The notes below the pieces were generated by a model. The model saw only the letters and a list, made by a program, of their open reading frames with translations. It searched no databases and was not told the DNA's origin. Of a DNA stretch of 64,000 nucleotides, positions 1 through 64,000 are shown piece after piece; the first letter of the stretch is position 1, and each line of letters opens with the position of its first letter. This stretch comes from Anaerolineales bacterium (GTDB lineage: Bacteria > Chloroflexota > Anaerolineae > Anaerolineales > UBA11858): assembly GCA_016785015.1 (NCBI GenBank), contig JADHTJ010000009.1, positions 1 to 64,000 of the forward strand, given 5' to 3'. The translations under genes and the position numbers were made by a program.

Positions 1-2
1 TA

Positions 3-785
3 CGTCGTAGAAGTGAGGGCAATTTATTATCGAATATCCTCGTATCTGTGAGTCCAACCGATGAAGATCGGTTAGCCCTCGAACAAGCACTGGTTGTCGC
101 TCATCGTGAAAGAGGTCAAATACAAGGCTTGCACGTCGCAATATCCGATAATGAAGTTCAATCTGCAGAAACGCTTCAACTTGTCGAGGAATTCGAAGAC
201 CGGTGTCAATCAGCCGGCATCCATGGACATTTAGCCATTGAAACTGGGGCTATTGCACGCATCATCTGCGAACGCTCTCATTGGACTGATCTCATTGTCA
301 CTAAGGCATCATTCCCACCTGGAGATCATCTCATTGCGCGGTTCAGTTCTGGATTGCGCACCATGATACGCCGCTGTCCTAGGCCAATCTTAATAGTATC
401 CACTCAGATTTCTGAGCTAAAGCATGCTTTGCTGGCTTACAATGGCACCCCAAAATCAGATGAAGCGCTATATTTGGCAACCTATATTGCAGCAAAATGG
501 CGGATAGATCTTAGTATTCTGACCATCGAACATGAAGAAGTGAATGAGAGTGTTGTTTACAACAATGCAAAACAATATATCTCAAATTACAATATTCAAG
601 CTAATTTCATTCGCCACCAGCCAGGGAATCGGAGTGAGATCATATTAGAAACTGCACAAACTAATAATTGTGATTTTATCCTCATGGGAGGCTATAAATC
701 CAGCCCGATCATTGAAGTGGTACTCGGAAGTGTAGTTGACGAAGTTTTACGAAAATCTCAAATCCCCCTCTTGATCTGTCGCTAA
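3..785 (+). CDS. Universal stress protein (UspA) tandem-domain protein, 5'-truncated by window edge
   Basis: At least two UspA folds lie in tandem. The first ends in a typical RPILIVST strand. The second runs from about residue 125 (HALLAYNGTPKSDEAL) to the C-terminal IPLLICR. A GTG occurs at 48, but the frame is open back to position 3 and the upstream codons complete the first strand of a Usp domain (NILVSVSP). The gene therefore starts outside the window and 48 is not its start. In the second domain the nucleotide-binding loop is degenerate: GGYKSSPIIEVVLGS keeps the last G-S but not the second glycine of G-x2-G-x9-G-S/T, so ATP binding is uncertain. It could be a stand-alone stress protein or the cytoplasmic tail of a transporter; the missing 5' end would decide. 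Confidence 0.8.
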   Translation, partial: RRRSEGNLLSNILVSVSPTDEDRLALEQALVVAHRERGQIQGLHVAISDNEVQSAETLQLVEEFEDRCQSAGIHGHLAIETGAIARIICERSHWTDLIVTKASFPPGDHLIARFSSGLRTMIRRCPRPILIVSTQISELKHALLAYNGTPKSDEALYLATYIAAKWRIDLSILTIEHEEVNESVVYNNAKQYISNYNIQANFIRHQPGNRSEIILETAQTNNCDFILMGGYKSSPIIEVVLGSVVDEVLRKSQIPLLICR

Positions 786-823
786 ACGTAAAATCAAACG
801 GATATGGGAAGTTATCAGTTCAG

Positions 824-1450
824 TTAATCGATCTCAGTCTCAAGTGAGCCATATGTATTCAGAACCTGGGTATCACAAAAAACAGTTTCTGTAATCGTAT
901 CTGGTCGATAAACATGAATATGGCCGTGGAAATGATAGCGGGGTTTGAAAACACTCAACAACCAACGAAATGCTTTAATACCTCTATGCGCGCGATCCGA
1001 CTGATCATGAATTCCCCAAGGTGGAGCGTGTGTGACAAACACATCTAGATATCTCCCAAAACGGGCACGATTATAAATCATCCCGGGAATAAGAGAAATT
1101 ACATGTCGCCACATTTCAGATTGTGTGTATTGGAATTGGCCACTACGTTTATAGCGCTCGCTGCCTTCAATACCTGCGATCAACAAACCGCTGAAGCGTA
1201 CAAATCTGCGATGTAAATCTATGCCCCCATGTGGATAAGATCGATTTCCGCCTTCCCCATACTCGATCAATGGATCATGATTTCCACGCACAAAGAATAA
1301 TGGACGATTCAGCATGCTTACAATGTATTCCTGATAATAATAGGGCAAATCACCGCAAGCGATAACTAGATCCACATGACGATATTTTGCCTGGACTTGT
1401 GCACTATAAATAATCGGAACAATTACATCACTAACAGATAATACCTTCAA
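824..1450 (-). CDS. Calcineurin-like metallophosphoesterase
   Basis: This 208-residue protein has the metallophosphoesterase motif series GDLPYYY, RGNHDP, THAPPWG and HGHIHVYR, which supplies the two-metal site. The first motif (D-x-H) is atypical: the N-terminus reads SVSDVIVP without the usual histidine, so one metal ligand may be altered. The substrate is unknown; relatives are annotated as phosphohydrolases of the Icc/YfcE superfamily. It is transcribed on the minus strand, divergent from the LacI-family gene and convergent with the UspA-type gene. There is no signal peptide, so it is presumably cytoplasmic. Confidence 0.75.
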   Translation of the reverse strand: MKVLSVSDVIVPIIYSAQVQAKYRHVDLVIACGDLPYYYQEYIVSMLNRPLFFVRGNHDPLIEYGEGGNRSYPHGGIDLHRRFVRFSGLLIAGIEGSERYKRSGQFQYTQSEMWRHVISLIPGMIYNRARFGRYLDVFVTHAPPWGIHDQSDRAHRGIKAFRWLLSVFKPRYHFHGHIHVYRPDTITETVFCDTQVLNTYGSLETEID

Positions 1451-1578
1451 AAAATATCCTTTTCACAAAAATAGCCATCAGCTTATACCCGCTTTGAGTT
1501 ATCTTGTCAACAATATTACCCTCACTAGACAAATACCAGGTAAAAAACACATAAAATAATGCCGCATTTTGAATAACG

Positions 1579-1607
1579 TTGACATCCCCAAGGTAATATG
1601 CTAGGCT
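1579..1607 (+). promoter_or_regulatory. Promoter of the LacI-family gene
   Basis: TTGACA at 1579-1584 and TAGGCT at 1602-1607 are separated by 17 bp, with a TG extension just before the -10 (TGC TAGGCT). The palindromic operator candidate at 1616-1627 falls at the expected transcription start, which fits autorepression. Confidence 0.6.
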
Positions 1608-1615
1608 ACTTCTCT

Positions 1616-1627
1616 GGAACCGGTTCC
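1616..1627. promoter_or_regulatory. Palindromic LacI-type operator candidate GGAACCGGTTCC
   Basis: A perfect 12-bp palindrome with the central CG typical of LacI/GalR-family operators lies between the promoter and the start of the LacI-family gene. That position supports autoregulation. I found no second exact copy ahead of the kinase or permease genes. Confidence 0.6.
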
Positions 1628-1648
1628 AATTAAAGATACTATTAGGAG

Positions 1649-2656
1649 ATGCTGTTGCCAACGATCCGAGATGTTGCCAAACGTGCCAATGTAGGAATTG
1701 CCACTGTTTCCCGCGTTCTAAATAGTAGCCCTTCCGTCAGTGATGAAACTCGCAATGCCGTTTTAGCTGCGATTGAAGAACTTGATTTTACTCCTAATCC
1801 AATTGCAAGGCAGCTTTCTACGGGGCGCACATCAACGATAGGGGTAATTCTCCCCTACCTCACAATGCCATCTTATGTGGAGCGATTACGCGGGGTTCAA
1901 CATGCTCTTGCAGAAACTGATTACCACATGGTGCTTTTCAGTGTTGGCAAACCATCTGAACGTGACGCGTATATAAAAGATCTACCCCGAAACAATCTTG
2001 TTGATGGCATACTGATCATTTCGTTGCCCCCAGATGATAGCCAAGCTGAACGTCTTGCTAATGCAGATATTCCCACTGTGCTCGTCGATGCTTATCATGA
2101 GAAATTATGCTGCATACTGACAGATGATGTAAAAGGGGGCAAATTGGCTACCCAGCATCTCATCGATCTTGGGCATAGACGCATTGCATTTCTAAGTGAA
2201 CCGCTGGAAACCCCTTTCCACCCTTCCACAAAATATCGTTACCAGGGGTATCGACAGGCGTTGTTGGAGAATGATATTCCTTTCAGGTCTGAATACGTGA
2301 TTTCCGAAACACGCGGTCGTTTCAAAGCAAAGAAAATGGCAAAAAAATTACTCGGGTTGCCTGAGCCGCCAACGGCGATTTTTGCAGGCAATGATACTTT
2401 GGCGATTGGTATTCTTGACAGAGCGAAAGATTTAAAAATTAAAGTCCCAAAAGAGTTATCCGTAATCGGTTTCGATGGTATTCGAGACGCAGAGTACACA
2501 AATCTTACAACAATCGATCAGAATTTATTTGAATCAGGTGTTGAGGGAGTCCATATGCTGTTAAAAGCATTAGAAGCGGCTCCCTCAACACCATGTGAAA
2601 GAAGACTATCCCTGGATCTTATTCGTAGAAAAACAACTAAAAAAGTTAAAGTTTGA
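1649..2656 (+). CDS. LacI/GalR-family transcriptional repressor
   Basis: An N-terminal LacI helix-turn-helix with hinge (TIRDVAKRANVGIATVSRVLN) is followed by a periplasmic-binding-protein-like effector domain (about residues 60-330). It is expected to bind a sugar or sugar phosphate and control the adjacent glucoside operon. The Shine-Dalgarno AGGAG ends directly before the ATG at 1649. The TTG at 1655 has better spacing (6 nt) and would give the family-typical N-terminus MPTIRDVAKRA, so 1655 may be the true start. A promoter and palindromic operator lie immediately upstream. It is the first gene of a co-directional block that runs through the kinase, permeases and hydrolases. Confidence 0.9.
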   Translation: MLLPTIRDVAKRANVGIATVSRVLNSSPSVSDETRNAVLAAIEELDFTPNPIARQLSTGRTSTIGVILPYLTMPSYVERLRGVQHALAETDYHMVLFSVGKPSERDAYIKDLPRNNLVDGILIISLPPDDSQAERLANADIPTVLVDAYHEKLCCILTDDVKGGKLATQHLIDLGHRRIAFLSEPLETPFHPSTKYRYQGYRQALLENDIPFRSEYVISETRGRFKAKKMAKKLLGLPEPPTAIFAGNDTLAIGILDRAKDLKIKVPKELSVIGFDGIRDAEYTNLTTIDQNLFESGVEGVHMLLKALEAAPSTPCERRLSLDLIRRKTTKKVKV

Positions 2657-2680
2657 TGTTACGAAAACTAAAGAGAATCT

Positions 2681-2730
2681 CCCTGGGAATAGGGGGTGGG
2701 GGCTCTGGCCCCCACCCCCTATTCCCAGGG
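2681..2730. repeat. Perfect 23-bp stem hairpin between LacI-family and PfkB genes
   Basis: Arms 2681-2703 and 2708-2730 are exact reverse complements around a 4-nt TCTG loop and are very G/C-rich. No U-run follows, so it is not a standard intrinsic terminator. It may be a REP-like element, an mRNA 3'-stabiliser, or a roadblock separating regulator from operon expression. Confidence 0.8.
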
Positions 2731-2776
2731 AAACCTCACTACGTGTGCGTAACATGAGTTAAAGTACTATCTAACA

Positions 2777-3751
2777 ATGACTGATATAAGTAATCATTCG
2801 TTTGATTTTATTGCCCTTGGGGAAATCTTAATCGATTTCATATCAAGTGAAGAAGTTGATTCTCTGGCACAGGCTGATAGCTATAATCGCTTTGTGGGCG
2901 GCCAACCGACAAATCTTACTCGAAACATGGCTCTGTTGGGAAATCAAGTCGCCCTGGGTGCTTGTGTAGGCGATGATTACTTTGGGCAATATATTATTGA
3001 TCAATTAACCCAACTGAATATCGAGCCTCGCTTTATTCAAAAATCAAATTTGGCACATACAACCATTGTGCCAGTAACGCGCACCAGAGGTGGAACACCA
3101 AAATTTATGATCTATCGGGGGGCTGATTCTTTGTTTCAAGCTGAGCCTGCCCTTTTGGAGGCTGTTTCGAAAACGCGCATTATTCATACATCAGCATTCG
3201 CAATCAGTCGAGATCCAGCCCGTTCTACAATTTGCGAGGCGCTAAAAATTGCCAAAGATAACGATGCATGGGTTTCCTTAGATCCAAATTATCACCCCGC
3301 TATTTGGCCTGATGTAACCGATTTTGTTTCTCACCTTAAAAATGCGTTTCAATACGTTGATATAACCAAACCATCACTAGATGATTGCGAACGAATCTTT
3401 GCTCCAGGTCTCGAACCACTCGAGTATGCACGCAAATTCATCAACTGGGGTGCAAAATTTGTTATACTTACCATGGGAGACAGTGGAGTACTGCTCACAA
3501 CAGCATCCGGTGACGTGTATAATATTATTCCTAATCCAATCTCGGTTTCAGATGTTACCGGTGCAGGCGATGCTTATTGGGCTGGATTCCTGACCGCTAT
3601 CTTGGAAGGAAAAAGCCCCCTTGAGGCTGCCAAATTAGGGCAAGCCCTCGCCGAGGTAAAAATTGAAACTGTAGGACCGCTCACAATCCCACCGGATCGC
3701 AATTTCCTTGAAGAAAAAGCTCAAATGGTCCGTTATCAAAAAATTTCATAA
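2777..3751 (+). CDS. PfkB-family carbohydrate kinase (fructokinase/2-keto-sugar kinase-like)
   Basis: This 324-residue ribokinase-fold sugar kinase has an N-terminal substrate region GGQPTNLTRNMALLG and the C-terminal PfkB signature DVTGAGDAYWAGF. The catalytic base is D265 of the anion-hole motif GAGD. It would phosphorylate a monosaccharide with ATP in the cytoplasm; fructose is a reasonable guess because a sucrose-phosphate-synthase-like gene lies in the same block, but specificity cannot be read from sequence. It sits between the repressor and the ABC permeases. No clear Shine-Dalgarno precedes the ATG. Confidence 0.85.
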   Translation: MTDISNHSFDFIALGEILIDFISSEEVDSLAQADSYNRFVGGQPTNLTRNMALLGNQVALGACVGDDYFGQYIIDQLTQLNIEPRFIQKSNLAHTTIVPVTRTRGGTPKFMIYRGADSLFQAEPALLEAVSKTRIIHTSAFAISRDPARSTICEALKIAKDNDAWVSLDPNYHPAIWPDVTDFVSHLKNAFQYVDITKPSLDDCERIFAPGLEPLEYARKFINWGAKFVILTMGDSGVLLTTASGDVYNIIPNPISVSDVTGAGDAYWAGFLTAILEGKSPLEAAKLGQALAEVKIETVGPLTIPPDRNFLEEKAQMVRYQKIS

Positions 3752-3913
3752 TATAAAAAAGATCAAGTTGAGGAGGTGGCAATCAGCCGAAGCAAAACTT
3801 TCATAGTATTCAAAATCGCCTGGCCGTAGCGTAAGTGATTTTCAAAATTACGTTTTACTTCAACAAGCAACAGGCAAAAATCATGTAACACTGCGCGCGA
3901 AAGGAAGAAGGAA

Positions 3914-5044
3914 ATGCAACCTACAACTGATTATCAAGTTAAGACAAGCGGATTTATCGATTGGTTTGCGCTGATCATTGGACGTATACTAATCTCGCTT
4001 GTCGTTCCCGTAACAACTTTCGCTGTTCTTATCATTGGTTTTCGCTGGCTCCGCGATACGATCCCCAGCGGAACAGCAGAAAAGACGGCCGTTTCATTAG
4101 TCGCCATCATATGGGGCGTGGGTGGCGCAGCCATCCTCTATGTCGTATCCAACTGGTTAGTTGAACAGCTCAATGTGCTATGGGTGAAACGCTTACAACC
4201 CTTTATCTTTGTTGGTCCTGCTGTGGCCATATTGATTTGGTATCTAGCCCTGCCCACAGCCCGAAGCTTTTGGATCAGTCTATTCAGTAGAGATGGTACT
4301 GAATTTGTAGGCCTCGCCAACTACTTATCCATCTTTACAGAACGCACCATGCTCGTGGCCTTCCGAAACAACCTCTTATGGATTGTGTTCGGAGCAACAC
4401 TCGCGATCGTCTTTGGATTGCTGGTAGCCGTCTTGGCGGATCGCAGTAAATTTGAAAACCTAGCCAAATCTTTGATATTCCTCCCCATGGCAATCTCAAT
4501 GGTGGGCGCAGGCGTCATCTGGAACTTCATCTATGAAGTAAAAGATATAGCCGATCCCCAAATTGGTCTTCTCAACGCCGTTTGGGTTGCTTTCGGCCAG
4601 GAACCCCAAGCCTGGACAGCCCTAAATCAACCCTGGAATAACATTTTCTTGATCATCATCATGATCTGGCTACAAACTGGCTATGCCATGGTTATCTTTT
4701 CAGCAGCCATCAAAGGCATCCCCGATGAGCTTATCGAAGCCTCTCGTGTTGATGGTGCCAATGAAGTGCAGATATTCTTCCGCATCATGATCCCTTATAT
4801 TATGGGTACGATCATCACAGTGAGCACCACAGTTATCATATTCACCCTGAAGATATTCGATATCGTAATGGTGATGACCGGCGGACAATTTGCCAGCCAC
4901 GTCATTGCTACTCAATTTTATCGCCAGGCCTTTACGAACAACAATAAAGGTTTAGCTGCCGCCATTGCAATCGTACTTTTGATAGCTGTTGTTCCCGTAA
5001 TGATTTATAACCTGCGGCAATTTGCTGAAGAGGAGGCCTTCTAA
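3914..5044 (+). CDS. ABC sugar transporter permease, MalF type
   Basis: This integral membrane permease has the EAA loop EASRVDGANEVQIFFRIMIP that docks the ATPase. Two extra N-terminal transmembrane segments (about residues 15-80) precede the usual core, which begins FIFVGPAVAILIWYL. A strong AAGGAAGAAGGA ribosome site precedes the ATG. Its stop overlaps the start of the partner permease by one base, implying translational coupling. No substrate-binding protein or ATPase gene accompanies it here, so those subunits must be encoded elsewhere. The likely substrate is an alpha- or beta-glucoside, judged only from the downstream hydrolases. Confidence 0.9.
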   Translation: MQPTTDYQVKTSGFIDWFALIIGRILISLVVPVTTFAVLIIGFRWLRDTIPSGTAEKTAVSLVAIIWGVGGAAILYVVSNWLVEQLNVLWVKRLQPFIFVGPAVAILIWYLALPTARSFWISLFSRDGTEFVGLANYLSIFTERTMLVAFRNNLLWIVFGATLAIVFGLLVAVLADRSKFENLAKSLIFLPMAISMVGAGVIWNFIYEVKDIADPQIGLLNAVWVAFGQEPQAWTALNQPWNNIFLIIIMIWLQTGYAMVIFSAAIKGIPDELIEASRVDGANEVQIFFRIMIPYIMGTIITVSTTVIIFTLKIFDIVMVMTGGQFASHVIATQFYRQAFTNNNKGLAAAIAIVLLIAVVPVMIYNLRQFAEEEAF

Positions 5045-6153
5045 TGAGTACTCAAGCAGATAGTTTCGCAAGAAAACGACGTTTTAGCGATATTGTAGTA
5101 AACCTTGCCCTTCTGATACTCGTCTTGGTTTGGACCATCCCAACCTTGGGTTTATTAGTTTCCTCCTTCCGAACGAGATTTGATATCCAAACATCCGGCT
5201 GGTGGTGGATTTTGCCCCATCGAGAATGGGTCACAGTTGAAGAATTCATACCCGGCGATGATCTCGACCGTGATGGCGTGATGGAGTTTGCTGGAGTAAG
5301 CGGCACATTCGAAGAACTACGCGCAGGCATTGATACAGATGAAGGGAGAGTTACCTGGGTTGGCAATAAACGCCTGGGTGTTGTCAAGGTTCAAGAAAAC
5401 AAATGGACCATCCGTACCGATTTCACCCTGGAAAATTACGGACAGGTACTTGCAGGCAAAACATATGAAATACAGACTTCCAGTGGTGATGTCAAAACTG
5501 TCCAGGGTGATGATTTTACTGGCTCATTTTTGAACAGCCTGACCATCTCTATCCCGGCTACCGTGATCCCCATCTTGATCGCAGCATTTGCGGCGTACGG
5601 TTTCGCCTGGATGGATTTCCCTGGGCGTAAACCGCTATTCACCATGGTTGTTGCACTGATGGTCGTCCCGCTGCAGATCGCCCTCGTTCCCATACTCCAA
5701 GACTATGTGCGCCTGGATTTGAACGGAACCTTCTTAGCAGTGTGGTTGGCCCACACCGGCTTTGGGTTGCCATTAGCCACGTACCTGCTGTTCAACTACA
5801 TAAAGGGATTGCCGCGTGAAATTCTGGAATCAGCTTTTATTGATGGCGCATCACACTTCACCATCTTTGCTCGCCTGATCTTGCCGCTTTCGATTCCGGC
5901 TCTGGCATCCTTCGCCATTTTCCAATTCCTTTGGGTTTGGAATGACTACCTGATTGCTCTGGTATTCATTGGTGCGAAACCCGATGTCCAGGTGCTAACA
6001 ATGCGCATCGCAGAAATGGTTGGATCGCGCGGTTCCGACTGGCACTTGCTGACAGCCGGAGCCTTTATCTCGATGCTCCTACCGCTAATTGTCTTCTTCT
6101 CGCTGCAGCGCTTCTTTGTGCGCGGTCTCTTAGCGGGCTCGGTAAAAGGCTAA
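5044..6153 (+). CDS. ABC sugar transporter permease, MalG type, with periplasmic insertion
   Basis: This is the second permease of the heterodimer, with an EAA loop ESAFIDGASHFTIFARLILP and a C-terminal LLAGSVKG tail typical of MalG-type proteins. Between the first transmembrane helix and the permease core it carries roughly 90 extra residues (about 40-135: VEEFIPGDDLDRDGVMEF onward) predicted to face outside. Such an insert could contact the binding protein. It is translationally coupled to the preceding permease and followed by about 150 bp containing a palindrome. Confidence 0.9.
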   Translation: MSTQADSFARKRRFSDIVVNLALLILVLVWTIPTLGLLVSSFRTRFDIQTSGWWWILPHREWVTVEEFIPGDDLDRDGVMEFAGVSGTFEELRAGIDTDEGRVTWVGNKRLGVVKVQENKWTIRTDFTLENYGQVLAGKTYEIQTSSGDVKTVQGDDFTGSFLNSLTISIPATVIPILIAAFAAYGFAWMDFPGRKPLFTMVVALMVVPLQIALVPILQDYVRLDLNGTFLAVWLAHTGFGLPLATYLLFNYIKGLPREILESAFIDGASHFTIFARLILPLSIPALASFAIFQFLWVWNDYLIALVFIGAKPDVQVLTMRIAEMVGSRGSDWHLLTAGAFISMLLPLIVFFSLQRFFVRGLLAGSVKG

Positions 6154-6223
6154 GATATAAAATAATCAAATTATCTGGAGATTCAAAGGACGCATTTCCT
6201 TTATCCCCAAATTAAGAAAAACC

Positions 6224-6258
6224 CATGACTGCCAGTCCACACCGGGCTGGCAGTCATG
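6224..6258 (-). repeat. 12-bp perfect inverted repeat; minus-strand terminator-like
   Basis: CATGACTGCCAG (6224-6235) is exactly complementary to 6247-6258, and further pairing can extend the stem inward. On the minus strand the hairpin is followed by GGGTTTTTCTT, so it could stop antisense transcription. On the plus strand no U-run follows. Confidence 0.6.
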
Positions 6259-6307
6259 CGAAATGACATGTCAAAAGAATTCTCACAGGGAAAAATTTAC
6301 CTAAACA

Positions 6308-6766
6308 ATGAATAGAAGCGCCCCCTTTAACTGGAAACTATGGCTGCTATGGGTTTTTGCGACCACCTTGGGGTGGCTGGTTGGCAGCTCATTCTTGCCC
6401 TTGGAATTGGTTGCCGGATTGAGTATCGGCGTGGCCCAATGGCTGGTATTACGTCCGCTGTTCCCCCATTCGTGGTGGTGGATTGTTCTCAGTGCCAGTG
6501 GCTGGATGTTGGGCTGGGGTATCAGTATGGCCCTGGTCATTCCAGAATCTGCGGCGCTAATTGCTGGAATAGTCGGTTTGAGCACAGGGGGTTTCCAATG
6601 GTATAGCTTACGCCGCTGGGTTCCCATCGCTCATTGGTGGATTCTAGTCAGCACGCTGGCCTGGATCATAGGGCTGAGTGGATTTACCGACCAGCGTCTG
6701 ACAGGGATGATTGTGGGGATCATCACAGGCATCGTTTTTGAGTTGCTGGCACGTCATAAAAAATGA
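6308..6766 (+). CDS. Small hydrophobic membrane protein with internal duplication
   Basis: A 152-residue protein made almost entirely of transmembrane segments. Two halves are related: GLSIGVAQWLVLRPLFPHSW and GLSTGGFQWYSLRRWVPIAH, each followed by a Trp-rich helix, indicating an internal duplication. No known function is recognised. Its last four bases overlap the start of the GH1 glucosidase (ATGA), so it is coupled to the sugar operon. No good ribosome site precedes its ATG. Confidence 0.7.
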   Translation: MNRSAPFNWKLWLLWVFATTLGWLVGSSFLPLELVAGLSIGVAQWLVLRPLFPHSWWWIVLSASGWMLGWGISMALVIPESAALIAGIVGLSTGGFQWYSLRRWVPIAHWWILVSTLAWIIGLSGFTDQRLTGMIVGIITGIVFELLARHKK

Positions 6767-8115
6767 ATAACAAGATTCAATTTCCTGAAATTTTCCTTTG
6801 GGGTACGGCCGCGTCGGCTTACCAAATCGAAGGCGCCTGGAACGTAGATGGCAAAGGCGAGAGTGTTTGGGACCGTTACGTGCGCCTACCAGATCGTATT
6901 CTCAATGGCGATACCGGTGATATTGCTTGCGACCACTACCACCGCATGCCTGCAGATGTTGCCCTGATGAAAGATTTGGGGATTCCCTGTTATGGATTTT
7001 CCATCTCTTGGACGCGCATCCTGCCAAATGGACACGGCGCGGTAAACCCTAATGGGCTGGATTTTTACAACCGCTTGGTTGATACCCTTCTCGAGGCTGG
7101 AATTGTCCCCAAAGCGACTCTCCACCACTGGGACTTCCCCCAAGCGCTCCAAGAGAAAGGTGGCTGGCCCAACCGAGATAGCGCGGATTGGTTCGCTGAC
7201 TATGCCCAGATCGTCTTCGAACACCTTGCCGATCGCGTCCACACCTGGGATACGATCAACGAGCCTTGGGTGGTAGCATTTCTAGGTTACGGTGCCGGAG
7301 TCCATGCCCCTGGTATTTGCGACGCGACAAAAGCTTATCAAGCCGCCCACCATCTACTTTTAGCCCACGGGAAAGCAGTCCAGCGCTACAGACAAGGGGG
7401 CTATCAAGGCGAAATTGGTCTCAGGCTCAACCTGAATCATCTCATCCCTGCTTCAGATAACGAAGAAGATTTGGCTGCGACCCAACGCGTTTACGACGAA
7501 TCCCACAGCTTCTTCCTTGATCCCGTCTTTAAGGGATGCTATCCCGAAGCCTTCCTGGAATGGCTCGGCCCTCATCGGCCACACATCGAACCTGGAGATA
7601 TCGAGAGCATCCATAATTCCGCTGATTATTTGGGAATAAATCACTACAATACTGACCGGGTCCATTTCGAAATATTTGGCGGTTGGCTCAAAGCTCGCCT
7701 GACTCCCTTTTCGGCTCCCAGTTGGGGAACTACGCAAATGGGCTGGGGCATCAATCCCGCCGGACTGAAAGCCGAAGTACTCAACATCAAAGAGAATTAC
7801 GACAATCCCAAAGTTTACCTGGCAGAGAATGGCTGCGCTATGCCCGACATCCCAGATGAAAAAGGTTTCGTCGCGGATTATGAGCGCATTAATTATTTGC
7901 GAGCACACTTAATCGCCTTGCACGAGGCAATGCAAGATGGCGCCAACGTACAGGGCTACTTCGTCTGGAGCATCTTAGACAATTTCGAGTGGGAACGCGG
8001 CTACAGCAAACGCTTCGGCCTGGTACGCGTGGAACCCATCACGCTGAAGCGCACACCCAAACAAAGCGCGTATTGGTATCGTGATGTGATTAGCGAGAAC
8101 GGCATCACCCTCTAA
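6763..8115 (+). CDS. bglA: GH1 beta-glucosidase
   Basis: A 450-residue glycoside hydrolase family 1 (TIM barrel) enzyme of standard length. The N-terminal signature FLWGTAASAYQIEG is present. The acid/base glutamate is E167 (DTINEPWV) and the nucleophile is E355 (YLAENGC). It releases glucose from beta-glucosides or cellobiose in the cytoplasm; there is no signal peptide, so the substrate must be imported. It overlaps the small membrane protein gene upstream and is followed by a GH13 enzyme, so the operon can process both anomers. Confidence 0.95.
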   Translation: MNNKIQFPEIFLWGTAASAYQIEGAWNVDGKGESVWDRYVRLPDRILNGDTGDIACDHYHRMPADVALMKDLGIPCYGFSISWTRILPNGHGAVNPNGLDFYNRLVDTLLEAGIVPKATLHHWDFPQALQEKGGWPNRDSADWFADYAQIVFEHLADRVHTWDTINEPWVVAFLGYGAGVHAPGICDATKAYQAAHHLLLAHGKAVQRYRQGGYQGEIGLRLNLNHLIPASDNEEDLAATQRVYDESHSFFLDPVFKGCYPEAFLEWLGPHRPHIEPGDIESIHNSADYLGINHYNTDRVHFEIFGGWLKARLTPFSAPSWGTTQMGWGINPAGLKAEVLNIKENYDNPKVYLAENGCAMPDIPDEKGFVADYERINYLRAHLIALHEAMQDGANVQGYFVWSILDNFEWERGYSKRFGLVRVEPITLKRTPKQSAYWYRDVISENGITL

Positions 8116-8146
8116 ATATCAGATATTAGGTATTGGATATTTTTTC

Positions 8147-9853
8147 ATGACTGACAACCGACCACTAACCACTGACCACTATCTTTGGTGGCAAACCGGC
8201 GTGATCTACCAAATCTACCCCCGCAGCTACAAAGACACGAATGGCAACGGTGTTGGCGACTTGACTGGAATCATCGAAAAGTTAGATTATCTCAGTGACA
8301 CTTTGGGCATAGACGCCATTTGGCTCTCGCCCTTCTACCCTTCCCCGATGAAAGACTTCGGCTATGATGTGGCTGATTATGTCGATGTGCACCCCTTATT
8401 TGGGACTTTGGAAGATTTCGATGAACTCATCGAGCAAGCTCACCAACGAGAAATTAGAGTCATCATCGATTGGGTCCCCAACCATTCTTCGGATCAGCAT
8501 CCCTGGTTCCAAGAATCGCGCTCATCTCGTGACAACCCCAAGCGAGATTGGTACGTCTGGACTGATCCGACCCCCCTCAATCCCCCCGTTCACGCGGGGA
8601 AGGAAGATAAGTTTTCCCCCCAGCAGCGGGGGGAGTTAGAGGGGGGGCCACCTAACAATTGGCTGGCCGTCTTCGGCGGTTCAGCGTGGGAATGGGATGA
8701 ATCTACAGAGCAGTATTACCTGCATTCCTTCCTCAAAGAGCAGCCTGATCTCAATTGGCGCAACCCCGAAGTCCAGAAAGCCATGTTGGATGTGATCCGC
8801 TTCTGGCTTGAGCGCGGCGTAGACGGCTTCCGCGTCGATGTGGCCCACTTCATCATGAAAGACCCCGAGATGAGGGACAACCCACCTGCGCCGCAAGAGG
8901 GGCTGGCTTTCCACCGCCCGCATGGCGATTACGACTCCCAGGAACATCTTTATGACAAAGGACATCCTGACGTACATGGGGTATATCGCCAGTTTCGAGC
9001 TGTGCTTGATGAATACAGCAATCCAGCGCCGCGTATGTCAGTGGGTGAAATTCACATATTCGATTGGGATGAGTGGGCCAGCTACTACGGCAACCCCCAA
9101 GACGGTTTTGAATTCCACTTGCCTTTCAATTTTTCTCTGCTCAAAACTGCCTGGGATGCGGGGGCAGTCCGGCAGGCGGTAGATGAAATCGAGGCTGCCC
9201 TGCCATCGTGGGCCTGGCCTAATTACGTATTAGGCAATCACGACGAGGGGCGTATTGCCACTCGTTTTGGTGCTGAGCAGGCCCGTGTTGCCGCCATGCT
9301 GTTATTGACTTTGCGCGGCACCCCTACGATCTATTATGGGGAAGAGATCGGCATGAGCGATGTGGACATCCCTATTGAAGACCAGCTAGATCCCTTTGGG
9401 TTGCGCGTCCCCGGCTGGGGCCGTGACCGCTGCCGCACACCGATGCAGTGGTCGCTGGACCCCTACGCAGGATTCGCTCCCGAAGAGGTATCCAAATTAT
9501 GGCTTCCGTTGAGCGATGATTGGGAGGAAATCAACGTAGAGAATCAAATTACTGATCCAACTTCATCCCTTAGCTTTTATCGCCAATTGCTGGCTATGCG
9601 CAAAAAATACCCGGCGCTCAACCGGGGAAGCTATACCCCGCTTGACGGGATGCCGCAGGGTTGTTTCGTGTATCAACGTCAGGAGGCGGAACAAAGCTTG
9701 ATCGTGGCACTCAACTTCACAGGAGTCCCCAAACGCCTGCCCCTTGAAGGAGATGGGAAAATTTTACTCTCCACAAACATGGATCGCAGCGGATCCGAAA
9801 ATCTCCAATCCTTACAACTTCGAGAAAACGAAGGAATAATTATAGAAAGTTAG
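8147..9853 (+). CDS. GH13 alpha-glucosidase (oligo-1,6-glucosidase-like) with repeat-encoded insert
   Basis: A 568-residue alpha-amylase-family enzyme. The catalytic triad is visible: D231 (GFRVDVAHF), E301 (SVGEIHIFD) and D366 (LGNHDEGRI). The start WWQTGVIYQIYPRSY is typical of oligo-1,6-glucosidase, sucrose isomerase and alpha-glucosidase members. Between WYVWTDP and PPNNWLAVFGG about 25 residues (142-167) are encoded by a palindromic DNA repeat that keeps the frame; relatives usually have only a few residues here. It probably hydrolyses imported alpha-glucosides such as isomaltose or sucrose. The HAD-GH65 fusion gene begins 2 bp after its stop. Confidence 0.9.
   Translation: MTDNRPLTTDHYLWWQTGVIYQIYPRSYKDTNGNGVGDLTGIIEKLDYLSDTLGIDAIWLSPFYPSPMKDFGYDVADYVDVHPLFGTLEDFDELIEQAHQREIRVIIDWVPNHSSDQHPWFQESRSSRDNPKRDWYVWTDPTPLNPPVHAGKEDKFSPQQRGELEGGPPNNWLAVFGGSAWEWDESTEQYYLHSFLKEQPDLNWRNPEVQKAMLDVIRFWLERGVDGFRVDVAHFIMKDPEMRDNPPAPQEGLAFHRPHGDYDSQEHLYDKGHPDVHGVYRQFRAVLDEYSNPAPRMSVGEIHIFDWDEWASYYGNPQDGFEFHLPFNFSLLKTAWDAGAVRQAVDEIEAALPSWAWPNYVLGNHDEGRIATRFGAEQARVAAMLLLTLRGTPTIYYGEEIGMSDVDIPIEDQLDPFGLRVPGWGRDRCRTPMQWSLDPYAGFAPEEVSKLWLPLSDDWEEINVENQITDPTSSLSFYRQLLAMRKKYPALNRGSYTPLDGMPQGCFVYQRQEAEQSLIVALNFTGVPKRLPLEGDGKILLSTNMDRSGSENLQSLQLRENEGIIIES
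8571..8647. repeat. Palindromic repeat inserted in frame within the GH13 gene
   Basis: This 77-bp C-rich/G-rich imperfect palindrome has a left arm beginning CCCCCCTCAATCCCCCCG and a right arm ending CGGGGGGAGTTAGAGGGGGG, which are related in reverse complement. It codes for TPLNPPVHAGKEDKFS and following residues without breaking the frame. Confidence 0.7.
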
Positions 9854-9855
9854 CT

Positions 9856-12800
9856 ATGAGCAAACTTCATTTTGACGCAGTCATTTTTGACCTTGATGGG
9901 GTCATCACCGATACGGCTTCCATCCATAGTACATCCTGGAAGCAGATGTTCGACGAATTCTTGAAGGTTCACGCAGACAGAACTGAGACGCCTTTTCGTG
10001 AGTTCACCCACGAAAAGGATTACTTACCGTATGTCGACGGCAAGCCGCGCTATAAAGGGGTAGCCTCGTTTCTAGAATCACGCGGAATCAATTTGCCCTA
10101 TGGCGATCCCAATGATGCTCCTGACTTAGAAACCGTTTGCGGATTGGGTAATCGCAAAAACGAGCTTTTCAACGAGATCATCCAGGGTGGCAAGGTAAAT
10201 GTATATCAAAGCACAGTCGATTTCATCCATGAACTACGCGCCAATGGGGTTCGGGTCGGCGTGGCTTCATCGAGCAAAAACGCCAGGACGGTTTTGGAGT
10301 CTGTAGGGTTGTTAGAACTAATCGAGACGCGCGTAGATGGGGTGGTCTCAGCAGAACTTGGGCTTAAGGGTAAACCTGAACCCGATATTTTCACCACCGC
10401 CTGCGATAATTTGGGCATATTCTACGACCGCGCAGTGGTTGTCGAGGATGCCATCTCAGGTGTACAAGCTGGAAGCAATGGCAGCTTTGGTCTGGTGATC
10501 GGCATCGCGCGCGAGGATAACGCCATCGAATTGAAACTCAACGGCGCAGACATCGTGGTCGAGGATATGGCTGAGATTAATATCCAGATAGTAGAAGATT
10601 GGATGACCAAGCGCTTGTCTGAAGAACAGTGGTCTATCAGTTATTATGACTACGACCCCGAGAAAGAAGGCACGCGTGAAACGCTTCTGACAGTGGGAAA
10701 TGGCTATTTTGGCACTCGCGGCGCGCTTGAAGAAATACAGGCCAGTGAATTTAATTACCCTGGCACATATATCGCGGGTCTGTATAATCGCCTGGAATCA
10801 ATCGTTGCTGGTCGCTCAGTCTTCAATGAAGATTTTGTCAATTGTCCAAACTGGCTGCCAATAACTTTCAAAATTGGTGATGGGCAATGGTTTGATCCAA
10901 GCACCACTGATATTTTGCATATCACCCGACGATTAGATCTGCGCAGTGGGCTGCTGCATCGCAGCATGGTGATCCGTGATCAGGCTGGGAATGAGAGTCG
11001 CATCGAATCGCAGCGATTTGCCAGCATGGATGATCCACATCTGGCTGCGTTACGCTACCGCATCATTCCCTTGAATTACGAGGGAACCATCACTGTACGT
11101 TCGGATTTGGATGGAGATCTGATCAATTACGGAGTGCCGCGCTATCGGGAGCTAAATTCCAAACACCTAGAGCCAGTGTGCGAAGGCAGCAAAGGCAATC
11201 ACAGTTTTTTGTTGGTCAAGACCAATCAATCGAATGTGTTGATCGGTGAAGCTGCCCGCTTATTGGTAAGCGCGAATGGTAGGGAAGCAAAACCAGATTT
11301 CCATATCGAAACAACCCCTGGGGTAGTATCAACTTCCTTTGAGATCTCTGCTCAAAAAGGGGTCGCCATCACCATGGATAAGATCGTTGCCATATTTTCT
11401 TCTAATCAGGAGGCTGTCAAAGATCCGCTTTTAGAAGCGCAAAACGCTTTGCGGGAGAATACGACTTTCGATGTCTTGCGCCAAGCCAGCGCCGAAGCGT
11501 GGACTAATTTATGGGATAAAGTCGATATCCGCATCGAAGGTGACCGCACAGCCCAAAAATTGATTCGCCTGCACATCTATCACAGTTTGGTGACAGCCTC
11601 ACCACACAACGCCCAGCTTGATGCGGGCATCCCTGCTCGGGGTTTGCATGGAGAGGCCTACCGCGGCCATATCTTCTGGGACGATCTGTATATCCTACCT
11701 TTATTCGACATCCACTTTCCCGAAACAGCCAAATCAGCCCTGATGTATCGCTATCGACGCTTGGGCCAGGCCCAGAAGTATGCCCACGAACATGGCTATC
11801 AGGGCGCCATGTTCCCCTGGCAAAGCGGCAGTGATGGCAGCGAGGAGAGCCAGGTGCTGCATCTCAACCCCATGTCGGGTGAGTGGGGGGCCGATTACAG
11901 TTCGCTGCAGCGGCATGTAGCACTATCTGTGGCCTTCAATGTTTGGGAGTATCTATGGATCAACGATGATCAAGATTTCCTGGAGAACTACGCCGCGGAA
12001 TTGTTCTTCGAAATCTGTCGTTTTTGGGCCAGCAAAGCCAGTTTGAATGAAGAAACAGGGCGCTACAGCATCGACCGGGTTATGGGACCCGATGAATATC
12101 ACGAGAAATACCCTGGGGCCAGCGAGGGGGGTTTGAAGGACAACGCCTACACAAATATCTTAGTGGCCTGGGCTTTCAAACGCGCTTTCGATCTACTCGA
12201 TTGGATGAGCAATTCTGCAAGAGAAACCCTGAAGAAAAAGATAAATCTATCTGATGAAGAATTAGCGCGCTGGAAGGATATCAGCACAAAACTCAATATC
12301 CCCCTTTCAGATGAAGGCATCCTGGAACAATACGCTGGATATTTCGATCTGGAAGAGCTGGATTGGGATTATTACCAGAGCAAGTATGAGAATATTCATC
12401 GCATGGATCGCATTCTCAAAGCCGAGGGCAAATCCGCTGACGCCTTCAAAGTATCCAAACAGGCCGATGTTCTGATGACCTTCTATGTGCTTTGCACGGA
12501 TGAGATCAAGGAAATTCTAGTAAATTCTGGTTACCAGAGTCCTGATGACTTGCTTCGGAAGAATTTCTATTATTATCTGAACCGCACTTCTCACGGCTCG
12601 ACGCTCAGCCGATTGGTGCATGCCTATTTAGCAAACATAATCGGCGATAAAAATTTAAGCTGGCAGCTTTACACAGAGGCTTTAAAGAGCGACTTCATCG
12701 ATATTCAAGGGGGTACAACCAAAGAGGGCATCCACGCCGGTGTAATGGCTGGAACGGTGATTTTCGCCCTAAGAGCCTACGCAGGAATTGATTGGAGTGG

Positions 12801-13008
12801 CGAGCAACTTAAATTGAATCCCCGTCTACCCGCTTCTTGGCGAGGCATGCAATTTAGCCTGACTTTCAAGAGGAATCGCTATTCTTTTGAGATATCTCAA
12901 GAGAAGGTAAAAGTCAAATTAGAAGGCGAGGTAGAGAAAAATATCTTGGTTGGAGGTACAAATTTCATCTTACAGCCAAGTCGATGGATTGAGGTGGAAT
13001 TGAATTAA
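9856..13008 (+). CDS. Beta-phosphoglucomutase (HAD)-GH65 disaccharide phosphorylase fusion
   Basis: A 1050-residue two-enzyme fusion. Residues 1-245 form a HAD domain of beta-phosphoglucomutase type (motif I FDLDGVITDT with D12 and D14; SSSKNA; motif IV VEDAISGVQAG). Residues 260-1050 form a GH65 phosphorylase, with the general-acid glutamate at E747 in MGPDEYH and a C-terminal HGSTLS region. GH65 phosphorolysis of maltose, trehalose or kojibiose gives beta-glucose-1-phosphate, which the HAD domain would isomerise to glucose-6-phosphate, so the fusion couples consecutive steps. Exact disaccharide specificity cannot be assigned. It starts 2 bp after the GH13 gene. Confidence 0.9.
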   Translation: MSKLHFDAVIFDLDGVITDTASIHSTSWKQMFDEFLKVHADRTETPFREFTHEKDYLPYVDGKPRYKGVASFLESRGINLPYGDPNDAPDLETVCGLGNRKNELFNEIIQGGKVNVYQSTVDFIHELRANGVRVGVASSSKNARTVLESVGLLELIETRVDGVVSAELGLKGKPEPDIFTTACDNLGIFYDRAVVVEDAISGVQAGSNGSFGLVIGIAREDNAIELKLNGADIVVEDMAEINIQIVEDWMTKRLSEEQWSISYYDYDPEKEGTRETLLTVGNGYFGTRGALEEIQASEFNYPGTYIAGLYNRLESIVAGRSVFNEDFVNCPNWLPITFKIGDGQWFDPSTTDILHITRRLDLRSGLLHRSMVIRDQAGNESRIESQRFASMDDPHLAALRYRIIPLNYEGTITVRSDLDGDLINYGVPRYRELNSKHLEPVCEGSKGNHSFLLVKTNQSNVLIGEAARLLVSANGREAKPDFHIETTPGVVSTSFEISAQKGVAITMDKIVAIFSSNQEAVKDPLLEAQNALRENTTFDVLRQASAEAWTNLWDKVDIRIEGDRTAQKLIRLHIYHSLVTASPHNAQLDAGIPARGLHGEAYRGHIFWDDLYILPLFDIHFPETAKSALMYRYRRLGQAQKYAHEHGYQGAMFPWQSGSDGSEESQVLHLNPMSGEWGADYSSLQRHVALSVAFNVWEYLWINDDQDFLENYAAELFFEICRFWASKASLNEETGRYSIDRVMGPDEYHEKYPGASEGGLKDNAYTNILVAWAFKRAFDLLDWMSNSARETLKKKINLSDEELARWKDISTKLNIPLSDEGILEQYAGYFDLEELDWDYYQSKYENIHRMDRILKAEGKSADAFKVSKQADVLMTFYVLCTDEIKEILVNSGYQSPDDLLRKNFYYYLNRTSHGSTLSRLVHAYLANIIGDKNLSWQLYTEALKSDFIDIQGGTTKEGIHAGVMAGTVIFALRAYAGIDWSGEQLKLNPRLPASWRGMQFSLTFKRNRYSFEISQEKVKVKLEGEVEKNILVGGTNFILQPSRWIEVELN

Positions 13009-13013
13009 CCACA

Positions 13014-13128
13014 AAGTACACCAAGAAGCACGAAGGAAATAAGTATCGTAGATTGGATCTATGGGAATTACCGTGAGAGACTTAGAGTTCTTAGTGCACT
13101 TCGTGTCCTTGGTGGCAAAAAGAAAGGA
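13014..13128. repeat. Imperfect inverted-repeat element containing a MITE-1 end fragment
   Basis: The left part (from about 13014, CCACAAAGTACACCAAG) and right part (to about 13128, CCTTGGTGG) are related in reverse complement over about 26 bp. Between them, 13055-13085 (GGATCTATGGGAATTACCG onward) resembles one end of the 109-bp MITE family seen elsewhere in the window. The stretch separates the GH65 fusion from the kinase gene. Confidence 0.5.
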
Positions 13129-13137
13129 TGACACTGC

Positions 13138-13788
13138 ATGTTAGGAGATGTTCTACTCATAGAAGAGAAACACAAAAAAGCTGCTGAGGCGATAGTCGAG
13201 CGAGTCAATGCTATGAGCGGCGACAAGATCGTCATCGCGGTGGGCGGCGAATCTGGATCGGGAAAAACGGAGTTGGGTCATGAAATCGCTCGTTTGCTCA
13301 AATTTCAGGGAACGCCTGCTAAAGTGATGCACATCGACAACTACTACAATACTTCGCCTCAGGATCGCAATCCCTGGCGTCAAGAGCACGGTGTCGAGAG
13401 CATCGGATACACCGAATACGATTGGGATTCCATCAACCAAAATCTTGGCGAATTCAAAGCCGACGCAGATAATGTCATCATGCCATGCATTGATCTGCTC
13501 ACTGACCAAGAAGATCGCTTAAAAACCAGTTTCAAGGGGTTGCGCTACATGGTCGTCGAGGGTCTCTATGCTGTGCAAGCCGAGGCTGACCTGCGAGTCT
13601 TCATTGATCTGACATATCATGAAACCAAGAAAGCTCAACTCTTGCGCGGTAAAGAAAATGTCGATGAATGGCGCATGCAAGTTTTGCAGCGCGAGCACGA
13701 AGTCGTGCGTTCGCTGCGCCCATTGGCAGATCTAATTATTGATAAAGATTATCAGGTCAAAGAAGCTAAACTTCTTGGAGAAGTTTAG
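13138..13788 (+). CDS. P-loop kinase of the uridine kinase/phosphoribulokinase type
   Basis: A 216-residue protein with Walker A GESGSGKT (residues 37-44), an acidic motif HIDNYY and a VVEGLYAV strand in the Walker B position. The overall pattern matches the uridine kinase/phosphoribulokinase-like P-loop superfamily. The immediate downstream neighbour is an SPS-like glycosyltransferase 17 bp away, so a role in phosphorylating a sugar or nucleoside for disaccharide synthesis is plausible but not demonstrated. Its stop codon lies inside a perfect 15-bp stem hairpin. Confidence 0.75.
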   Translation: MLGDVLLIEEKHKKAAEAIVERVNAMSGDKIVIAVGGESGSGKTELGHEIARLLKFQGTPAKVMHIDNYYNTSPQDRNPWRQEHGVESIGYTEYDWDSINQNLGEFKADADNVIMPCIDLLTDQEDRLKTSFKGLRYMVVEGLYAVQAEADLRVFIDLTYHETKKAQLLRGKENVDEWRMQVLQREHEVVRSLRPLADLIIDKDYQVKEAKLLGEV

Positions 13789-13793
13789 CTTCT
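13761..13793. promoter_or_regulatory. 15-bp perfect hairpin spanning the kinase stop codon
   Basis: Arms 13761-13775 (AGAAGCTAAACTTCT) and 13779-13793 are exact complements with a TGG loop. The kinase TAG (13786-13788) lies in the right arm. The hairpin ends 12 bp before the glycosyltransferase ATG at 13806, so it could affect termination, coupling or mRNA processing. No U-run follows. Confidence 0.6.
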
Positions 13794-13805
13794 GATTGAG
13801 ATACC

Positions 13806-15287
13806 ATGCATATTTCATTTCTAAATCCTCAAGGGAACTTCGACCCGGACGACAGCTACTGGACCGAGCACCCCGATTTCGGCGGGCAGCTTGTCTATGT
13901 CAAAGAGGTAGCTAGCGCCATGGCCAATCTGGGGCACCAGGTGGATATTATTACGCGTCAGATCATTGACCCAGAATGGCCAGAATTTGCTGATTCGCAG
14001 GATGCTTTTCCTGGTATTCAAGGGGTACGCATATTGCGGATCCCCTGTGGACCTGAACGTTTTCTACCTAAAGAACAGCTTTGGGACTATCTTGGCTCTG
14101 AGTGGGTGCCCAATATTATTGAGTTCTATAACCGAGAGGGGCAACTTCCTGACACTTTCACAACTCACTATGCGGACGGCGGTTTAGCTGGCGCTCTGAT
14201 TGCAGAAAAAACAGATCGACCGTATACCTTCACTGGGCATTCTCTTGGCGCTCAAAAGATGGATAAGCTCAATGCCAGCCGGGAGAACATTGCCGACCTG
14301 GAAGAACGATATAAATTCAGCCGACGGATTCTGGCTGAACGAGTCAGCATGATGTATGCCAGTCGCATTATTACTTCAACCAATCAGGAGCGACTTGAGC
14401 AATACGGCCACAAAACATATCAAGGTGCCATCGAACCCCAAGACGATACTCGCTTCTCAGTGATTCCCCCTGGAGTGAATCGACGCATATTTAACCCTGA
14501 GCCAACAGAGGTGGACGTGCTCATATCCAAGCGAATTGATGCAGCAATCCAGCGTGATATCTCAACTGACCGGCGCGAATTGCCTATTGTGTTGGCATCC
14601 AGTCGGCTTGACGCCAAGAAAAATCATATTGGTCTCGTCAAAGCCTTCGCAGAGAGTACCCAACTTCAAGAGGCAGCTAATTTAGCCATTGCCATTCGAG
14701 GCCTAGAAGACCCATTACGGCACTATGATGATCTCTCAGGAGAAGAAAAATCTATTATGGATGAGATCATCAATTTGATGAACGATCACAATTTATGGGG
14801 GAAGACAATGGCGTTCCCGCTCAACGGCCAAGATGAATTAGCCGCGGCATACCGCCAATTAGCAATCAAACACTCTGTATTCGCCTTGACGGCTCTGTAT
14901 GAACCCTTTGGCTTAGCTCCTCTTGAAGCAATGAGCTGCGGCCTTCCTGCAGTGGTGACGAAGAATGGCGGTCCATCCGAAAGCATGATCGAGGGGGATC
15001 GCTATTTCGGCGTATTGGTGGATCCGTCAGATCCATCAGATGTCGCGCGCGGTTTGCTGGAAGCTGTCAGTTCTTTGGAAAAGTGGATAGAGCTTCAAGA
15101 TGCTGGAATCGAACGAGTAATTTCGAAATATACCTGGGACCGCACCGCTGATGGGTATCTTAGGGTTTTTGAAGAAGTTCAGAAGGCCGCGCCACGCCTG
15201 AGGGAGTCAGTCATTCCCCCCTGGTATAAATATTCAAACCCAGAGAATGAAATCCCCCTAGAAACATTATCAAATCTCTACTTCTAA
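13806..15287 (+). CDS. Sucrose-phosphate-synthase-like glycosyltransferase (GT4)
   Basis: A 493-residue GT-B glycosyltransferase. The N-terminus MHISFLNPQGNFDPDDSYW followed by GGQLVYVKEVA, and TGHSLGAQKMDKL, are typical of the sucrose-phosphate and mannosylfructose-phosphate synthase group. The C-terminal E-x7-E motif is EPFGLAPLEAMSCGLP. It would transfer a sugar from a nucleotide sugar to a fructose-6-phosphate-type acceptor, making a compatible-solute disaccharide phosphate. Donor specificity is not readable. It ends the plus-strand sugar block and converges on the minus-strand lipoprotein gene about 60 bp away. Confidence 0.85.
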   Translation: MHISFLNPQGNFDPDDSYWTEHPDFGGQLVYVKEVASAMANLGHQVDIITRQIIDPEWPEFADSQDAFPGIQGVRILRIPCGPERFLPKEQLWDYLGSEWVPNIIEFYNREGQLPDTFTTHYADGGLAGALIAEKTDRPYTFTGHSLGAQKMDKLNASRENIADLEERYKFSRRILAERVSMMYASRIITSTNQERLEQYGHKTYQGAIEPQDDTRFSVIPPGVNRRIFNPEPTEVDVLISKRIDAAIQRDISTDRRELPIVLASSRLDAKKNHIGLVKAFAESTQLQEAANLAIAIRGLEDPLRHYDDLSGEEKSIMDEIINLMNDHNLWGKTMAFPLNGQDELAAAYRQLAIKHSVFALTALYEPFGLAPLEAMSCGLPAVVTKNGGPSESMIEGDRYFGVLVDPSDPSDVARGLLEAVSSLEKWIELQDAGIERVISKYTWDRTADGYLRVFEEVQKAAPRLRESVIPPWYKYSNPENEIPLETLSNLYF

Positions 15288-15347
15288 GAATCAAAAGATT
15301 GGAGAGCAACACACACTCTCCAATCATAAATCTCCAAATCGCAATTT

Positions 15348-16355
15348 CTATCGGCTTGGTCTACTCCCCAATGCCCCTTCCAAAGCCCCCAAGCCGCTCT
15401 GCGCCTGCGGCAGTTGACCGCGTGCCAACTGTGAGGTAATATCCCCAATTTCGCCTGAGCGGCTCTGGAGCAGCGGCCCGCCAGCTGCATCAATACTGGC
15501 TCTGGCATTAGCGCTCAATTGACCGATATCCAACAATTCAGAATTTGAGAGCGCCCCATCCCCCAGGGCATTGCGCACTGAATCAACAAAATCAAAAGCG
15601 CTCAAGATGGCGTCTTTTCGGTCTCCGGCTACCTGATTGGCAGCAATGTTTAAAATATCCGCAACACGGTTTTCCAAGTCACCACTGAGGGCATCTTTCC
15701 AAGTGCCGCGTTTTTCCAAGAGACTGGCGACCTTATCGTCAAGATTGCCTGCCACACCCACAAGTTGATCGACAACTTCTGTGGCAACTTCAAGCCCTTG
15801 CATCAACGCATCTTCAACCATCAATGCCAACTCAACCATCTCAATCGCAAATGCAGCCAATTCATCAAGGTCTTCCTCAATTGCCTGGAGCAAGTAGAGT
15901 GTCTCTGTGGCTAATTCGCCATAGATGCCATAGTAAGCATAAATTAATTCATTGGCTAATGCTATGGCGTACTCTAAATCATTTAGTAGTGCTTCGATCT
16001 CATCAATCTCTTCTTGTGTGATTGTGCCATCTGCAGCAGCTTCATCAACCGCGTCGCTGGCTTGCTCAGAAGCATTTTCAGCTTCGTTTACAGCAGTATC
16101 AACCTCTTCAGCCAGCTCTTCTTCACTGACATCGCTGTATTCGGCCAGATCGGGCGTTGGCATGGCGGTTACCGTTGCATGGACAGCTTCATCAACCGCT
16201 TCTTGGAAGGCTGCTTCAGCGGTAGCAGTTAGTGATTTGGACGCACCGATGGTCGCCTCTGCATCTACTGCAGGGGTTTCGATGGGGGCATCACAACCTG
16301 AAATCACAAGAGTTAGACTCACGATACAAAAAACTAGAAAAAAGTTTGCTTTCAT
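15348..16355 (-). CDS. Acidic, Ala/Glu-rich lipoprotein of unknown function
   Basis: A 335-residue protein with a lipoprotein signal (hydrophobic residues 4-19, lipobox ISGC, Cys21). The mature part is strongly acidic, Ala/Glu-rich and probably helical. EF-hand-like loops (ADGTITQEEIDEI and LGDGALSNSELLDI) are suggestive but lack the full set of ligands. No known family is recognised. It starts 9 bp after the stop of a nucleotidyltransferase gene on the same strand, so the two are probably cotranscribed. Confidence 0.7.
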   Translation of the reverse strand: MKANFFLVFCIVSLTLVISGCDAPIETPAVDAEATIGASKSLTATAEAAFQEAVDEAVHATVTAMPTPDLAEYSDVSEEELAEEVDTAVNEAENASEQASDAVDEAAADGTITQEEIDEIEALLNDLEYAIALANELIYAYYGIYGELATETLYLLQAIEEDLDELAAFAIEMVELALMVEDALMQGLEVATEVVDQLVGVAGNLDDKVASLLEKRGTWKDALSGDLENRVADILNIAANQVAGDRKDAILSAFDFVDSVRNALGDGALSNSELLDIGQLSANARASIDAAGGPLLQSRSGEIGDITSQLARGQLPQAQSGLGALEGALGSRPSR

Positions 16356-16364
16356 TGCAGACTC

Positions 16365-17318
16365 CTAAAGTGTTGCATTGTGCTCTTTTGCAATTTGTTG
16401 CAAATTTTCCCACGACCCTTTGGGAAGAGAATAGTTTTCTCGCACAATGTTGTGCATCAAATCACTGAAACTAGTGAAATCTGCGTCGATGATCTGATTA
16501 ATTTGATCTCCCACCCAACGGTCTTGAAGCTCCACCCCAGGTTCCCAATCATGCTCTAGAACTTTATCCATCAATTCAGCATAGGTATATGGCGGAAACT
16601 GCTGGCAAAACAATCCTTCAACAAGGAAGCCAAATAATTTTCTCGTCCGGTCAATCCAGCCTTCCTCATCTCTTGCGTTATCCTTGCCCTTTTGTTTTAC
16701 CATCTTAATATCTTCAATCAATTGCACAGCAACCTCTGGCCCAAGCTCATTAACAACGCGGTCGAAATAAATCAAAAACCGTCGATTATGTTCAATTCCA
16801 TAGTGACCAGATGTGTAATCAAGATTGAAATCAAATGAAATCGTTCCGTATTCAGGGTGAGGCAGGGAAATATTAAAAACTAAACCTGGATAGCCTTCCC
16901 AAGTCCGCATAAACTCAAAATTCGCACTGCCCGAAGACGTATTGAAATGTTTGTCGAGAACTTCAAACACGTGAGGAACAAATGATGCTAATTTTGCATC
17001 ATACCTTTTCAATTCTTCGATGGATGTAATCCCCTCTTTTTTCCCAGTCAACTCTCGAATGCCAATAGGTGTCCAATCTTTGAAACCTTTTGATTCGTCG
17101 TTGGGAATATCCAGGAAAATAATATCTACATCGGGTGCCAGCTCGTTGTTGGTTCCCCGATTGAAGGAACTCATGTCCCCACACTGAATCTCATCAAGCG
17201 AGAGATCTGGGTAAAATTCTTGCTGGAAGATTGGCTTGACAGCATTAATCACCCCATTACTAAGCGCTCGTTGCTTCCTCAATTGTTCAAATAGTGAAGT
17301 ACTCTTATTAGTCATCAT
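16365..17318 (-). CDS. Nucleotidyltransferase (pol-beta fold, CCA/CD-NTase-like)
   Basis: A 317-residue protein with the pol-beta NTase signature: SSFNRGT (residues 50-56) followed by D63-V-D65-I, matching the G-S-x-x-R-G-T...D-x-D pattern, and a candidate third carboxylate in SFDFNLDY (near residue 170). This arrangement occurs in CCA-adding-type enzymes, 2-5A synthetase-like proteins and CD-NTases. No effector typical of CBASS defence lies next to it; the only partner is a lipoprotein gene 9 bp downstream. Product and function are unknown. A promoter candidate sits about 45-70 bp upstream. Confidence 0.65.
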   Translation of the reverse strand: MMTNKSTSLFEQLRKQRALSNGVINAVKPIFQQEFYPDLSLDEIQCGDMSSFNRGTNNELAPDVDIIFLDIPNDESKGFKDWTPIGIRELTGKKEGITSIEELKRYDAKLASFVPHVFEVLDKHFNTSSGSANFEFMRTWEGYPGLVFNISLPHPEYGTISFDFNLDYTSGHYGIEHNRRFLIYFDRVVNELGPEVAVQLIEDIKMVKQKGKDNARDEEGWIDRTRKLFGFLVEGLFCQQFPPYTYAELMDKVLEHDWEPGVELQDRWVGDQINQIIDADFTSFSDLMHNIVRENYSLPKGSWENLQQIAKEHNATL

Positions 17319-17361
17319 TTTACTCTTACGCCAGGAGAATAAAAAACATCAAAGTTACCCT

Positions 17362-17391
17362 AGTATAACGCAGCATCTGACCGAAGAACAA
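17362..17391 (-). promoter_or_regulatory. Promoter candidate for nucleotidyltransferase-lipoprotein pair
   Basis: On the minus strand, TTGTTC (17391-17386) and TATACT (17367-17362) are spaced by 18 bp, upstream of the start at 17318. The rest of 17319-17460 holds no gene that I can see. Confidence 0.45.
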
Positions 17392-17460
17392 TATCGATTG
17401 GCATCTTCGCCGTCAGGATTTCAAGCAGATCGAAATCAATTGATTCTCACCACTCCTGAT

Positions 17461-18969
17461 CTATTGAGACCAAGGCGGCAACATGTTTCGCCTTTCCCGT
17501 TTTGGCAATTTGCGGATTTCTTTCCCTTGTTCAACTAAGTCATCAATCAGATCGAGTATTCGCTTAGTCGCTTTGCCATCGAAGCGCGCCCAAGTTTTAG
17601 CAGCCTGGGCCTGGCCTTCGACGAGCTGAGTGTAATAATCTCGATCAGAAAATAATCGCTCGAGCATCGGTAACAAATTTTCATGCTCTCTAATTATCTC
17701 AATTCCAGGGACATTATTAAAGAGCAAATAATCTAACTCATAAAAATCTACAATAACAGTAGGTTTATGCGCTGCAATTGCCAATGTAACAGTAGATGAG
17801 TGTGTGGCAACGAAAATATCACATACTGGTATCAACTGATCATAACTAATATTTTGAGCAATGATCAAGTTGAATTTTTCGGCTCTTGGTAAATATTTTT
17901 CGTATTCGCTTTTGGGATGCAAACTTAAAACAGTATTTACATCAGGTTGAAGCTGAGCGAAGGTATCAAAAAGAAATTCCATCTCTCTCCAATGTTCGGG
18001 CCAGGGCAAGAGATCATGTTCAGCTAAATGCGGCACTGCACAAACTATCAATGGCTTTTCAATATCTAATCCTAATGAATCGCATATTTGCTGGCGAATT
18101 ATTTTTTGAGTATTCCAAACCTGTGCGGCACGATCATAACGTGGTTTCCCTGTAATTCTCATCTTTCTAGAAGGCGCGCCTTGGTCTACAAAGTTGTTCT
18201 TGTTATATTCACTTTCAACTGCCATCAACCATGCTTTCCCACCACCTAAACTCCACGGATTTTTAGGCATCAACCCCAATATTTCCGCAGCTAAAAGCCA
18301 TGGAACCGTATTCCATAATAATGGGTTTCCTTCAAAATTATAGACCCACTCAGGTCGAATTCGAGAGATCACACGATTTATCCTGGAAATCATTCCATAG
18401 GTTTTCCGCCATCCAGGTTGCGCTAACCGATACTCGGCCAAACCTGAAGATTCAGATAACGCAAATGGAACAATCAAGCTCGGTATCCCTTTACGGTTTG
18501 CTGCGCTGATCAAGGCTGTTTCAATACCAACATGCCTATCCGCCATGAAAAGTATGCATTCCGGTTGAAGCTTTCTAAGGAGTGATATTGCATCAAATTG
18601 AATTCGAGAAAAGCGCACTAGATATAACAATAACTGTGCGAAAAATAGTTTCTTTATTTGTGCTACGAACCAATTTGTTAGAGATTGAATTCTCCCAGGT
18701 CTTTCGCCTGAATTAAATTTTTTGTTCTCTGATACCATGCTATCTTTTTTGGGGGTCTCAGCTTCAGTTCCGTAAAGATAAACTTGAAGTTTTCGATCTT
18801 TGCAGATTTCAAGTGTTCGATAATGTTTTTTCCAATGAATTAGTACCAATGCTCGGTATTTTTTTTGCTCATCCAAGGCAATCGCTATATCCAGCATCTC
18901 GAAAAACGATGTATCCATATGAGGCACAAATAGAATTGTTTGCATTTTGGGAAGTGATTTATTGTTCAT
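17461..18969 (-). CDS. Surface-glycan glycosyltransferase/glycerophosphotransferase-like protein (GT-B fold)
   Basis: A 502-residue protein beginning TILFVPHMDTSFFEMLDIA. The C-terminal half has the layout of UDP-GlcNAc-2-epimerase/CDP-glycerophosphotransferase-like GT-B proteins: KMRITGKPRYD, VLSLHPKSEYEKYL, and CDIFVATHSSTVTLAIAAHKPTV. It is the last gene of the pseudaminic-acid-type operon and overlaps the preceding pseI start-to-stop by 11 bp. A role in transferring the finished nonulosonic acid to a surface polymer is inferred from position. No signal peptide or clear membrane anchor is visible. Confidence 0.6.
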   Translation of the reverse strand: MNNKSLPKMQTILFVPHMDTSFFEMLDIAIALDEQKKYRALVLIHWKKHYRTLEICKDRKLQVYLYGTEAETPKKDSMVSENKKFNSGERPGRIQSLTNWFVAQIKKLFFAQLLLYLVRFSRIQFDAISLLRKLQPECILFMADRHVGIETALISAANRKGIPSLIVPFALSESSGLAEYRLAQPGWRKTYGMISRINRVISRIRPEWVYNFEGNPLLWNTVPWLLAAEILGLMPKNPWSLGGGKAWLMAVESEYNKNNFVDQGAPSRKMRITGKPRYDRAAQVWNTQKIIRQQICDSLGLDIEKPLIVCAVPHLAEHDLLPWPEHWREMEFLFDTFAQLQPDVNTVLSLHPKSEYEKYLPRAEKFNLIIAQNISYDQLIPVCDIFVATHSSTVTLAIAAHKPTVIVDFYELDYLLFNNVPGIEIIREHENLLPMLERLFSDRDYYTQLVEGQAQAAKTWARFDGKATKRILDLIDDLVEQGKEIRKLPKRERRNMLPPWSQ

Positions 18970-20038
18970 TGGGTTTTTCCTTCACTCCTCCAACGCAATC
19001 CCAACTCAAGGGTGTGCCACTTGAAATATCCACTATTGCCTTTCGCTCCAGTACATCCCCTAAATATCGTGTGTGTAATCCGTGTCCTGGTCTAATTGAG
19101 CGCACATTCTTAGAAGTAAAATTATCGCCTGCCTTTAAATCTTCTACAACAAAGAGGGAGCGGCGAAATACTCTACTCTTTTTTTCCTGTTCACTCACTC
19201 CATAATTAATTTCGCCAAGTGCTTTTTCTGCCGTGCGCACAGAATCTACCATCTGTTTAAATTCAGCTGGCTCTAATGAAAACGCACTATCTGGTCCTGC
19301 TATCGAACGAGATAGAGTGAAATGTTTTTCAATTATGCACGCTCCGAGTGCCGAAGCTGCGACGGGCACTGCAGTTCCCATCGTGTGATCTGAAAGGCCA
19401 ACTGGCACTTGAAAAGCATCAGCAAGGTGTGGTATCGTGATGAGATTCATCTCTTCGGGTAGAGCTGGATAACCACTAGTACACTTCAGTAACGCTATTT
19501 GGTTTGCACCATTCTTCCGAAGCGTATTCATAGCCTCTTCAATCTCAGCTAATGTCGCCATCCCGGTCGACATAATTACTGGCTTTCCCGTTTGGGCAAT
19601 TTTTTCCAGCAAGCCAATATCTACAATTTCAAATGAGGCAACTTTATATGCTGGAACAGCAATATCCTCTAAGAAATCTACAGCACTTTCATCGAACGGT
19701 GTAGAAAATAGGTCGATCCCAAGATCGGCTGCTACTGCTTTTAGTTTTCGCTGCCACTCCCAAGGCATATACGCTTCTTGATAGAGATCATAAAGAGTGC
19801 GCCCCTCCCATAGAGTCCCCCCCCCTACCCGAAAATATTCTTTATCAGATTGAATAGTTAAGATGTCTGCCGTATAGGTCTGGAGTTTTACCGCATTGGC
19901 TCCAGCTTGTTTGGCTGCTTCTATCATTTTGACAGCCAAGTCATAATCATGATTGTGATTAGCTGAGAGTTCTGCGATTATGTAAATTGGATATTCTGTT
20001 CCAATATACCGCCCATTGATATCTATAAATTTTCCCAT
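18959..20038 (-). CDS. pseI: Pseudaminic acid synthase (NeuB family)
   Basis: A 359-residue NeuB-fold synthase that condenses a 6-deoxy-2,4-diacetamido hexose with phosphoenolpyruvate. Diagnostic stretches are ELSANHNHDYDLAVKMI, AVKLQTYTADILT, STPFDESAVDFLE, KCTSGYPALPEEMNL and GLSDHTMGTAVPVAA. The C-terminal SAF (antifreeze-like) domain contains IRPGHGLHTRYLGDVL. STPFDESAVDFLE with SFEIVDIGLL resembles PseI more than sialic-acid NeuB. It lies 8 bp after pseG in the operon. Confidence 0.9.
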   Translation of the reverse strand: MGKFIDINGRYIGTEYPIYIIAELSANHNHDYDLAVKMIEAAKQAGANAVKLQTYTADILTIQSDKEYFRVGGGTLWEGRTLYDLYQEAYMPWEWQRKLKAVAADLGIDLFSTPFDESAVDFLEDIAVPAYKVASFEIVDIGLLEKIAQTGKPVIMSTGMATLAEIEEAMNTLRKNGANQIALLKCTSGYPALPEEMNLITIPHLADAFQVPVGLSDHTMGTAVPVAASALGACIIEKHFTLSRSIAGPDSAFSLEPAEFKQMVDSVRTAEKALGEINYGVSEQEKKSRVFRRSLFVVEDLKAGDNFTSKNVRSIRPGHGLHTRYLGDVLERKAIVDISSGTPLSWDCVGGVKEKPNEQ

Positions 20039-20046
20039 CGAATAAC

Positions 20047-21540
20047 CTATCTCTTGAGAATATAATGGTGAGCTACATTCCCCTGAAACTCATCTTCACC
20101 CACTCTAACAAATCCAGAATTGCAAAAGGCTAGAATAGATGCCTGGTTGTCTTTCTTTATATAGGCATGAATTAATTCAACGCTTGTTCTATCAAAAATT
20201 CTCTGTGCGCCCAACCAGATTATTTTTTGACCATATCCCTTCCCACGATTATTTGGATCCACACTCACTGAGATAACCGCTTCTTTTCGTTCTATTTGAA
20301 AGCGTACTTGCCCAATGGGGGCAGTATTTTGATCCCGAGCAATAAAAAACTTACATTTCGGATCTATAATTTTTTTCTTGAACCATTCAATATGGCTTTC
20401 GAAGGAAATGGGATTTACTGAAAATGAGGCTGCTCTGGTCGATGGATCATTCGCCCACTCCCTAACCAAATCCGAATCTTGTTCTTCAATATCACGCAAA
20501 TAAATCCCCCAATTATGCATATGCTGGATAACACGATGTGCCCCAAATCCATCCACAAGTATTTGGCCACTTTTAGTCATCATCGAGCGTTGATTGACAT
20601 CGGCAAGCAATTCTTCTATCCTTGATGGTAACTGATCGAAGCTTATATCATTATGCCATCCTAAGCTAATGGCAGCACCAACTTTTTCTAGGCCTGGTCC
20701 AACAGATTTTTGATTCTCTGCTAACGTGATCACAAAGGTTGGCAATCCCATGAAAGCCAATTCCCAGCATGTGCTTCCCCCCGCAGAAATAGCGATATCA
20801 GCCCACGCTATCTTTGATGGCATATCGGCTACGTTATGCTCAAGGCGAAATCTACTTCGATGTCTTACCATAGCTTCTTGGAACGATTTCCAATAATTAT
20901 TAGCTCTGCCAATAACTGCAACAATTTCTAAATCATCTTTTTCAAGAGAATCTATAACACGGATAACGTTGATGGCAACATTTTCATTATCGCCACCACC
21001 TAGTGTTATGATGATTTTCCGGGCATTTTGAGAAATTTTTCGTTCCCATTTTCGCCATTGCCAAAATTCGCGTCGCAGCAATGCATATCTAGAACCTAAT
21101 AACAATTTGGTAAACCTATCTTTGAGAACATATAAGGTACTTTCAGCATACACATTTTGGTTTAGTACCAGATCAGCAATGTAATGATCAGCGTGGCCAA
21201 AATCATCAATGAACAATAGCTTGGAATCCGTTTGTTTGATCGCTTCTTGGTAATTGATTCCAAATTGATAACCATCGACCACAACCCAAATTGGCTCCAC
21301 TCTCTCAACCAATTCTTTGATCTGAGTCTCATCACTTACACCACCCGATGCGCCAGTCAGCACATGCGAATTTATCCCTTCTTCATGTAATCGCGATTCA
21401 AGTGAAACAGAACTTTCCCCAATTGCAAAATGAACCTCTCCACCTTTCTCTTGCCACGCCTGAGACAGCGCCAGACAACGCATTAAGTGCCCAATTCCTA
21501 TTTGACTGTTGCCATCTGCCCTAATGAGCAGGTTATTCAT
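20047..21540 (-). CDS. pseG: PseG hydrolase-PseH acetyltransferase fusion
   Basis: A 497-residue fusion. Residues 1-340 are PseG, the UDP-sugar hydrolase, with N-terminus RADGNSQIGIGHLMRCLALS and the GT-B C-domain GGGDNENVAINVIRV and SAGGSTCWELAFMGLP. Residues 345-497 form a GNAT N-acetyltransferase (IYLRDIEEQDSDLVREWAND; VSVDPNNRGKGYGQKII), which supplies the PseH step. The two enzymes act in the pathway next to PseI, and PseH chemistry normally precedes PseG. The start overlaps pseF by 4 bp. Confidence 0.88.
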   Translation of the reverse strand: MNNLLIRADGNSQIGIGHLMRCLALSQAWQEKGGEVHFAIGESSVSLESRLHEEGINSHVLTGASGGVSDETQIKELVERVEPIWVVVDGYQFGINYQEAIKQTDSKLLFIDDFGHADHYIADLVLNQNVYAESTLYVLKDRFTKLLLGSRYALLRREFWQWRKWERKISQNARKIIITLGGGDNENVAINVIRVIDSLEKDDLEIVAVIGRANNYWKSFQEAMVRHRSRFRLEHNVADMPSKIAWADIAISAGGSTCWELAFMGLPTFVITLAENQKSVGPGLEKVGAAISLGWHNDISFDQLPSRIEELLADVNQRSMMTKSGQILVDGFGAHRVIQHMHNWGIYLRDIEEQDSDLVREWANDPSTRAASFSVNPISFESHIEWFKKKIIDPKCKFFIARDQNTAPIGQVRFQIERKEAVISVSVDPNNRGKGYGQKIIWLGAQRIFDRTSVELIHAYIKKDNQASILAFCNSGFVRVGEDEFQGNVAHHYILKR

Positions 21541-22277
21541 TTTGATGGCTCCCAGGTTTCCACGTCCATATTCAAGGTACTGATTTCGGGGTGGGAGCGT
21601 GCGTAAGCAATAATTTCAGAATAAGGAACAATATTATTTCCCAAATCTAAGGCCTGAAAAAGGGCACGGATTACATACAGATCTTCTTCTGTGTCAACGG
21701 TCCAACGCAAATCAGAATTGTCCTGACTATCCGTAATATTCCGTAAGACAAACAACTTAGGTCGTTCTGTGTAGGCGACCAGGGTAACATGCTCCCGGGC
21801 CGCCGAAGATTGAGCAAATCGATCAAACCGCATTAATGTATCCAGGAAAAAAACTTCTGTATCTAAACCACGAGGGTATGTACGGGGATGAGTGTTACTG
21901 ACATAGTCACACTCATCCATGTTAATAATCAATTCATTGATAATCCTATCTATCACCTGATGGTCGATAAGTGGGCAATCAGCTGTAATACGAGCAACGA
22001 TCTCTGCTCCAGACTCATCAGCGGCACCCAAATATCGAGAAAGGACATCCTGTTCATCACCACGAAAATACCTGATGTTTTCATGTTTTGCGAGCTTTAC
22101 TATTGGATCATCGGAAGAGTTGGTAGTTGTAGCAATAATGATCTCATCAACCATCTTGCATTGCTTAAGTCGATTTAGTTGATGAACTAGCATCGGATGC
22201 CCAACAACATCCATCAGGACTTTTCCTGGAAGTCTTGTAGATGTCATGCGTGCTTGAACAACAATGACTCGTTTCAT
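21537..22277 (-). CDS. pseF: Cytidylyltransferase (PseF/SpsF-like)
   Basis: A 246-residue nucleotidyltransferase-A fold protein that begins VVQARMTSTRLPGKVLMDV and has an ARITADCPLID metal-binding motif. It belongs to the SpsF/PseF type rather than the NeuA type. It would activate pseudaminic acid as CMP-Pse. Its C-terminus overlaps pseG and it follows a pathway-associated methyltransferase gene by 19 bp. Confidence 0.85.
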   Translation of the reverse strand: MKRVIVVQARMTSTRLPGKVLMDVVGHPMLVHQLNRLKQCKMVDEIIIATTTNSSDDPIVKLAKHENIRYFRGDEQDVLSRYLGAADESGAEIVARITADCPLIDHQVIDRIINELIINMDECDYVSNTHPRTYPRGLDTEVFFLDTLMRFDRFAQSSAAREHVTLVAYTERPKLFVLRNITDSQDNSDLRWTVDTEEDLYVIRALFQALDLGNNIVPYSEIIAYARSHPEISTLNMDVETWEPSK

Positions 22278-22296
22278 ATCGGATAATCAGCCTGGA

Positions 22297-22923
22297 TTAT
22301 TTTTTCTCGAACATCCAATATGTGACATCATCCCACCCTTCATCACGACTTAGAAAACCCTGTTTTATTAGTTCAAGCTCGGGAAATAATTCTTGATAAA
22401 TATGCAGATAATTTCTTTTAAACAACGCGCCTGTCTGCCCTCGATATGGCATTTCGGCAGTCTCTTCAGAATAATATTCTACACATAACACATACTTATT
22501 TGAACAACGCACAATTTCAGACATAACTAAAGGGAGCGTGCTTTCTGGTTGATGAATCAATACTCCCATGGTAAATGTCAAATCAAACCAGCGGTCTCGA
22601 AAAGGCAATTCACGCGCAGGGCACCATAATGAATTGATATCTGGAACTCGATTTCGAATCTGGAGCAAAGCCCTCCTGTTGACATCAATCCCATAAACAT
22701 TCTGTGGTGGAATCAAAGATGCAATCCACTGCAAATTTGCACCAATATTACACCCTATTTCCAGCACACTCTGGGAAGGGAACTCACTTAATATTATCTC
22801 CCAAAATGGGCGTCGGTGTTCTCCAACTGATTGATTTCTTTCCACGTAATCATCGCCAAAATCACTATCCCATAAGTTTTCTAGTCGCAAGGTTTCAGCA
22901 GGGTTTTCTTGAATATTTGACAT
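22297..22923 (-). CDS. Pseudaminic-acid-biosynthesis-associated SAM methyltransferase
   Basis: A 208-residue class I methyltransferase with motif I VLEIGCNIGANLQWI (SAM-binding GCNxG) and FDLTFTMGVLIHQ as motif IV. The N-terminus (LRLENLWDSDFGDDYVERN) matches the family described as pseudaminic acid biosynthesis-associated methylase (TIGR03587). It would modify the sugar or a precursor. It is coded between pseA-like and pseF genes; GNIGA-type spacing is normal, so it should be active. Confidence 0.85.
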   Translation of the reverse strand: MSNIQENPAETLRLENLWDSDFGDDYVERNQSVGEHRRPFWEIILSEFPSQSVLEIGCNIGANLQWIASLIPPQNVYGIDVNRRALLQIRNRVPDINSLWCPARELPFRDRWFDLTFTMGVLIHQPESTLPLVMSEIVRCSNKYVLCVEYYSEETAEMPYRGQTGALFKRNYLHIYQELFPELELIKQGFLSRDEGWDDVTYWMFEKK

Positions 22924-22979
22924 AATTCTCCATATTATTTCCTATCTCTGAGAATGGTAATTTTTTCGTTCTAATGCAT

Positions 22980-24125
22980 TTATGTGCCAGATTCTACTAA
23001 GTCCGCGTAAACGGGTGATTTTAGTCGCCAAATACCATTCGTGTTATTAAACAACGCCGGATTCCAATATTTTTCGACTACATCCCAATACTCTCTTGCA
23101 CTATAGCCCAGCAAAGTAATGAAATCGTCAAGGGCTCTCTGATCCAATTTGTGATCGTGCTCCATTATCAACCTTTTTGCATCTTCCCGAGTTATGATTC
23201 CTTTGCGAATCCATCGGGATGTTATATCGGTTACGCGTGAAAATCCAAATTTTGGATATTTCATCCACAGGTGCAATATATATGCAATTGAGTCGATTTG
23301 ACCATAATTATCAATAAAACCCTCACGTTTCCATTCGTGATGTAAATCTCTAAATCCATATCGTTTCGCAATTTCGTAATTGTACTCATCATCCCATGGA
23401 AAGAAGTAACTCATAAAAAATGGCTCAGGATTAACCTTAGCAATTTCCTCAGTTGATGGTGGAATTATTGCATTTAGTTCTGGCAAAGGAATGCCCCGTT
23501 CACGCCAAAAACTCGCAATCGTGGCCGCAAGTTTTTCCCCAGAAGCACTGTGCCCAGCTTCTATATACTTTTCAACACTAGAATGATCATCTTTGGTAGT
23601 ACCATAAGTAAATGCAGCGTTTTCTCCATAAACAAGTAGAGGGATATTAAAAGCGACGGCATATTTATATGGGGCAGTATAAATTACTGCTTCTATGAAA
23701 CGAAGAGGTTCACCCAATTCTTCAAATCCAATTCTGGTAACACGCTTGAACAAATCAATACTCATGCTGAATGAAACGATATCACAATTAAACGAGTCTC
23801 CCAGATTTCTAAAATTGTGGGTTCCTGCATCTGTATGTGTAAATGGATCCGTCACACTAATCAGTAATGGATTCATCCCCATCCTTTCTTTCATCAAATA
23901 GGTCAAAAAGTGACTATCCTTTCCACCACTTACAGCAATTATACAATCATACGTTCCATCATTCTTTCTGTAATTATCACATAAGGTCTCTAATTCATCT
24001 AGCCTTGCATCCCAATTTACCAATTTCCGTTGATCAAAATTTAGACACGCCTGGCATACCCCATCTGAGTTAAAAATTGACCCAGGTCTGGTATCAGGCA
24101 TGACACATCGTTTACAAAATTTCAT
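22980..24125 (-). CDS. pseA: N-acetyl sugar amidotransferase (PseA/WbpG-like)
   Basis: A 381-residue PP-loop ATPase with SGGKDS at 66-71. The N-terminus carries four cysteines in two pairs (C4/C7 and C24/C27), forming a rubredoxin-like knuckle. This domain order matches the N-acetyl sugar amidotransferase family that makes acetamidino derivatives of nonulosonic acids. It would convert an acetamido group, using ammonia from a glutaminase partner; no HisF/HisH-like partner genes are next to it. It lies 28 bp after pseC. Confidence 0.85.
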   Translation of the reverse strand: MKFCKRCVMPDTRPGSIFNSDGVCQACLNFDQRKLVNWDARLDELETLCDNYRKNDGTYDCIIAVSGGKDSHFLTYLMKERMGMNPLLISVTDPFTHTDAGTHNFRNLGDSFNCDIVSFSMSIDLFKRVTRIGFEELGEPLRFIEAVIYTAPYKYAVAFNIPLLVYGENAAFTYGTTKDDHSSVEKYIEAGHSASGEKLAATIASFWRERGIPLPELNAIIPPSTEEIAKVNPEPFFMSYFFPWDDEYNYEIAKRYGFRDLHHEWKREGFIDNYGQIDSIAYILHLWMKYPKFGFSRVTDITSRWIRKGIITREDAKRLIMEHDHKLDQRALDDFITLLGYSAREYWDVVEKYWNPALFNNTNGIWRLKSPVYADLVESGT

Positions 24126-24153
24126 TTCCCATTCTCCTCATACTGATAAAACA

Positions 24154-25341
24154 TCAATTTCTGTATGCGTCTACAACTTTCTCAACTGCCAATATCACAT
24201 CATCAATATCTTCATCTGACATTGATGGGAACATGGGCAATGTTAATATCCTCTCATAGGCTGCTTCCGCAATAGGCCATTGTCCTTTTTTATATCCCAA
24301 TTTACGATAGTATGGGTGCCAAGGAACAGGAATATAATGAACATTTACACCAATATTTTCCGCTCGCAAGGCCTGATATATTTGTGTTCTATTAACTGAT
24401 AATAGTTCAAGATTCAATTGAACTACAAACAAATGCCAGGCCGACATCCTATCGGGCAACATATTCAGCGGCTCGACTTCTCGAAGAACATTAAATGCAT
24501 TTTGGTACATAGCAGCAATTTTTTGCCGCCGGGCTAAATTGCTATCCAATTTTTTCAATTGTGAATTTCCAAGAGCACACTGAAAATCTGTAAGGCGATA
24601 GTTATATCCCAGATGCTCCATTTCATAAAACCAGGATCTTCCAGTTTCCCTTTGTCGATGTTCCGATGTAATTCCATGATTACGAAAAATCATCATACTA
24701 TTCGCTAATTCCGGGTCATCTGTAGAAATTACCCCTCCCTCACCTGTTGTAATGTGTTTGACCGGGTGAAGACTAAATGTCGTCATATCAGTCAAGTATC
24801 CCACAGTACGCCCCCGATAAGAAGCTCCTAATGCGTGGGACCCATCTTCGATAACCATTAAGTTGTTCTGTTCAGCGATAGTATTGATCTCATCTAAGTC
24901 GGAAGGCTGACCCGTGTAATCTACCGTAATAATTGCTCGGGTACGGGATGTGATTGCAGCCTCTACACAAGCAGGATCAATGTTCAATGTATGGGGATTA
25001 ACATCTACAAATACTACGGTTCCACCCTGATATCTCACACAGTTAGCACTAGCGGCAAAAGTCATCGCTGGAACAACGACTTCATCACCAGGTTTGATAC
25101 CAGCAGCAAAAATTGCTGAATGCAACGCAGCTGTTCCGCTGCTAACTGCAACAGCATATTTCGCACCAACTCTTTGGGCGAATGCATTCTCAAAATTTTC
25201 AATATTAGGCCCAGTTGTCAACCACTCAGAACGTAACACCTCAACTACAGCATCGATATCCCCATCGTCAACCATCTGCCGGCCATAGGGTAATAACTCA
25301 CCTCTGACTGGGCGGCCACCTTTTATTGCTAAATTTGGCAT
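24154..25341 (-). CDS. pseC: UDP-4-keto-sugar aminotransferase PseC
   Basis: A 395-residue DegT/DnrJ/EryC1-type PLP enzyme. The PLP-binding lysine is K195 in SLHPVKHITTGEGG. Other pathway-specific features are DYTGQPSDLDEI and VIEDGSHALGASYRG. It would transfer an amino group to C4 of the UDP-2-acetamido-2,6-dideoxy-4-keto-sugar made by PseB. It follows the PseB-like gene by 42 bp; operon order is B-like, C, A, methylase, F, GH, I. Confidence 0.9.
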   Translation of the reverse strand: MPNLAIKGGRPVRGELLPYGRQMVDDGDIDAVVEVLRSEWLTTGPNIENFENAFAQRVGAKYAVAVSSGTAALHSAIFAAGIKPGDEVVVPAMTFAASANCVRYQGGTVVFVDVNPHTLNIDPACVEAAITSRTRAIITVDYTGQPSDLDEINTIAEQNNLMVIEDGSHALGASYRGRTVGYLTDMTTFSLHPVKHITTGEGGVISTDDPELANSMMIFRNHGITSEHRQRETGRSWFYEMEHLGYNYRLTDFQCALGNSQLKKLDSNLARRQKIAAMYQNAFNVLREVEPLNMLPDRMSAWHLFVVQLNLELLSVNRTQIYQALRAENIGVNVHYIPVPWHPYYRKLGYKKGQWPIAEAAYERILTLPMFPSMSDEDIDDVILAVEKVVDAYRN

Positions 25342-25383
25342 GAAAGACCTTCTCCAAATATACTGAGGGGGAAATAAACCCCG

Positions 25384-26400
25384 TCAATAATTCAAACCCA
25401 AAATATCTTTAAGATTTTCTACTGATAGCCAGTTCTTATTTGTGTCACTACTGTAGCGGAAACCATCATAACAAGGCACACCATGGGTTGGACCTAGGTA
25501 AATCATCCTTCCAATATCGAGATAGAATGGGACGATGGAATAGTATGATTCGTACTCCAAAGCGAATTGGGAATCATCTTCAGAAAGCAAAACTTCGTGT
25601 ATGTTTTCACTTGGATCTAACCCAGAAACTTTGATTTCACGATCAGGGGCGATTGCTCTGGCTAAATCAACCTCACGAATGCTCGGCAGTTTTGGGATGA
25701 ATACTTCACCTTTGGTCATCTGCTCTATAGAGAAAATGACAAAATTAACCACATCAACATAAGTCATCCAAAAACGTGATCTTCGAGAATCGGATATAGA
25801 TAAGGTCCCTGCCTTATTCATATTCATGAACTTCGCAACGATGTTTTCTTTGGAACCAAAAACACTACCAATTCGGACAACACTAAAATGTGTTCCATCA
25901 TGACCAGAATAATTATTGCCGGCAACAAATAATTTCTCTGATGTACGTTCAGCCAAACCGGCCAACATGCCTGGATTACTCGCGCTAACAGTGCTGATAG
26001 AAATTACTTTTTCAACTTTCCTATCAATGGCCATATCAACGATGTTGGCAGCTCCCTGGATATTTGTTTTTACTGCCTCAAATGGATTATATTCTACAAC
26101 ATAAGCTAGATGCAAGAATTCTGTGTGTATAACAATATCTATGCCTTTGAAGGCCCGATTTAGAACATCTCGATCTCTGACGCCGCCAATAATGTATTGC
26201 AAGCAAGGGTATTCACGCGTACTAAACTTCTGCTGAAGGTTGTGCAACTCCAACTCATCAGTACTCAAGACAACCAACTGATTTGGTTCAAAATTCTCGA
26301 GAATATGCGCAACGAATTTTTCACCAAGCAGGTTAGTGCCTCCTGTAATTAGAATCGACTTCTCATCGAGCTTCAAGTTACCAGCTGTAGGAATCGCCAT
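25384..26400 (-). CDS. PseB-like SDR protein lacking the catalytic residues
   Basis: A 338-residue extended SDR of PseB/CapD type, recognisable by GGVRDRDVLNRAFKGIDIVIH and YNPFEAVKTNIQGAANIVD. Active PseB proteins have STDKAVNPINLYGATK; here the gap-free equivalent reads STVSASNPGMLAGLAE. The D-K pair is V-S, the Tyr is Ala and the YxxxK lysine is Glu. The Rossmann loop is GGTNLLGEK rather than GGTGSFGKK. It is probably inactive as a 4,6-dehydratase/5-epimerase or has a changed function. Gene position (6 bp after the NusG-like gene) is that of PseB. Confidence 0.8.
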   Translation of the reverse strand: MAIPTAGNLKLDEKSILITGGTNLLGEKFVAHILENFEPNQLVVLSTDELELHNLQQKFSTREYPCLQYIIGGVRDRDVLNRAFKGIDIVIHTEFLHLAYVVEYNPFEAVKTNIQGAANIVDMAIDRKVEKVISISTVSASNPGMLAGLAERTSEKLFVAGNNYSGHDGTHFSVVRIGSVFGSKENIVAKFMNMNKAGTLSISDSRRSRFWMTYVDVVNFVIFSIEQMTKGEVFIPKLPSIREVDLARAIAPDREIKVSGLDPSENIHEVLLSEDDSQFALEYESYYSIVPFYLDIGRMIYLGPTHGVPCYDGFRYSSDTNKNWLSVENLKDILGLNY

Positions 26401-26406
26401 TTACAC

Positions 26407-26937
26407 CTAATTATCCAACTTGCTAATTTGAGATGTTTTTAATTCCACCGGGATCTGCCGTTTATCATTAATTAATTGCATCAATACCCTAACTCGCTCA
26501 TTTCCGGGCAAACGTGCGTCAAAAATGGCATCATATCCCGAAAAAGGACCATCTTGAATTCGAACATCATCTCCAGATTCTAAGCCGTCAAATACTTCAC
26601 CCCCAGCCTCATTAATCTCCAAAATGCGTAATTTTAATTCTTTAACGATATGATCCGGGACAGAAGCGGGCTCTCCATCAAACGAGACAAACCCTAAGGT
26701 ATGTGGCATCCATTGGAAGGTTGAGATTCCCAAGTCCTCCAAATCGGCGTGAATAAACATATACCCTGGGAAAAAGGGTTTTACCTTGCTTGCCCGAGGA
26801 TTAACAGGATGCACTCGAATGCGCGGGAAGAAATTTTCAAGACCCTGAGACTGTATCTGTCGCCAAACCACATCTTCTTTCCTTGGCTTACTACGTAAAA
26901 CATACCACTGCAAAGACATTCTATTAACCTTTTCCAT
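26407..26937 (-). CDS. Specialised NusG paralogue (RfaH/LoaP-like antiterminator)
   Basis: A 176-residue protein with an N-terminal NGN domain (LQWYVLRSKPRKEDVVWRQI; KPFFPGYMFIHADLED) and a C-terminal KOW motif (ESGDDVRIQDGPFSGYDAIF). A second in-frame ATG at 26919 gives MSLQWYVLRS, the usual family N-terminus, and has an AAGG 8 bp upstream; it is a possible true start. Lying first in the long pse operon, it is expected to bind RNA polymerase and suppress termination within this operon. Confidence 0.88.
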   Translation of the reverse strand: MEKVNRMSLQWYVLRSKPRKEDVVWRQIQSQGLENFFPRIRVHPVNPRASKVKPFFPGYMFIHADLEDLGISTFQWMPHTLGFVSFDGEPASVPDHIVKELKLRILEINEAGGEVFDGLESGDDVRIQDGPFSGYDAIFDARLPGNERVRVLMQLINDKRQIPVELKTSQISKLDN

Positions 26938-26961
26938 GGTGAATTTAAATTGACATCATGT

Positions 26962-26990
26962 ATTGTAATGAATCAACTTTAGATCGACAA
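26962..26990 (-). promoter_or_regulatory. Promoter candidate of the pse operon
   Basis: On the minus strand, TTGTCG (26990-26985) and TACAAT (26967-26962) are spaced by 17 bp, about 25-30 bp ahead of the NusG-like start codon. The leader is short; no ops-like GGCGGTAGC sequence was found. Confidence 0.45.
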
Positions 26991-27100
26991 GAGCCTAGAA
27001 AATTGCGAAGCATCAGCAAAGTTATGCCCGCCCCAGTCAAATAGAAATTGATGTATAATGCAAAGGCTGAGGATAAAATTCCAAAATTACGACGATTACG

Positions 27101-29377
27101 TTGAAAATGGCAGAAGGAATGGACCTAGAAAAAATTGGTCGCTATCAAATAAAGAATGAACTAGGCCGGGGTGGAATGGCAACTGTTTACCAAGCCACCG
27201 ATCCCAACTTCGAGCGGGATGTGGCAATCAAGGTTCTTCCGCGCGCTTTTTTGCATGATCCCCAATTTCGACAACGCTTTGAACGTGAAGCAAAAACTGT
27301 AGCAGCACTTGAACATGCTGCGATTGTTCCTGTCTACGATTTTGGTGAAGATGATGGCCAGCCATATATCGTGATGCGTATGATGTCTGGTGGGGATTTA
27401 GCAGAAAAGCTCAAAGGTGGCAGTCTTACTTACCAGGAGGCTGCTAAGATCACAGAACGTTTAGCCGCTGGGTTGGATGCTGCACATACAAAGGGCATCG
27501 TCCACCGAGATATGAAGCCTGGGAATATTCTGTTCGACCAGTATGATAACGCATACTTATCCGACTTCGGTATTGCACGTTTAACTCATGGAAGTCACAC
27601 TTTAACCGGGGAAAATATAATCGGTACCCCAGCCTATATGAGCCCTGAACAAGTACAGGGCGAGAAAGCGCTGGATGGGCGCAGCGATCTCTATTCATTA
27701 GGTATCATCTTTTATCAAATGCTCACTGGGGATACGCCTTACCAGGCGACGACACCAGCTAAAGTTATGATGATGCACATCTTAGATCCGGTCCCTGATC
27801 TGGCATTAGTAAAACCAGATTTGCCGGCTGAGATAAGCTTGTGGCTGCAGAAATCATTGGCCAAAGAACCTGACGAGCGCTTTGAGACAGCAAAAGATAT
27901 GGAGGGTGCACTCCATGCTGCAGCACAGGGAAGATCACATCATACTCTTACAACTGCACCACGAACTGCAATCAGAGAAACCGGAGCAGTGGTTACTCAG
28001 CAACAATCGCAAGTTCAACCTCCCAGCTATGGCGCCCAGCCTGCCGTCGCGACTCCCACACCTTTACCAACTCCCCTTCCAGCAAAGTCCAAGAGAAATT
28101 GGCTCTCTTTCGCGATTGGAGGATTCATCCTATTAGGAATTGGGGCAATTATCATTTTAGCTACAGCATTCATGGGTTATCAAGGACGGGGACCTCTTGC
28201 AGCTGCCCTGGGACCAGCCACATCGACTTATACGTCAATTCCGTCAACAATCACCCCAGATTTAGGGATGACAAATACACCAGAAGAGGCTGCTGCCGAA
28301 GTGATAGCAGGGGTATCACCCACACCTACCGAAGAAGCAGAAGCACTCCCAACTAATACAGAAGCCCCCCCCACAGAGACACCAGAACCAACTGCTACGA
28401 GTACTCCTGAGGTACCAACGCTTGGAGGTGCTGACAAAATTGCCTTTATTAACGAAGAAAATATCTGGGTTATGAACGTTGATGGAAGTGACTTGCAACA
28501 ACTCACAAATGATGGTACGTTAAAAACCGATCTCGCCTGGACACCCGATGGCCAGAGTCTGACATATATCTCCGGAAAATGTGTATGGTCTGCCGAACTT
28601 GAGACAGGCCGACTTGATTTTGTCGCCTGCTTTGAATCAGCCGAATACCTGGATTCTTTCGCAATCTCCCCAGATGGAACGCGGGCTGCTATCAGCGTCA
28701 ATCGCGCCTTATACATCGTTCCATACGACATTAATCTCCTAAAAGAGATAAGATATGGCCCTCACCTAGAAGAAATTAGTGAATGCCCAGCGTTTGCTCC
28801 ACTAAAGAACACAAAAGAAAGCATTGTTTCAGTTCAAAGAGTGCGCTGGTCTGACGATGGAGAAGCTTTGTCGCTGATGGTTTTGGCAGCCCTAAGTGGT
28901 GTACAAGGAGATATCGTCCAAATATTCCCGATAGGAGATTGCGAAACTCAACCCTATCGCAGCGATGAGTTTCCCTCTGCCCGTTTTAATGTAGAAAACT
29001 ATGAGAGATCTCCCTACTTACAGAATTTTGGTTTTGATGGCAATTACATTTATGCCATAACGAGTTACACTCGTAACGATGGTTTTGGACAACTTTACCT
29101 TTATAACGGCGATCTCCATAAAGCTGAAGTCGATGCCAATCCCATCAACGGCGAATGCTGTTATCGTGATCCTCAATTCAGCCCAGACGGACATTACTTG
29201 ATCTTTGCCTATCAACCATTTGAAGCTGGTGCGACAACTGAGCTTTATATCGTCCCTTACGGCACAATTGGAACAGGAGCTCAATACCAACCCATTTCTC
29301 TACCCGACGGATTCTTTACAGATACGCGAGCAAAACCTCAACCCGTTTTCCGACCCGTTTCTGGAAGCAACGAATAA
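27101..29377 (+). CDS. Membrane Ser/Thr protein kinase with C-terminal PD40/TolB-like propeller
   Basis: A 758-residue PknB-type kinase. Residues 15-275 form the kinase: glycine loop LGRGGMATVY, K44, HRDMKPGN (D137) and DFG (D155). A Pro/Thr-rich linker leads to a transmembrane helix (about 334-354), then a Thr/Pro/Glu-rich stalk and an extracytoplasmic region from about 440 with PD40-like repeats (DKIAFINEENIWVMNVDGSDL; QFSPDGHYLIFAY). The outer propeller probably senses a ligand or wall polymer and signals to the inner kinase. TATAAT at 27054-27059 is a -10 candidate. The ATGs at 27101 and 27107 (MKMAEGMD) are both possible starts. Confidence 0.9.
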   Translation: MKMAEGMDLEKIGRYQIKNELGRGGMATVYQATDPNFERDVAIKVLPRAFLHDPQFRQRFEREAKTVAALEHAAIVPVYDFGEDDGQPYIVMRMMSGGDLAEKLKGGSLTYQEAAKITERLAAGLDAAHTKGIVHRDMKPGNILFDQYDNAYLSDFGIARLTHGSHTLTGENIIGTPAYMSPEQVQGEKALDGRSDLYSLGIIFYQMLTGDTPYQATTPAKVMMMHILDPVPDLALVKPDLPAEISLWLQKSLAKEPDERFETAKDMEGALHAAAQGRSHHTLTTAPRTAIRETGAVVTQQQSQVQPPSYGAQPAVATPTPLPTPLPAKSKRNWLSFAIGGFILLGIGAIIILATAFMGYQGRGPLAAALGPATSTYTSIPSTITPDLGMTNTPEEAAAEVIAGVSPTPTEEAEALPTNTEAPPTETPEPTATSTPEVPTLGGADKIAFINEENIWVMNVDGSDLQQLTNDGTLKTDLAWTPDGQSLTYISGKCVWSAELETGRLDFVACFESAEYLDSFAISPDGTRAAISVNRALYIVPYDINLLKEIRYGPHLEEISECPAFAPLKNTKESIVSVQRVRWSDDGEALSLMVLAALSGVQGDIVQIFPIGDCETQPYRSDEFPSARFNVENYERSPYLQNFGFDGNYIYAITSYTRNDGFGQLYLYNGDLHKAEVDANPINGECCYRDPQFSPDGHYLIFAYQPFEAGATTELYIVPYGTIGTGAQYQPISLPDGFFTDTRAKPQPVFRPVSGSNE

Positions 29378-29398
29378 TTTATTTCCAAAGGCACCCAC

Positions 29399-30664
29399 AT
29401 GAAAACTAGAGCAATCATCCTAGCCGGTGGCGAAGGTTCCCGGCTAGGTGTTTTAACTGCTAAAAGAACAAAACCAGCAGTGCCCTTCGCCGGAAAATAC
29501 CGCATTATAGATTTCACACTTTCGAATTGTGTCAATTCGAATCTTTTTGATGTGATGATTTTAGCGCAATATCGCCCTCATTCGCTGGTAGAACATATCG
29601 GTGCAGGCGGTCCTTGGGATCTTAATCGAGATTTCACCGGCGGCGTGAGAATCTACTCTCCTTATAAGGCTCGCCGTCCAACCAACTGGTATTTAGGCAC
29701 GGCCGATGCCGTCCAACAAAATTTCAGTTTCATCAAGAGTACAAACCCAGATTTTGTTTTAATTCTCTCAGGCGATCACATTTACGAGATGAATTATGAC
29801 GCCTTGATCGCCTTTCACATCGACCACCGTGCGGATGTGACCCTGGGGACAATTACTGTGCCAATTGAAGACGCATCTCGCTTTGGAATCGTAGACTTGG
29901 ACAATAACTATCGGGTAACGTCATTCGTTGAAAAACCCGACGATCCTCCCTCAAACCAGGTCAATATGGGAGTATATCTTTTCAGCATGGATGTACTGGA
30001 TCGTGTTCTCTGGCAAGATTACACCAGCAAAGATTCCGCTCATGATTTTGGGAAAAATATTCTCCCAAACCTGGTTGCAGAGGGGGCCCGGGTGTATGCC
30101 TTTCCATTCTCTGGTTATTGGGTCGATGTGGGAACAAAAAATTCGTACTGGGGTGCCCATATGGATTTATTGGCCAATTCACCTCCCCTAGATTTAAACG
30201 ACCGTTCTTGGATCATTCACACTCGCACTGAGGAACGCGCACCGGTGCGTATTGCCAGCGGAGCTCAAGTCCACGATAGCATGATCACCGATGGTTGCGT
30301 AATTTCCAAAGGTGCCATTGTCGAGAAAAGCGTGCTTGGGCCTGGCGTACGGATCAAGTCTGGCGCAATTGTAAGGGAATCAGTTATTCTCACCGATTGT
30401 GAAATCCAAGCCGGAGCCATTGTCGAGCGTGCCATCATCGATAAACGCGTCCAAGTTGGTAAGAATGCCTTTGTGGGCAAGATCAACTCGAAAACGCCTC
30501 CCCAGCTCGTGATGATCGGAAAGAACAGCCTCGTTCCTCCAGGATTCACTATTGAGCCAGATACCACAATTCCTGCAGATATTCGGGAAGCAGATTATCC
30601 ATCAAATACCATCAAATCCAACACAAAATTTAAACGGGGTCAAAAAATTCCCTATGAAATTTGA
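29399..30664 (+). CDS. glgC: Glucose-1-phosphate adenylyltransferase
   Basis: A 421-residue ADP-glucose pyrophosphorylase. The N-terminal nucleotidyltransferase signature AGGEGSRLGVLTAKRTKPAV, the SGDHIYEMNYD metal/ATP motif and GYWVDVGT are present, and residues 290-400 form a left-handed beta-helix of hexapeptide repeats used for oligomerisation and allostery. It makes ADP-glucose for glycogen. Its last codons overlap the start of malQ, so the two are translationally coupled. Confidence 0.95.
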   Translation: MKTRAIILAGGEGSRLGVLTAKRTKPAVPFAGKYRIIDFTLSNCVNSNLFDVMILAQYRPHSLVEHIGAGGPWDLNRDFTGGVRIYSPYKARRPTNWYLGTADAVQQNFSFIKSTNPDFVLILSGDHIYEMNYDALIAFHIDHRADVTLGTITVPIEDASRFGIVDLDNNYRVTSFVEKPDDPPSNQVNMGVYLFSMDVLDRVLWQDYTSKDSAHDFGKNILPNLVAEGARVYAFPFSGYWVDVGTKNSYWGAHMDLLANSPPLDLNDRSWIIHTRTEERAPVRIASGAQVHDSMITDGCVISKGAIVEKSVLGPGVRIKSGAIVRESVILTDCEIQAGAIVERAIIDKRVQVGKNAFVGKINSKTPPQLVMIGKNSLVPPGFTIEPDTTIPADIREADYPSNTIKSNTKFKRGQKIPYEI

Positions 30665-32174
30665 ACGATCGTCAGGGGTATTGCTTCACCCAACCAGCCT
30701 ACCTGGTTCTTATGGAATTGGGGATATTGGCCCTAAGGCTCACGAATGGATCGATTTTCTATCAACGTCTGGTTGCAATTTATGGCAAGTATTACCCCTC
30801 GGGCCGACAGGCTATGGGGATTCGCCATACCAATGCTTCTCTGCATTTGCAGGGAATCCTTATATTATCAGTCCGGACTCACTGCTTTCCAATGGCTTGC
30901 TTACATACGATGATATTCGTGACCGCCCGTCGTTCCAAATTGAAAAAGTGGATTATGGGAAAGTAATTCCATATAAAATAAAACTTCTCAACCGGGCTTT
31001 CGAGAACTTTCAAAGCAATGCTCACTCACAAGCCGGAAAAGCTTTTCAAACTTTTTGCAAAAATGAAGTGCATTGGTTAGATGATTATGCGCTGTTCATG
31101 ACTATAAAAGAAGTTCAGGGGGGTGGTCCGTGGGTGGACTGGCCGGCACATCTGCGTAATAGAGATACTGCTGCTCTAAATACATTCAAAGATGAATACG
31201 CCGCAGACATCACAAGGCAAGCATTCTGGCAATTTCTCTTTTTCCAGCAATGGTCTGCATTACGCAAATACGCCATAAAGCGCGGAATAAATATCATCGG
31301 CGATATTCCAATTTTTGTTGCCCACGATAGCGCAGATGTGTGGGCTAACCCTGAACTCTTCCTCTTAGATAAATCTGGTCGGCCGACTGTTGTCGCTGGG
31401 GTTCCCCCAGATTATTTTTCTCCCACCGGCCAGCTTTGGGGAAACCCGTTATATCGTTGGGATATCCACGCCGAAAATGATTATCGTTGGTGGCTTGATC
31501 GCTTGCGGGCAGTTTTTTCAATGGTTGATATTGTTCGCCTGGATCACTTCCGTGGTTTTTCCGGATATTGGGAAATCCCCGCTGACGAAGAAACAGCCGA
31601 AAACGGTCAGTGGGTTCCTGGTCCCGGCGCAAAATTCTTTGATGCTGTGAAGAAATCTCTGGTCTCTCTCTCCATCATCGCCGAGGATTTAGGCGAAATC
31701 ACACCCGATGTAGTCGAACTGCGCGACCAATTTGATTTACCCGGTATGAAAATCTTGGTCTTCGCCTTCGATAGCGACGAAGAGAATGAATTTCTGCCGC
31801 ATAACTACCACACGCCAAATTGTGTCGTCTACACCGGGACCCATGACAATGACACTACGCGTGGCTGGTATGAACGAGCAGATGATAAGATTCGCGATTA
31901 CGCCCGGCGATATCTTGCCCGTGACGGTCACGATATTGCTTGGGATCTAATCCGTGCGGCCTGGTCATCTGTCGCTGTATTTGCTTTGGCACCTCTGCAA
32001 GACTTACTAAACTTGGGCAACGAAGCACGCATGAATTACCCCAGCAAACCCAGCGGCAATTGGCTATGGCGCATGTCACCCCGTACCCTAACGGACAGCC
32101 TGCGAGCGCGCTTACAAGATATGAACCATCTCTATGCCAGGCATAGCAAATCTACAATGGAGAAAAGCGAATAA
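30654..32174 (+). CDS. malQ: 4-alpha-glucanotransferase (amylomaltase)
   Basis: A 506-residue GH77 enzyme from ATG 30654 (MKFERSSGVLLHPTSLPG). The open frame extends upstream to 30552, but that part lies within glgC and lacks family similarity. The nucleophile motif is VRLDHFRGF, the acid region IIAEDLGEI and a third conserved motif is YTGTHDNDTTRGWY. It transfers alpha-1,4-glucan segments in glycogen and maltodextrin metabolism. The 11-bp overlap with glgC supports this start. Confidence 0.95.
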   Translation: MKFERSSGVLLHPTSLPGSYGIGDIGPKAHEWIDFLSTSGCNLWQVLPLGPTGYGDSPYQCFSAFAGNPYIISPDSLLSNGLLTYDDIRDRPSFQIEKVDYGKVIPYKIKLLNRAFENFQSNAHSQAGKAFQTFCKNEVHWLDDYALFMTIKEVQGGGPWVDWPAHLRNRDTAALNTFKDEYAADITRQAFWQFLFFQQWSALRKYAIKRGINIIGDIPIFVAHDSADVWANPELFLLDKSGRPTVVAGVPPDYFSPTGQLWGNPLYRWDIHAENDYRWWLDRLRAVFSMVDIVRLDHFRGFSGYWEIPADEETAENGQWVPGPGAKFFDAVKKSLVSLSIIAEDLGEITPDVVELRDQFDLPGMKILVFAFDSDEENEFLPHNYHTPNCVVYTGTHDNDTTRGWYERADDKIRDYARRYLARDGHDIAWDLIRAAWSSVAVFALAPLQDLLNLGNEARMNYPSKPSGNWLWRMSPRTLTDSLRARLQDMNHLYARHSKSTMEKSE

Positions 32175-32175
32175 T

Positions 32176-32283
32176 TTGAGATTGTGGACTCTTCATCCCG
32201 AATATCTGGATTTAAAAGGTCTCGTTGCCCTGTGGCGCGAGGCCTTATTGGCACAGAAAGTTCTTCAGGGTGGTACAAAATGA
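32176..32283 (+). pseudogene. N-terminal remnant of a pyrimidine-dimer DNA glycosylase-like gene (Pyr_excise)
   Basis: From TTG 32176 the frame codes LRLWTLHPEYLDLKGLVALW and REALLAQKVLQGGTK, then stops at TGA 32281-32283. This is the conserved N-terminus of the Pyr_excise (PF03013) family, whose members usually have about 140-150 residues. No continuation is seen in other frames. The stop overlaps the ATG of the next ORF. It is most simply the stub left by deletion of the rest of the gene. Confidence 0.6.
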
Positions 32284-32624
32284 GCACCAAACCAAATTGG
32301 AAAATTCGCCTTCAAAATGAACTAGAGCAAGCACAAACTGCGCGTGAGGCAGGCAATGAAGGCAAAACTCGCGTTTGCGCTCGCCGTGCTGCTGGGATCG
32401 CCATTGGTGAATACCTGCAACGAAATAACATCCCCAACTCAAGCTCCAGCGCCTATAATCGTCTGCAATTCCTAGCATCGCTCCCCGATAGTACGCCGCG
32501 TACACGTCAAATTGCTCAACACTTAATGCTGCGTGTCAATGAAGAGTTTAAACTTCCTATTGATGCAGATTTAATCGCTGAAACCAGGGAGCTCGTTGAA
32601 ATCCTTCTTGATGAATCTCATTAA
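32280..32624 (+). CDS. Small conserved-looking hypothetical protein
   Basis: A 114-residue, mostly helical, charged protein starting MSTKPNWKIRLQNELEQA. Features are EGKTRVCARRAAGIAIGEYL and AQHLMLRVNEEFKLPIDADL, giving an HEPN-like helical impression, but no family is identified. The frame is open back to 32184, yet the ATG at 32280 is preferred because it overlaps the remnant's TGA (ATGA). Confidence 0.6.
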   Translation: MSTKPNWKIRLQNELEQAQTAREAGNEGKTRVCARRAAGIAIGEYLQRNNIPNSSSSAYNRLQFLASLPDSTPRTRQIAQHLMLRVNEEFKLPIDADLIAETRELVEILLDESH

Positions 32625-32705
32625 TAAGATCTCACCAATCTTTGAAAATGCTGAACCTAACCACAATGACGGTGGTTATTTAGATAGATTATCCAAAGGA
32701 GAAAA

Positions 32706-33917
32706 ATGATGGCAGAAAAGAAATCCCTGGAATTCATCCAAAAAATTGATTCCCCTATGAAACAAGTGTATCAGGCTTTTGCCGGATCAGTGGCTTTTGA
32801 GAGTTGGTTTTCCGACTCCGCCGAAGCTGATGTTCGTAAAGGTGGACGGTTCTACGCCTGGTGGAATGAAGGGTATTACACCAGCGGTCAATTCACCAAA
32901 GTAAAAGAAAATGAACGGATCGCTTTCACCTGGTTTGGTTTCAATGAGCCTGCTCCCACAAAAGTAAATGTTGCTTTTAAAGAGGATGAAGGTGCCACTC
33001 TGGTAAAAGTTTCACACAAAGGGATCGGTAAAGGAAAGGTTTGGAAGAAAACCAATCAGCAGATATCCGAGGGTTGGGAAACAGCTCTGGCAAACCTAAA
33101 GTCAGTTGTTGAGACAGGCTATGATAAACGCTTATACGATCAACCGATGTTAGGTGTATTACCTTCGGGTATGGTTGATAAGAAAATGGTCACTGAATTC
33201 AATTTACCAGTTGAAACCGGTGCCAAAATCTCTGACGTAGTTGCAGGTATGGGCGCGGAAGCTGCCGGTTTGCAAGGGGAAGATATTATCTACAGCATTG
33301 GTGGCCAAAAATTGAAAACTTTCCCAGATTTTGGTCTTGCCATGTCTGGCAAGAAAGCAGGGGATGTCGTTGAAGTGGTTTATTATCGGGGAGGGGAAAG
33401 ACTCACCACTGATATGAAATTGTCTGGACGACCCAAGCCTGAATTACCATCATCTGCCAAAGAGTTAGCTGAACGCACGGCAAAAGTGTACGAAGAAGTA
33501 AACAAAGAAATGGACGCCCTCTTTGAGGCGGTCACCGAAGACCAAGCATCTGCACGTCCTGGTGATGAAGAGTGGAGCGCTAAAGAAGTGCTCGCTCACC
33601 TGATCTATTCGGAACGCTGGCTTCACTTAGCGATTACGTGTTTCATTGGAAATTTCCGCACTGGTGGATTTTCAAATGATTTAGGCATGCATGCTGCTAT
33701 CGCAGATGCCTATCCCTTGGAAGAATTGATCGCCGAACTTAAGCGATGCGAAGCCATCACCGTTTCTGCGATCGAAGCACTTCCAGAAGAGTTCATCGCA
33801 GACAAACGCCGATTATTGATCTTGACTGCCAACGTCGATGAGCAAGGATTTGCTCTGCACACCCGCGGTCATTTCCCCCAAATTGAAGCCGCACTCAAAG
33901 TATCAAAGCAAAGCTAA
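32706..33917 (+). CDS. SRPBCC (AHSA1)-PDZ-DinB three-domain protein
   Basis: A 403-residue fusion. Residues 1-140 form an SRPBCC/AHSA1-type domain (EFIQKIDSPMKQVYQAFA; GWETALANLKSVVETG). Residues 150-245 form a PDZ domain (GAKISDVVAGMGAEAAGLQG; EDIIYSIGGQKLKTFPDF). Residues 255-400 form a DinB/DUF664-like four-helix bundle (WSAKEVLAHLIYSERW; HTRGHFPQIEAAL), where His residues may bind a metal. No signal peptide. A good AAAGGAGAAA ribosome site precedes ATG 32706/32709. The ligand and role are unknown. Confidence 0.8.
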   Translation: MMAEKKSLEFIQKIDSPMKQVYQAFAGSVAFESWFSDSAEADVRKGGRFYAWWNEGYYTSGQFTKVKENERIAFTWFGFNEPAPTKVNVAFKEDEGATLVKVSHKGIGKGKVWKKTNQQISEGWETALANLKSVVETGYDKRLYDQPMLGVLPSGMVDKKMVTEFNLPVETGAKISDVVAGMGAEAAGLQGEDIIYSIGGQKLKTFPDFGLAMSGKKAGDVVEVVYYRGGERLTTDMKLSGRPKPELPSSAKELAERTAKVYEEVNKEMDALFEAVTEDQASARPGDEEWSAKEVLAHLIYSERWLHLAITCFIGNFRTGGFSNDLGMHAAIADAYPLEELIAELKRCEAITVSAIEALPEEFIADKRRLLILTANVDEQGFALHTRGHFPQIEAALKVSKQS

Positions 33918-33940
33918 CACACATCTAAACAAACTAATAA

Positions 33941-33985
33941 AAAAACATGAAGCCCTCTCTAGTGAAGAGGGCTTCATGTTCCCTA
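33941..33985 (-). terminator. Hairpin terminator of the small minus-strand gene (bidirectional stem)
   Basis: A 14-bp stem (33945-33958 with 33966-33979; arm ACATGAAGCCCTCT) has a 7-nt loop. On the minus strand the stem is followed by TTTTTTATTAG, a good intrinsic terminator for the 34007-34204 gene. It may also stop the converging plus-strand gene. Confidence 0.75.
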
Positions 33986-34006
33986 AATTAAATCTGAATT
34001 GAAGTC

Positions 34007-34204
34007 TTACGTTTTCTTCTTCAATACTGGCAGACCGTTCTTTGTCTCCGAAACCATGTACGCATCGGGGACCGCGTCGATGGCGCCATCTTTGATGGTC
34101 TTGGCGAAGAAATAGATCCTCTGCTCGCGGCCACCTTTTAGTTGGGTAAGCCGAGAATGCAAATAATAGGTAACGCCTTTTGAGTTTTGGTGACTATATG
34201 CCAT
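34007..34204 (-). CDS. Small conserved hypothetical protein (65 aa)
   Basis: A short basic protein, MAYSHQNSKGVTYYLHSRL followed by KGGREQRIYFFAKTIKDGAI and ending LPVLKKK. I recognise the pattern from short uncharacterised bacterial proteins, but no function is known. A strong GGAGAGAGAC ribosome site precedes the ATG, and an intrinsic terminator follows, so it is probably a real, independently ended gene. Confidence 0.75.
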   Translation of the reverse strand: MAYSHQNSKGVTYYLHSRLTQLKGGREQRIYFFAKTIKDGAIDAVPDAYMVSETKNGLPVLKKKT

Positions 34205-34316
34205 GTCTCTCTCCTTTCAGATTTGTTCTTCAAGTATAGATGAATATTATTGATTAGGCAACACCCTAATGCATATCAATTTTATCAGAAAATCGGGTTT
34301 TTATTATTGTATTTTG

Positions 34317-35441
34317 TTACAATTCGAGAAGGTTTTTACATGCATGTTTTTGGTAATTTTCGACGCACGGATTGCCAGCAGCTAGCCAAATGGTTGAAGC
34401 ATTCAAATCCATAATGATCGAGGCTACAGTTTTATAGTGCTCCTGGATAGGGTCGCGTGGGTCAGGGTGGCTGCAAATCCCATTGGGGAAATTGAAATGG
34501 TCTGCAAGAGCATTCTGAAGGTCCGAAACAGAAAATGTGCCATTGTGAGTTCGCAGAAAACGGTTCATACGTTGATTGCGGACAAGGCTGCCTGGTCCGT
34601 GCCAAATGCCGATATCGATGAAGCTAATATCTTCAGTCAGGAAATGATTGGTATGCGAGTAATAATCGTCCAAAGGGAAATCAATTAGTGCCTTCGTAAA
34701 ATCTCCTGGAGCAGCTTCCACGTTAAAATATTCTCCATCTCGGTGTGCAACCGTAAAATTTGCCGAAGAAGCACGTAAATTACCGTTTATGGCTGCGATG
34801 GCATCTGAAAATGTCTCACTTTCCAAAATTGCTCGTAGAATTATGTGATGGGGAATTCCAGTAGGCGCACCAGAATCTAAGTCAGCGTACAGGGAATTGG
34901 TCGTCATCCCAATTCCCGCAGCGTTCATACCGGTCTTGGCCAGCAACCCTGCTTCAACAACAGTTAAAAAATTGGGCACATCACTGGCTTCCACTTCGAG
35001 GACAATGACCGTTTCGGATACAGGAACAGCCCAATCCCAGTTCTGCCCTATTAAGGTATGGCCCACTTCGGTAGCAGGAGCTAATACAACAAAGGAGGTA
35101 CACTCTCCAGGGGCATTCTGAGCAATGGCAGAATTTCGGATTTCTGTGCGCACATTGAGTGTCAAAATATCCTCATAATCCACCCTTGCACCCTCAGCAA
35201 TACCACGCATTTCGTCAAGATAGCGCGGACGAAATTCATCAATCGCAGGTTCAAATAACTGAGCTCGGGATTGTGCCTGTTCCCAATCCCAACCAGCATA
35301 ATGGGCAAACATCTCTTTGTAGATTTCGATATTTCGATGAATTCGAGACGCAGCAGCCTGACCATACTGCCGGCCGCGCTCGAATGGAGGACCTTGTACT
35401 CGAATGTGTGGAAAAGAGCGTTTTGTCATCATTATTTTCAT
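34317..35441 (-). CDS. C45-family peptidase/acyl-CoA:6-aminopenicillanate acyltransferase-like hydrolase
   Basis: A 374-residue Ntn-hydrolase-type protein. The sequence RVQGPPFERGRQYGQAAASR is the family N-terminus. The nucleophile is C114 in APGECTSF, which becomes N-terminal after autoproteolysis between G112-E113 and C114 or nearby, as known for this family. GQNWDW and NEAGLLAKTGMN-like stretches (VEAGLLAKTGMNAAG) complete the core. Substrate unknown; acylated amino-acid-type amides are common. There is an alternative ATG four codons in (35429). Confidence 0.85.
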   Translation of the reverse strand: MKIMMTKRSFPHIRVQGPPFERGRQYGQAAASRIHRNIEIYKEMFAHYAGWDWEQAQSRAQLFEPAIDEFRPRYLDEMRGIAEGARVDYEDILTLNVRTEIRNSAIAQNAPGECTSFVVLAPATEVGHTLIGQNWDWAVPVSETVIVLEVEASDVPNFLTVVEAGLLAKTGMNAAGIGMTTNSLYADLDSGAPTGIPHHIILRAILESETFSDAIAAINGNLRASSANFTVAHRDGEYFNVEAAPGDFTKALIDFPLDDYYSHTNHFLTEDISFIDIGIWHGPGSLVRNQRMNRFLRTHNGTFSVSDLQNALADHFNFPNGICSHPDPRDPIQEHYKTVASIIMDLNASTIWLAAGNPCVENYQKHACKNLLEL

Positions 35442-35551
35442 TAGCTCCCAAGGGTTATTGTGTTTTGTATAGATTTCTTTATACTAGAAAGTGACATTTT
35501 CCGCAAACATTGCCCCCTGCATCGAAATTTCCATAATACAAGGAGAGACAT

Positions 35552-36490
35552 ATGAAAATCCAAATTCTACTTATCCTAACGCTGATAGGAACAATCCTAT
35601 CAGCACCCATGGAGGCAGAGACTCCCACTGAACCTGAAGATGTGGAATCGTTGGTTGTCTTCGCATCCAATCGAGGCGATGATCCCAATGCCCTTGGCCT
35701 ATACATCCTCGATACTGAAACTCTGGAGATCACCCCGCTAGAGACGGATTTCGATGCCAATCTCTTCCCTAAATGGTCACCCGACGGTGAGCAGGTTCTC
35801 TTTACAGTTCCTGGCGAATGGAACCTGTATACCATTTTGGCAGATGGCACAGAGATAACCCAGATCACAGATTTCCGCAGTGCCAATGCAGACTGGGCTC
35901 CAGATGGCAGTCAAATCGTCTTCCAATCTGACCACGATGATGAACCTGAAGACACCCCAGATGTCTACGTTATCGATCTCGTGGAGGAGACTCTTGTCGA
36001 ACTTGTTGATCTCCCTGAAGTGCCAGATTTCTCGCCGCGTTGGTCTCCTGATGGCAGCCAGATCATGTTTATTTCTGCTAGAACTGGAAACTTCGAGATC
36101 TTCCTTATGAACCCCGATGGCACAGATCCTATTCAAATCACAGATTCGAGCACACCGATATTCAATGCAGCATGGTCACCTGACGGTGAACAAATTGCAT
36201 ACCCATTCCCAACAGGGGAGCAATCTATGGAATTGTTTTTAATCAACAAAGATGGATCGCCTGACAGTATCGTCCAACTCACTGAGGATGACGAGTACAA
36301 CACCAGCCCTGCATGGTCTCCTGATGGTGAGAAGATCGTATTCCGCTCGGACAGGGGTGGCAACCCCGATCTGTGGATGATCAATGTTGATGGCACGGAT
36401 CTGGTTCAGCTAACCGACGACGAATACTATGATGATTTCCCTGATTGGGGTCCAAAAAACTTGTTTGAGTTTGAAATCCCTGAAGAGTAG
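35552..36490 (+). CDS. Secreted TolB-like PD40 beta-propeller protein
   Basis: A 312-residue protein with a signal peptide (MKIQILLILTLIGTILSAPM). The rest consists of repeated PD40 blades containing the phrase W(S/A)PDG(E/S)Q, about six copies, for example KWSPDGEQVLFTV, RWSPDGSQIMFISA and AWSPDGEKIVFRSD. It is exported and probably mediates protein or ligand binding. No transmembrane anchor or lipobox. The same fold recurs outside the Ser/Thr kinase in this window. A hairpin terminator follows. Confidence 0.85.
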   Translation: MKIQILLILTLIGTILSAPMEAETPTEPEDVESLVVFASNRGDDPNALGLYILDTETLEITPLETDFDANLFPKWSPDGEQVLFTVPGEWNLYTILADGTEITQITDFRSANADWAPDGSQIVFQSDHDDEPEDTPDVYVIDLVEETLVELVDLPEVPDFSPRWSPDGSQIMFISARTGNFEIFLMNPDGTDPIQITDSSTPIFNAAWSPDGEQIAYPFPTGEQSMELFLINKDGSPDSIVQLTEDDEYNTSPAWSPDGEKIVFRSDRGGNPDLWMINVDGTDLVQLTDDEYYDDFPDWGPKNLFEFEIPEE

Positions 36491-36520
36491 TAACCCTTCA
36501 AACAGAGAAGCACGCTCAAA

Positions 36521-36567
36521 GTTGATCCGCGTCTAATATCATTGGGGCAGCGGATCAACTTCCCTTT
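36521..36567 (+). terminator. Terminator of PD40 protein gene
   Basis: A 10-bp stem, GTTGATCCGC (36521-36530) and GCGGATCAAC (36550-36559), is followed by TTCCCTTTATT. The T content is moderate. Confidence 0.6.
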
Positions 36568-36604
36568 ATTGAGCATCCCACAAAAAGTAAACTTAACTCC
36601 ACCA

Positions 36605-36652
36605 ACATTCCAGGGTCTCTAGGAATCGCCGTGGTAAGGGGCCACATTCCAG
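36605..36652. mobile_element. MITE-1 remnant between 9-bp direct repeats
   Basis: Thirty bases of one MITE-1 end (36614-36643, starting GGTCTCTAGGAATCGCC) sit between two exact copies of ACATTCCAG (36605-36613 and 36644-36652). The element's own next bases would be ACATTT, so the rest was probably lost by recombination at the shared ACATT. Confidence 0.65.
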
Positions 36653-36779
36653 TTTGATTCCTGGAGAAGATCAACTCATTTTTGGAAAAATCTGTCATAT
36701 TCGACGTTACTCCTATAGAGTAAAATATGCTTCCCTTATCTATTTATATTCTTACAAGTACACACATTGGAGAAAACAC

Positions 36780-37547
36780 ATGCGTATCCTGGCAATCATT
36801 AGTGGTGAATATGGGAAAAGACACGTCGAAAACATTCGCAAACACGGTCCTAATAGCTGGCAGATCGAAACCTGGCAAGCACCATCGGCACTCCCCCTGG
36901 TAATAGATTACCCCGAAGATTATATTCCAGAAACCTTACCATCTTCCGAATTAATTCTTTCATTTGCAGAAAACAAAGGTGTCGCTGAACTGCTTCCAGA
37001 AATCGCCCAGTTGACGGGTGCAACCTCTGTGTTGGTTGCAGTAGACGATGAAACCTGGTTGCCACGCGGTCTGGCAAGACAGTTATTGGGCTGGTTGGAG
37101 AGGATCAATGTAACCTGCGTAACTCCCAAACCTTTATGCTCATTAACAGAAACTGATTATGGAATAACTCGTCGTGATCGGGTTAGTTACAATGATCCCT
37201 TGATTGCAGAATTTGCCCGCTATTTTGGGAAACCCGAGATCAACGTTCAGGTTGATCCTGATACCCGCACGATTTCTGCTTCCGAGGTTCAACGTGATGC
37301 TGCTTGCGGCTGTGCCCGCTTCGTAGCCGAAAATTTGATTGGTATCTCAGTGGATGAAGTCGAAGAAAAAGCAGGGTTGCTTCATCATCATTTCCCTTGT
37401 CTGGCCAGCATGGTCAAACTCAATGACTTCAACCACGATACGCTGATGCATGAATCAGGGCACCAATTGGTAGGATATATCAGCGAGCAGATAAAACCAT
37501 ACAAAGACACCCGCTATATCACCCCTGGCAAACGCAGCGAAGAATAA
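36780..37547 (+). CDS. DUF166-family protein
   Basis: A 255-residue protein from ATG 36780 (MRILAIISGEYGKRHVENI), preceded by GGAGAA at a good distance; the open frame upstream to 36654 is judged non-coding. It has LILSFAENKGVAELLPEIA, a Cys-rich DAACGCARFVAENL and LHHHFPCLASM, matching the DUF166 family (PF02593). Conserved cysteines suggest a metal or redox site. Function not established. Confidence 0.75.
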   Translation: MRILAIISGEYGKRHVENIRKHGPNSWQIETWQAPSALPLVIDYPEDYIPETLPSSELILSFAENKGVAELLPEIAQLTGATSVLVAVDDETWLPRGLARQLLGWLERINVTCVTPKPLCSLTETDYGITRRDRVSYNDPLIAEFARYFGKPEINVQVDPDTRTISASEVQRDAACGCARFVAENLIGISVDEVEEKAGLLHHHFPCLASMVKLNDFNHDTLMHESGHQLVGYISEQIKPYKDTRYITPGKRSEE

Positions 37548-37569
37548 ACTTATCAATGAGTTAAAGAAT

Positions 37570-37597
37570 AAGAGCCGCGAGAAAAATCGCGGCTCTT
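37570..37597. terminator. Bidirectional hairpin between convergent genes
   Basis: An 11-bp perfect stem AAGAGCCGCGA/TCGCGGCTCTT with a GAAAAA loop separates the DUF166 gene from the minus-strand membrane protein gene. U-runs are weak on both sides. Confidence 0.55.
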
Positions 37598-37617
37598 GAA
37601 TTTATGAAACTGCTCGT

Positions 37618-37944
37618 CTAGTGTGCAGGTTGAGTAGCGGGTTGCCTTCTTTCTTGCATGAACAAGCTTATCAGCCCAGCGATAGAGAGCAAACCTCGGA
37701 TGCTGACTATCAACATCAACAAGCTGCCAACCACACCACCAGCAACAAGCCAACCACGCGGAACAACTTGCTTATCTTGAATGACAATATTCTGAGAAGC
37801 GAGCGCTTTATGGGCCATTAACCGACTACGCAAATCACCTACGAAATCCTGCCGGGGAGCAATTGGACGCAGCGTTTCAGCCAGCCTACTCTCCAGATTT
37901 GTCAAATCAATATCTTTTTGTTTACGTTTAAACAATCTCATCAT
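37618..37944 (-). CDS. Single-pass membrane protein, possible anti-sigma-type partner
   Basis: A 108-residue protein. The N-terminus LESRLAETLRPIAPRQDFVG onward resembles the cytoplasmic lead of short anti-sigma or DUF-type proteins found after Chloroflexi sigma genes, followed by one or two hydrophobic helices (RGWLVAGGVVGSLLMLIVSI and LLSIAGLISLFM). It is the last gene of an apparent sigma-DegV-membrane-protein operon. The anti-sigma assignment is an inference from position and topology, not from a recognised domain. Confidence 0.55.
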   Translation of the reverse strand: MMRLFKRKQKDIDLTNLESRLAETLRPIAPRQDFVGDLRSRLMAHKALASQNIVIQDKQVVPRGWLVAGGVVGSLLMLIVSIRGLLSIAGLISLFMQERRQPATQPAH

Positions 37945-37952
37945 TCACCTCC

Positions 37953-38801
37953 CTACTCTTGCTCGATAGGGTATGCAACAATTCCAACGGTACCAGGTCC
38001 CAAATTAGCAGCTATGCCAATCGAAAGTTCCGTTAGGATTAACGAATTACAATTTAATACATTACGTACTTTTTTCATGAGCGCTTCCCCGGCTTTGGGG
38101 TCACGAGCATGCACAACAGCCACATTCGCCAAGCCGTCGCCAATTCTATCTTTGATCAAATTGATAACTTGCTCTAGTGATTTGCTGCGGGTGCGGACTT
38201 TATCCGACATCTCTAAAAATCCATCACTAAGCATGACGATGGGTTTGACATTCAACAACGAAGCCATAGCTGCCTGCATAGTGCCAACCCTTCCGCTCAT
38301 GCGGGCGTAATCCAACGTATCCAGGGTTAAAATTACTTCAATATATTTACTTATTGATTTCAACCGATCCAATATCGCCTCAATCGGAGAACCTGCTCTC
38401 TCCATTTGGCGGGCTTCCTTCGCCATAAACCCTTGTGCCGCAGAGCCTGCCGCAGAATCAACGGGAAACACGTTGTACTCGCCCTCTAAATCCCGGGCAG
38501 CTATTTCAGCAGATGCATATGTACCAGAGAGCTTCGAAGTGACGTGGATAGAGAGGATCGAATCTCCCGGCTCGGCAATTTGCCGATAGAAATCTACAAA
38601 CTGTTGGGGAGTTGGCTGGCTTGTTTTTGGAATCACGCCAGTTTCATCAACCAGTTTATAAAAACCTTCGTTATCCAAATCCACACCCTGGTAAAAAGTT
38701 TGCTCACCAAAGTGTATATTGATCGGGATCATGTTAACATCATATTCGTTCACCCAATCAGAAGGGATATCTCCAGCAGTATCTAAAGCAATTCGTAACA
38801 T
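37953..38801 (-). CDS. degV: DegV-family fatty-acid-binding protein
   Basis: A 282-residue DegV protein. Motifs are DTAGDIP at the start, KTSQPTPQQFVDFY, SILSIHVTSKLSGTYASA (serine- and threonine-rich ligand pocket) and GRVGTMQAAMASLLNVKP. DegV/FakB-type proteins bind fatty acids and, in Firmicutes, present them to FakA kinase; no FakA is seen nearby. It is flanked on the same strand by the sigma gene (upstream, 24 bp) and the small membrane protein gene. Confidence 0.88.
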   Translation of the reverse strand: MLRIALDTAGDIPSDWVNEYDVNMIPINIHFGEQTFYQGVDLDNEGFYKLVDETGVIPKTSQPTPQQFVDFYRQIAEPGDSILSIHVTSKLSGTYASAEIAARDLEGEYNVFPVDSAAGSAAQGFMAKEARQMERAGSPIEAILDRLKSISKYIEVILTLDTLDYARMSGRVGTMQAAMASLLNVKPIVMLSDGFLEMSDKVRTRSKSLEQVINLIKDRIGDGLANVAVVHARDPKAGEALMKKVRNVLNCNSLILTELSIGIAANLGPGTVGIVAYPIEQE

Positions 38802-38825
38802 ATTCTTTCCTTACTAATAAGCTAC

Positions 38826-39431
38826 TTAATCCAAATTATATTCTTCGCGCAACGACATCAACGTGCGGTGATAAAGGCTTTTTATAGCGCCTTCTGTTCG
38901 ATCCATGATTTGACCGATTTCAGCGTTCGTCATGCTCTCGGCAAATTTCAAAATCAGCAACTGTTGCCGATCTTCTGGCAATTGCCGAATAACGCGTAAT
39001 AGATCGTCTTTCTCTTCGGTTTTCAACACAGCCACTTCAGGATGTTCACCCTTATACCGCAAGGTGAAATCAAAGGTATCTAATGGAATCTCCTGGCGGC
39101 GGCTGTTATCGCGATACCAGTTAGCAACCAAGTTATGAGCAATCCGATAAAGCCATGCCGAAATCGGTAGGCCTCGATTCTCGTAATTCTCGATGTGGCG
39201 GATAGCCCGGAAGAATACTCGTTCAGTCAGATCTTCAGCATCGAATGGATTATTTGTGCGGAAGTAGATGTAGTTATATATCCGCTTCACATAACGATCA
39301 TAAAGCTCACCGAACGCTTCACGATCGCCACCTGAAGCCTGGGCAACAACTTCATCATCACTGAGTTGACTGAATCCGTTCTCAGAGATCTGATGGTCTT
39401 CCGCATTTTGGGTTGCGGTTGTGCCTATCAT
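38826..39431 (-). CDS. ECF-type RNA polymerase sigma factor
   Basis: A 201-residue sigma-70 family group 4 factor. Region 2 covers FGELYDRYVKRIYNYIYFRT, FDAEDLTERVFFRA and LYRIAHNLVANWYRDNSR. Region 4 covers QLPEDRQQLLILKFAESMTN and IMDRTEGAIKSLYHRTLMSL. It begins an operon with degV and a membrane protein that could be its regulator. It is divergent from the tmRNA gene. Confidence 0.9.
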   Translation of the reverse strand: MIGTTATQNAEDHQISENGFSQLSDDEVVAQASGGDREAFGELYDRYVKRIYNYIYFRTNNPFDAEDLTERVFFRAIRHIENYENRGLPISAWLYRIAHNLVANWYRDNSRRQEIPLDTFDFTLRYKGEHPEVAVLKTEEKDDLLRVIRQLPEDRQQLLILKFAESMTNAEIGQIMDRTEGAIKSLYHRTLMSLREEYNLD

Positions 39432-39580
39432 AACCCCACCCGATAGCTTTGGTTACTCTTCATGGAGAGGAGTATATCACGCCCCTATACTATATGGGTA
39501 TTCTTATCCAATTACGAGAAACTCTTGAATTTCATACATAATTCTGACGTAACGATCTGCATTATTATCGATCCATCTGC

Positions 39581-39586
39581 TATAAT
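39581..39586 (+). promoter_or_regulatory. Extended -10 of tmRNA
   Basis: TGC-TATAAT, with the -10 at 39581-39586, ends 10 bp before the mature tmRNA 5' end. The -35 region (near 39558-39563, TGCATT) is poor, which fits an extended -10 promoter. Confidence 0.6.
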
Positions 39587-39596
39587 TAGGACATTC

Positions 39597-39996
39597 GGGG
39601 ATGACAGGCTTCGACGGAGGAGGCTGATCCCAAACTGCGAGCCGAGAGGCGCCGACCTCGAAAAATCAGCGCAAACCTTTAAGTGCCAACCGCACTGACT
39701 ATGCTGCTCTTCCTCTTGCTGCCTAAGCAGTAAGCGCATGAGCGCAAACTGACCCAACGGGTCACGTCCTTCTTTCACCGCCCTCTAGCCGGGGATAGAA
39801 TGGACGACAAAAAGCTAGAGTGCGGCACATGACGTCGCTAAGTGTGCCTAAGCGGGGCTTTCGGGCCCCAGCGGCTGGTTGAGTGGGATCTTTCGTCGTT
39901 TGTAGGCCGCTCAATGAGGAGAAACAAGCGACTACGCTCGTAGATGTTCGCGAATCTAATCTTTCGGACGCGGGTTCGATTCCCGCCATCTCCACC
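39597..39996 (+). ncRNA. ssrA: Transfer-messenger RNA (tmRNA)
   Basis: The one-piece tmRNA rescues stalled ribosomes. The tRNA-like ends are clear: the 5' acceptor GGGGATG (39597-39603) pairs with CATCTCC (39987-39993), and a T-arm GCGGGTTCGATTCCCGC precedes it. The 3' CCA is not encoded (ACCT). The tag reading frame begins at GCC 39685 and gives ANRTDYAALPLAA before TAA 39724-39726, ending in a typical LAA-like degron. A terminator hairpin follows. Confidence 0.95.
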
Positions 39997-40000
39997 TATC

Positions 40001-40034
40001 GAGTCGCTCGAAAGCTCTTGAGCGACTCGTCTTT
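40001..40034 (+). terminator. tmRNA terminator
   Basis: A 9-bp stem GAGTCGCTC (40001-40009)/GAGCGACTC (40020-40028) with following GTCTTTT closes the tmRNA transcript. Confidence 0.7.
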
Positions 40035-40157
40035 TATGTTGAAATCCACACGTGAGTTTTACAATCCCATTACATTATTATTAATACTCATTTCATGAAC
40101 GCCTTATCATAAGGGAAAATAATGCGTTGAGGATCCTATTCTCAGGTAGGTGATGAT

Positions 40158-40973
40158 ATGAAAAACAATATATTTCTTGGAATAATCACACTCTTCATTC
40201 TTTCAGCATGCGCGATGTTACCCCCACCCGGTGAAGGTGTAGAGCAATCCGACGAATACCCTCCGGCAAACCAGATAGTTCAGGAACAAGAAAATGCAGA
40301 AAAGGATCCTGTGAAGCAGGAAATGCCCGAATCGACTGCAACTCAGCAGTCAACATTTCAGCTACCTACGGCAACACTCGTTTCAGAAGTCTCTGAGGTT
40401 GTCACTCCCGTTCTCTCAACTGAATTAGCTCGAGGTTGCGAAAGAGGTGGGCCAGGCGCTCAACCCCCTAAAGATGGCCAACTAGCAATCGATTTCACAC
40501 TTTTGGATGTTGCTGAAAATTCATACACATTATCTGAGCTGCTCTCAGAAAAACCCGTCGTGTTGATATTCGGCTCCTTTACCTGACCGCCATTTCGGGG
40601 GCAGTGTGCTCCCAACAATGATCTTTATACTCTATACAGCGATCAGGTGCATTTTCTAACCATCTATTCCAAAGAGGCACACCCAATCTCTGAACGGCCG
40701 GGAAAATTCACTTACGACGCAGAGGTCAATCCCATTGACCAGCCAACAACTTATCAGCAACGAGTTGCACTTGCAGCCAAAACCATTGCTGAAGAAGAAA
40801 TTATAATGCTCGTTTTGGTGGATGAAATCGACAACCCCCTTTGGTGCAGCTATGGTCGACTCCCTAATAACGCTTACTTGATCGGTCAGGATGGTTTTGT
40901 GAATTATTATCAAAAATGGAATGATGCTGCAGATATGGAAGTCGCCATCCAAAGATACTTTATCGAGCATTAG
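40158..40973 (+). CDS. Deiodinase-like selenoprotein, lipoprotein form (UGA = selenocysteine)
   Basis: Read through TGA 40584-40586, this is a continuous 271-residue protein with Sec143. The signal peptide ends in lipobox LSAC (Cys18), so the protein is envelope-anchored. The active site VLIFGSFT-U-PPFRGQ closely matches the GS-x-TUPPF site of iodothyronine deiodinases, and FLTIYSKEAHPISE matches the following conserved strand with EAHP. Ten bases after the UGA is a 6-bp stem GGGGGC/GCUCCC with an AGUGU loop (40597-40613), suited to a bacterial SECIS. The thioredoxin-fold domain starts about residue 110. Bacterial members are uncharacterised; thiol or peroxide reduction is more likely than deiodination. 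Its 3' end overlaps the AlkD gene by 4 bp. Confidence 0.88.
40597..40613 (+). promoter_or_regulatory. SECIS-like hairpin of the deiodinase-like selenoprotein
   Basis: The stem GGGGGC (40597-40602)/GCTCCC (40608-40613) has loop AGTGT. The loop lies 19 nt from the first base of the UGA, within the normal range for bacterial SECIS elements, and contains a GU. Confidence 0.75.
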
Positions 40974-41662
40974 CCACCCGCTTTCGTTCGCAACCTTTCC
41001 TGAACCTTATCACTTTCCAACTCTCTGATAGCATTGCTTGCAATCCAACGAGCAGTCTTATCATCAATCTCTTTAATTTGCTTGGCGGCCTGAATAGCGG
41101 CCTGGTTGAGATTCAGGTTGCGCTTGCCGATATTTCGCAGAGCCCAATTGACAGCTTTCTTGACAAAGTTACGCGGGTCGGTAGCTTCGCGTTGAATCAA
41201 AGGGAAATACTGAATGAAAGCATCGTCACCAGCTTCCTTATCGTGCCAGGCCAAACACGCGATCAGGGCGAAGGCGGTGCGCTTGACGAACTCCTCTTCC
41301 CGCTGCGACCACTCAATGATTTTTTTCTGCACAATGGCAGACTTCTCAAAAAGATTTATACATGTTTGATCGCATACGTCCCACGAATTGATCTCCACAA
41401 CCCAGGCTTCCATCTGCTCTTCGGTGAGTTTTTCAGGCTCCCCGATCATTCCAGCAACAATGCGCGCTTCCAGAATTCCTGTATCCCAAAGTTTCAATGC
41501 CAATTCATGATCCTTGCCCACTTCTTTTGCAATTTTGCGCATATCGGGCACCGATACACCCAATCGATGCTCAGTTACAATGCCAAATTTTGCCATGCCT
41601 TCCAATTGATCAGTTTTGGCCTTTGATTTCAACAATTCAAGAACTTCTTCTACAGTTGCCAT
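40970..41662 (-). CDS. AlkD-like DNA alkylation repair protein
   Basis: A 230-residue all-helical HEAT-like protein of the AlkD (DNA glycosylase) family: KFGIVTEHRLGVSVPDMRKIA, SWDVCDQTCINLFEK (WD-x-x-D region) and FVKKAVNWALRNIGKRN. It would remove 3- or 7-alkylated bases. It is convergent with the selenoprotein gene. A full MITE-1 copy lies in its upstream region. Confidence 0.85.
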   Translation of the reverse strand: MATVEEVLELLKSKAKTDQLEGMAKFGIVTEHRLGVSVPDMRKIAKEVGKDHELALKLWDTGILEARIVAGMIGEPEKLTEEQMEAWVVEINSWDVCDQTCINLFEKSAIVQKKIIEWSQREEEFVKRTAFALIACLAWHDKEAGDDAFIQYFPLIQREATDPRNFVKKAVNWALRNIGKRNLNLNQAAIQAAKQIKEIDDKTARWIASNAIRELESDKVQERLRTKAGG

Positions 41663-41674
41663 GAATAACCTCAG

Positions 41675-41783
41675 GTTCTATATGCTCTGCCGTGGTAAGG
41701 GGCTACAATTTGGGGTAGGGGGCGTGCTCCGTACGCCCCCTACCCCAAATTGTGAGGTCTCTCACGGCAATTTCTATAGAACC
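41675..41783. mobile_element. MITE-1 copy A with 9-bp target duplication
   Basis: A 109-bp element flanked by exact TAACCTCAG repeats (41666-41674 and 41784-41792). Imperfect terminal inverted repeats (GTTCTATA at one end, GGTTCTATAGAAATTGCCG in reverse at the other) enclose a G/C-rich hairpin. It codes for nothing. It lies between the divergent AlkD and LysE genes, so it may affect both promoters. Confidence 0.85.
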
Positions 41784-41831
41784 TAACCTCAGCTTATAGC
41801 GAAATTTGATAATCTCGACTACCATAACTGA

Positions 41832-42458
41832 ATGGATCTCAATTTATTCATCAAAGGTTTAATGCTCGGATTTTCGATTGCCGCGCCGGTCGGTCCTATT
41901 GGCGTGCTTTGTATCCGTAGAACACTCAGCGAAGGTCGCATCTCTGGACTTGCGTCTGGGTTGGGTGCAGCAACCGCGGATGGATTCTATGGCCTTGTGG
42001 CTGGATTCGGTCTCACGATAATCTCAGATTTGTTAATCGAGAAAAAAACTTGGTTGGCACTCATCGGGGGCATATATCTCTGCTACATGGGGATTCAAAC
42101 TTTTCGGTCAAAGCCAAAGGAATTTGGCAAGGATGTAGAGAATAAAGGGTTGTGGAGCGCATATTTCTCGACTTTTTTATTGACTCTAGCGAATCCCGTG
42201 ACAATCTTATCCTTTGTAGCTATCTTCGCTGGTTTGGGTCTGGTAAGCAATACTGGTAGCTACACTTCAGCATTTTCTCTGGTGGCAGGCGTGTTCCTTG
42301 GCTCTGGAGTTTGGTGGCTGACACTAAGTGGTGGTGTCAGCTTATTGCGAGAGCGATTTAATTCTCAGACACTTGTTTGGGTCAACCGCTTGGCTGGAGT
42401 GATATTGGGTATTTACGGCATCTTAGCTTTGATCACTGCATTCAAGGGATCAACTTAA
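41832..42458 (+). CDS. LysE-family amino-acid exporter
   Basis: A 208-residue protein with about six transmembrane segments. The N-terminus GFSIAAPVGPIGVLCIRRTL matches LysE/RhtB exporters, and the second conserved part is FLLTLANPVTILSFVAIFAG. It would export an amino acid or derivative; the substrate cannot be told. MITE-1 copy A is just upstream. Confidence 0.9.
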   Translation: MDLNLFIKGLMLGFSIAAPVGPIGVLCIRRTLSEGRISGLASGLGAATADGFYGLVAGFGLTIISDLLIEKKTWLALIGGIYLCYMGIQTFRSKPKEFGKDVENKGLWSAYFSTFLLTLANPVTILSFVAIFAGLGLVSNTGSYTSAFSLVAGVFLGSGVWWLTLSGGVSLLRERFNSQTLVWVNRLAGVILGIYGILALITAFKGST

Positions 42459-42839
42459 TAACCACCACAGAGCCAGGTTTATGATTCCAATAATCAACAA
42501 GACAAACATCATCCCCAAAACTTGCAAACCCTCTGCGAGGTAGGATTTGACTAATTTCCAACGATCCTGTCCAATAACTGAAGTGCTGTACTGAAATTCG
42601 AAGCTGCGCGTGCTATCCCACTGTCCCTGTACACTCATCAGGCCAATACCAATTGAAATTAGGCCTACCCACATTAGCCCATTGGCGTATTGATTTATGC
42701 TCGTCCAACCTGCTATCCAGTAGATCAATCCCAGAATACCAAGAATGATCGCCTCGACCAGCAAAATGATTCCGCCAAGACGGGCAAATGAAAAAAACAA
42801 ACTTTGCTTTTTCATATTTGTAAAATCTATGGATGGCAA
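42450..42839 (-). CDS. Four-helix membrane protein of unknown function
   Basis: A 129-residue protein with several hydrophobic helices (FARLGGIILLVEAIILGILG; GLMWVGLISIGIGLMSVQG; LQVLGMMFVLLIIGIINLAL). ATG 42815 (MKKQSLFF) is an alternative start. No family is recognised. It overlaps LysE by 9 bp at its 3' end (convergent) and lies 9 bp after the DMT gene on the same strand. Confidence 0.6.
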   Translation of the reverse strand: MPSIDFTNMKKQSLFFSFARLGGIILLVEAIILGILGLIYWIAGWTSINQYANGLMWVGLISIGIGLMSVQGQWDSTRSFEFQYSTSVIGQDRWKLVKSYLAEGLQVLGMMFVLLIIGIINLALWWLLS

Positions 42840-42848
42840 CGCTGAAAG

Positions 42849-43295
42849 TCACCTGTTGACCAACCACACTCCTACTAACATCATACCTAATCCCGCTAAA
42901 CGGGTAAAGTCTAGTGGGCGAATTGATGCCTGGAACCACCCAAAGTTATCGATTAGAGCAGCCAGGACAAATTGTGAGGCAACGATAAGCATGAACCCGC
43001 CGGCCACGCCCAGCCTAGGGATCACAAACCCAATAGAACTGACGATGACAAGTCCCAAAATCCCTGCTCCATAAGCATACCAAGGAACTTCACGCCAATT
43101 TTCCAAATTTACTCCACAGATAAGAGTGAATAACACCACAATCAAACCGCCGCTGCCATAAGTGATAAATACGCTACCTTTCGTTCCAAAATTTTGCTCC
43201 ATGATCCCCATAAACTGACCCTGTAAAGTTACCGCCACTCCCCCCAGAACTGCAATTCCAACAAAAGGAAAAGAATTCACAGATTTACCCTCCAT
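42849..43295 (-). CDS. DMT-family transporter (YdcZ/DUF606-type)
   Basis: A 148-residue protein with about five transmembrane helices. FPFVGIAVLGGVAVTLQGQF and GAGILGLVIVSSIGFVIPRL, with FMLIVASQFVLAALIDNFGW, match the half-size DMT proteins of the DUF606 type. Such proteins dimerise. Substrate unknown. Confidence 0.8.
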   Translation of the reverse strand: MEGKSVNSFPFVGIAVLGGVAVTLQGQFMGIMEQNFGTKGSVFITYGSGGLIVVLFTLICGVNLENWREVPWYAYGAGILGLVIVSSIGFVIPRLGVAGGFMLIVASQFVLAALIDNFGWFQASIRPLDFTRLAGLGMMLVGVWLVNR

Positions 43296-43322
43296 ATCTC
43301 ATTTTACATTGACAATTAATTC

Positions 43323-43416
43323 GGTTCTTTGGGAATTGCCGTGAGAGACCTTACATTTGGGGGTACCAAATGTGACCCCTTACTAAGGGCCCTTACCACA
43401 GCGATTCCTAGAGACC
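43323..43416. mobile_element. MITE-1 copy C, inverted and internally deleted
   Basis: A 94-bp copy, opposite orientation to copies A and B. Flanks are AATTAATTC (43314-43322) and CATTAATTC (43417-43425), a 9-bp duplication with one difference. Ends are GGTTCTTTGGGAATTGCCG and, in reverse, GGTCTCTAGGAATCGC; the central stem is reduced to CACATTTGGTACC-like sequence. Confidence 0.8.
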
Positions 43417-43470
43417 CATTAATTCCTGAAATCACATCAATAATACAATTCTATCTCAACTGAGTTAGAA

Positions 43471-43551
43471 AACAAAAAGCCCACCACAGAGTGAGGGGGG
43501 CACCCTGCAGTGGGTACCTATTATTATTGCACAAATTAACGCACAAATCAA
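43471..43551 (-). ncRNA. Tiny RNA gene copy 1 (promoter, C-rich-loop hairpin, U-run)
   Basis: On the minus strand, TTGATT (43551-43546), 17 bp, then AATAAT (43528-43523) precede a transcript of about 45 nt starting near 43516. The RNA would form a lower stem CCCAC/GUGGG and an upper stem CAGGGUG/CACUCUG, loop CCCCCCU, and end in UUUUUGUUUU. Copy 2 at 46866-46946 keeps the spacing, stem plan and loop with compensatory changes. No coding gene on this strand lies upstream to be terminated. Confidence 0.6.
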
Positions 43552-43560
43552 GCGAATTCT

Positions 43561-43905
43561 ACAATTTAATTGACCCGTATATGCAATTTGGATTTTAGTT
43601 CTTTGTTTAAAACGATAGTGGACGCATCCCCCTCGCGCCCACTACCTCGTTTAAAATATCCCCAATAATAGCCATAGGTAATATATTGAAATATCTCAAT
43701 AAATGGAATAGGCATCCTGCCACTACATATAGACATTTGTACTACATGCCTGTGAATTCAAAGATTTTATAGGTAGAATTTGCACTCATCAATATTCCCG
43801 TTTACGGGAATATTGGCCAAAGCAATTTTCGCTCAAATACAAAGATAATCTTGTGCGAGTCGATATTCTCTGCTATTCTCCCCATAGGCTCTAAGGAGGT
43901 GAATT
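43561..43905. other. Gene-free leader with two further hairpins, upstream of NarL-type regulator
   Basis: This 345-bp stretch has no gene. Two structures are visible. One is an imperfect hairpin at 43605-43655 (arms GTTTAAAACGATAGTGG and CCACTACCTCGTTTAAA, loop ATCCCCCTC). The other is a perfect 11-bp inverted repeat at 43790-43815 (CAATATTCCCG, loop TTTA), a possible operator. A strong ribosome site AAGGAGGTGA ends 6 bp before ATG 43906. Confidence 0.6.
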
Positions 43906-44589
43906 ATGTCTCAAACAATTAGGGTGGCGATCCTTGACGATCATCAAGCAATAATAGATGGGTATTGTTACCGTCTTGAACGGGATCGAAAAATTCAAGT
44001 TGTGGCAAAGAGTACATTTGGTGATGATCTTGAGCCAATGTTGGCAAGCCATGCCGTCGATGTGCTCTTCCTCGACATCAACGTTCCAACATCTGCAGAT
44101 AACGATAATCCTTACCCCATTCTCCATTTGATTCCAAAACTGCTGCAAAAATACCCGGATTTACAAATCCTTGTGATTTCAATGTACAATGAGGCTGCAC
44201 TGATAAGGAACGTCATGGAAGCGGGAGCCAGCGGATATATCATCAAAGACGATCGAGAAACTATTCAAGAACTTGCTGCAGTGACACGCACAATAGCCCG
44301 GGGAGGAATACATATGAGTCGTCCAGCATACGATCAGTATTTCAAAAGAATTCGCGTAGAGGATAGTTTGAGTTCTAGGCAATTAGAAGCTATATCTTTA
44401 TGCGCTTCTTACCCAGAAAAAACTACATCAGAAATTGCGGACATAATGGGCGTAGCCAATTCGACTGTCCGAAATTTTCTCTCTGAAGCTTATATGCGGT
44501 TAGAAGTACCCAATCGCATGGCTGCGATTGCAAAAGCGCGCCGGCTGGGTCTTCTCACACCAGATGTACCTGGTTATCACGATATCTAA
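43906..44589 (+). CDS. NarL/FixJ-type response regulator
   Basis: A 227-residue regulator. The receiver domain has DDH at 11-13, phosphoacceptor D57 (FLDINVP), S/T and K in VISMYNEA and SGYIIKDD. The C-terminal LuxR-type helix-turn-helix is SSRQLEAISLCASYPEKTTS through ANSTVRNFLSEAYMRL. It is cognate to the histidine kinase starting 21 bp downstream. The operon is flanked by the two tiny RNA genes. Confidence 0.92.
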   Translation: MSQTIRVAILDDHQAIIDGYCYRLERDRKIQVVAKSTFGDDLEPMLASHAVDVLFLDINVPTSADNDNPYPILHLIPKLLQKYPDLQILVISMYNEAALIRNVMEAGASGYIIKDDRETIQELAAVTRTIARGGIHMSRPAYDQYFKRIRVEDSLSSRQLEAISLCASYPEKTTSEIADIMGVANSTVRNFLSEAYMRLEVPNRMAAIAKARRLGLLTPDVPGYHDI

Positions 44590-44610
44590 AATATCTCGAA
44601 ACAATTTGCC

Positions 44611-46857
44611 ATGAAACTGACAAAAACTAAAAAAAGGGGATATTGGAGTATACGGTGGAAAACGATTTTTCTATTAACCATAGCTTTTACAGCTATATTT
44701 GTCAGTATTTTCTATTGGTTTTATAGAATTTCCATAAATATTGCTTTAGATGATCTTCATGAAGATCTGACGGCAATAAGCAATACTGCTGCCGCGGGTT
44801 TGGATGGCGATGTACATCAAGCACTTTATGAAAACGCAGACTACGACGACAGCCTGGAATGGCCCAAAGGCATGGCTGATGAACGTTATTGGGAAATGTC
44901 TGAATGGCTGTACTTAGTGCATCAGAGTAATCCGCGGGCGCTACTTTATACATATATCTCTCCTGAGCCAGGAAAAGTGGAATTCGTCGTCAGCATGGGC
45001 CCTCTCATGGATCCAATTATCGGAGCTGAATTTCGCGCGCCCTATTGGCCTCAACCGCCTTCAGTAATTTTGAATGGACTGGTTGAAGAAACTCTTTCTA
45101 CCAATGTTGTCGTTGATCAGTGGGGATCCTGGGTTTCTGGATTTACTCCGCTTTACAACTCAAGAGGGGAAATCAATGCTGCTGTTGGAGTAGATTACAG
45201 AGCGGACAACATCACAATCATCAAAAACAAAATCACTAATGCGGCAATTCCTGCATTTATTATTTCCTATCTATTCATGTTGATTTTTATCGTCTATATT
45301 TCCAACAGAACTGTAGAACCAGTGATTTCATTGTCAAAAGCAGCTACTCAAATAGGTGAAGGGAAGCTTGCGAAAGTAATTCACCCACCGGGACTCTTCA
45401 AGGATGAAATATCAAAGCTCACTGATGTCTTCAATTCGATGGCGGAAAAAATTCAAGTTCGCAGGGAGCACACAATAGCCCTTTATCGGGATAATATTCA
45501 GCGTCATGAACAAGAACGCATGAAACTGGCTCACGATTTGCACGATGAGGTGCTCAATGGTTTAGCTGCATTGAGTATGGCAATAGATGATCAACATGTC
45601 AGTCCGAAATTCCATCAGGTTTATGAAAAGCTTACTTTTCGAATTCGAAGAATTATCAATGGATTGCGCCCACCGATGTTGGATCACGGTTTGAACCCAG
45701 CTTTAGAGGCGCTAGTCGATGAGCTTTTAGATCGATCTCTTGGAGACATAAGCATCATATTAGAAATTGATGACTCAATCGAACGGCATGAATCCAGTGT
45801 AGAAGGTCATCTGTTCCGCATTGTTCAACAAGCCTGCGAAAATGCTTTTCAGCATGCAAATGCAAAAACAATTCGCATTAGTGGAGCTTTGAAAAAAGAC
45901 AATATCGAATTAATCGTTGAAGACGATGGTGTGGGGTTTGTAAAAGATAAAATATTGTCTCGGCCACATAATAGTGATCGTAGACATTTTGGCTTGGTTA
46001 TGATGCAAGAACGTGCTGAAATTATTAATGCTGATCTCGTAATTGAATCAACTCTTGGAGAAGGCACACGCATTGAAATTGTGCTTTCCGATGTATTGTT
46101 AAAACAGTGGGAGTATCGTGCCCGTATCCAGGCCGAAGCAGCTTTAAGAGAGAACGAGTTAACTGCCAGGAGCCTTATGAATGAGACTTTTGATGTCATT
46201 TTCATCATAGATTGCGATGGAATCATTCTCGATGCCAATAATGCCTTGGCAAAAGAATTTAACATACCTGTAGATGAATTAGTTGGAAGTTGCGTATGGG
46301 ATTTGTTACCGCCGGAGATTGTCGAACAAAGAATGCCATTTATGGATCAAGTAACGAGTTCGGGTAGGCCTATCAGATTTGAAGATGAGCGCTCAGAAAG
46401 GTGGTTTGATAATTATTTATATCCCATAGCTGAAAACGATGGCTCGATAACGAAAGTTGCAATTTTTTCGCGCGATCTTACCTTAAGAAGACTGTTAGAG
46501 GAATCTCTCAAAGAAAGCTTTGAAGAATCTAAGCTAATTTTAAACGCCACTACAGATTTCATTGCATTGACCAATATTGATGGAATCATTCTCAAAACCA
46601 ATGAAGCCATGGCAAATAGATTTGAAAGCTCTATTGATGATTTAGTCGGCCGACGTGTCTGGGATCTATTTCCACCAGATGTAACTGATCGCAGAAAGAA
46701 ATATGGAGAGAAGGTAATTCAGTCTGGTGAATCTATTCAATTCCAAGATTCCAATCAGGATCAATGGTTTAATATCACCCTATACCCTATCAAAGACGCA
46801 GAGAAGAATGTGGTTAAGTTCGCCGTTTTTGTACGTGAGATAAACAAAGAAGAGTAG
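44611..46857 (+). CDS. Membrane histidine kinase (HisKA_3 type) with two C-terminal PAS domains
   Basis: A 748-residue sensor. Transmembrane helices at about 16-40 and 208-232 bracket an extracytoplasmic dCache-like sensor domain (GLDGDVHQALYEN; DQWGSWVSGFTPLYNSRGE). HAMP follows at about 235-285. The phosphorylation site is H311 (LAHDLHDEVLNGL), then an HATPase (VEDDGVGFV; HFGLVMMQERAEI) to about 500. Two similar PAS domains follow (FDVIFIIDCDGIILDANNAL and FIALTNIDGIILKTNEAM). PAS domains normally precede the kinase core, so this order is unusual. Confidence 0.9.
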   Translation: MKLTKTKKRGYWSIRWKTIFLLTIAFTAIFVSIFYWFYRISINIALDDLHEDLTAISNTAAAGLDGDVHQALYENADYDDSLEWPKGMADERYWEMSEWLYLVHQSNPRALLYTYISPEPGKVEFVVSMGPLMDPIIGAEFRAPYWPQPPSVILNGLVEETLSTNVVVDQWGSWVSGFTPLYNSRGEINAAVGVDYRADNITIIKNKITNAAIPAFIISYLFMLIFIVYISNRTVEPVISLSKAATQIGEGKLAKVIHPPGLFKDEISKLTDVFNSMAEKIQVRREHTIALYRDNIQRHEQERMKLAHDLHDEVLNGLAALSMAIDDQHVSPKFHQVYEKLTFRIRRIINGLRPPMLDHGLNPALEALVDELLDRSLGDISIILEIDDSIERHESSVEGHLFRIVQQACENAFQHANAKTIRISGALKKDNIELIVEDDGVGFVKDKILSRPHNSDRRHFGLVMMQERAEIINADLVIESTLGEGTRIEIVLSDVLLKQWEYRARIQAEAALRENELTARSLMNETFDVIFIIDCDGIILDANNALAKEFNIPVDELVGSCVWDLLPPEIVEQRMPFMDQVTSSGRPIRFEDERSERWFDNYLYPIAENDGSITKVAIFSRDLTLRRLLEESLKESFEESKLILNATTDFIALTNIDGIILKTNEAMANRFESSIDDLVGRRVWDLFPPDVTDRRKKYGEKVIQSGESIQFQDSNQDQWFNITLYPIKDAEKNVVKFAVFVREINKEE

Positions 46858-46865
46858 AAAATGAA

Positions 46866-46946
46866 TAAAAAAATACCCGCTCCAGAGTGAGGGGGTCACC
46901 CTGAAGCAGGTGCATATATTATTGCCAATAAACGTGTCGAAGTCAA
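46866..46946 (-). ncRNA. Tiny RNA gene copy 2 (promoter, C-rich-loop hairpin, U-run)
   Basis: On the minus strand, TTGACT (46946-46941), 17 bp, then AATAAT (46923-46918) precede a transcript starting near 46911. Lower stem CCUGCU/AGCGGG, upper stem CAGGGUGA/UCACUCUG, loop CCCCC, then UAUUUUUUUAUU. It starts 9 bp after the histidine kinase stop, on the opposite strand, and may also act as a plus-strand hairpin at the kinase mRNA end. Confidence 0.6.
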
Positions 46947-47059
46947 GAGGGGAATTATTATTTTAAGAATCTTACATTGTTAGCGTCAAATAAAATTTTC
47001 CTTCAACCGATGTGGGCAAGATTTCATCCCGCGTTATAATAATTCCCTGGAGAACAATT

Positions 47060-47767
47060 ATGGAAGAACGCATACAGAAAATTATGGCTCGTGCAGGGGT
47101 CGCTTCTCGGCGAGCTAGCGAAAAACTTATTGAACAGGGGCTAGTTACTGTCAACGGACAGAGAGCCACCTTGGGCATGAAAGCTGATCCAGATAAAGAT
47201 CTCATCGAGGTCAAGGGTGAGCGCATCAGTGCGAAAGAACGTTTGGTTTATATTGCCCTTAACAAACCCCGTGGTGTGATCTCGGCCGCCAAATCCCCAG
47301 ACCCTCGACCAACCGTGCTTGACCTGGTCGATCACGTTGGAAGATTATATCCCGTGGGCAGGTTGGATATCGAAAGCGAAGGTCTGATATTACTAACGAA
47401 TGATGGCGCAATGGCCCAGCACTTGACTCACCCCCGCTATGGACACGAAAAAGAGTATACCGTTTTGGTAGCCCAACGTCCGGATGATAAACAACTCACA
47501 GCCTGGCGTAATGGAGTCGTTCTAGAAGATGGCTATCGAACAAAACCCGTCAAAGTCTGGATCACTGGCACCAAAGGAAAAGGTGCCTGGTTGAAGGTGA
47601 TCCTCAAAGAGGGACGCAAACGTCAAATCCGAGAGATGGGGAAACTCACCGGTTTGCCTATCGTAAAGATCACTCGCACACGCATTGCCAGCTTGCGTTT
47701 AGGGAATCTAAAACCTCGTCAATGGAGACATTTGACACCTGACGAAATCTCAGAACTCAAGAAATAA
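47060..47767 (+). CDS. rluB: rRNA pseudouridine synthase (RsuA/RluB family)
   Basis: A 235-residue protein from ATG 47060 (MEERIQKIMARAGVASRRAS), preceded by GGAG; the frame upstream to 47012 is not coding. An N-terminal S4 domain (to about 60) is followed by the RsuA-type catalytic domain with GRLDIESEGLILLTNDGAMA (catalytic Asp in GRLD) and EGRKRQIREMG. It modifies a uridine in 23S or 16S rRNA. A TATAAT lies at 47035-47040. Confidence 0.88.
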   Translation: MEERIQKIMARAGVASRRASEKLIEQGLVTVNGQRATLGMKADPDKDLIEVKGERISAKERLVYIALNKPRGVISAAKSPDPRPTVLDLVDHVGRLYPVGRLDIESEGLILLTNDGAMAQHLTHPRYGHEKEYTVLVAQRPDDKQLTAWRNGVVLEDGYRTKPVKVWITGTKGKGAWLKVILKEGRKRQIREMGKLTGLPIVKITRTRIASLRLGNLKPRQWRHLTPDEISELKK

Positions 47768-47863
47768 GTCACCGAACCCTGTCACATTTTCCTGGTTGAA
47801 ACGTTATTGATATCAGATAAAAGTTCAGGATAACCGCATTGCCAACGCGCGGAAAGATCTTTG

Positions 47864-48442
47864 ATGAATTCTAAGAACAAACTCTTCGCTAAGGATCCTG
47901 AAACGCTGCATGATTCGAGTGCTTTCCATAATTTTTATCAGCAGACTCATTTGATTGTATTTCGTTATATCTTTGGGATGTACAATGGTTCGGTACAAGA
48001 TGTCGAAGACATGACCGCTGATACCTACGCCAGAGCCTGGAAAGCCCGGCGACGATTTCGAGGCACTCCAGAGGCTGCTTTGGGATGGCTGCTGCGCATC
48101 GCACGCAACCTGGTGATTGATACTTTCCGTCGCAGGAAGAATCGTGGTATTCCAAAGAACATTGATGATCATATCATTCCCTCTCCTAGTGTCAGCCCCG
48201 AGGAAAGAGTTTTGCAAAAAGAAAGAGCAAACAATCTTTGGGTTGCGCTCGGCAAATTATCACCTCAGCAACGTGAGATCATCGTTCTCCGCTATCTCTT
48301 GAATTGGCAGGTCAAAGCCATCGCCAGCTACCTGGATATGAAAGAGAATACCATTTCCGTCAATATCCGCCGGGCTTTGCAGAAAATGCGCCAAGAGTAC
48401 AAAAGATCGCATGAAGAAGTAGGTCATTATGAAGATCGATAA
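47864..48442 (+). CDS. ECF-type sigma factor
   Basis: A 192-residue group 4 sigma factor. Region 2 includes FRYIFGMYNGSVQDVEDMTA and AYARAWK-like RAWKARRRF with LLRIARNLVIDTFRRRKNRG. Region 4 includes LSPQQREIIVLRYLLNWQVK and ASYLDMKENTISVNIRRALQ. ATG 47864 is preferred over TTG 47861. The partner membrane protein overlaps by 14 bp, so they are translationally coupled. Confidence 0.88.
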   Translation: MNSKNKLFAKDPETLHDSSAFHNFYQQTHLIVFRYIFGMYNGSVQDVEDMTADTYARAWKARRRFRGTPEAALGWLLRIARNLVIDTFRRRKNRGIPKNIDDHIIPSPSVSPEERVLQKERANNLWVALGKLSPQQREIIVLRYLLNWQVKAIASYLDMKENTISVNIRRALQKMRQEYKRSHEEVGHYEDR

Positions 48443-49259
48443 TGATAACCTATCAGCTCATAACACAATACCTGATGATGTTGAGATTGTCGAAATTTTG
48501 AGCAATATCCGGCCCAAGCCAAGCCAGAACTTCCGTCAAAGGATGGCAGATCAACCATGGGCTCAGAGCGGATATCAACCCCGCAGATTCAGATTATTTG
48601 CCCAGCGACTGGGTGTCATTACCGGGGTGATCATCCTTCTCGTACTATTCTTCAGCCTGATTACGCCATCCTTAGAAGTAGTCGCCCAGAGACTGATACA
48701 ATTTTTCCTGCCAACAATCGGTGACCAAACAGTCGTGCAAATCACGCTCGAGGGAACCACTGATCTGCCAAACGTCCACCCATTGACCATCTCAGAGGCC
48801 GAAAATTTGGCAGGATTCGAGGCAAGAATGCCTACTTTATTGCCACCAGGATACACGCTGAGCGGCGCATTTTACCATCCAGAGCGAGAGGCGATCGTGC
48901 TTAACTTTGCGGCTGATACCCACGGCCATATACTGCGCTTCTTACAACGCCCATTGAGTGAAGAATACCAGCAGATTGGCGCCAGTGCGGTTATAGAGAC
49001 CATCAAAATTGGTTCATCTACGGGTGAATACGTGACCGGCGCATGGACAGTTCCTGAGGTAGAATCTGTTTTCGAAAAAACTGAATTTGGCAGAACAATC
49101 CCAGTTCAAGCAACCTGGGATCCCAATGCGGAAATCCAAATGCTGCGCTGGGTCGAGAATGATATGCTTTTTGAAATCATCTTCGCTGGTGGCACTCCCA
49201 ATACCTCTGGTTATCTAACCAAACTAGATCTGATTGCCATCGCAACAAGTATGCAATAA
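48429..49259 (+). CDS. Membrane-anchored regulator of the sigma factor (anti-sigma-like)
   Basis: A 276-residue protein with a short cytoplasmic N-terminus, one transmembrane helix (about 62-84, GVITGVIILLVLFFSLI) and an outer domain rich in beta strands (ARMPTLLPPGYTLSGAFYHP; VLNFAADTHGHILRFLQRPL; EYVTGAWTVPEVESVF) resembling the DUF4367-type domains of anti-sigma factors. The assignment rests on topology and overlap with the sigma gene. Confidence 0.65.
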   Translation: MKIDNDNLSAHNTIPDDVEIVEILSNIRPKPSQNFRQRMADQPWAQSGYQPRRFRLFAQRLGVITGVIILLVLFFSLITPSLEVVAQRLIQFFLPTIGDQTVVQITLEGTTDLPNVHPLTISEAENLAGFEARMPTLLPPGYTLSGAFYHPEREAIVLNFAADTHGHILRFLQRPLSEEYQQIGASAVIETIKIGSSTGEYVTGAWTVPEVESVFEKTEFGRTIPVQATWDPNAEIQMLRWVENDMLFEIIFAGGTPNTSGYLTKLDLIAIATSMQ

Positions 49260-49384
49260 TTTCCTTCGCTATGGCTGCTCTCCGGCCGAGCTTGTAACTC
49301 GTTCAGCGCCAATGGTGGGTTTCACAATGGGCTCCCTTGGGGCAAAACAGTTACGACAAAGCCATAATATTTTTAGGAGTTTCA

Positions 49385-52300
49385 ATGCAATCGAAACAAG
49401 AACACAGCACAACTTGGCTTGATAAATCCATTCTTTCAAGTATCACTCTTAATTGGGAAACTATCATATTCGTCACAATCATCGTCCTGGCCTTTGTAAC
49501 ACGCTTCTACGACCTGGAATCGCGCGTTATGAGCCATGACGAGAACTCTCACGTTTACTACTCGTGGCAGCTCTCTCAGGGTGGCGGCTACAGCCATACC
49601 CCCATGACCCACGGACCATACCAATTCCATATCGTGGCTTTGTCTTATTTCCTGTTTGGCGATAATGATTTTACTGCGAGAATCCCAGCGGCACTATTTG
49701 GCATCGCCATGATTGCCTTCCTTTGGTATTACCGCCGTTATCTCGGACGGGTGGGAACCTTAGTCGCTGCCGGCCTGATGCTGATCTCTCCGTTCTTACT
49801 GTTCTATGCACGCTATGTTCGCAATGATATTTTCTCAGCCCTATTTGGCGTGATCATGGTCTGGGCGATCCTGCGCTATCTCGAAACCGGAGAATCTAAA
49901 TACACTTACTGGCTTACCGCTGTTGCAGTCCTCCACTACACCACCAAAGAAACATCCTTCATCTACACTGCGCAGGCGCTGCTTTTCCTTGGCCTACTAT
50001 TCGTTTATCAGGTCACTCAAAAACGTTGGGAAATCCCAAAGTATCGCAACATTTTCCTTGCAGTTCTCATCCTATCCTTTGTTTGTTTAGCAATCGGATT
50101 TGGTTTGAACAACTTCATTGAAACTCCTACCCCAACTGCAGAAGAAACAACCCAAGCGACACCCCTGTACCTGCTCATTTCGTTCGGTTTGGGCGGACTG
50201 GCAATGTTGAGCGCCCTGGTTATTGCAATTATTGGTTTTACTTGGGATCGTTTACGAGAAAACCGCGCCTTCAGCTTGATCTTGCTTCAACTGACTCTGG
50301 TGCTGCCGCAGCTAGCTCCTTTTCCAGTTAGCGCATTGGGTTGGGATGCATTAGATTACACAACTACTGGAATGCTGCGCACCGGGATCTTCATTGGCAT
50401 TTTGGCTGCAATGGCTATCGCTGTCGGCATGCTATGGAACTCGCGGCTCTGGTTGATAAACGCCGCCATCTTCTATATTCCCTTCACCATATTCTACACT
50501 ACCGTCTTCACCAACGGGGCTGGCTTCTTCACGGGCATGGTCGGCTCACTGGGATACTGGCTGATGCAGCAAGCTGTCGAACGCGGCAGCCAGCCCTGGT
50601 ATTACTATATCCTGATCCAAGTACCTGTGTATGAATTTCTGCCTCTTTTGGGATCTATTCTGGCTGGATATTATTGGATTCGTCTCAAAGGCGAAACTGC
50701 ACTCGAGGGGCAAGAACAGCCCGACCCCCAAGTTGATTCGCCCCTTGAAGAGGAGATTCCGCCCAAAGCTGCGCCAATCATTCCCTTATTGAGCTTTTGG
50801 TCCTTCAGCAGCATCATTGCCTACACTGTCGCTGGTGAGAAAATGCCCTGGCTGACCGTGCATATCGCCTGGCCAATGATCCTACTAGCCAGTTGGGGGT
50901 TGGGGAAGTTGATCGAGCGCATCGACTGGGATGGGGTCAAAACCAAACGCGGCTTATTGCTTATCACTTTGATCGTGGTGTTCCTGGTCAGCCTAACCTC
51001 GGCGATTGGTATGATCGCAGGCCCCAACCCACCTTTCCAGGGCAAAGAACTTCATCAGCTTAATACAACCAACGCATTTGTGTTGGCAGTGCTGATGACC
51101 ATTATTTGTGTCTTCGCCTTGAGCAAAGTGATCGCCGAATGGGAATTTGTACAAATAGGGCGGTTGACCACTTTGACGATCTTCACATTTTTAGCCTTGA
51201 TCACAGCTCGGGCAGCCTTCCGCGCTGCTTACATCAATTACGACTACCCCACCGAATACCTGGTCTACGCCCACTCTGGTTCTGGCCCAAAGATTGCGAT
51301 GAACCAAATTGAAGAGCTTTCCATGCGCACTACGGATGGAAAGGATATGGTCGTAGCGTACGATGATGAAACAACCTACCCTTACTGGTGGTACTTACGC
51401 AATTACCCCAATCAGAAATATTATGGCCCCAACCCCACCCGTGAGCTGCGTGATGCTCCTGTCATTCTGGTGGGCGACAATAACTTCGACAAGATTGAAC
51501 CAGTGGTTGGGCAGGCTTATCATAAGTTCGAATACATCCGCATTTGGTGGCCCAACCAGGATTATTACAACTTGACTTGGGAACGTATCAATAACGCCCT
51601 TTTCGATCCTCAAATGCGCGGCGCTATTTTCCAAATATGGCTCAATCGAGACTATACGCAGTATGCTGTGTTGAAGGGCACCGATTTAAGTCTGCCCAAC
51701 TGGTCGCCCTCGGACCGAATGCGGCTGTACGTGCGCAAGGATATCGCTGCTCAGGTTTGGAATTTTGGTTCTGTACCTGTAGATGTGGATGAAATTCTGG
51801 CTGATCCCTACGAGGGCAAAGAGATCACATTATTGGCCGATAAGACTCTTGGAACCAATGGTACCGAACCAGGCAATTTCGAAAAACCCCGCGATATCGC
51901 CCTGGCTCCCGATGGCAGTTTGTTTGTAGCTGATACTGGCAACCATCGTATCCAACATTTTACAGCTGAGGGTGAAGTTCTGAATACCTGGGGATATTTC
52001 GCTGACAGTTCTCAAACTGATGCGCCCGGTGGTTCTTTCTATGAACCTTGGGGGATCGCCGTTGACTCCTTGGGAGATGTTTATGTCACTGATACCTGGA
52101 ATCACCGCGTTCAGAAGTTTACGCCAAATGGAGAGTTCATCACCCAATGGGGTTACTTCGGTCAGGCCGAAACGGGGGCCGCTTTTTGGGGGCCGCGCGA
52201 CATCCTGGTTGATGATCTGGATCGCGTCTTCATCACTGATACCGGCAATAAACGTGTGGTAGTCTTTAGCAACGATGGCGTTTTCCTGACTGCCTTTGGC

Positions 52301-52741
52301 AGTGCCGGGTTGCTGGAGGGTCAATTCGACGAGCCAGTTGGCCTGGCTGTGGATGCCAATGGTCGCATCTATGTAGCTGATACTTGGAACAAACGAGTGC
52401 AAGTTTTCGAGGCAGATGTCGGCGGGTTAGCTTTCGAACCCGTTTTGGAGTGGGAGATCGTCGGCTGGTACGGCCAATCTTTGGATAACAAGCCTTTCAT
52501 CGCCGTAGATGACTTTGGCCGCGTTTTCGTCAGCGACCCTGAGAGCTATCGCATTTTGGAATTCAACACTGAAGGTGAATTTATACGCTACTGGGGTGAC
52601 TATGGTGCTGGTCCAGAAGGCTTCAGTCTCCCCGGCGGTATGGCTACTAGCCCCGAAGGTGAACTTTGGATCGCCGATGCAGGCAATCATAGGATTCTAC
52701 ATTTCAGCCTACCTGACGAAATCCCAAGTATAGAAGAATAA
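49385..52741 (+). CDS. Agl23/TIGR03663-type membrane protein fused to NHL repeats
   Basis: An 1118-residue protein from ATG 49385, which has AGGAG at 6 bp; an upstream in-frame extension to 49337 is unlikely. About residues 20-540 hold 12 or so transmembrane helices of the GT-C/glycosyltransferase-39-like type (RFYDLESRVMSHDENSHVYY, with D-E in the first loop). Residues 560-800 form an extracytoplasmic domain. From about 830, NHL repeats form a propeller (GSLFVADTGNHRIQHFTAEG; DVYVTDTWNHRVQKFTPNGE; RIYVADTWNKRVQVFEAD). It likely moves or transfers a lipid-linked sugar and uses the propeller for binding. Confidence 0.85.
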   Translation: MQSKQEHSTTWLDKSILSSITLNWETIIFVTIIVLAFVTRFYDLESRVMSHDENSHVYYSWQLSQGGGYSHTPMTHGPYQFHIVALSYFLFGDNDFTARIPAALFGIAMIAFLWYYRRYLGRVGTLVAAGLMLISPFLLFYARYVRNDIFSALFGVIMVWAILRYLETGESKYTYWLTAVAVLHYTTKETSFIYTAQALLFLGLLFVYQVTQKRWEIPKYRNIFLAVLILSFVCLAIGFGLNNFIETPTPTAEETTQATPLYLLISFGLGGLAMLSALVIAIIGFTWDRLRENRAFSLILLQLTLVLPQLAPFPVSALGWDALDYTTTGMLRTGIFIGILAAMAIAVGMLWNSRLWLINAAIFYIPFTIFYTTVFTNGAGFFTGMVGSLGYWLMQQAVERGSQPWYYYILIQVPVYEFLPLLGSILAGYYWIRLKGETALEGQEQPDPQVDSPLEEEIPPKAAPIIPLLSFWSFSSIIAYTVAGEKMPWLTVHIAWPMILLASWGLGKLIERIDWDGVKTKRGLLLITLIVVFLVSLTSAIGMIAGPNPPFQGKELHQLNTTNAFVLAVLMTIICVFALSKVIAEWEFVQIGRLTTLTIFTFLALITARAAFRAAYINYDYPTEYLVYAHSGSGPKIAMNQIEELSMRTTDGKDMVVAYDDETTYPYWWYLRNYPNQKYYGPNPTRELRDAPVILVGDNNFDKIEPVVGQAYHKFEYIRIWWPNQDYYNLTWERINNALFDPQMRGAIFQIWLNRDYTQYAVLKGTDLSLPNWSPSDRMRLYVRKDIAAQVWNFGSVPVDVDEILADPYEGKEITLLADKTLGTNGTEPGNFEKPRDIALAPDGSLFVADTGNHRIQHFTAEGEVLNTWGYFADSSQTDAPGGSFYEPWGIAVDSLGDVYVTDTWNHRVQKFTPNGEFITQWGYFGQAETGAAFWGPRDILVDDLDRVFITDTGNKRVVVFSNDGVFLTAFGSAGLLEGQFDEPVGLAVDANGRIYVADTWNKRVQVFEADVGGLAFEPVLEWEIVGWYGQSLDNKPFIAVDDFGRVFVSDPESYRILEFNTEGEFIRYWGDYGAGPEGFSLPGGMATSPEGELWIADAGNHRILHFSLPDEIPSIEE

Positions 52742-52761
52742 CAAAACTCGTCTTGTCAATC

Positions 52762-52791
52762 AAACTCCCGCTGAAGCGGGAGTTTTTCTTT
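52762..52791 (+). terminator. Terminator of Agl23-NHL gene
   Basis: Stem AAACTCCCGC/GCGGGAGTTT with loop TGAA (52762-52785), followed by TTCTTTT. Strong intrinsic terminator. Confidence 0.85.
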
Positions 52792-52881
52792 TACCCAAAA
52801 TATCCATGCCTTCTTCATTCTGCCTCCAGATTTCCTCCAGATTTGCTTCTTACAATTCGTAACAATAAGCAATAACAAAGG

Positions 52882-52990
52882 GGTCTCTAGGATCCGCTGT
52901 GGTAAGGGGCCACATTTGGGGGTAGGGGATGTGCTCCGCACACTCCCTACCCCCAAATGTGAGGTCTCTCACGGCAATTTCTATAGAACC
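52882..52990. mobile_element. MITE-1 copy B with 9-bp target duplication
   Basis: A 109-bp element between exact TAACAAAGG repeats (52873-52881 and 52991-52999). It starts GGTCTCTAGGATCCGCTGT and ends in TATAGAACC. The middle is a hairpin, CACATTTGGGGGTAGGGG against CCCTACCCCCAAATGTG. The right target repeat supplies the AAGGAG ribosome site of the following small ORF. Confidence 0.88.
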
Positions 52991-53007
52991 TAACAAAGGA
53001 GAAAATT

Positions 53008-53142
53008 ATGTTCAAAAAGACAATCATCAAACTCTGGTTAGATATCATTATCGGTATGGGATATATTGCAGCGATGGTCTCAGGTGATGAATTCGCCGAG
53101 TACGGCGCGGCAAGCAGCAAAGCTACTCACAGCCCAAATTGA
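53008..53142 (+). pseudogene. 44-aa ORF, probable truncated DUF4405-like membrane protein
   Basis: ATG 53008 has a good AAAGGAG site. The start FKKTIIKLWLDIIIGMGYIA resembles the first helix of DUF4405-type membrane proteins, but after MVSG it changes to DEFAEYGAASSKATHSPN and stops. It may be a truncated gene or a short peptide; nothing else can be said. Confidence 0.4.
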
Positions 53143-53198
53143 TAAAAATCGGTAGCCAATTAGAAACTTCTCGATTGAACCGGTCTTTGCTGCCTCGA

Positions 53199-53226
53199 TT
53201 GGATCGAGAAGGTTTTCAACTATAAT
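53199..53226 (+). promoter_or_regulatory. Promoter of first OmpR-type system overlapping an inverted repeat
   Basis: TTGGAT (53199-53204), 16 bp, TATAAT (53221-53226). An inverted repeat CTTCTCGAT (53167-53175)/ATCGAGAAG (53203-53211) overlaps the -35, suggesting control by a bound regulator. Confidence 0.5.
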
Positions 53227-53257
53227 TCAAGTACTATTCACTAAGAATAGGAGAAAA

Positions 53258-53959
53258 ATGGAACGAATTCTAGTTGTCGATGACGACAAACACATTGCAC
53301 GTTTAGTGCGCTCATATTTGGAAAAAGCGGGGTATTCGGTATTCGTTGCTTATGACGGAGAATCAGCATTACATGTGCTTAGAAGAGAGAAACCGGATTT
53401 GGTTGTGCTAGATTTGATGCTCCCGGATAGAGACGGCTGGGATATCACGCGCCTGATCCGGTCCGACGAACATCTTGCTGCAACGCCAATCATCATATTG
53501 ACTGCCAGGGTAGAAGATACAGACAAAATTGTAGGATTAGAAATTGGCGCGGATGACTATATTACCAAGCCCTTTAATCCTCGTGAAGTCGTCGCCCGTG
53601 TTCGGGCATTGCTCAGACGTAGCCAATTGGATCGCGGCACAACTACTCCCCAGACTTTCCAGGTCGATGATTTGAAGCTTGATCTTGGGAGCAGAGAATT
53701 TCAAGTGAATGAAGAATTTGTCGAACTGACACTCTCTGAGTTTGAGATTCTTCACGTTCTGATGGAAAGCCCAGGTTTTGTTTTCACCAGGGATGAGTTG
53801 ATGGACAAAGCTCTGGGGTATGCATTCGAAGGTATGGGCCGAACATTAGATAGCCACATAAAAAACTTGCGCCGCAAGATCGAACCTGATCCCAAAAAGC
53901 CAACTTATATCCAAACAATTTATGGTGTCGGGTATCGAATAGGTGGAAAAAGAACATGA
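53258..53959 (+). CDS. OmpR-family response regulator (system 1)
   Basis: A 233-residue regulator. Receiver: DDD at 8-10, phosphoacceptor D52 (VLDLMLPDRDGWD), IILTARVED and K in DYITKPFNPREV. The winged-helix C-domain contains LTLSEFEILHVLMESPGFVF and RTLDSHIKNLRRKIE. It overlaps the partner kinase by 4 bp. Confidence 0.95.
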   Translation: MERILVVDDDKHIARLVRSYLEKAGYSVFVAYDGESALHVLRREKPDLVVLDLMLPDRDGWDITRLIRSDEHLAATPIIILTARVEDTDKIVGLEIGADDYITKPFNPREVVARVRALLRRSQLDRGTTTPQTFQVDDLKLDLGSREFQVNEEFVELTLSEFEILHVLMESPGFVFTRDELMDKALGYAFEGMGRTLDSHIKNLRRKIEPDPKKPTYIQTIYGVGYRIGGKRT

Positions 53960-55059
53960 ACCGTTTGTGGGTTCGAATAAGTCTGACCTTTGTGGGGATC
54001 GTCTTTTTCCTTATCTTTGTTCCTCTCGTGGTGGGGATTCTGACGTACTCTTTCGATGCAGATGCTTTTCTAGAAGGCGAACAGTTAGAAGAGTTTCAGT
54101 TCGAGGAATTAGGTGAATTGACATTTGCAGAAAGGCTGCGTACAACACCAGGTAGACCCGTTTTTGAAGTGCTCTCCACGTTGATCTTCGCAATCTTCAT
54201 TATTGGATCCCTTGGCATGGTATTGATTACACGACGACTGACAGCACCGATAAAAAGTTTGGAGCAAGCTGCCAAAGCCATTGGGGATAAAGATCTAGAT
54301 CACCGAGTGGAAGTTAAAGGCAGCGCCGAAATCCAATCCGTTGCTCTCGCCTTCAACGATATGGCAAATGAGTTGAGCAAAGCTGAAAATTTGCGCACTA
54401 ATCTACTCAACGATGTTGCCCACGAACTGCGCACCCCTCTCTCCGTGATCCAGGGCAACCTGCGTGCCATCCTGGATGATGTCTATGATTTGGATAAGGC
54501 CGAAATAGCCAGGCTTTATGATCAAACGCTCCAATTATCCCGCCTGGTGGATGATTTACGAGAACTCGCTCAAGCGGAAGCTCAACAGATCTCATTGAAC
54601 CTCTCTCAACTTGAGGTCGTTCCCTGGTTGAAAGAGAGCGTTGCTGCTTTCCGTCCCATTGCTGCAGAAAAAGAGGTCTCTGTGCAGGTTGAAATTCTGG
54701 GTAAGCACCCTCTGATTCAAGTCGATCAGGCACGTATGACCCAATCTTTGCACAATTTGCTATCCAATGCGCTGCAACATACGCCTGAGGGAGGTGCGAT
54801 CACGGTTACGGTCGAGCAGAAATCAGCAGTGTTTACGTTACGCGTCATCGATGCTGGTGAAGGAATCGAAGCAGAACACTTGCCAAATATCTTCGATCGC
54901 TTTTATCGCGCTGACCCTAACCGCGGCCGCGATACTGGTGGTACCGGCCTGGGTCTGGCAATATCCAAAGCGATTATAGAAGCTCATGGAGGCACAATCC
55001 GCGCTGAGAGTGCGGGCGCCAATAAAGGCAGCCAGTTTATCATCCAGTTAACACAATAA
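53956..55059 (+). CDS. Sensor histidine kinase (system 1)
   Basis: A 367-residue kinase. Transmembrane helices at about 8-30 and 72-92 enclose a short outer loop. HAMP at about 90-145; H156 (NDVAHELRTPLSV); N box HNLLSNALQHTPEGG; G boxes DAGEGIEAEHLPNIFDRFY and GGTGLGLAIS. It is translationally coupled to the regulator. Confidence 0.95.
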   Translation: MNRLWVRISLTFVGIVFFLIFVPLVVGILTYSFDADAFLEGEQLEEFQFEELGELTFAERLRTTPGRPVFEVLSTLIFAIFIIGSLGMVLITRRLTAPIKSLEQAAKAIGDKDLDHRVEVKGSAEIQSVALAFNDMANELSKAENLRTNLLNDVAHELRTPLSVIQGNLRAILDDVYDLDKAEIARLYDQTLQLSRLVDDLRELAQAEAQQISLNLSQLEVVPWLKESVAAFRPIAAEKEVSVQVEILGKHPLIQVDQARMTQSLHNLLSNALQHTPEGGAITVTVEQKSAVFTLRVIDAGEGIEAEHLPNIFDRFYRADPNRGRDTGGTGLGLAISKAIIEAHGGTIRAESAGANKGSQFIIQLTQ

Positions 55060-55063
55060 AGGT

Positions 55064-55100
55064 TGGCTCTTTGGGAACTTCCTTAGGAGATTTGGGGTGA
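55064..55100. mobile_element. Possible decayed MITE-1 end
   Basis: GGCTCTTTGGGAACTTCC and following bases resemble the GGTTCTTTGGGAATTGCC end of MITE-1 copy C with several changes. Weak similarity only. Confidence 0.3.
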
Positions 55101-55180
55101 GAATATCTGATTTCTTAATATTTTCGTAATAACCCTTTGCTACAATCAATACAGTAAGAAGAAGAAAAGTAACAAAGCCT

Positions 55181-55879
55181 ATGAAAACACAACCTTCCAT
55201 TCTCGTCGTTGATGACGAAGATACCATCCGGGAAGTCGTGCGCCGATATTTGGAGCGCGAAGGGTTCAGTGTACAAGAAGCCGCTGATGGATATGAAGCG
55301 CTGGATGCCATCCAAGAAGCTCCGCCCGACCTGATCGTACTCGACTTGATGCTCCCAGGCATTGACGGGCTGACCATTACTCAACATATTCACCAGGACC
55401 GGCAAATCCCAATCATCATGTTGACCGCCAAAGGTGAGGCCAATGACCGCATCCGCGGGTTAGACCTGGGTGCAGACGATTACATCACCAAACCTTTTAG
55501 CCCACAAGAAGTGGTATCTCGCGTGCGTGCCGTACTCAGAAGAGTAAATGGCATATCACCAAATCAACAGAAAGAAACATTAGAATTTGACCGTCTTTGC
55601 ATCGACCCATCTGGTCGTACTGTTAAAGTTGATGGGCACTCCATTACCCTGACAGCTAAAGAATTCGATTTATTGTGGTATTTCGCTCAGAATCCCGGGC
55701 AAGTGTTTTCGCGCACACAACTATTAGGCAGTGTTTGGGGGGACGAGCTTTATACTGACCCTTCGACAGTTACCGTCCATATTCGACGATTAAGAGAGAA
55801 AATTGAAGAAAAACCAGGCCAGCCTGCTCTTCTGCTTACTGTTTGGGGTGTGGGGTATAAATTCGTGGGAGATGGATAA
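55181..55879 (+). CDS. OmpR-family response regulator (system 2)
   Basis: A 232-residue regulator. Receiver: DDED at 11-14, D55 (VLDLMLPGIDGL), IMLTAKGEA and DYITKPFSPQEV. The winged helix contains LTAKEFDLLWYFAQNPGQVF and TVTVHIRRLREKIE. TGC-TACAAT at 55138-55146 is an extended -10 candidate. It overlaps the second kinase gene. Confidence 0.95.
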   Translation: MKTQPSILVVDDEDTIREVVRRYLEREGFSVQEAADGYEALDAIQEAPPDLIVLDLMLPGIDGLTITQHIHQDRQIPIIMLTAKGEANDRIRGLDLGADDYITKPFSPQEVVSRVRAVLRRVNGISPNQQKETLEFDRLCIDPSGRTVKVDGHSITLTAKEFDLLWYFAQNPGQVFSRTQLLGSVWGDELYTDPSTVTVHIRRLREKIEEKPGQPALLLTVWGVGYKFVGDG

Positions 55880-57152
55880 AGAGATGTCTATCACAAAAAC
55901 CAAAGTTATCAACCGATCGCGAACATTAAATTATGTGCTTGGCATCGTGTTCATCCTGTTGATCACAGTGATCTTGATTGAGCTGGTTATGAGCCCTCCA
56001 CCAGGAGATTTGATCTATCTGGCACTTTATCTGGGTCTCACCAGCTTAGGTTCAGCGGTTTTTGGTTTCGCATCCCACAGGTTAGGTTGGTGGAAAAGAC
56101 TGCCGCGCATCAGCTATGCTTTGATCTTGGGGTATATTTTGGCAGGTGGTCTGACTCTCTTCAATGTTTGGATCACAGCCCGATTGATGTTCATCAACCA
56201 GCACGATCTGGCATTGGCCACGCTCCTATTATTTTTTGCTGGGGGCATATCGATCTCCTTTGGCTATTTCATCTCGAACACAATTAGCCAGACATTGGAA
56301 ACTTTAGCTCAGGGCGCACAACAACTCAGCCAAGGAGATTTTTCTACGCGCGTGCCAGTCTATGGAGAGAACGAGATCGCACAACTTTCAGCAGCCTTCA
56401 ACGAGATGGCCACCAAATTAGAGCAAGCTTCAGAGAATGAGCGAGCGCTGGATGAGGCCCGGCGTAACCTTGTCGCCTGGGCCTCTCACGATTTGCGCAC
56501 ACCGCTGACTTCTTTACGTGTGATGATTGATGCCCTGGCGGATGGCGTTGTCGATGATCCTAAAACGGTCTCCCGCTATCTTCGTCAGAGTCAAAACGAG
56601 ATTGTGCGGATGACCAATCTCCTAAATGATCTATTTGAACTCGCTCAACTAGATGCAGGTTATCAGGAACTTAATTTCGAGTGGATCAATCTCTCGGACC
56701 TGATTTCAGACACCCTGGAGAGTTTCGCAGCTCGAGCGGCTGCGCAATCTGTAACCTTGGAGGGTTTTGTTGACCCCCAGGTTGATCCAGTTTGGGCAGC
56801 ACCAGACAAACTAAGCCGCATCCTTGACAACTTATTCAATAACGCGTTTCGACACACGTCCATAGAAGACACTGTACAATTGAGCGCTAGCAAACAAGAT
56901 CAAAATACCATCGTGATTGTGAAAGATACAGGTAGCGGCATACTTGAAAAAGACTTGCCCTTTATTTTCGACCGCTTTTATCGCGGAGAAAAAAGCCGCG
57001 CCCGTGAAAATGATGATATTGGCGGTGTTGGGCTTGGCCTCACGATTGTCAAAGGTCTTGTTGAAGCACACGGCGGAGAAATTCAAGTCATGAGCAAAAC
57101 CGGTGAAGGTACTACTTTTCGGTTTTCTTTACCCGGGAAAAGCCCAGATTGA
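55872..57152 (+). CDS. Sensor histidine kinase (system 2)
   Basis: A 426-residue kinase if it starts at ATG 55872 (MDKEMSITKTK); ATG 55884 is equally possible. Four to six hydrophobic helices (about 20-165, e.g. YVLGIVFILLITVILIELVM) form a membrane sensor. HAMP then H box WASHDLRTPLTSLRVM, N box DNLFNNAFRHTSIEDT and G boxes DTGSGILEKDLPFIFDRFY and GGVGLGLTIV. Partner of the regulator just upstream. Confidence 0.92.
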   Translation: MDKEMSITKTKVINRSRTLNYVLGIVFILLITVILIELVMSPPPGDLIYLALYLGLTSLGSAVFGFASHRLGWWKRLPRISYALILGYILAGGLTLFNVWITARLMFINQHDLALATLLLFFAGGISISFGYFISNTISQTLETLAQGAQQLSQGDFSTRVPVYGENEIAQLSAAFNEMATKLEQASENERALDEARRNLVAWASHDLRTPLTSLRVMIDALADGVVDDPKTVSRYLRQSQNEIVRMTNLLNDLFELAQLDAGYQELNFEWINLSDLISDTLESFAARAAAQSVTLEGFVDPQVDPVWAAPDKLSRILDNLFNNAFRHTSIEDTVQLSASKQDQNTIVIVKDTGSGILEKDLPFIFDRFYRGEKSRARENDDIGGVGLGLTIVKGLVEAHGGEIQVMSKTGEGTTFRFSLPGKSPD

Positions 57153-57186
57153 ATGTTCAATTTGCATCATCAAAAGATGAAATGTT

Positions 57187-57858
57187 ATGAAAAAAACACT
57201 AATTATTATTTTCGGAACTCTTATAAGCATACTATTCATGTACATTGGTTGGTGGCTGTTATCACCCCTATTTATCAATCAATCAGTCCAGGAAGAATTT
57301 CCTTCCGGAATTCCCACTGAGAGTGAACTTGCTGATTTATCACCAATGGAAGCAGAAAAAATTCTCGAAGATGCTATGGAAGTGATTGATGAGGAATATG
57401 TCGAACACTTACCCCCTGATGAAGCAGCCGCCCTCGAAAACGAAATCATGACCATTGCCAAAATGGCGCCCGATCATCCTATGGAAGAGGAAATGCCTAA
57501 GGTCGATGGCGAATCCGAATGGGCATTCATAACTCAGGGAAAATTTCAAGATGCAGATAATTTCCACAAAGGTTCTGGGATGGCCAGCATTTTCCAAAAC
57601 GGCGATCAGCGTGTCCTGCGCTTTGAAGATTTCGAGGTGACAAACGGCCCTGATCTACACGTATTGCTGGTAGAAAATGTATTTGCGACAAATCACGATG
57701 AGATTGGTAAGTACGTTGATCTTGGCAAACTGAAAGGCAATCTCGGCAGTCAGAATTATGACCTTATGCCTGATGTTGATCTTTCACTGTACCAAGGTGT
57801 GATGATTTATTGTGCGCCCTTCCATGTCGTATTTGCAACAGCATCATTTGAAAATTAA
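57187..57858 (+). CDS. Membrane-anchored DM13-domain protein
   Basis: A 223-residue protein. One N-terminal transmembrane helix (about 3-28), an acidic helical linker (30-100) and a C-terminal DM13 domain (about 110-220) with HKGSGMASIFQNGDQRVLRF, GPDLHVLLVE and LGSQNYDLMPDVDLSLYQGV, including the conserved Cys in IYCAPFHVVFATA. DM13 domains are proposed to act in electron transfer via a redox cysteine. It lies 11 bp before the selenoprotein gene. Confidence 0.85.
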   Translation: MKKTLIIIFGTLISILFMYIGWWLLSPLFINQSVQEEFPSGIPTESELADLSPMEAEKILEDAMEVIDEEYVEHLPPDEAAALENEIMTIAKMAPDHPMEEEMPKVDGESEWAFITQGKFQDADNFHKGSGMASIFQNGDQRVLRFEDFEVTNGPDLHVLLVENVFATNHDEIGKYVDLGKLKGNLGSQNYDLMPDVDLSLYQGVMIYCAPFHVVFATASFEN

Positions 57859-57869
57859 AGGTATGAATT

Positions 57870-58490
57870 ATGAAATTCTGGATAATCACTTTAATGGTAT
57901 TTGCTCTCGCAGCTTGCTCGGGAACAGTTGAATCGTTGGAAGAATCAGAATCACCCACGAGCGAAGCTAATGTTGAAATCCAAACCAGTCAAACGTCTCA
58001 ACCAAAACCAACGAAAACACCCTTGCCGCCAAATCCGCTGCCTTATTTAGGCGAAGCCCCTGAATTGACCAACGAGGTCTGGCTCAATACGGATGCCCCG
58101 CTGCGATTGGCTGATTTACGCGGCAAGGTCGTCTTATTAGAGATGTGGACATTCGGTTGAATAAACTGCCAACGAGTAATTCCCTCGGTGAGGGAATGGC
58201 ACAACACTTACAAAGATCAAGGACTTGTGGTCATTGGTAATCATTATCCTGAGTTCAACCACGAGCATGATCTAGATAATCTGAGAGAGGCCATCATACG
58301 CTTGGATGTTCCCTATGCCGTTGCTCAGGACAACGATGGAACAACCTGGCGGGCATACAAAAACCGCTACTGGCCAACGCGTTATCTAATCGACAAAGCA
58401 GGTCAAGTCCGTTATTTCCACATTGGCGAGGGTGCCTATGCTGAGACAGATGCAGCTATTCAAACCCTCCTCGCAGAAACCTATCCGTGA
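57870..58490 (+). CDS. TlpA-like thioredoxin-fold selenoprotein, lipoprotein form (UGA = selenocysteine)
   Basis: Read through TGA 58158-58160, this is a 206-residue protein with Sec97. The signal ends in lipobox LAAC (Cys15). The thioredoxin fold follows a Thr/Pro-rich linker: LRLADLRGKVVLLEMWTFG-U-INC is in register with the W-T-x-x-C-x-N-C site of TlpA/DipZ-like proteins, so Sec replaces the first Cys. Downstream, DQGLVVIGNHYPEFNHEHDL and the cis-Pro loop YWPTRYLIDKAGQV fit the fold. An 8-bp SECIS-like stem with a GGU loop follows (58179-58197). A role as reductant in envelope repair, near MsrP/MsrQ, is an inference. Confidence 0.9.
58179..58197 (+). promoter_or_regulatory. SECIS-like hairpin of the TlpA-like selenoprotein
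   Basis: The perfect 8-bp stem ATTCCCTC (58179-58186)/GAGGGAAT (58190-58197) has a GGT loop. The loop begins 29 nt after the first base of the UGA, within the bacterial SECIS range. Confidence 0.75.
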
Positions 58491-58541
58491 AGTAAGAAAT
58501 ATTAGTTGAAATTTATCAGTTGAATATAAAAGGAGCAAATT

Positions 58542-59510
58542 ATGAAAAAGATCAAATCATCTGAAATCACACCGGAAGATATCTATCTATCCCGACGAGA
58601 TTTTCTCAAGAGCTTGGGCATTGTGAGCGCCAGCGCAGCGGTCTTAGCTGCATGCGGACCGGCAGCCACATCTGCAACCAGCCAAGTCAGTGCTGCGGAG
58701 GCTGAACCCATCGATTCGGTCACACCCGCGGCCATGGCCGATACAGATGAACTCGGGGATCCACTCAATTCTTTCGAAGACATCACCAATTACAATAATT
58801 ATTACGAATTCACTACCGATAAACAGCGCGTTGCTAAACTTTCTGAAGGCTATAAAACTTCACCTTGGGAAGTTCAGGTTGGAGGGTTGGTCAACAATCC
58901 AAAAACTTTTTCTCTTGATGACTTGCGCAACTTCGAGACGGAAGAGCGCATTTATCGAATGCGTTGTGTTGAGGCCTGGTCGATGGTCATTCCCTGGAAG
59001 GGCTTTCCCTTGAGCAAGCTATTGGCAGAAGTCGAACCAAAATCCGAGGCCAAATACGTTCGATTTGAGACAATTTACGATCCAGAGGGGATGCCCGGTT
59101 TCAAGAAAAATCCCTGGTATCAATGGCCTTATATTGAGGGTCTGAGCGTAGATGAAGCCATGCACGATCTGACATTGATGGCAACGGGGCTATATGGCAA
59201 AGATTTACTCCCACAAAATGGAGCACCCGTCCGTTTAGTCGTGCCCTGGAAATATGGTTTTAAGAGCATAAAATCTATCGTCAAAATTGATCTCGTTACC
59301 GAACAACCAACCTCGCTGTGGATGGCAGCAGCCCCCAACGAATACGGCTTCTATGCCAATGTCAACCCCAATGTCAATCACCCACGCTGGTCCCAAGCGT
59401 CCGAGCGCCGCATTGGTGAATTAGGTCGGCGAGGGTCGATCATGTTCAATGGTTATGAAGATGAAGTCGCACACCTGTATGATGGGATGGATTTGAGCGT
59501 TAATTATTAA
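58542..59510 (+). CDS. msrP: Protein-methionine-sulfoxide reductase catalytic subunit MsrP
   Basis: A 322-residue molybdopterin enzyme. A Tat signal [16 protein letters not shown] is followed by LAAC, so it may be lipidated. The molybdenum-binding Cys is C142 in [17 protein letters not shown], and the C-terminus has [11 protein letters not shown]. It reduces methionine sulfoxide in exported proteins with electrons from MsrQ, whose gene lies about 200 bp downstream. A palindromic element separates them. Confidence 0.95.
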
Positions 59511-59514
59511 AATC

Positions 59515-59627
59515 AGGACTTACGCACTTCGGGTAGCAAGCCCAACCGCGTTGGGCGTAGAAAAGGCGAACCAACCCCCAACGCGGTTGGGTGTCTACCT
59601 TAGAAATATGTAAACTGCGTAAGTCCT
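59515..59627. mobile_element. MITE-2: palindromic element with AGGACTTACGCA ends
   Basis: A 113-bp element with exact 12-bp terminal inverted repeats (59515-59526 and 59616-59627). It contains an inner inverted pair CCCAACCGCGTTGGG and CCCAACGCGGTTGGG. Both sides are followed by AAAATC, a possible target duplication. It lies between msrP and msrQ. Confidence 0.7.
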
Positions 59628-59708
59628 AAAAATCAATAGGAACTCGGTTTGGACCCAAACAGAGTAATAAAACCGAGTTTCAACATCTACAAACTTTAGG
59701 AGGAAACC

Positions 59709-60338
59709 ATGAAACGCAAAAAATCCAAATGGACACCGCTTCAGATCATTGCCCATATCGGGGCCTGGATTCCGTTGGTGGTGGGTCTTTGGGATCTTTG
59801 GCAAGGAAATCTTGGCCCAGATATTATTCGCGAGGCCACTCTGAGAACGGGAAAAACTGCTTTGATCCTGTTATTGCTTTCTCTAGCTTGCACACCCATA
59901 AACTTCTTATTCAAATTTCGACCAGCGTTAAAGCTACGTCGACCTCTTGGATTGTACAGCTTTATGTACGCCAGCATCCACTTTGCCATTTTCATCGGCG
60001 TGGATTATTTCTTTGATTTCGGTTTAATCCAGGATGCCCTCTTGGAAAAACGGTATGCTATCGTTGGCTTTACCACTGGGTTGATCTTACTCTCCATGGC
60101 GATCACATCGACAATAGGCTGGCAGCGCAGGCTAAAGAAAAACTGGAAACGTTTACATCGCCTAGCATACGTGGCGGGGATCTTAGCTGTGGTGCATTAT
60201 ATTTGGTTGGTCAAACAGGGGGTTTCCGAACCCTGGATCTATGCTGGAATCGTGGTTGTGCTGCTGTCTCTTCGGATAAAGCCAATCAAAAACTGGGTTG
60301 CCTCTCTATTTCGATCTCGATCTTCTCAGACAGCATGA
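59709..60338 (+). CDS. msrQ: Haem-binding membrane subunit MsrQ
   Basis: A 209-residue protein with about six transmembrane helices of the ferric-reductase-like MsrQ type (LRRPLGLYSFMYASIHFAIF; HRLAYVAGILAVVHYIW). His residues in the YASIHF, LHRLAY and VVHYIW helices are haem ligand candidates. It passes electrons from the quinone pool or flavin reductase to MsrP. A good AGGAGG ribosome site precedes ATG 59709. Confidence 0.92.
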   Translation: MKRKKSKWTPLQIIAHIGAWIPLVVGLWDLWQGNLGPDIIREATLRTGKTALILLLLSLACTPINFLFKFRPALKLRRPLGLYSFMYASIHFAIFIGVDYFFDFGLIQDALLEKRYAIVGFTTGLILLSMAITSTIGWQRRLKKNWKRLHRLAYVAGILAVVHYIWLVKQGVSEPWIYAGIVVVLLSLRIKPIKNWVASLFRSRSSQTA

Positions 60339-60376
60339 ATTTTTTCTTCTCCAAGAACTGCAATACAAAACTTATG

Positions 60377-60415
60377 AAAAACCCCTCGACCAGAAAACAT
60401 AGTTGAGGGGTTTTT
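60377..60415. terminator. Bidirectional terminator between msrQ and cNMP-binding gene
   Basis: The stem AAAAACCCCTCGAC (60377-60390)/GTTGAGGGGTTTTT (60402-60415, allowing G-U pairs) carries A- and T-runs on both sides, suiting termination of both converging genes. Confidence 0.85.
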
Positions 60416-60440
60416 CAATTGGGGAACGAACTTCCAAATT

Positions 60441-60941
60441 CTAGAAATCTAGCTTGTCATACAACTTGTGCATTTCGCGCGGTTTCTTCGTTTGAGTTAC
60501 TTCAGAAATCTTATCGTGGGCTTCAACCAAATGGAGACTCAAGATGCGGTTCAGTTCAACTAACAAGGCGGGGTATTTTGATGCAAATTTTTTAAAATCA
60601 TCATTAATTAGTTTGATTACCTTTGATGGCTCCATAGCTGTGGCTGTAACCGATCTGGGAGCATCCAAAAATAGCGAGATTTCCCCAAAGTACTCTCCAG
60701 GATTCACAGAGTTTAAGGAAATTGAATCTGTTTTATTGTTAATTTCTCGCTCAAGAATCACTCGACCTTCTACAACGATAAACAAAGCCCCGTCCACATC
60801 TCCCTGACAAAAAACATGTTCGCCTGCGTCAAATGTTTCAACCTGACACATCTCGGCCAGTTCATAAAATTGCTCGGGAGTCAATCTCTTTAGAGATGAA
60901 ACGTCTGCCAGATAAGATAGTATTTTTTCCAAAGATACCAT
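60441..60941 (-). CDS. Cyclic-nucleotide-binding-domain protein
   Basis: A 166-residue protein from ATG 60941 (MVSLEKILSYLADV), preceded by GGAAGG at 9 bp; upstream in-frame ATGs to 60995 look poorer. A single Crp-like cNMP-binding domain (about 30-140) has GALFIVVEGRVIL and the phosphate-binding loop GEYFGEISLFLDAPRSVTAT. No helix-turn-helix is present, so it is not a standard transcription factor. It may sense cAMP or act through protein contacts. Confidence 0.8.
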   Translation of the reverse strand: MVSLEKILSYLADVSSLKRLTPEQFYELAEMCQVETFDAGEHVFCQGDVDGALFIVVEGRVILEREINNKTDSISLNSVNPGEYFGEISLFLDAPRSVTATAMEPSKVIKLINDDFKKFASKYPALLVELNRILSLHLVEAHDKISEVTQTKKPREMHKLYDKLDF

Positions 60942-61065
60942 GACTTGCATCCTTCCTATACGGCCTTGCCATTTAAACCACTCTAATGCTCCCACTTTTC
61001 AAATCTGATTATACAATATTTATTTTGCCTTGGGATAAACGACACCCAAAATTCTTAATCTTTGG

Positions 61066-61095
61066 GGCCTCTAGGAATCGCCTGCATGGTATAAT
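61066..61095 (+). promoter_or_regulatory. MITE-1 end fragment and extended -10 before sucC
   Basis: GGCCTCTAGGAATCGCC (61066-61082) matches one MITE-1 end at 16 of 17 positions. TGG-TATAAT follows, with -10 at 61090-61095. No good -35 exists except inside the MITE fragment, which may therefore contribute to the promoter. Confidence 0.5.
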
Positions 61096-61144
61096 CGCTC
61101 CGCAAATTTCTCCTAGACCAAACATTCAGGGAGCGATAAATCTT

Positions 61145-62290
61145 ATGAAGTTACATGAGTATCAATCAAAATTGATTTTTGCCGAGTACGGCGTTCCGAT
61201 CCCCAAAGGAAGAGTAGCGGCTACCGCATCAGAGGCCAAGCAAATTGCCAAAGAACTGGGTGGCCGCGTTGTTGTTAAATCCCAGGTTCTCGTTGGCGGC
61301 CGCGGGAAAGCTGGCGGAATCCGCTTGGCCAAAAATCCCGATGAAGCAGGGGATCTGGCTACGCAAATTTTGGGCATGGAGATCAAAGGCTTACCTGTCC
61401 GCAAGGTTCTTGTTGATGAAGCCGCCAATATTGAAAAAGAGATCTATTTGGGCATCACCAACGACCGTGCTGCCCGTTGCCCGGTAATGATGGCTTCATC
61501 TGAAGGTGGTGTTGACATTGAAGAGGTTGCCCGCGAAACACCAGAGAAAATTATTAAGGTGCACATTGACCCTCTAATGGGCCTCCAAGGCTATCAGGCA
61601 CGAGATATTGCGGCAGGCATCGATCTCCCACGCGAACATTGGAGATCTTTTGGCGTAATCGCCGCAGGGCTTTGGGAAGCATATAAGAAAAGCGACGCCA
61701 ACTTAGCTGAGATCAATCCCTTAGTGATCACTGCTGAAGGGAATTTACAAGCCGTTGATGGCAAGATGGTTTTAGATGATAACGCCCTCTTCCGTCATCC
61801 CGAACTTGCTGATAAGCGCGATCTTGATATCGAAGATGATTCGGAAATCGAGGCCCGCAAATACGGGTTATCTTACATCAAACTCGATGGCGATATAGGC
61901 TGTATGGTCAATGGGGCTGGATTGGCAATGACCACTATGGACGTGATCAAACTCTTCGGTGGCGAACCAGCCAACTTCCTGGATATTGGTGGTGGAGCCG
62001 GTGCCGAGAAGGTCGCCGCCGCATTCCGCATCATCCTATCAGACAAAAATATCAAAGCTGTACTAATCAATATTTTTGGCGGCATCACTCGTGGTGATGA
62101 AGTTGCCCGTGGTATTTTGGCTGCAATGGAAGAAGTCAAACCCGATGTACCGATGATTGTACGTCTGGTGGGCACCAACGCAGAGGAAGGACGACAACTG
62201 CTGGCCAACGCCGATCTGATCACTGCTGAAACCCTGGCTGATGCCGCCCAAAAAGCCGTTGCGGCAGCCAAGGGAGGGAACTTAAAATGA
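61145..62290 (+). CDS. sucC: Succinyl-CoA synthetase beta subunit
   Basis: A 381-residue protein from ATG 61145 ([20 protein letters not shown]); an upstream frame to 60986 is not used. The ATP-grasp N-domain includes [20 protein letters not shown], and the C-domain includes [20 protein letters not shown] and [14 protein letters not shown]. It couples succinyl-CoA to ADP or GDP phosphorylation in the TCA cycle. AGGGAG (61128-61133) serves as ribosome site. It overlaps sucD by 4 bp. Confidence 0.96.
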
Positions 62291-63147
62291 GTATTCTTGT
62301 CGATAAAAACACGAAACTGATTGGCCAAGGCATCACCGGTCGTGAGGGCTTGTTCCACGCTCAACGAATGCTTGAATACGGCACCAATCTTGTCGCTGGC
62401 GTCACCCCAGGCAAAGGTGGTGAATGGATATTAGATGGAAAAGTTCCCGTTTTTGACTCCGTCAAATTGGCCAAGGAAGCGACAGGCGCTACCGCCAGTG
62501 TGATATTTGTACCATCCCGATTCGCGGCTGATGCAATTTTCGAGGCTGCAGATGCGGGTATTAGACTCATTGTCTGTATCGCGGAAGGCATTCCCGTTCT
62601 GGATATGATGCGCGTGCGCAACTACCTCGACCAAAAAGATGTTCGCTTGGTCGGACCAAACTGCCCCGGCTTGCTGACTCCGGGTGAAGCCCAAGTCGGC
62701 ATCATCCCAGGTAATATCGCCATAACTGGGGATGTGGGCGTTGTCTCCCGCTCCGGCACACTGACCTATGAAGTGCTCTATGCCCTCAAAGAGAAAAACA
62801 TGGGTGTGAGCACCTGCGTCGGCATTGGCGGTGATCCTGTCAATGGCACAAATTTCATCGATTGTCTGCGTCTCTTCGAACTAGATCCAAAAACCAAGAA
62901 AATTGTGCTGATCGGAGAGATTGGTGGTACGGATGAAGAGCAGGCTGCAGAATTCATCAGGAATAATGTAACCAAACCAGTGGTCGGATTTATAGCCGGG
63001 CAAACCGCCCCCCCAGGCAAACGCATGGGGCATGCCGGTGCCATTGTCCAAGGCGGAACAGGCTTAGCTGTTGATAAAATCAAAGCCCTGGAAGATGCGG
63101 GAGTTCGAGTTGCCAAACATCCCGAGGAGATTCCTGAGTTATTTTAG
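62287..63147 (+). CDS. sucD: Succinyl-CoA synthetase alpha subunit
   Basis: A 286-residue protein of normal length. The CoA-binding N-domain contains [20 protein letters not shown] and [10 protein letters not shown]. The phosphohistidine lies in [10 protein letters not shown], and [20 protein letters not shown] is conserved. It forms the alpha-beta enzyme with SucC. A strong bidirectional terminator follows. Confidence 0.97.
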
Positions 63148-63206
63148 AATTTAGTTTAGGTTGGTTCAACTCTTATTGATCAACTACCCCCAAACAAAAG
63201 CAAAAT

Positions 63207-63235
63207 AAAAAGCGCAGCACTCGTCTGCGCTTTTT
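63207..63235. terminator. Bidirectional terminator between sucD and acpP
   Basis: The stem AAAAAGCGCAG (63207-63217)/CTGCGCTTTTT (63225-63235) ends in a T-run in both directions. Confidence 0.9.
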
Positions 63236-63256
63236 GTTATTTATCGAAAGCAAGCA

Positions 63257-63493
63257 TTACATACGTTCAGAAACGTACTTGACAGCTTCACCAACGGTAG
63301 TGATCTTCTGAGCATCATCGTCAGAAATTTCGCTGCCGAATGCCTCTTCAAACTCCATAATTAACTCGACCAGGTCGAGGGAGTCAGCTTCGAGATCTTC
63401 ACGGAAACGGGATTCAGCGGTGATACCTGCGACATCGACATCCAACAACTCAGCAATAATATCTTTTACTTTCCCTAGTACTTCTTCGTTCAT
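63257..63493 (-). CDS. acpP: Acyl carrier protein
   Basis: A 78-residue acidic helical protein of normal length. The phosphopantetheine serine lies in DLEADSLDLVELIMEFEEAF. It carries acyl chains in fatty acid synthesis. A very strong AAGGAGG ribosome site precedes its ATG, and a TTGACA-N18-TAAAAT promoter lies upstream. Confidence 0.95.
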   Translation of the reverse strand: MNEEVLGKVKDIIAELLDVDVAGITAESRFREDLEADSLDLVELIMEFEEAFGSEISDDDAQKITTVGEAVKYVSERM

Positions 63494-63568
63494 GGTAAAT
63501 CCTCCTTGGATTTAGAATTCAGCCAATCTCAATTATTTTTATTGACTACTTTACGATTGTTCCCGGCA

Positions 63569-63598
63569 ATTTTACAGCCCGTTTCTCGCTCCTGTCAA
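63569..63598 (-). promoter_or_regulatory. acpP promoter
   Basis: On the minus strand, TTGACA (63598-63593), 18 bp, TAAAAT (63574-63569). It is back to back with the fni promoter. Confidence 0.7.
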
Positions 63599-63604
63599 GC
63601 TGCG

Positions 63605-63633
63605 TTGACAGCCCAAAATCAGACTGGTAAGAT
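63605..63633 (+). promoter_or_regulatory. fni promoter
   Basis: TTGACA (63605-63610), 17 bp, TAAGAT (63628-63633). It lies just 6 bp from the divergent acpP -35. Confidence 0.75.
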
Positions 63634-63660
63634 AGCCTCACATCTAAGGAACACTGATAA

Positions 63661-64000
63661 ATGTCAAAAGTTACGCCAACAGGTGCCCGCAAGGCAGATC
63701 ACATTCGCATAAATTTAGATGAAGATGTACGTTCCGGCTTGGCCACAGGTTTGGAACTTTATCATTTTGTCCATCAGGCTTTGCCGGAGTTAAATATTGA
63801 TGAGATTGACCTGCGCCAGACACTTTTTGACCGTAACTTGCAAGCACCAATCCTAATTTCTTCGATGACCGGTGGGACTGAAGAAGCTGGTGCCATCAAT
63901 CGAACTCTCGCTGAAGCAGCGCAGGAGACAGGGATTGCCATGGGTTTAGGTTCCCAGCGCGCCGCCCTCGAGCATCCTGAACTGAGCAGCTCCTTCAAAG
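63661..64000 (+). CDS. fni: Type 2 isopentenyl-diphosphate isomerase, 3'-truncated by window edge
   Basis: The first 113 residues of an FMN-dependent Idi-2. Starts [20 protein letters not shown]; conserved parts are [20 protein letters not shown] and [20 protein letters not shown] (FMN-binding TIM barrel). It interconverts IPP and DMAPP. ATG 63661 follows AAGGA and a good promoter. Confidence 0.93.

Follow-up and report, generated by a model that had tools for sequence, protein, structure and literature searches.

A selenoprotein gene with a single in-frame UGA

The window, a stretch of 64,000 nucleotides from a contig of an Anaerolineales genome, carries on its forward strand a gene of 271 codons that is continuous when a single TGA is read as selenocysteine (Sec). 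Its component open reading frames, 40158–40586 (starting at ATG, 142 aa) and 40647–40973, share one frame, the sole in-frame stop is the TGA at codon 143, exactly the Sec codon, and the 3′ half past the TGA is open and conserved up to the TAG. This is the arrangement that the first-pass annotation had described, and the active-site join it proposed was found in place: the join reads GSFT-U-PPF (residues 139–146), EAHP follows at residues 173–176, and the spacing from Sec to His is identical to that of the deiodinases Dio2 and Dio3. With the TGA read as Sec, the protein is made up of three parts, a lipoprotein signal, a linker predicted to be disordered and a C-terminal deiodinase-family domain. 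The features of the locus are:

40148–40153, + strand: probable ribosome-binding site AGGTGA, 4 nt 5′ of the ATG (from sequence and inference)
40158–40973, + strand: selenoprotein gene, 271 aa, single in-frame UGA, stop TAG at 40971–40973 (sequence, PF00837)
40158–40211, + strand: predicted lipoprotein signal peptide MKNNIFLGIITLFILSA with lipobox LSA-C (sequence, hydrophobic-segment and lipobox scan, two relatives alike)
40212–40454, + strand: linker, residues 19–99, rich in Pro, Ser, Thr and Glu and holding Cys93 (AlphaFold2 block with pLDDT 44–58)
40455–40970, + strand: deiodinase-family thioredoxin-fold domain, residues 100–271 (PF00837, NF038285, AlphaFold2)
40584–40586, + strand: UGA read as selenocysteine, Sec143 (Sec or Cys in the aligned column of relatives and of Dio2 and Dio3)
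40597–40613, + strand: bacterial SECIS (bSECIS) hairpin, 7-bp stem GGGGGCA/UGCUCCC, apical loop GUG
40674–40685, + strand: EAHP motif (Glu173, His175), counterpart of Dio2 Glu160 and His162, with E and H invariant in the family alignment
40842–40856, + strand: WCSYG motif (Trp229–Gly233) with Cys230, specific to the lipoprotein clade (WCTYG in relatives L195 and L196)

A tmRNA gene (39597–39996, + strand, tag ANRTDYAALPLAA) lies directly 5′ of the selenoprotein gene, and an AlkD-like DNA alkylation repair gene (40970–41662, − strand) converges on it, the 3′ ends overlapping by a few bases. The neighbours (tmRNA, a sigma factor, DegV, AlkD-like DNA repair and a LysE exporter) form no conserved neighbourhood pointing to a substrate.

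The full-length protein matches Pfam T4_deiodinase (PF00837) with 49.4 bits (E 4.7e-13) against a cut-off of 27, so the Sec reading is not a product of chance. The gene is a real selenoprotein gene that is probably unannotated, and an annotation gap is likely, in which the standard reading of stop codons splits or drops the gene.

Selenocysteine machinery in the genome

The genome is a metagenome-assembled genome, 81% complete and in 243 contigs. It encodes selA (E 5e-131), selB (E 2.8e-89), selD (E 1.8e-106) and a tRNA-Sec with anticodon tca (UCA), so that the lack of machinery named beforehand as fatal to the Sec reading does not apply. The selD gene (L013, 1501–2430, − strand) also encodes a selenoprotein, with an in-frame TGA in the motif CSGU. 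The same genome has a second deiodinase-like Sec gene, on contig C5; its TGA is at the same place (GSFTUPPY...EAHPVDGWW) and its product is predicted from sequence to be cytosolic.

A third PF00837 match in the genome (L003, contig G000:C200, 1477–1776, − strand) covers a C-terminal half without the Sec/Cys site and lies between two ORFs of 4Fe-4S type (reductive-dehalogenase/QueG-like), one of which reaches the contig end. It is a C-terminal fragment that lacks the active site, left by a broken gene or a rearrangement.

The SECIS hairpin in the window gene and in the family

When the 45 nt after the UGA are folded, a hairpin starts 10 nt past the UGA with all seven pairs formed (stem +10 to +16 and +20 to +26), and it has the form of a bSECIS, namely a hairpin soon after the UGA with G in a small apical loop. 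By dinucleotide shuffling the hairpin is unremarkable (z −0.5), but coding constraint on much of the sequence makes this score uninformative, and we therefore used synonymous-codon shuffles. An equally good fold arose in 1 of 150 such shuffles for the rule-based hairpin and in 82 of 3000 and 52 of 3000 for two codon usages, and all seven pairs at the register of the window gene arose in 71 of 20000. In a scan of the gene, synonymous shuffles picked out one other stretch as strong as the SECIS (z about −3), at 40311–40373 in the linker, with the signal around 40311–40329; the fold of the window gene alone is therefore only suggestive.

Comparison across the family is more telling. At least six of the seven pairs form at the window register in 65 of 146 distinct family sequences, compared with a mean of 7.7 and a maximum of 15 in 200 synonymous shuffles, and sliding one side of the stem by 1–3 bases reduces the sequences with a paired stem from 65 to 0–12. 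Each stem pair shows several pair types across the family, and nearly all loops start with G (GGU, GUC, GGC). Another 26 sequences use a second register, with a 5-nt loop, and the remaining 55 use neither of the two, so the window gene has the commonest SECIS form of its family. L195 and L196 also have hairpins, which start at +10 and have a 5-nt loop, but synonymous shuffles fold equally well. An Rfam scan near the gene returned the tmRNA as its only significant match. The hairpin with a GU-containing loop reported earlier at this distance from the UGA is thereby borne out by register and covariation. Taken as sequence evidence, codon 143 would almost certainly be decoded as Sec by SelA, SelB, SelD and tRNA-Sec with the aid of this hairpin.

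Deiodinase-family domain and active site

Animal deiodinases activate thyroid hormone and take halogen from thyroxine. Placement of the window protein in their family, PF00837, stands: among all PDB sequences searched, the only clear matches were mouse Dio3 (E 1.5e-9) and mouse Dio2 (E 1.3e-6). For the NCBIfam model NF038285 (deiodinase_rel) the protein scores 111.6 bits against a cut-off of 250, matching only positions 172–322 of the 347 in the model, and a single-domain paralogue (L001) likewise falls short with 171.9 bits. AlphaFold2 models most of residues 101–271 with pLDDT >90, and the best fold matches are Dio2 (Z 21.9, 170 residues aligned, 2.9 Å) and Dio3 (Z 20.6), followed by ResA (Z 18.4), AhpE (Z 17.6) and Etrx2 (Z 16.5).

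The relay residues proposed for Dio2 are Ser127, Thr129, Tyr157, Glu160, His162 and His182, with Trp167 in the substrate loop (PMC11592359). The first five correspond to Ser140, Thr142, Tyr170, Glu173 and His175 of the window protein and are invariant or nearly so in the family, as are the columns GSxT-(U/C)-P and the downstream E-A-H, which the window protein matches with GSFTUPPF and EAHP. In the alignment, Dio2 Trp167 is replaced by Arg180 and the relay His182 by Pro196, Pro being the commonest residue of bacterial relatives at the latter position. Both accessory cysteines of Dio1 and Dio3 are replaced as well, the proximal by Phe141 and the distal by Thr209, in a column where 71% of the bacterial family have Cys; the proximal one is also absent from Dio2 (PMC11592359). 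With the loop Trp, the second relay His and the two accessory cysteines all missing, the name deiodinase denotes ancestry and not activity.

The peroxiredoxin motif is P-x3-(T/S)-x2-C. Read from the sequence, Ser140 fits this motif and Leu136 takes the place of its Pro.

Lipoprotein signal and a probably exported clade

The N-terminus MKNNIFLGIITLFILSAC has the basic n-region, h-region and lipobox ([LVI][ASTVI][GAS]C) of a bacterial lipoprotein. The lipobox noted in the first pass, L-S-A-C at residues 15–18 with Cys18 as the expected lipidated residue, recurs in the same arrangement in two relatives, and from it we infer export: the protein would very probably carry its lipid on Cys18, with a linker of about 80 residues, predicted to be disordered, tethering the domain to the outside of the cytoplasmic membrane.

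The two relatives, L195 and L196, belong to another family of the same order. Like the window gene, both have the lipobox, the TGA, a linker rich in Pro and Thr that contains one Cys, and the motif WC[ST]YGxxPN[SN]A[YF]LIxQDG. In a 146-row tree without them the window protein sits on a very long branch; once both are added the placement resolves, and a branch with SH-aLRT 97.9 separates the three proteins from the rest. When 27 genomes from the family of L195 were searched with a profile, no further member of the lipoprotein clade emerged. Cys230 is a feature of the clade, its alignment column not being one of Cys across the family at large. Cys150 of the window protein is not shared and is encoded within the SECIS hairpin (CAG TGT GCT CCC), and may for these reasons be a by-product of the RNA constraint. 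In a crude hydropathy scan, the other sampled Chloroflexota relatives had no recognisable signal, and members from Acidobacteriota, Planctomycetota and Verrucomicrobiota mostly had a hydrophobic N-terminal segment.

Relatives, spread and earlier reports

The search for relatives covered 400 genomes from the phylum, 396 from the class and 400 from the order. The homologous codon is TGA in 148 of the 154 relatives examined, most of which were collected through a TGA pattern; in searches that did not select for TGA, almost all full-length relatives likewise contain one internal TGA and continue past it, and homologues ending at the TGA, which would have spoken for an ordinary stop, were not seen. 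The DNA pattern GSxT-UGA-P-x-[FY]...EAH[PA] returned at least 118 stretches from Acidobacteriota, Planctomycetota, Chloroflexota, Pseudomonadota and others, a set that, being selected for TGA, shows the spread of the family and not its Sec/Cys ratio. At the Sec position, a few Chloroflexota relatives carry Cys, Asp, Ala, Gly or Ser; four of them (L029, L037, L038 and L039), with Asp, Ala, Gly or Ser, are presumably non-redox homologues on account of this replacement. A UxxC subfamily (TUPYCxMA; L033, L040–L044, L065–L075) is common in Chloroflexota, many of its members having a SECIS in the same register.

The window protein is diverged, with about 39% identity or less to any relative. Among the matches listed from genomes of the same genus, size and range are those of the cytosolic paralogue, so the lipoprotein selenoprotein gene appears patchy in distribution. 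A phage collection encoded no relative, and plasmids gave one match, annotated as deiodinase-like.

Bacterial deiodinase-like selenoproteins with a bacterial SECIS were reported in 2005 from the Sargasso Sea, with a redox function suggested and expected to differ from thyroid-hormone deiodination (PMC1088965). They were described again in 2008 from GOS data (PMC2398784), and in 2026 were counted among the bacterial selenoproteins with functions largely open (PMC13188914). Our literature search, with subscription journals mostly outside it, found no reported activity for any of them. The novelty implied by the first-pass annotation was accordingly overstated: the family has been known since 2005, an NCBIfam model exists, and many members from Acidobacteriota and Planctomycetota start with a membrane or signal segment. 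What appears to be undescribed is the three-member lipoprotein clade of one Chloroflexota order with changed helper cysteines; its combination of a retained Ser/Thr/Tyr/Glu/His network, loss of the loop Trp and of both animal accessory cysteines, and a WC[ST]YG Cys of its own looks new.

Proposed role and alternative explanations

Overall, the locus is best explained, with somewhat better than even confidence, as encoding an exported, lipid-anchored PF00837 selenoprotein with an extracytoplasmic redox role. The product is most likely an extracytoplasmic selenolate oxidoreductase rather than a thyroid-hormone enzyme; that its substrates belong to peroxide or thiol-redox defence is an evenly balanced proposition. 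We prefer peroxide or thiol chemistry to dehalogenation, as a matter of judgement, because the Trp of the thyronine loop and the accessory cysteines are gone and the acid/base network is kept. In the proposed mechanism, the Sec143 selenolate, placed by Ser140, Thr142, Tyr170, Glu173 and His175, would attack a small oxidised or electrophilic substrate and then be re-reduced by thiols. As the usual distal Cys is absent, re-reduction would probably proceed via Cys230, Cys93 or an outside thiol donor, which might be fed by a CcdA/DsbD-type membrane protein; the genome encodes a protein of this type, which could serve as electron source.

A true extracytoplasmic reductive dehalogenase, whose selenolate would strip the halogen off extracellular iodinated or brominated aromatics, would account for the proximity to Dio2 and Dio3 in sequence and fold and for the retention of five of the six proposed relay residues, and at another locus of the genome a truncated deiodinase-like gene fragment adjoins ferredoxin-type ORFs. 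The replacement of Trp167 by Arg180 and of His182 by Pro196 and the loss of both accessory cysteines nevertheless make it unlikely, the near neighbours tested include no halogen or aromatic genes, and another redox role was expected by the authors of 2005 (PMC1088965). A more novel reading, in which the clade is a surface selenoenzyme with a new redox layout, Sec143 is resolved by the WC[ST]YG Cys instead of the distal Cys, and substrates outside the cell are reductively dehalogenated or detoxified, is a long shot; if true, it would mean deiodinase-type halogen chemistry in bacteria, independent of thyroid hormone.

Slightly less probable than a dehalogenase is a surface thiol-disulfide partner that passes electrons to oxidised exported proteins in the manner of the lipoprotein thioredoxins ResA and Etrx2. 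ResA is the next best fold after the deiodinases, Etrx2 is an exposed lipoprotein thioredoxin of related fold, and the DsbD/CcdA-type protein could supply the electrons, but the active site TUPP lacks the CxxC pair of both, and family and active-site network are of deiodinase type. A very improbable reading is that the gene, descended from a Cys or Sec ancestor, has decayed into a pseudogene and that its TGA is a normal stop, arose by mutation or reflects a sequencing error: the long branch and the loss of several family-typical residues would fit decay, yet the only stop is the Sec codon with an open, conserved 3′ half up to TAG, the SECIS is fully paired (7/7) at the register common in the family, and lipobox, linker, TGA and WC[ST]YG recur in two relatives from another family. 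The window offers a clean case that combines full Sec machinery, a covariation-backed SECIS and a clade with differing accessory cysteines, which makes the function of bacterial relatives of thyroid-hormone enzymes directly testable.

Comparison with known systems

The bacterial deiodinase-like selenoproteins have the same domain and Sec position and a bSECIS directly after the UGA (PMC1088965, PMC2398784); relative to them, the window protein adds a lipobox, a long disordered linker and the WC[ST]YG Cys, lacks the distal Cys, and remains below the NF038285 cut-off. With animal Dio1–3 it shares the thioredoxin fold, GSxT-U-PPF, EAHP, the Ser/Thr/Tyr/Glu/His network and some form of N-terminal membrane attachment, which would be a lipid anchor here and is a transmembrane helix there; it differs in its bacterial SECIS and in having Arg180, Pro196, Phe141 and Thr209 for Trp167, His182, the proximal Cys and the distal Cys. 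The 1-Cys peroxiredoxins (AhpE) and Bcp have a related fold in which the nucleophile starts the same helix, whereas the window protein has Leu136 for the Pro of the peroxiredoxin motif, and its EAHP and the loop behind it are of deiodinase type. ResA-like proteins and pneumococcal Etrx2 are also membrane-bound thioredoxin folds outside the membrane, but these use CxxC, whereas the window protein presents a lone Sec followed by Pro-Pro.
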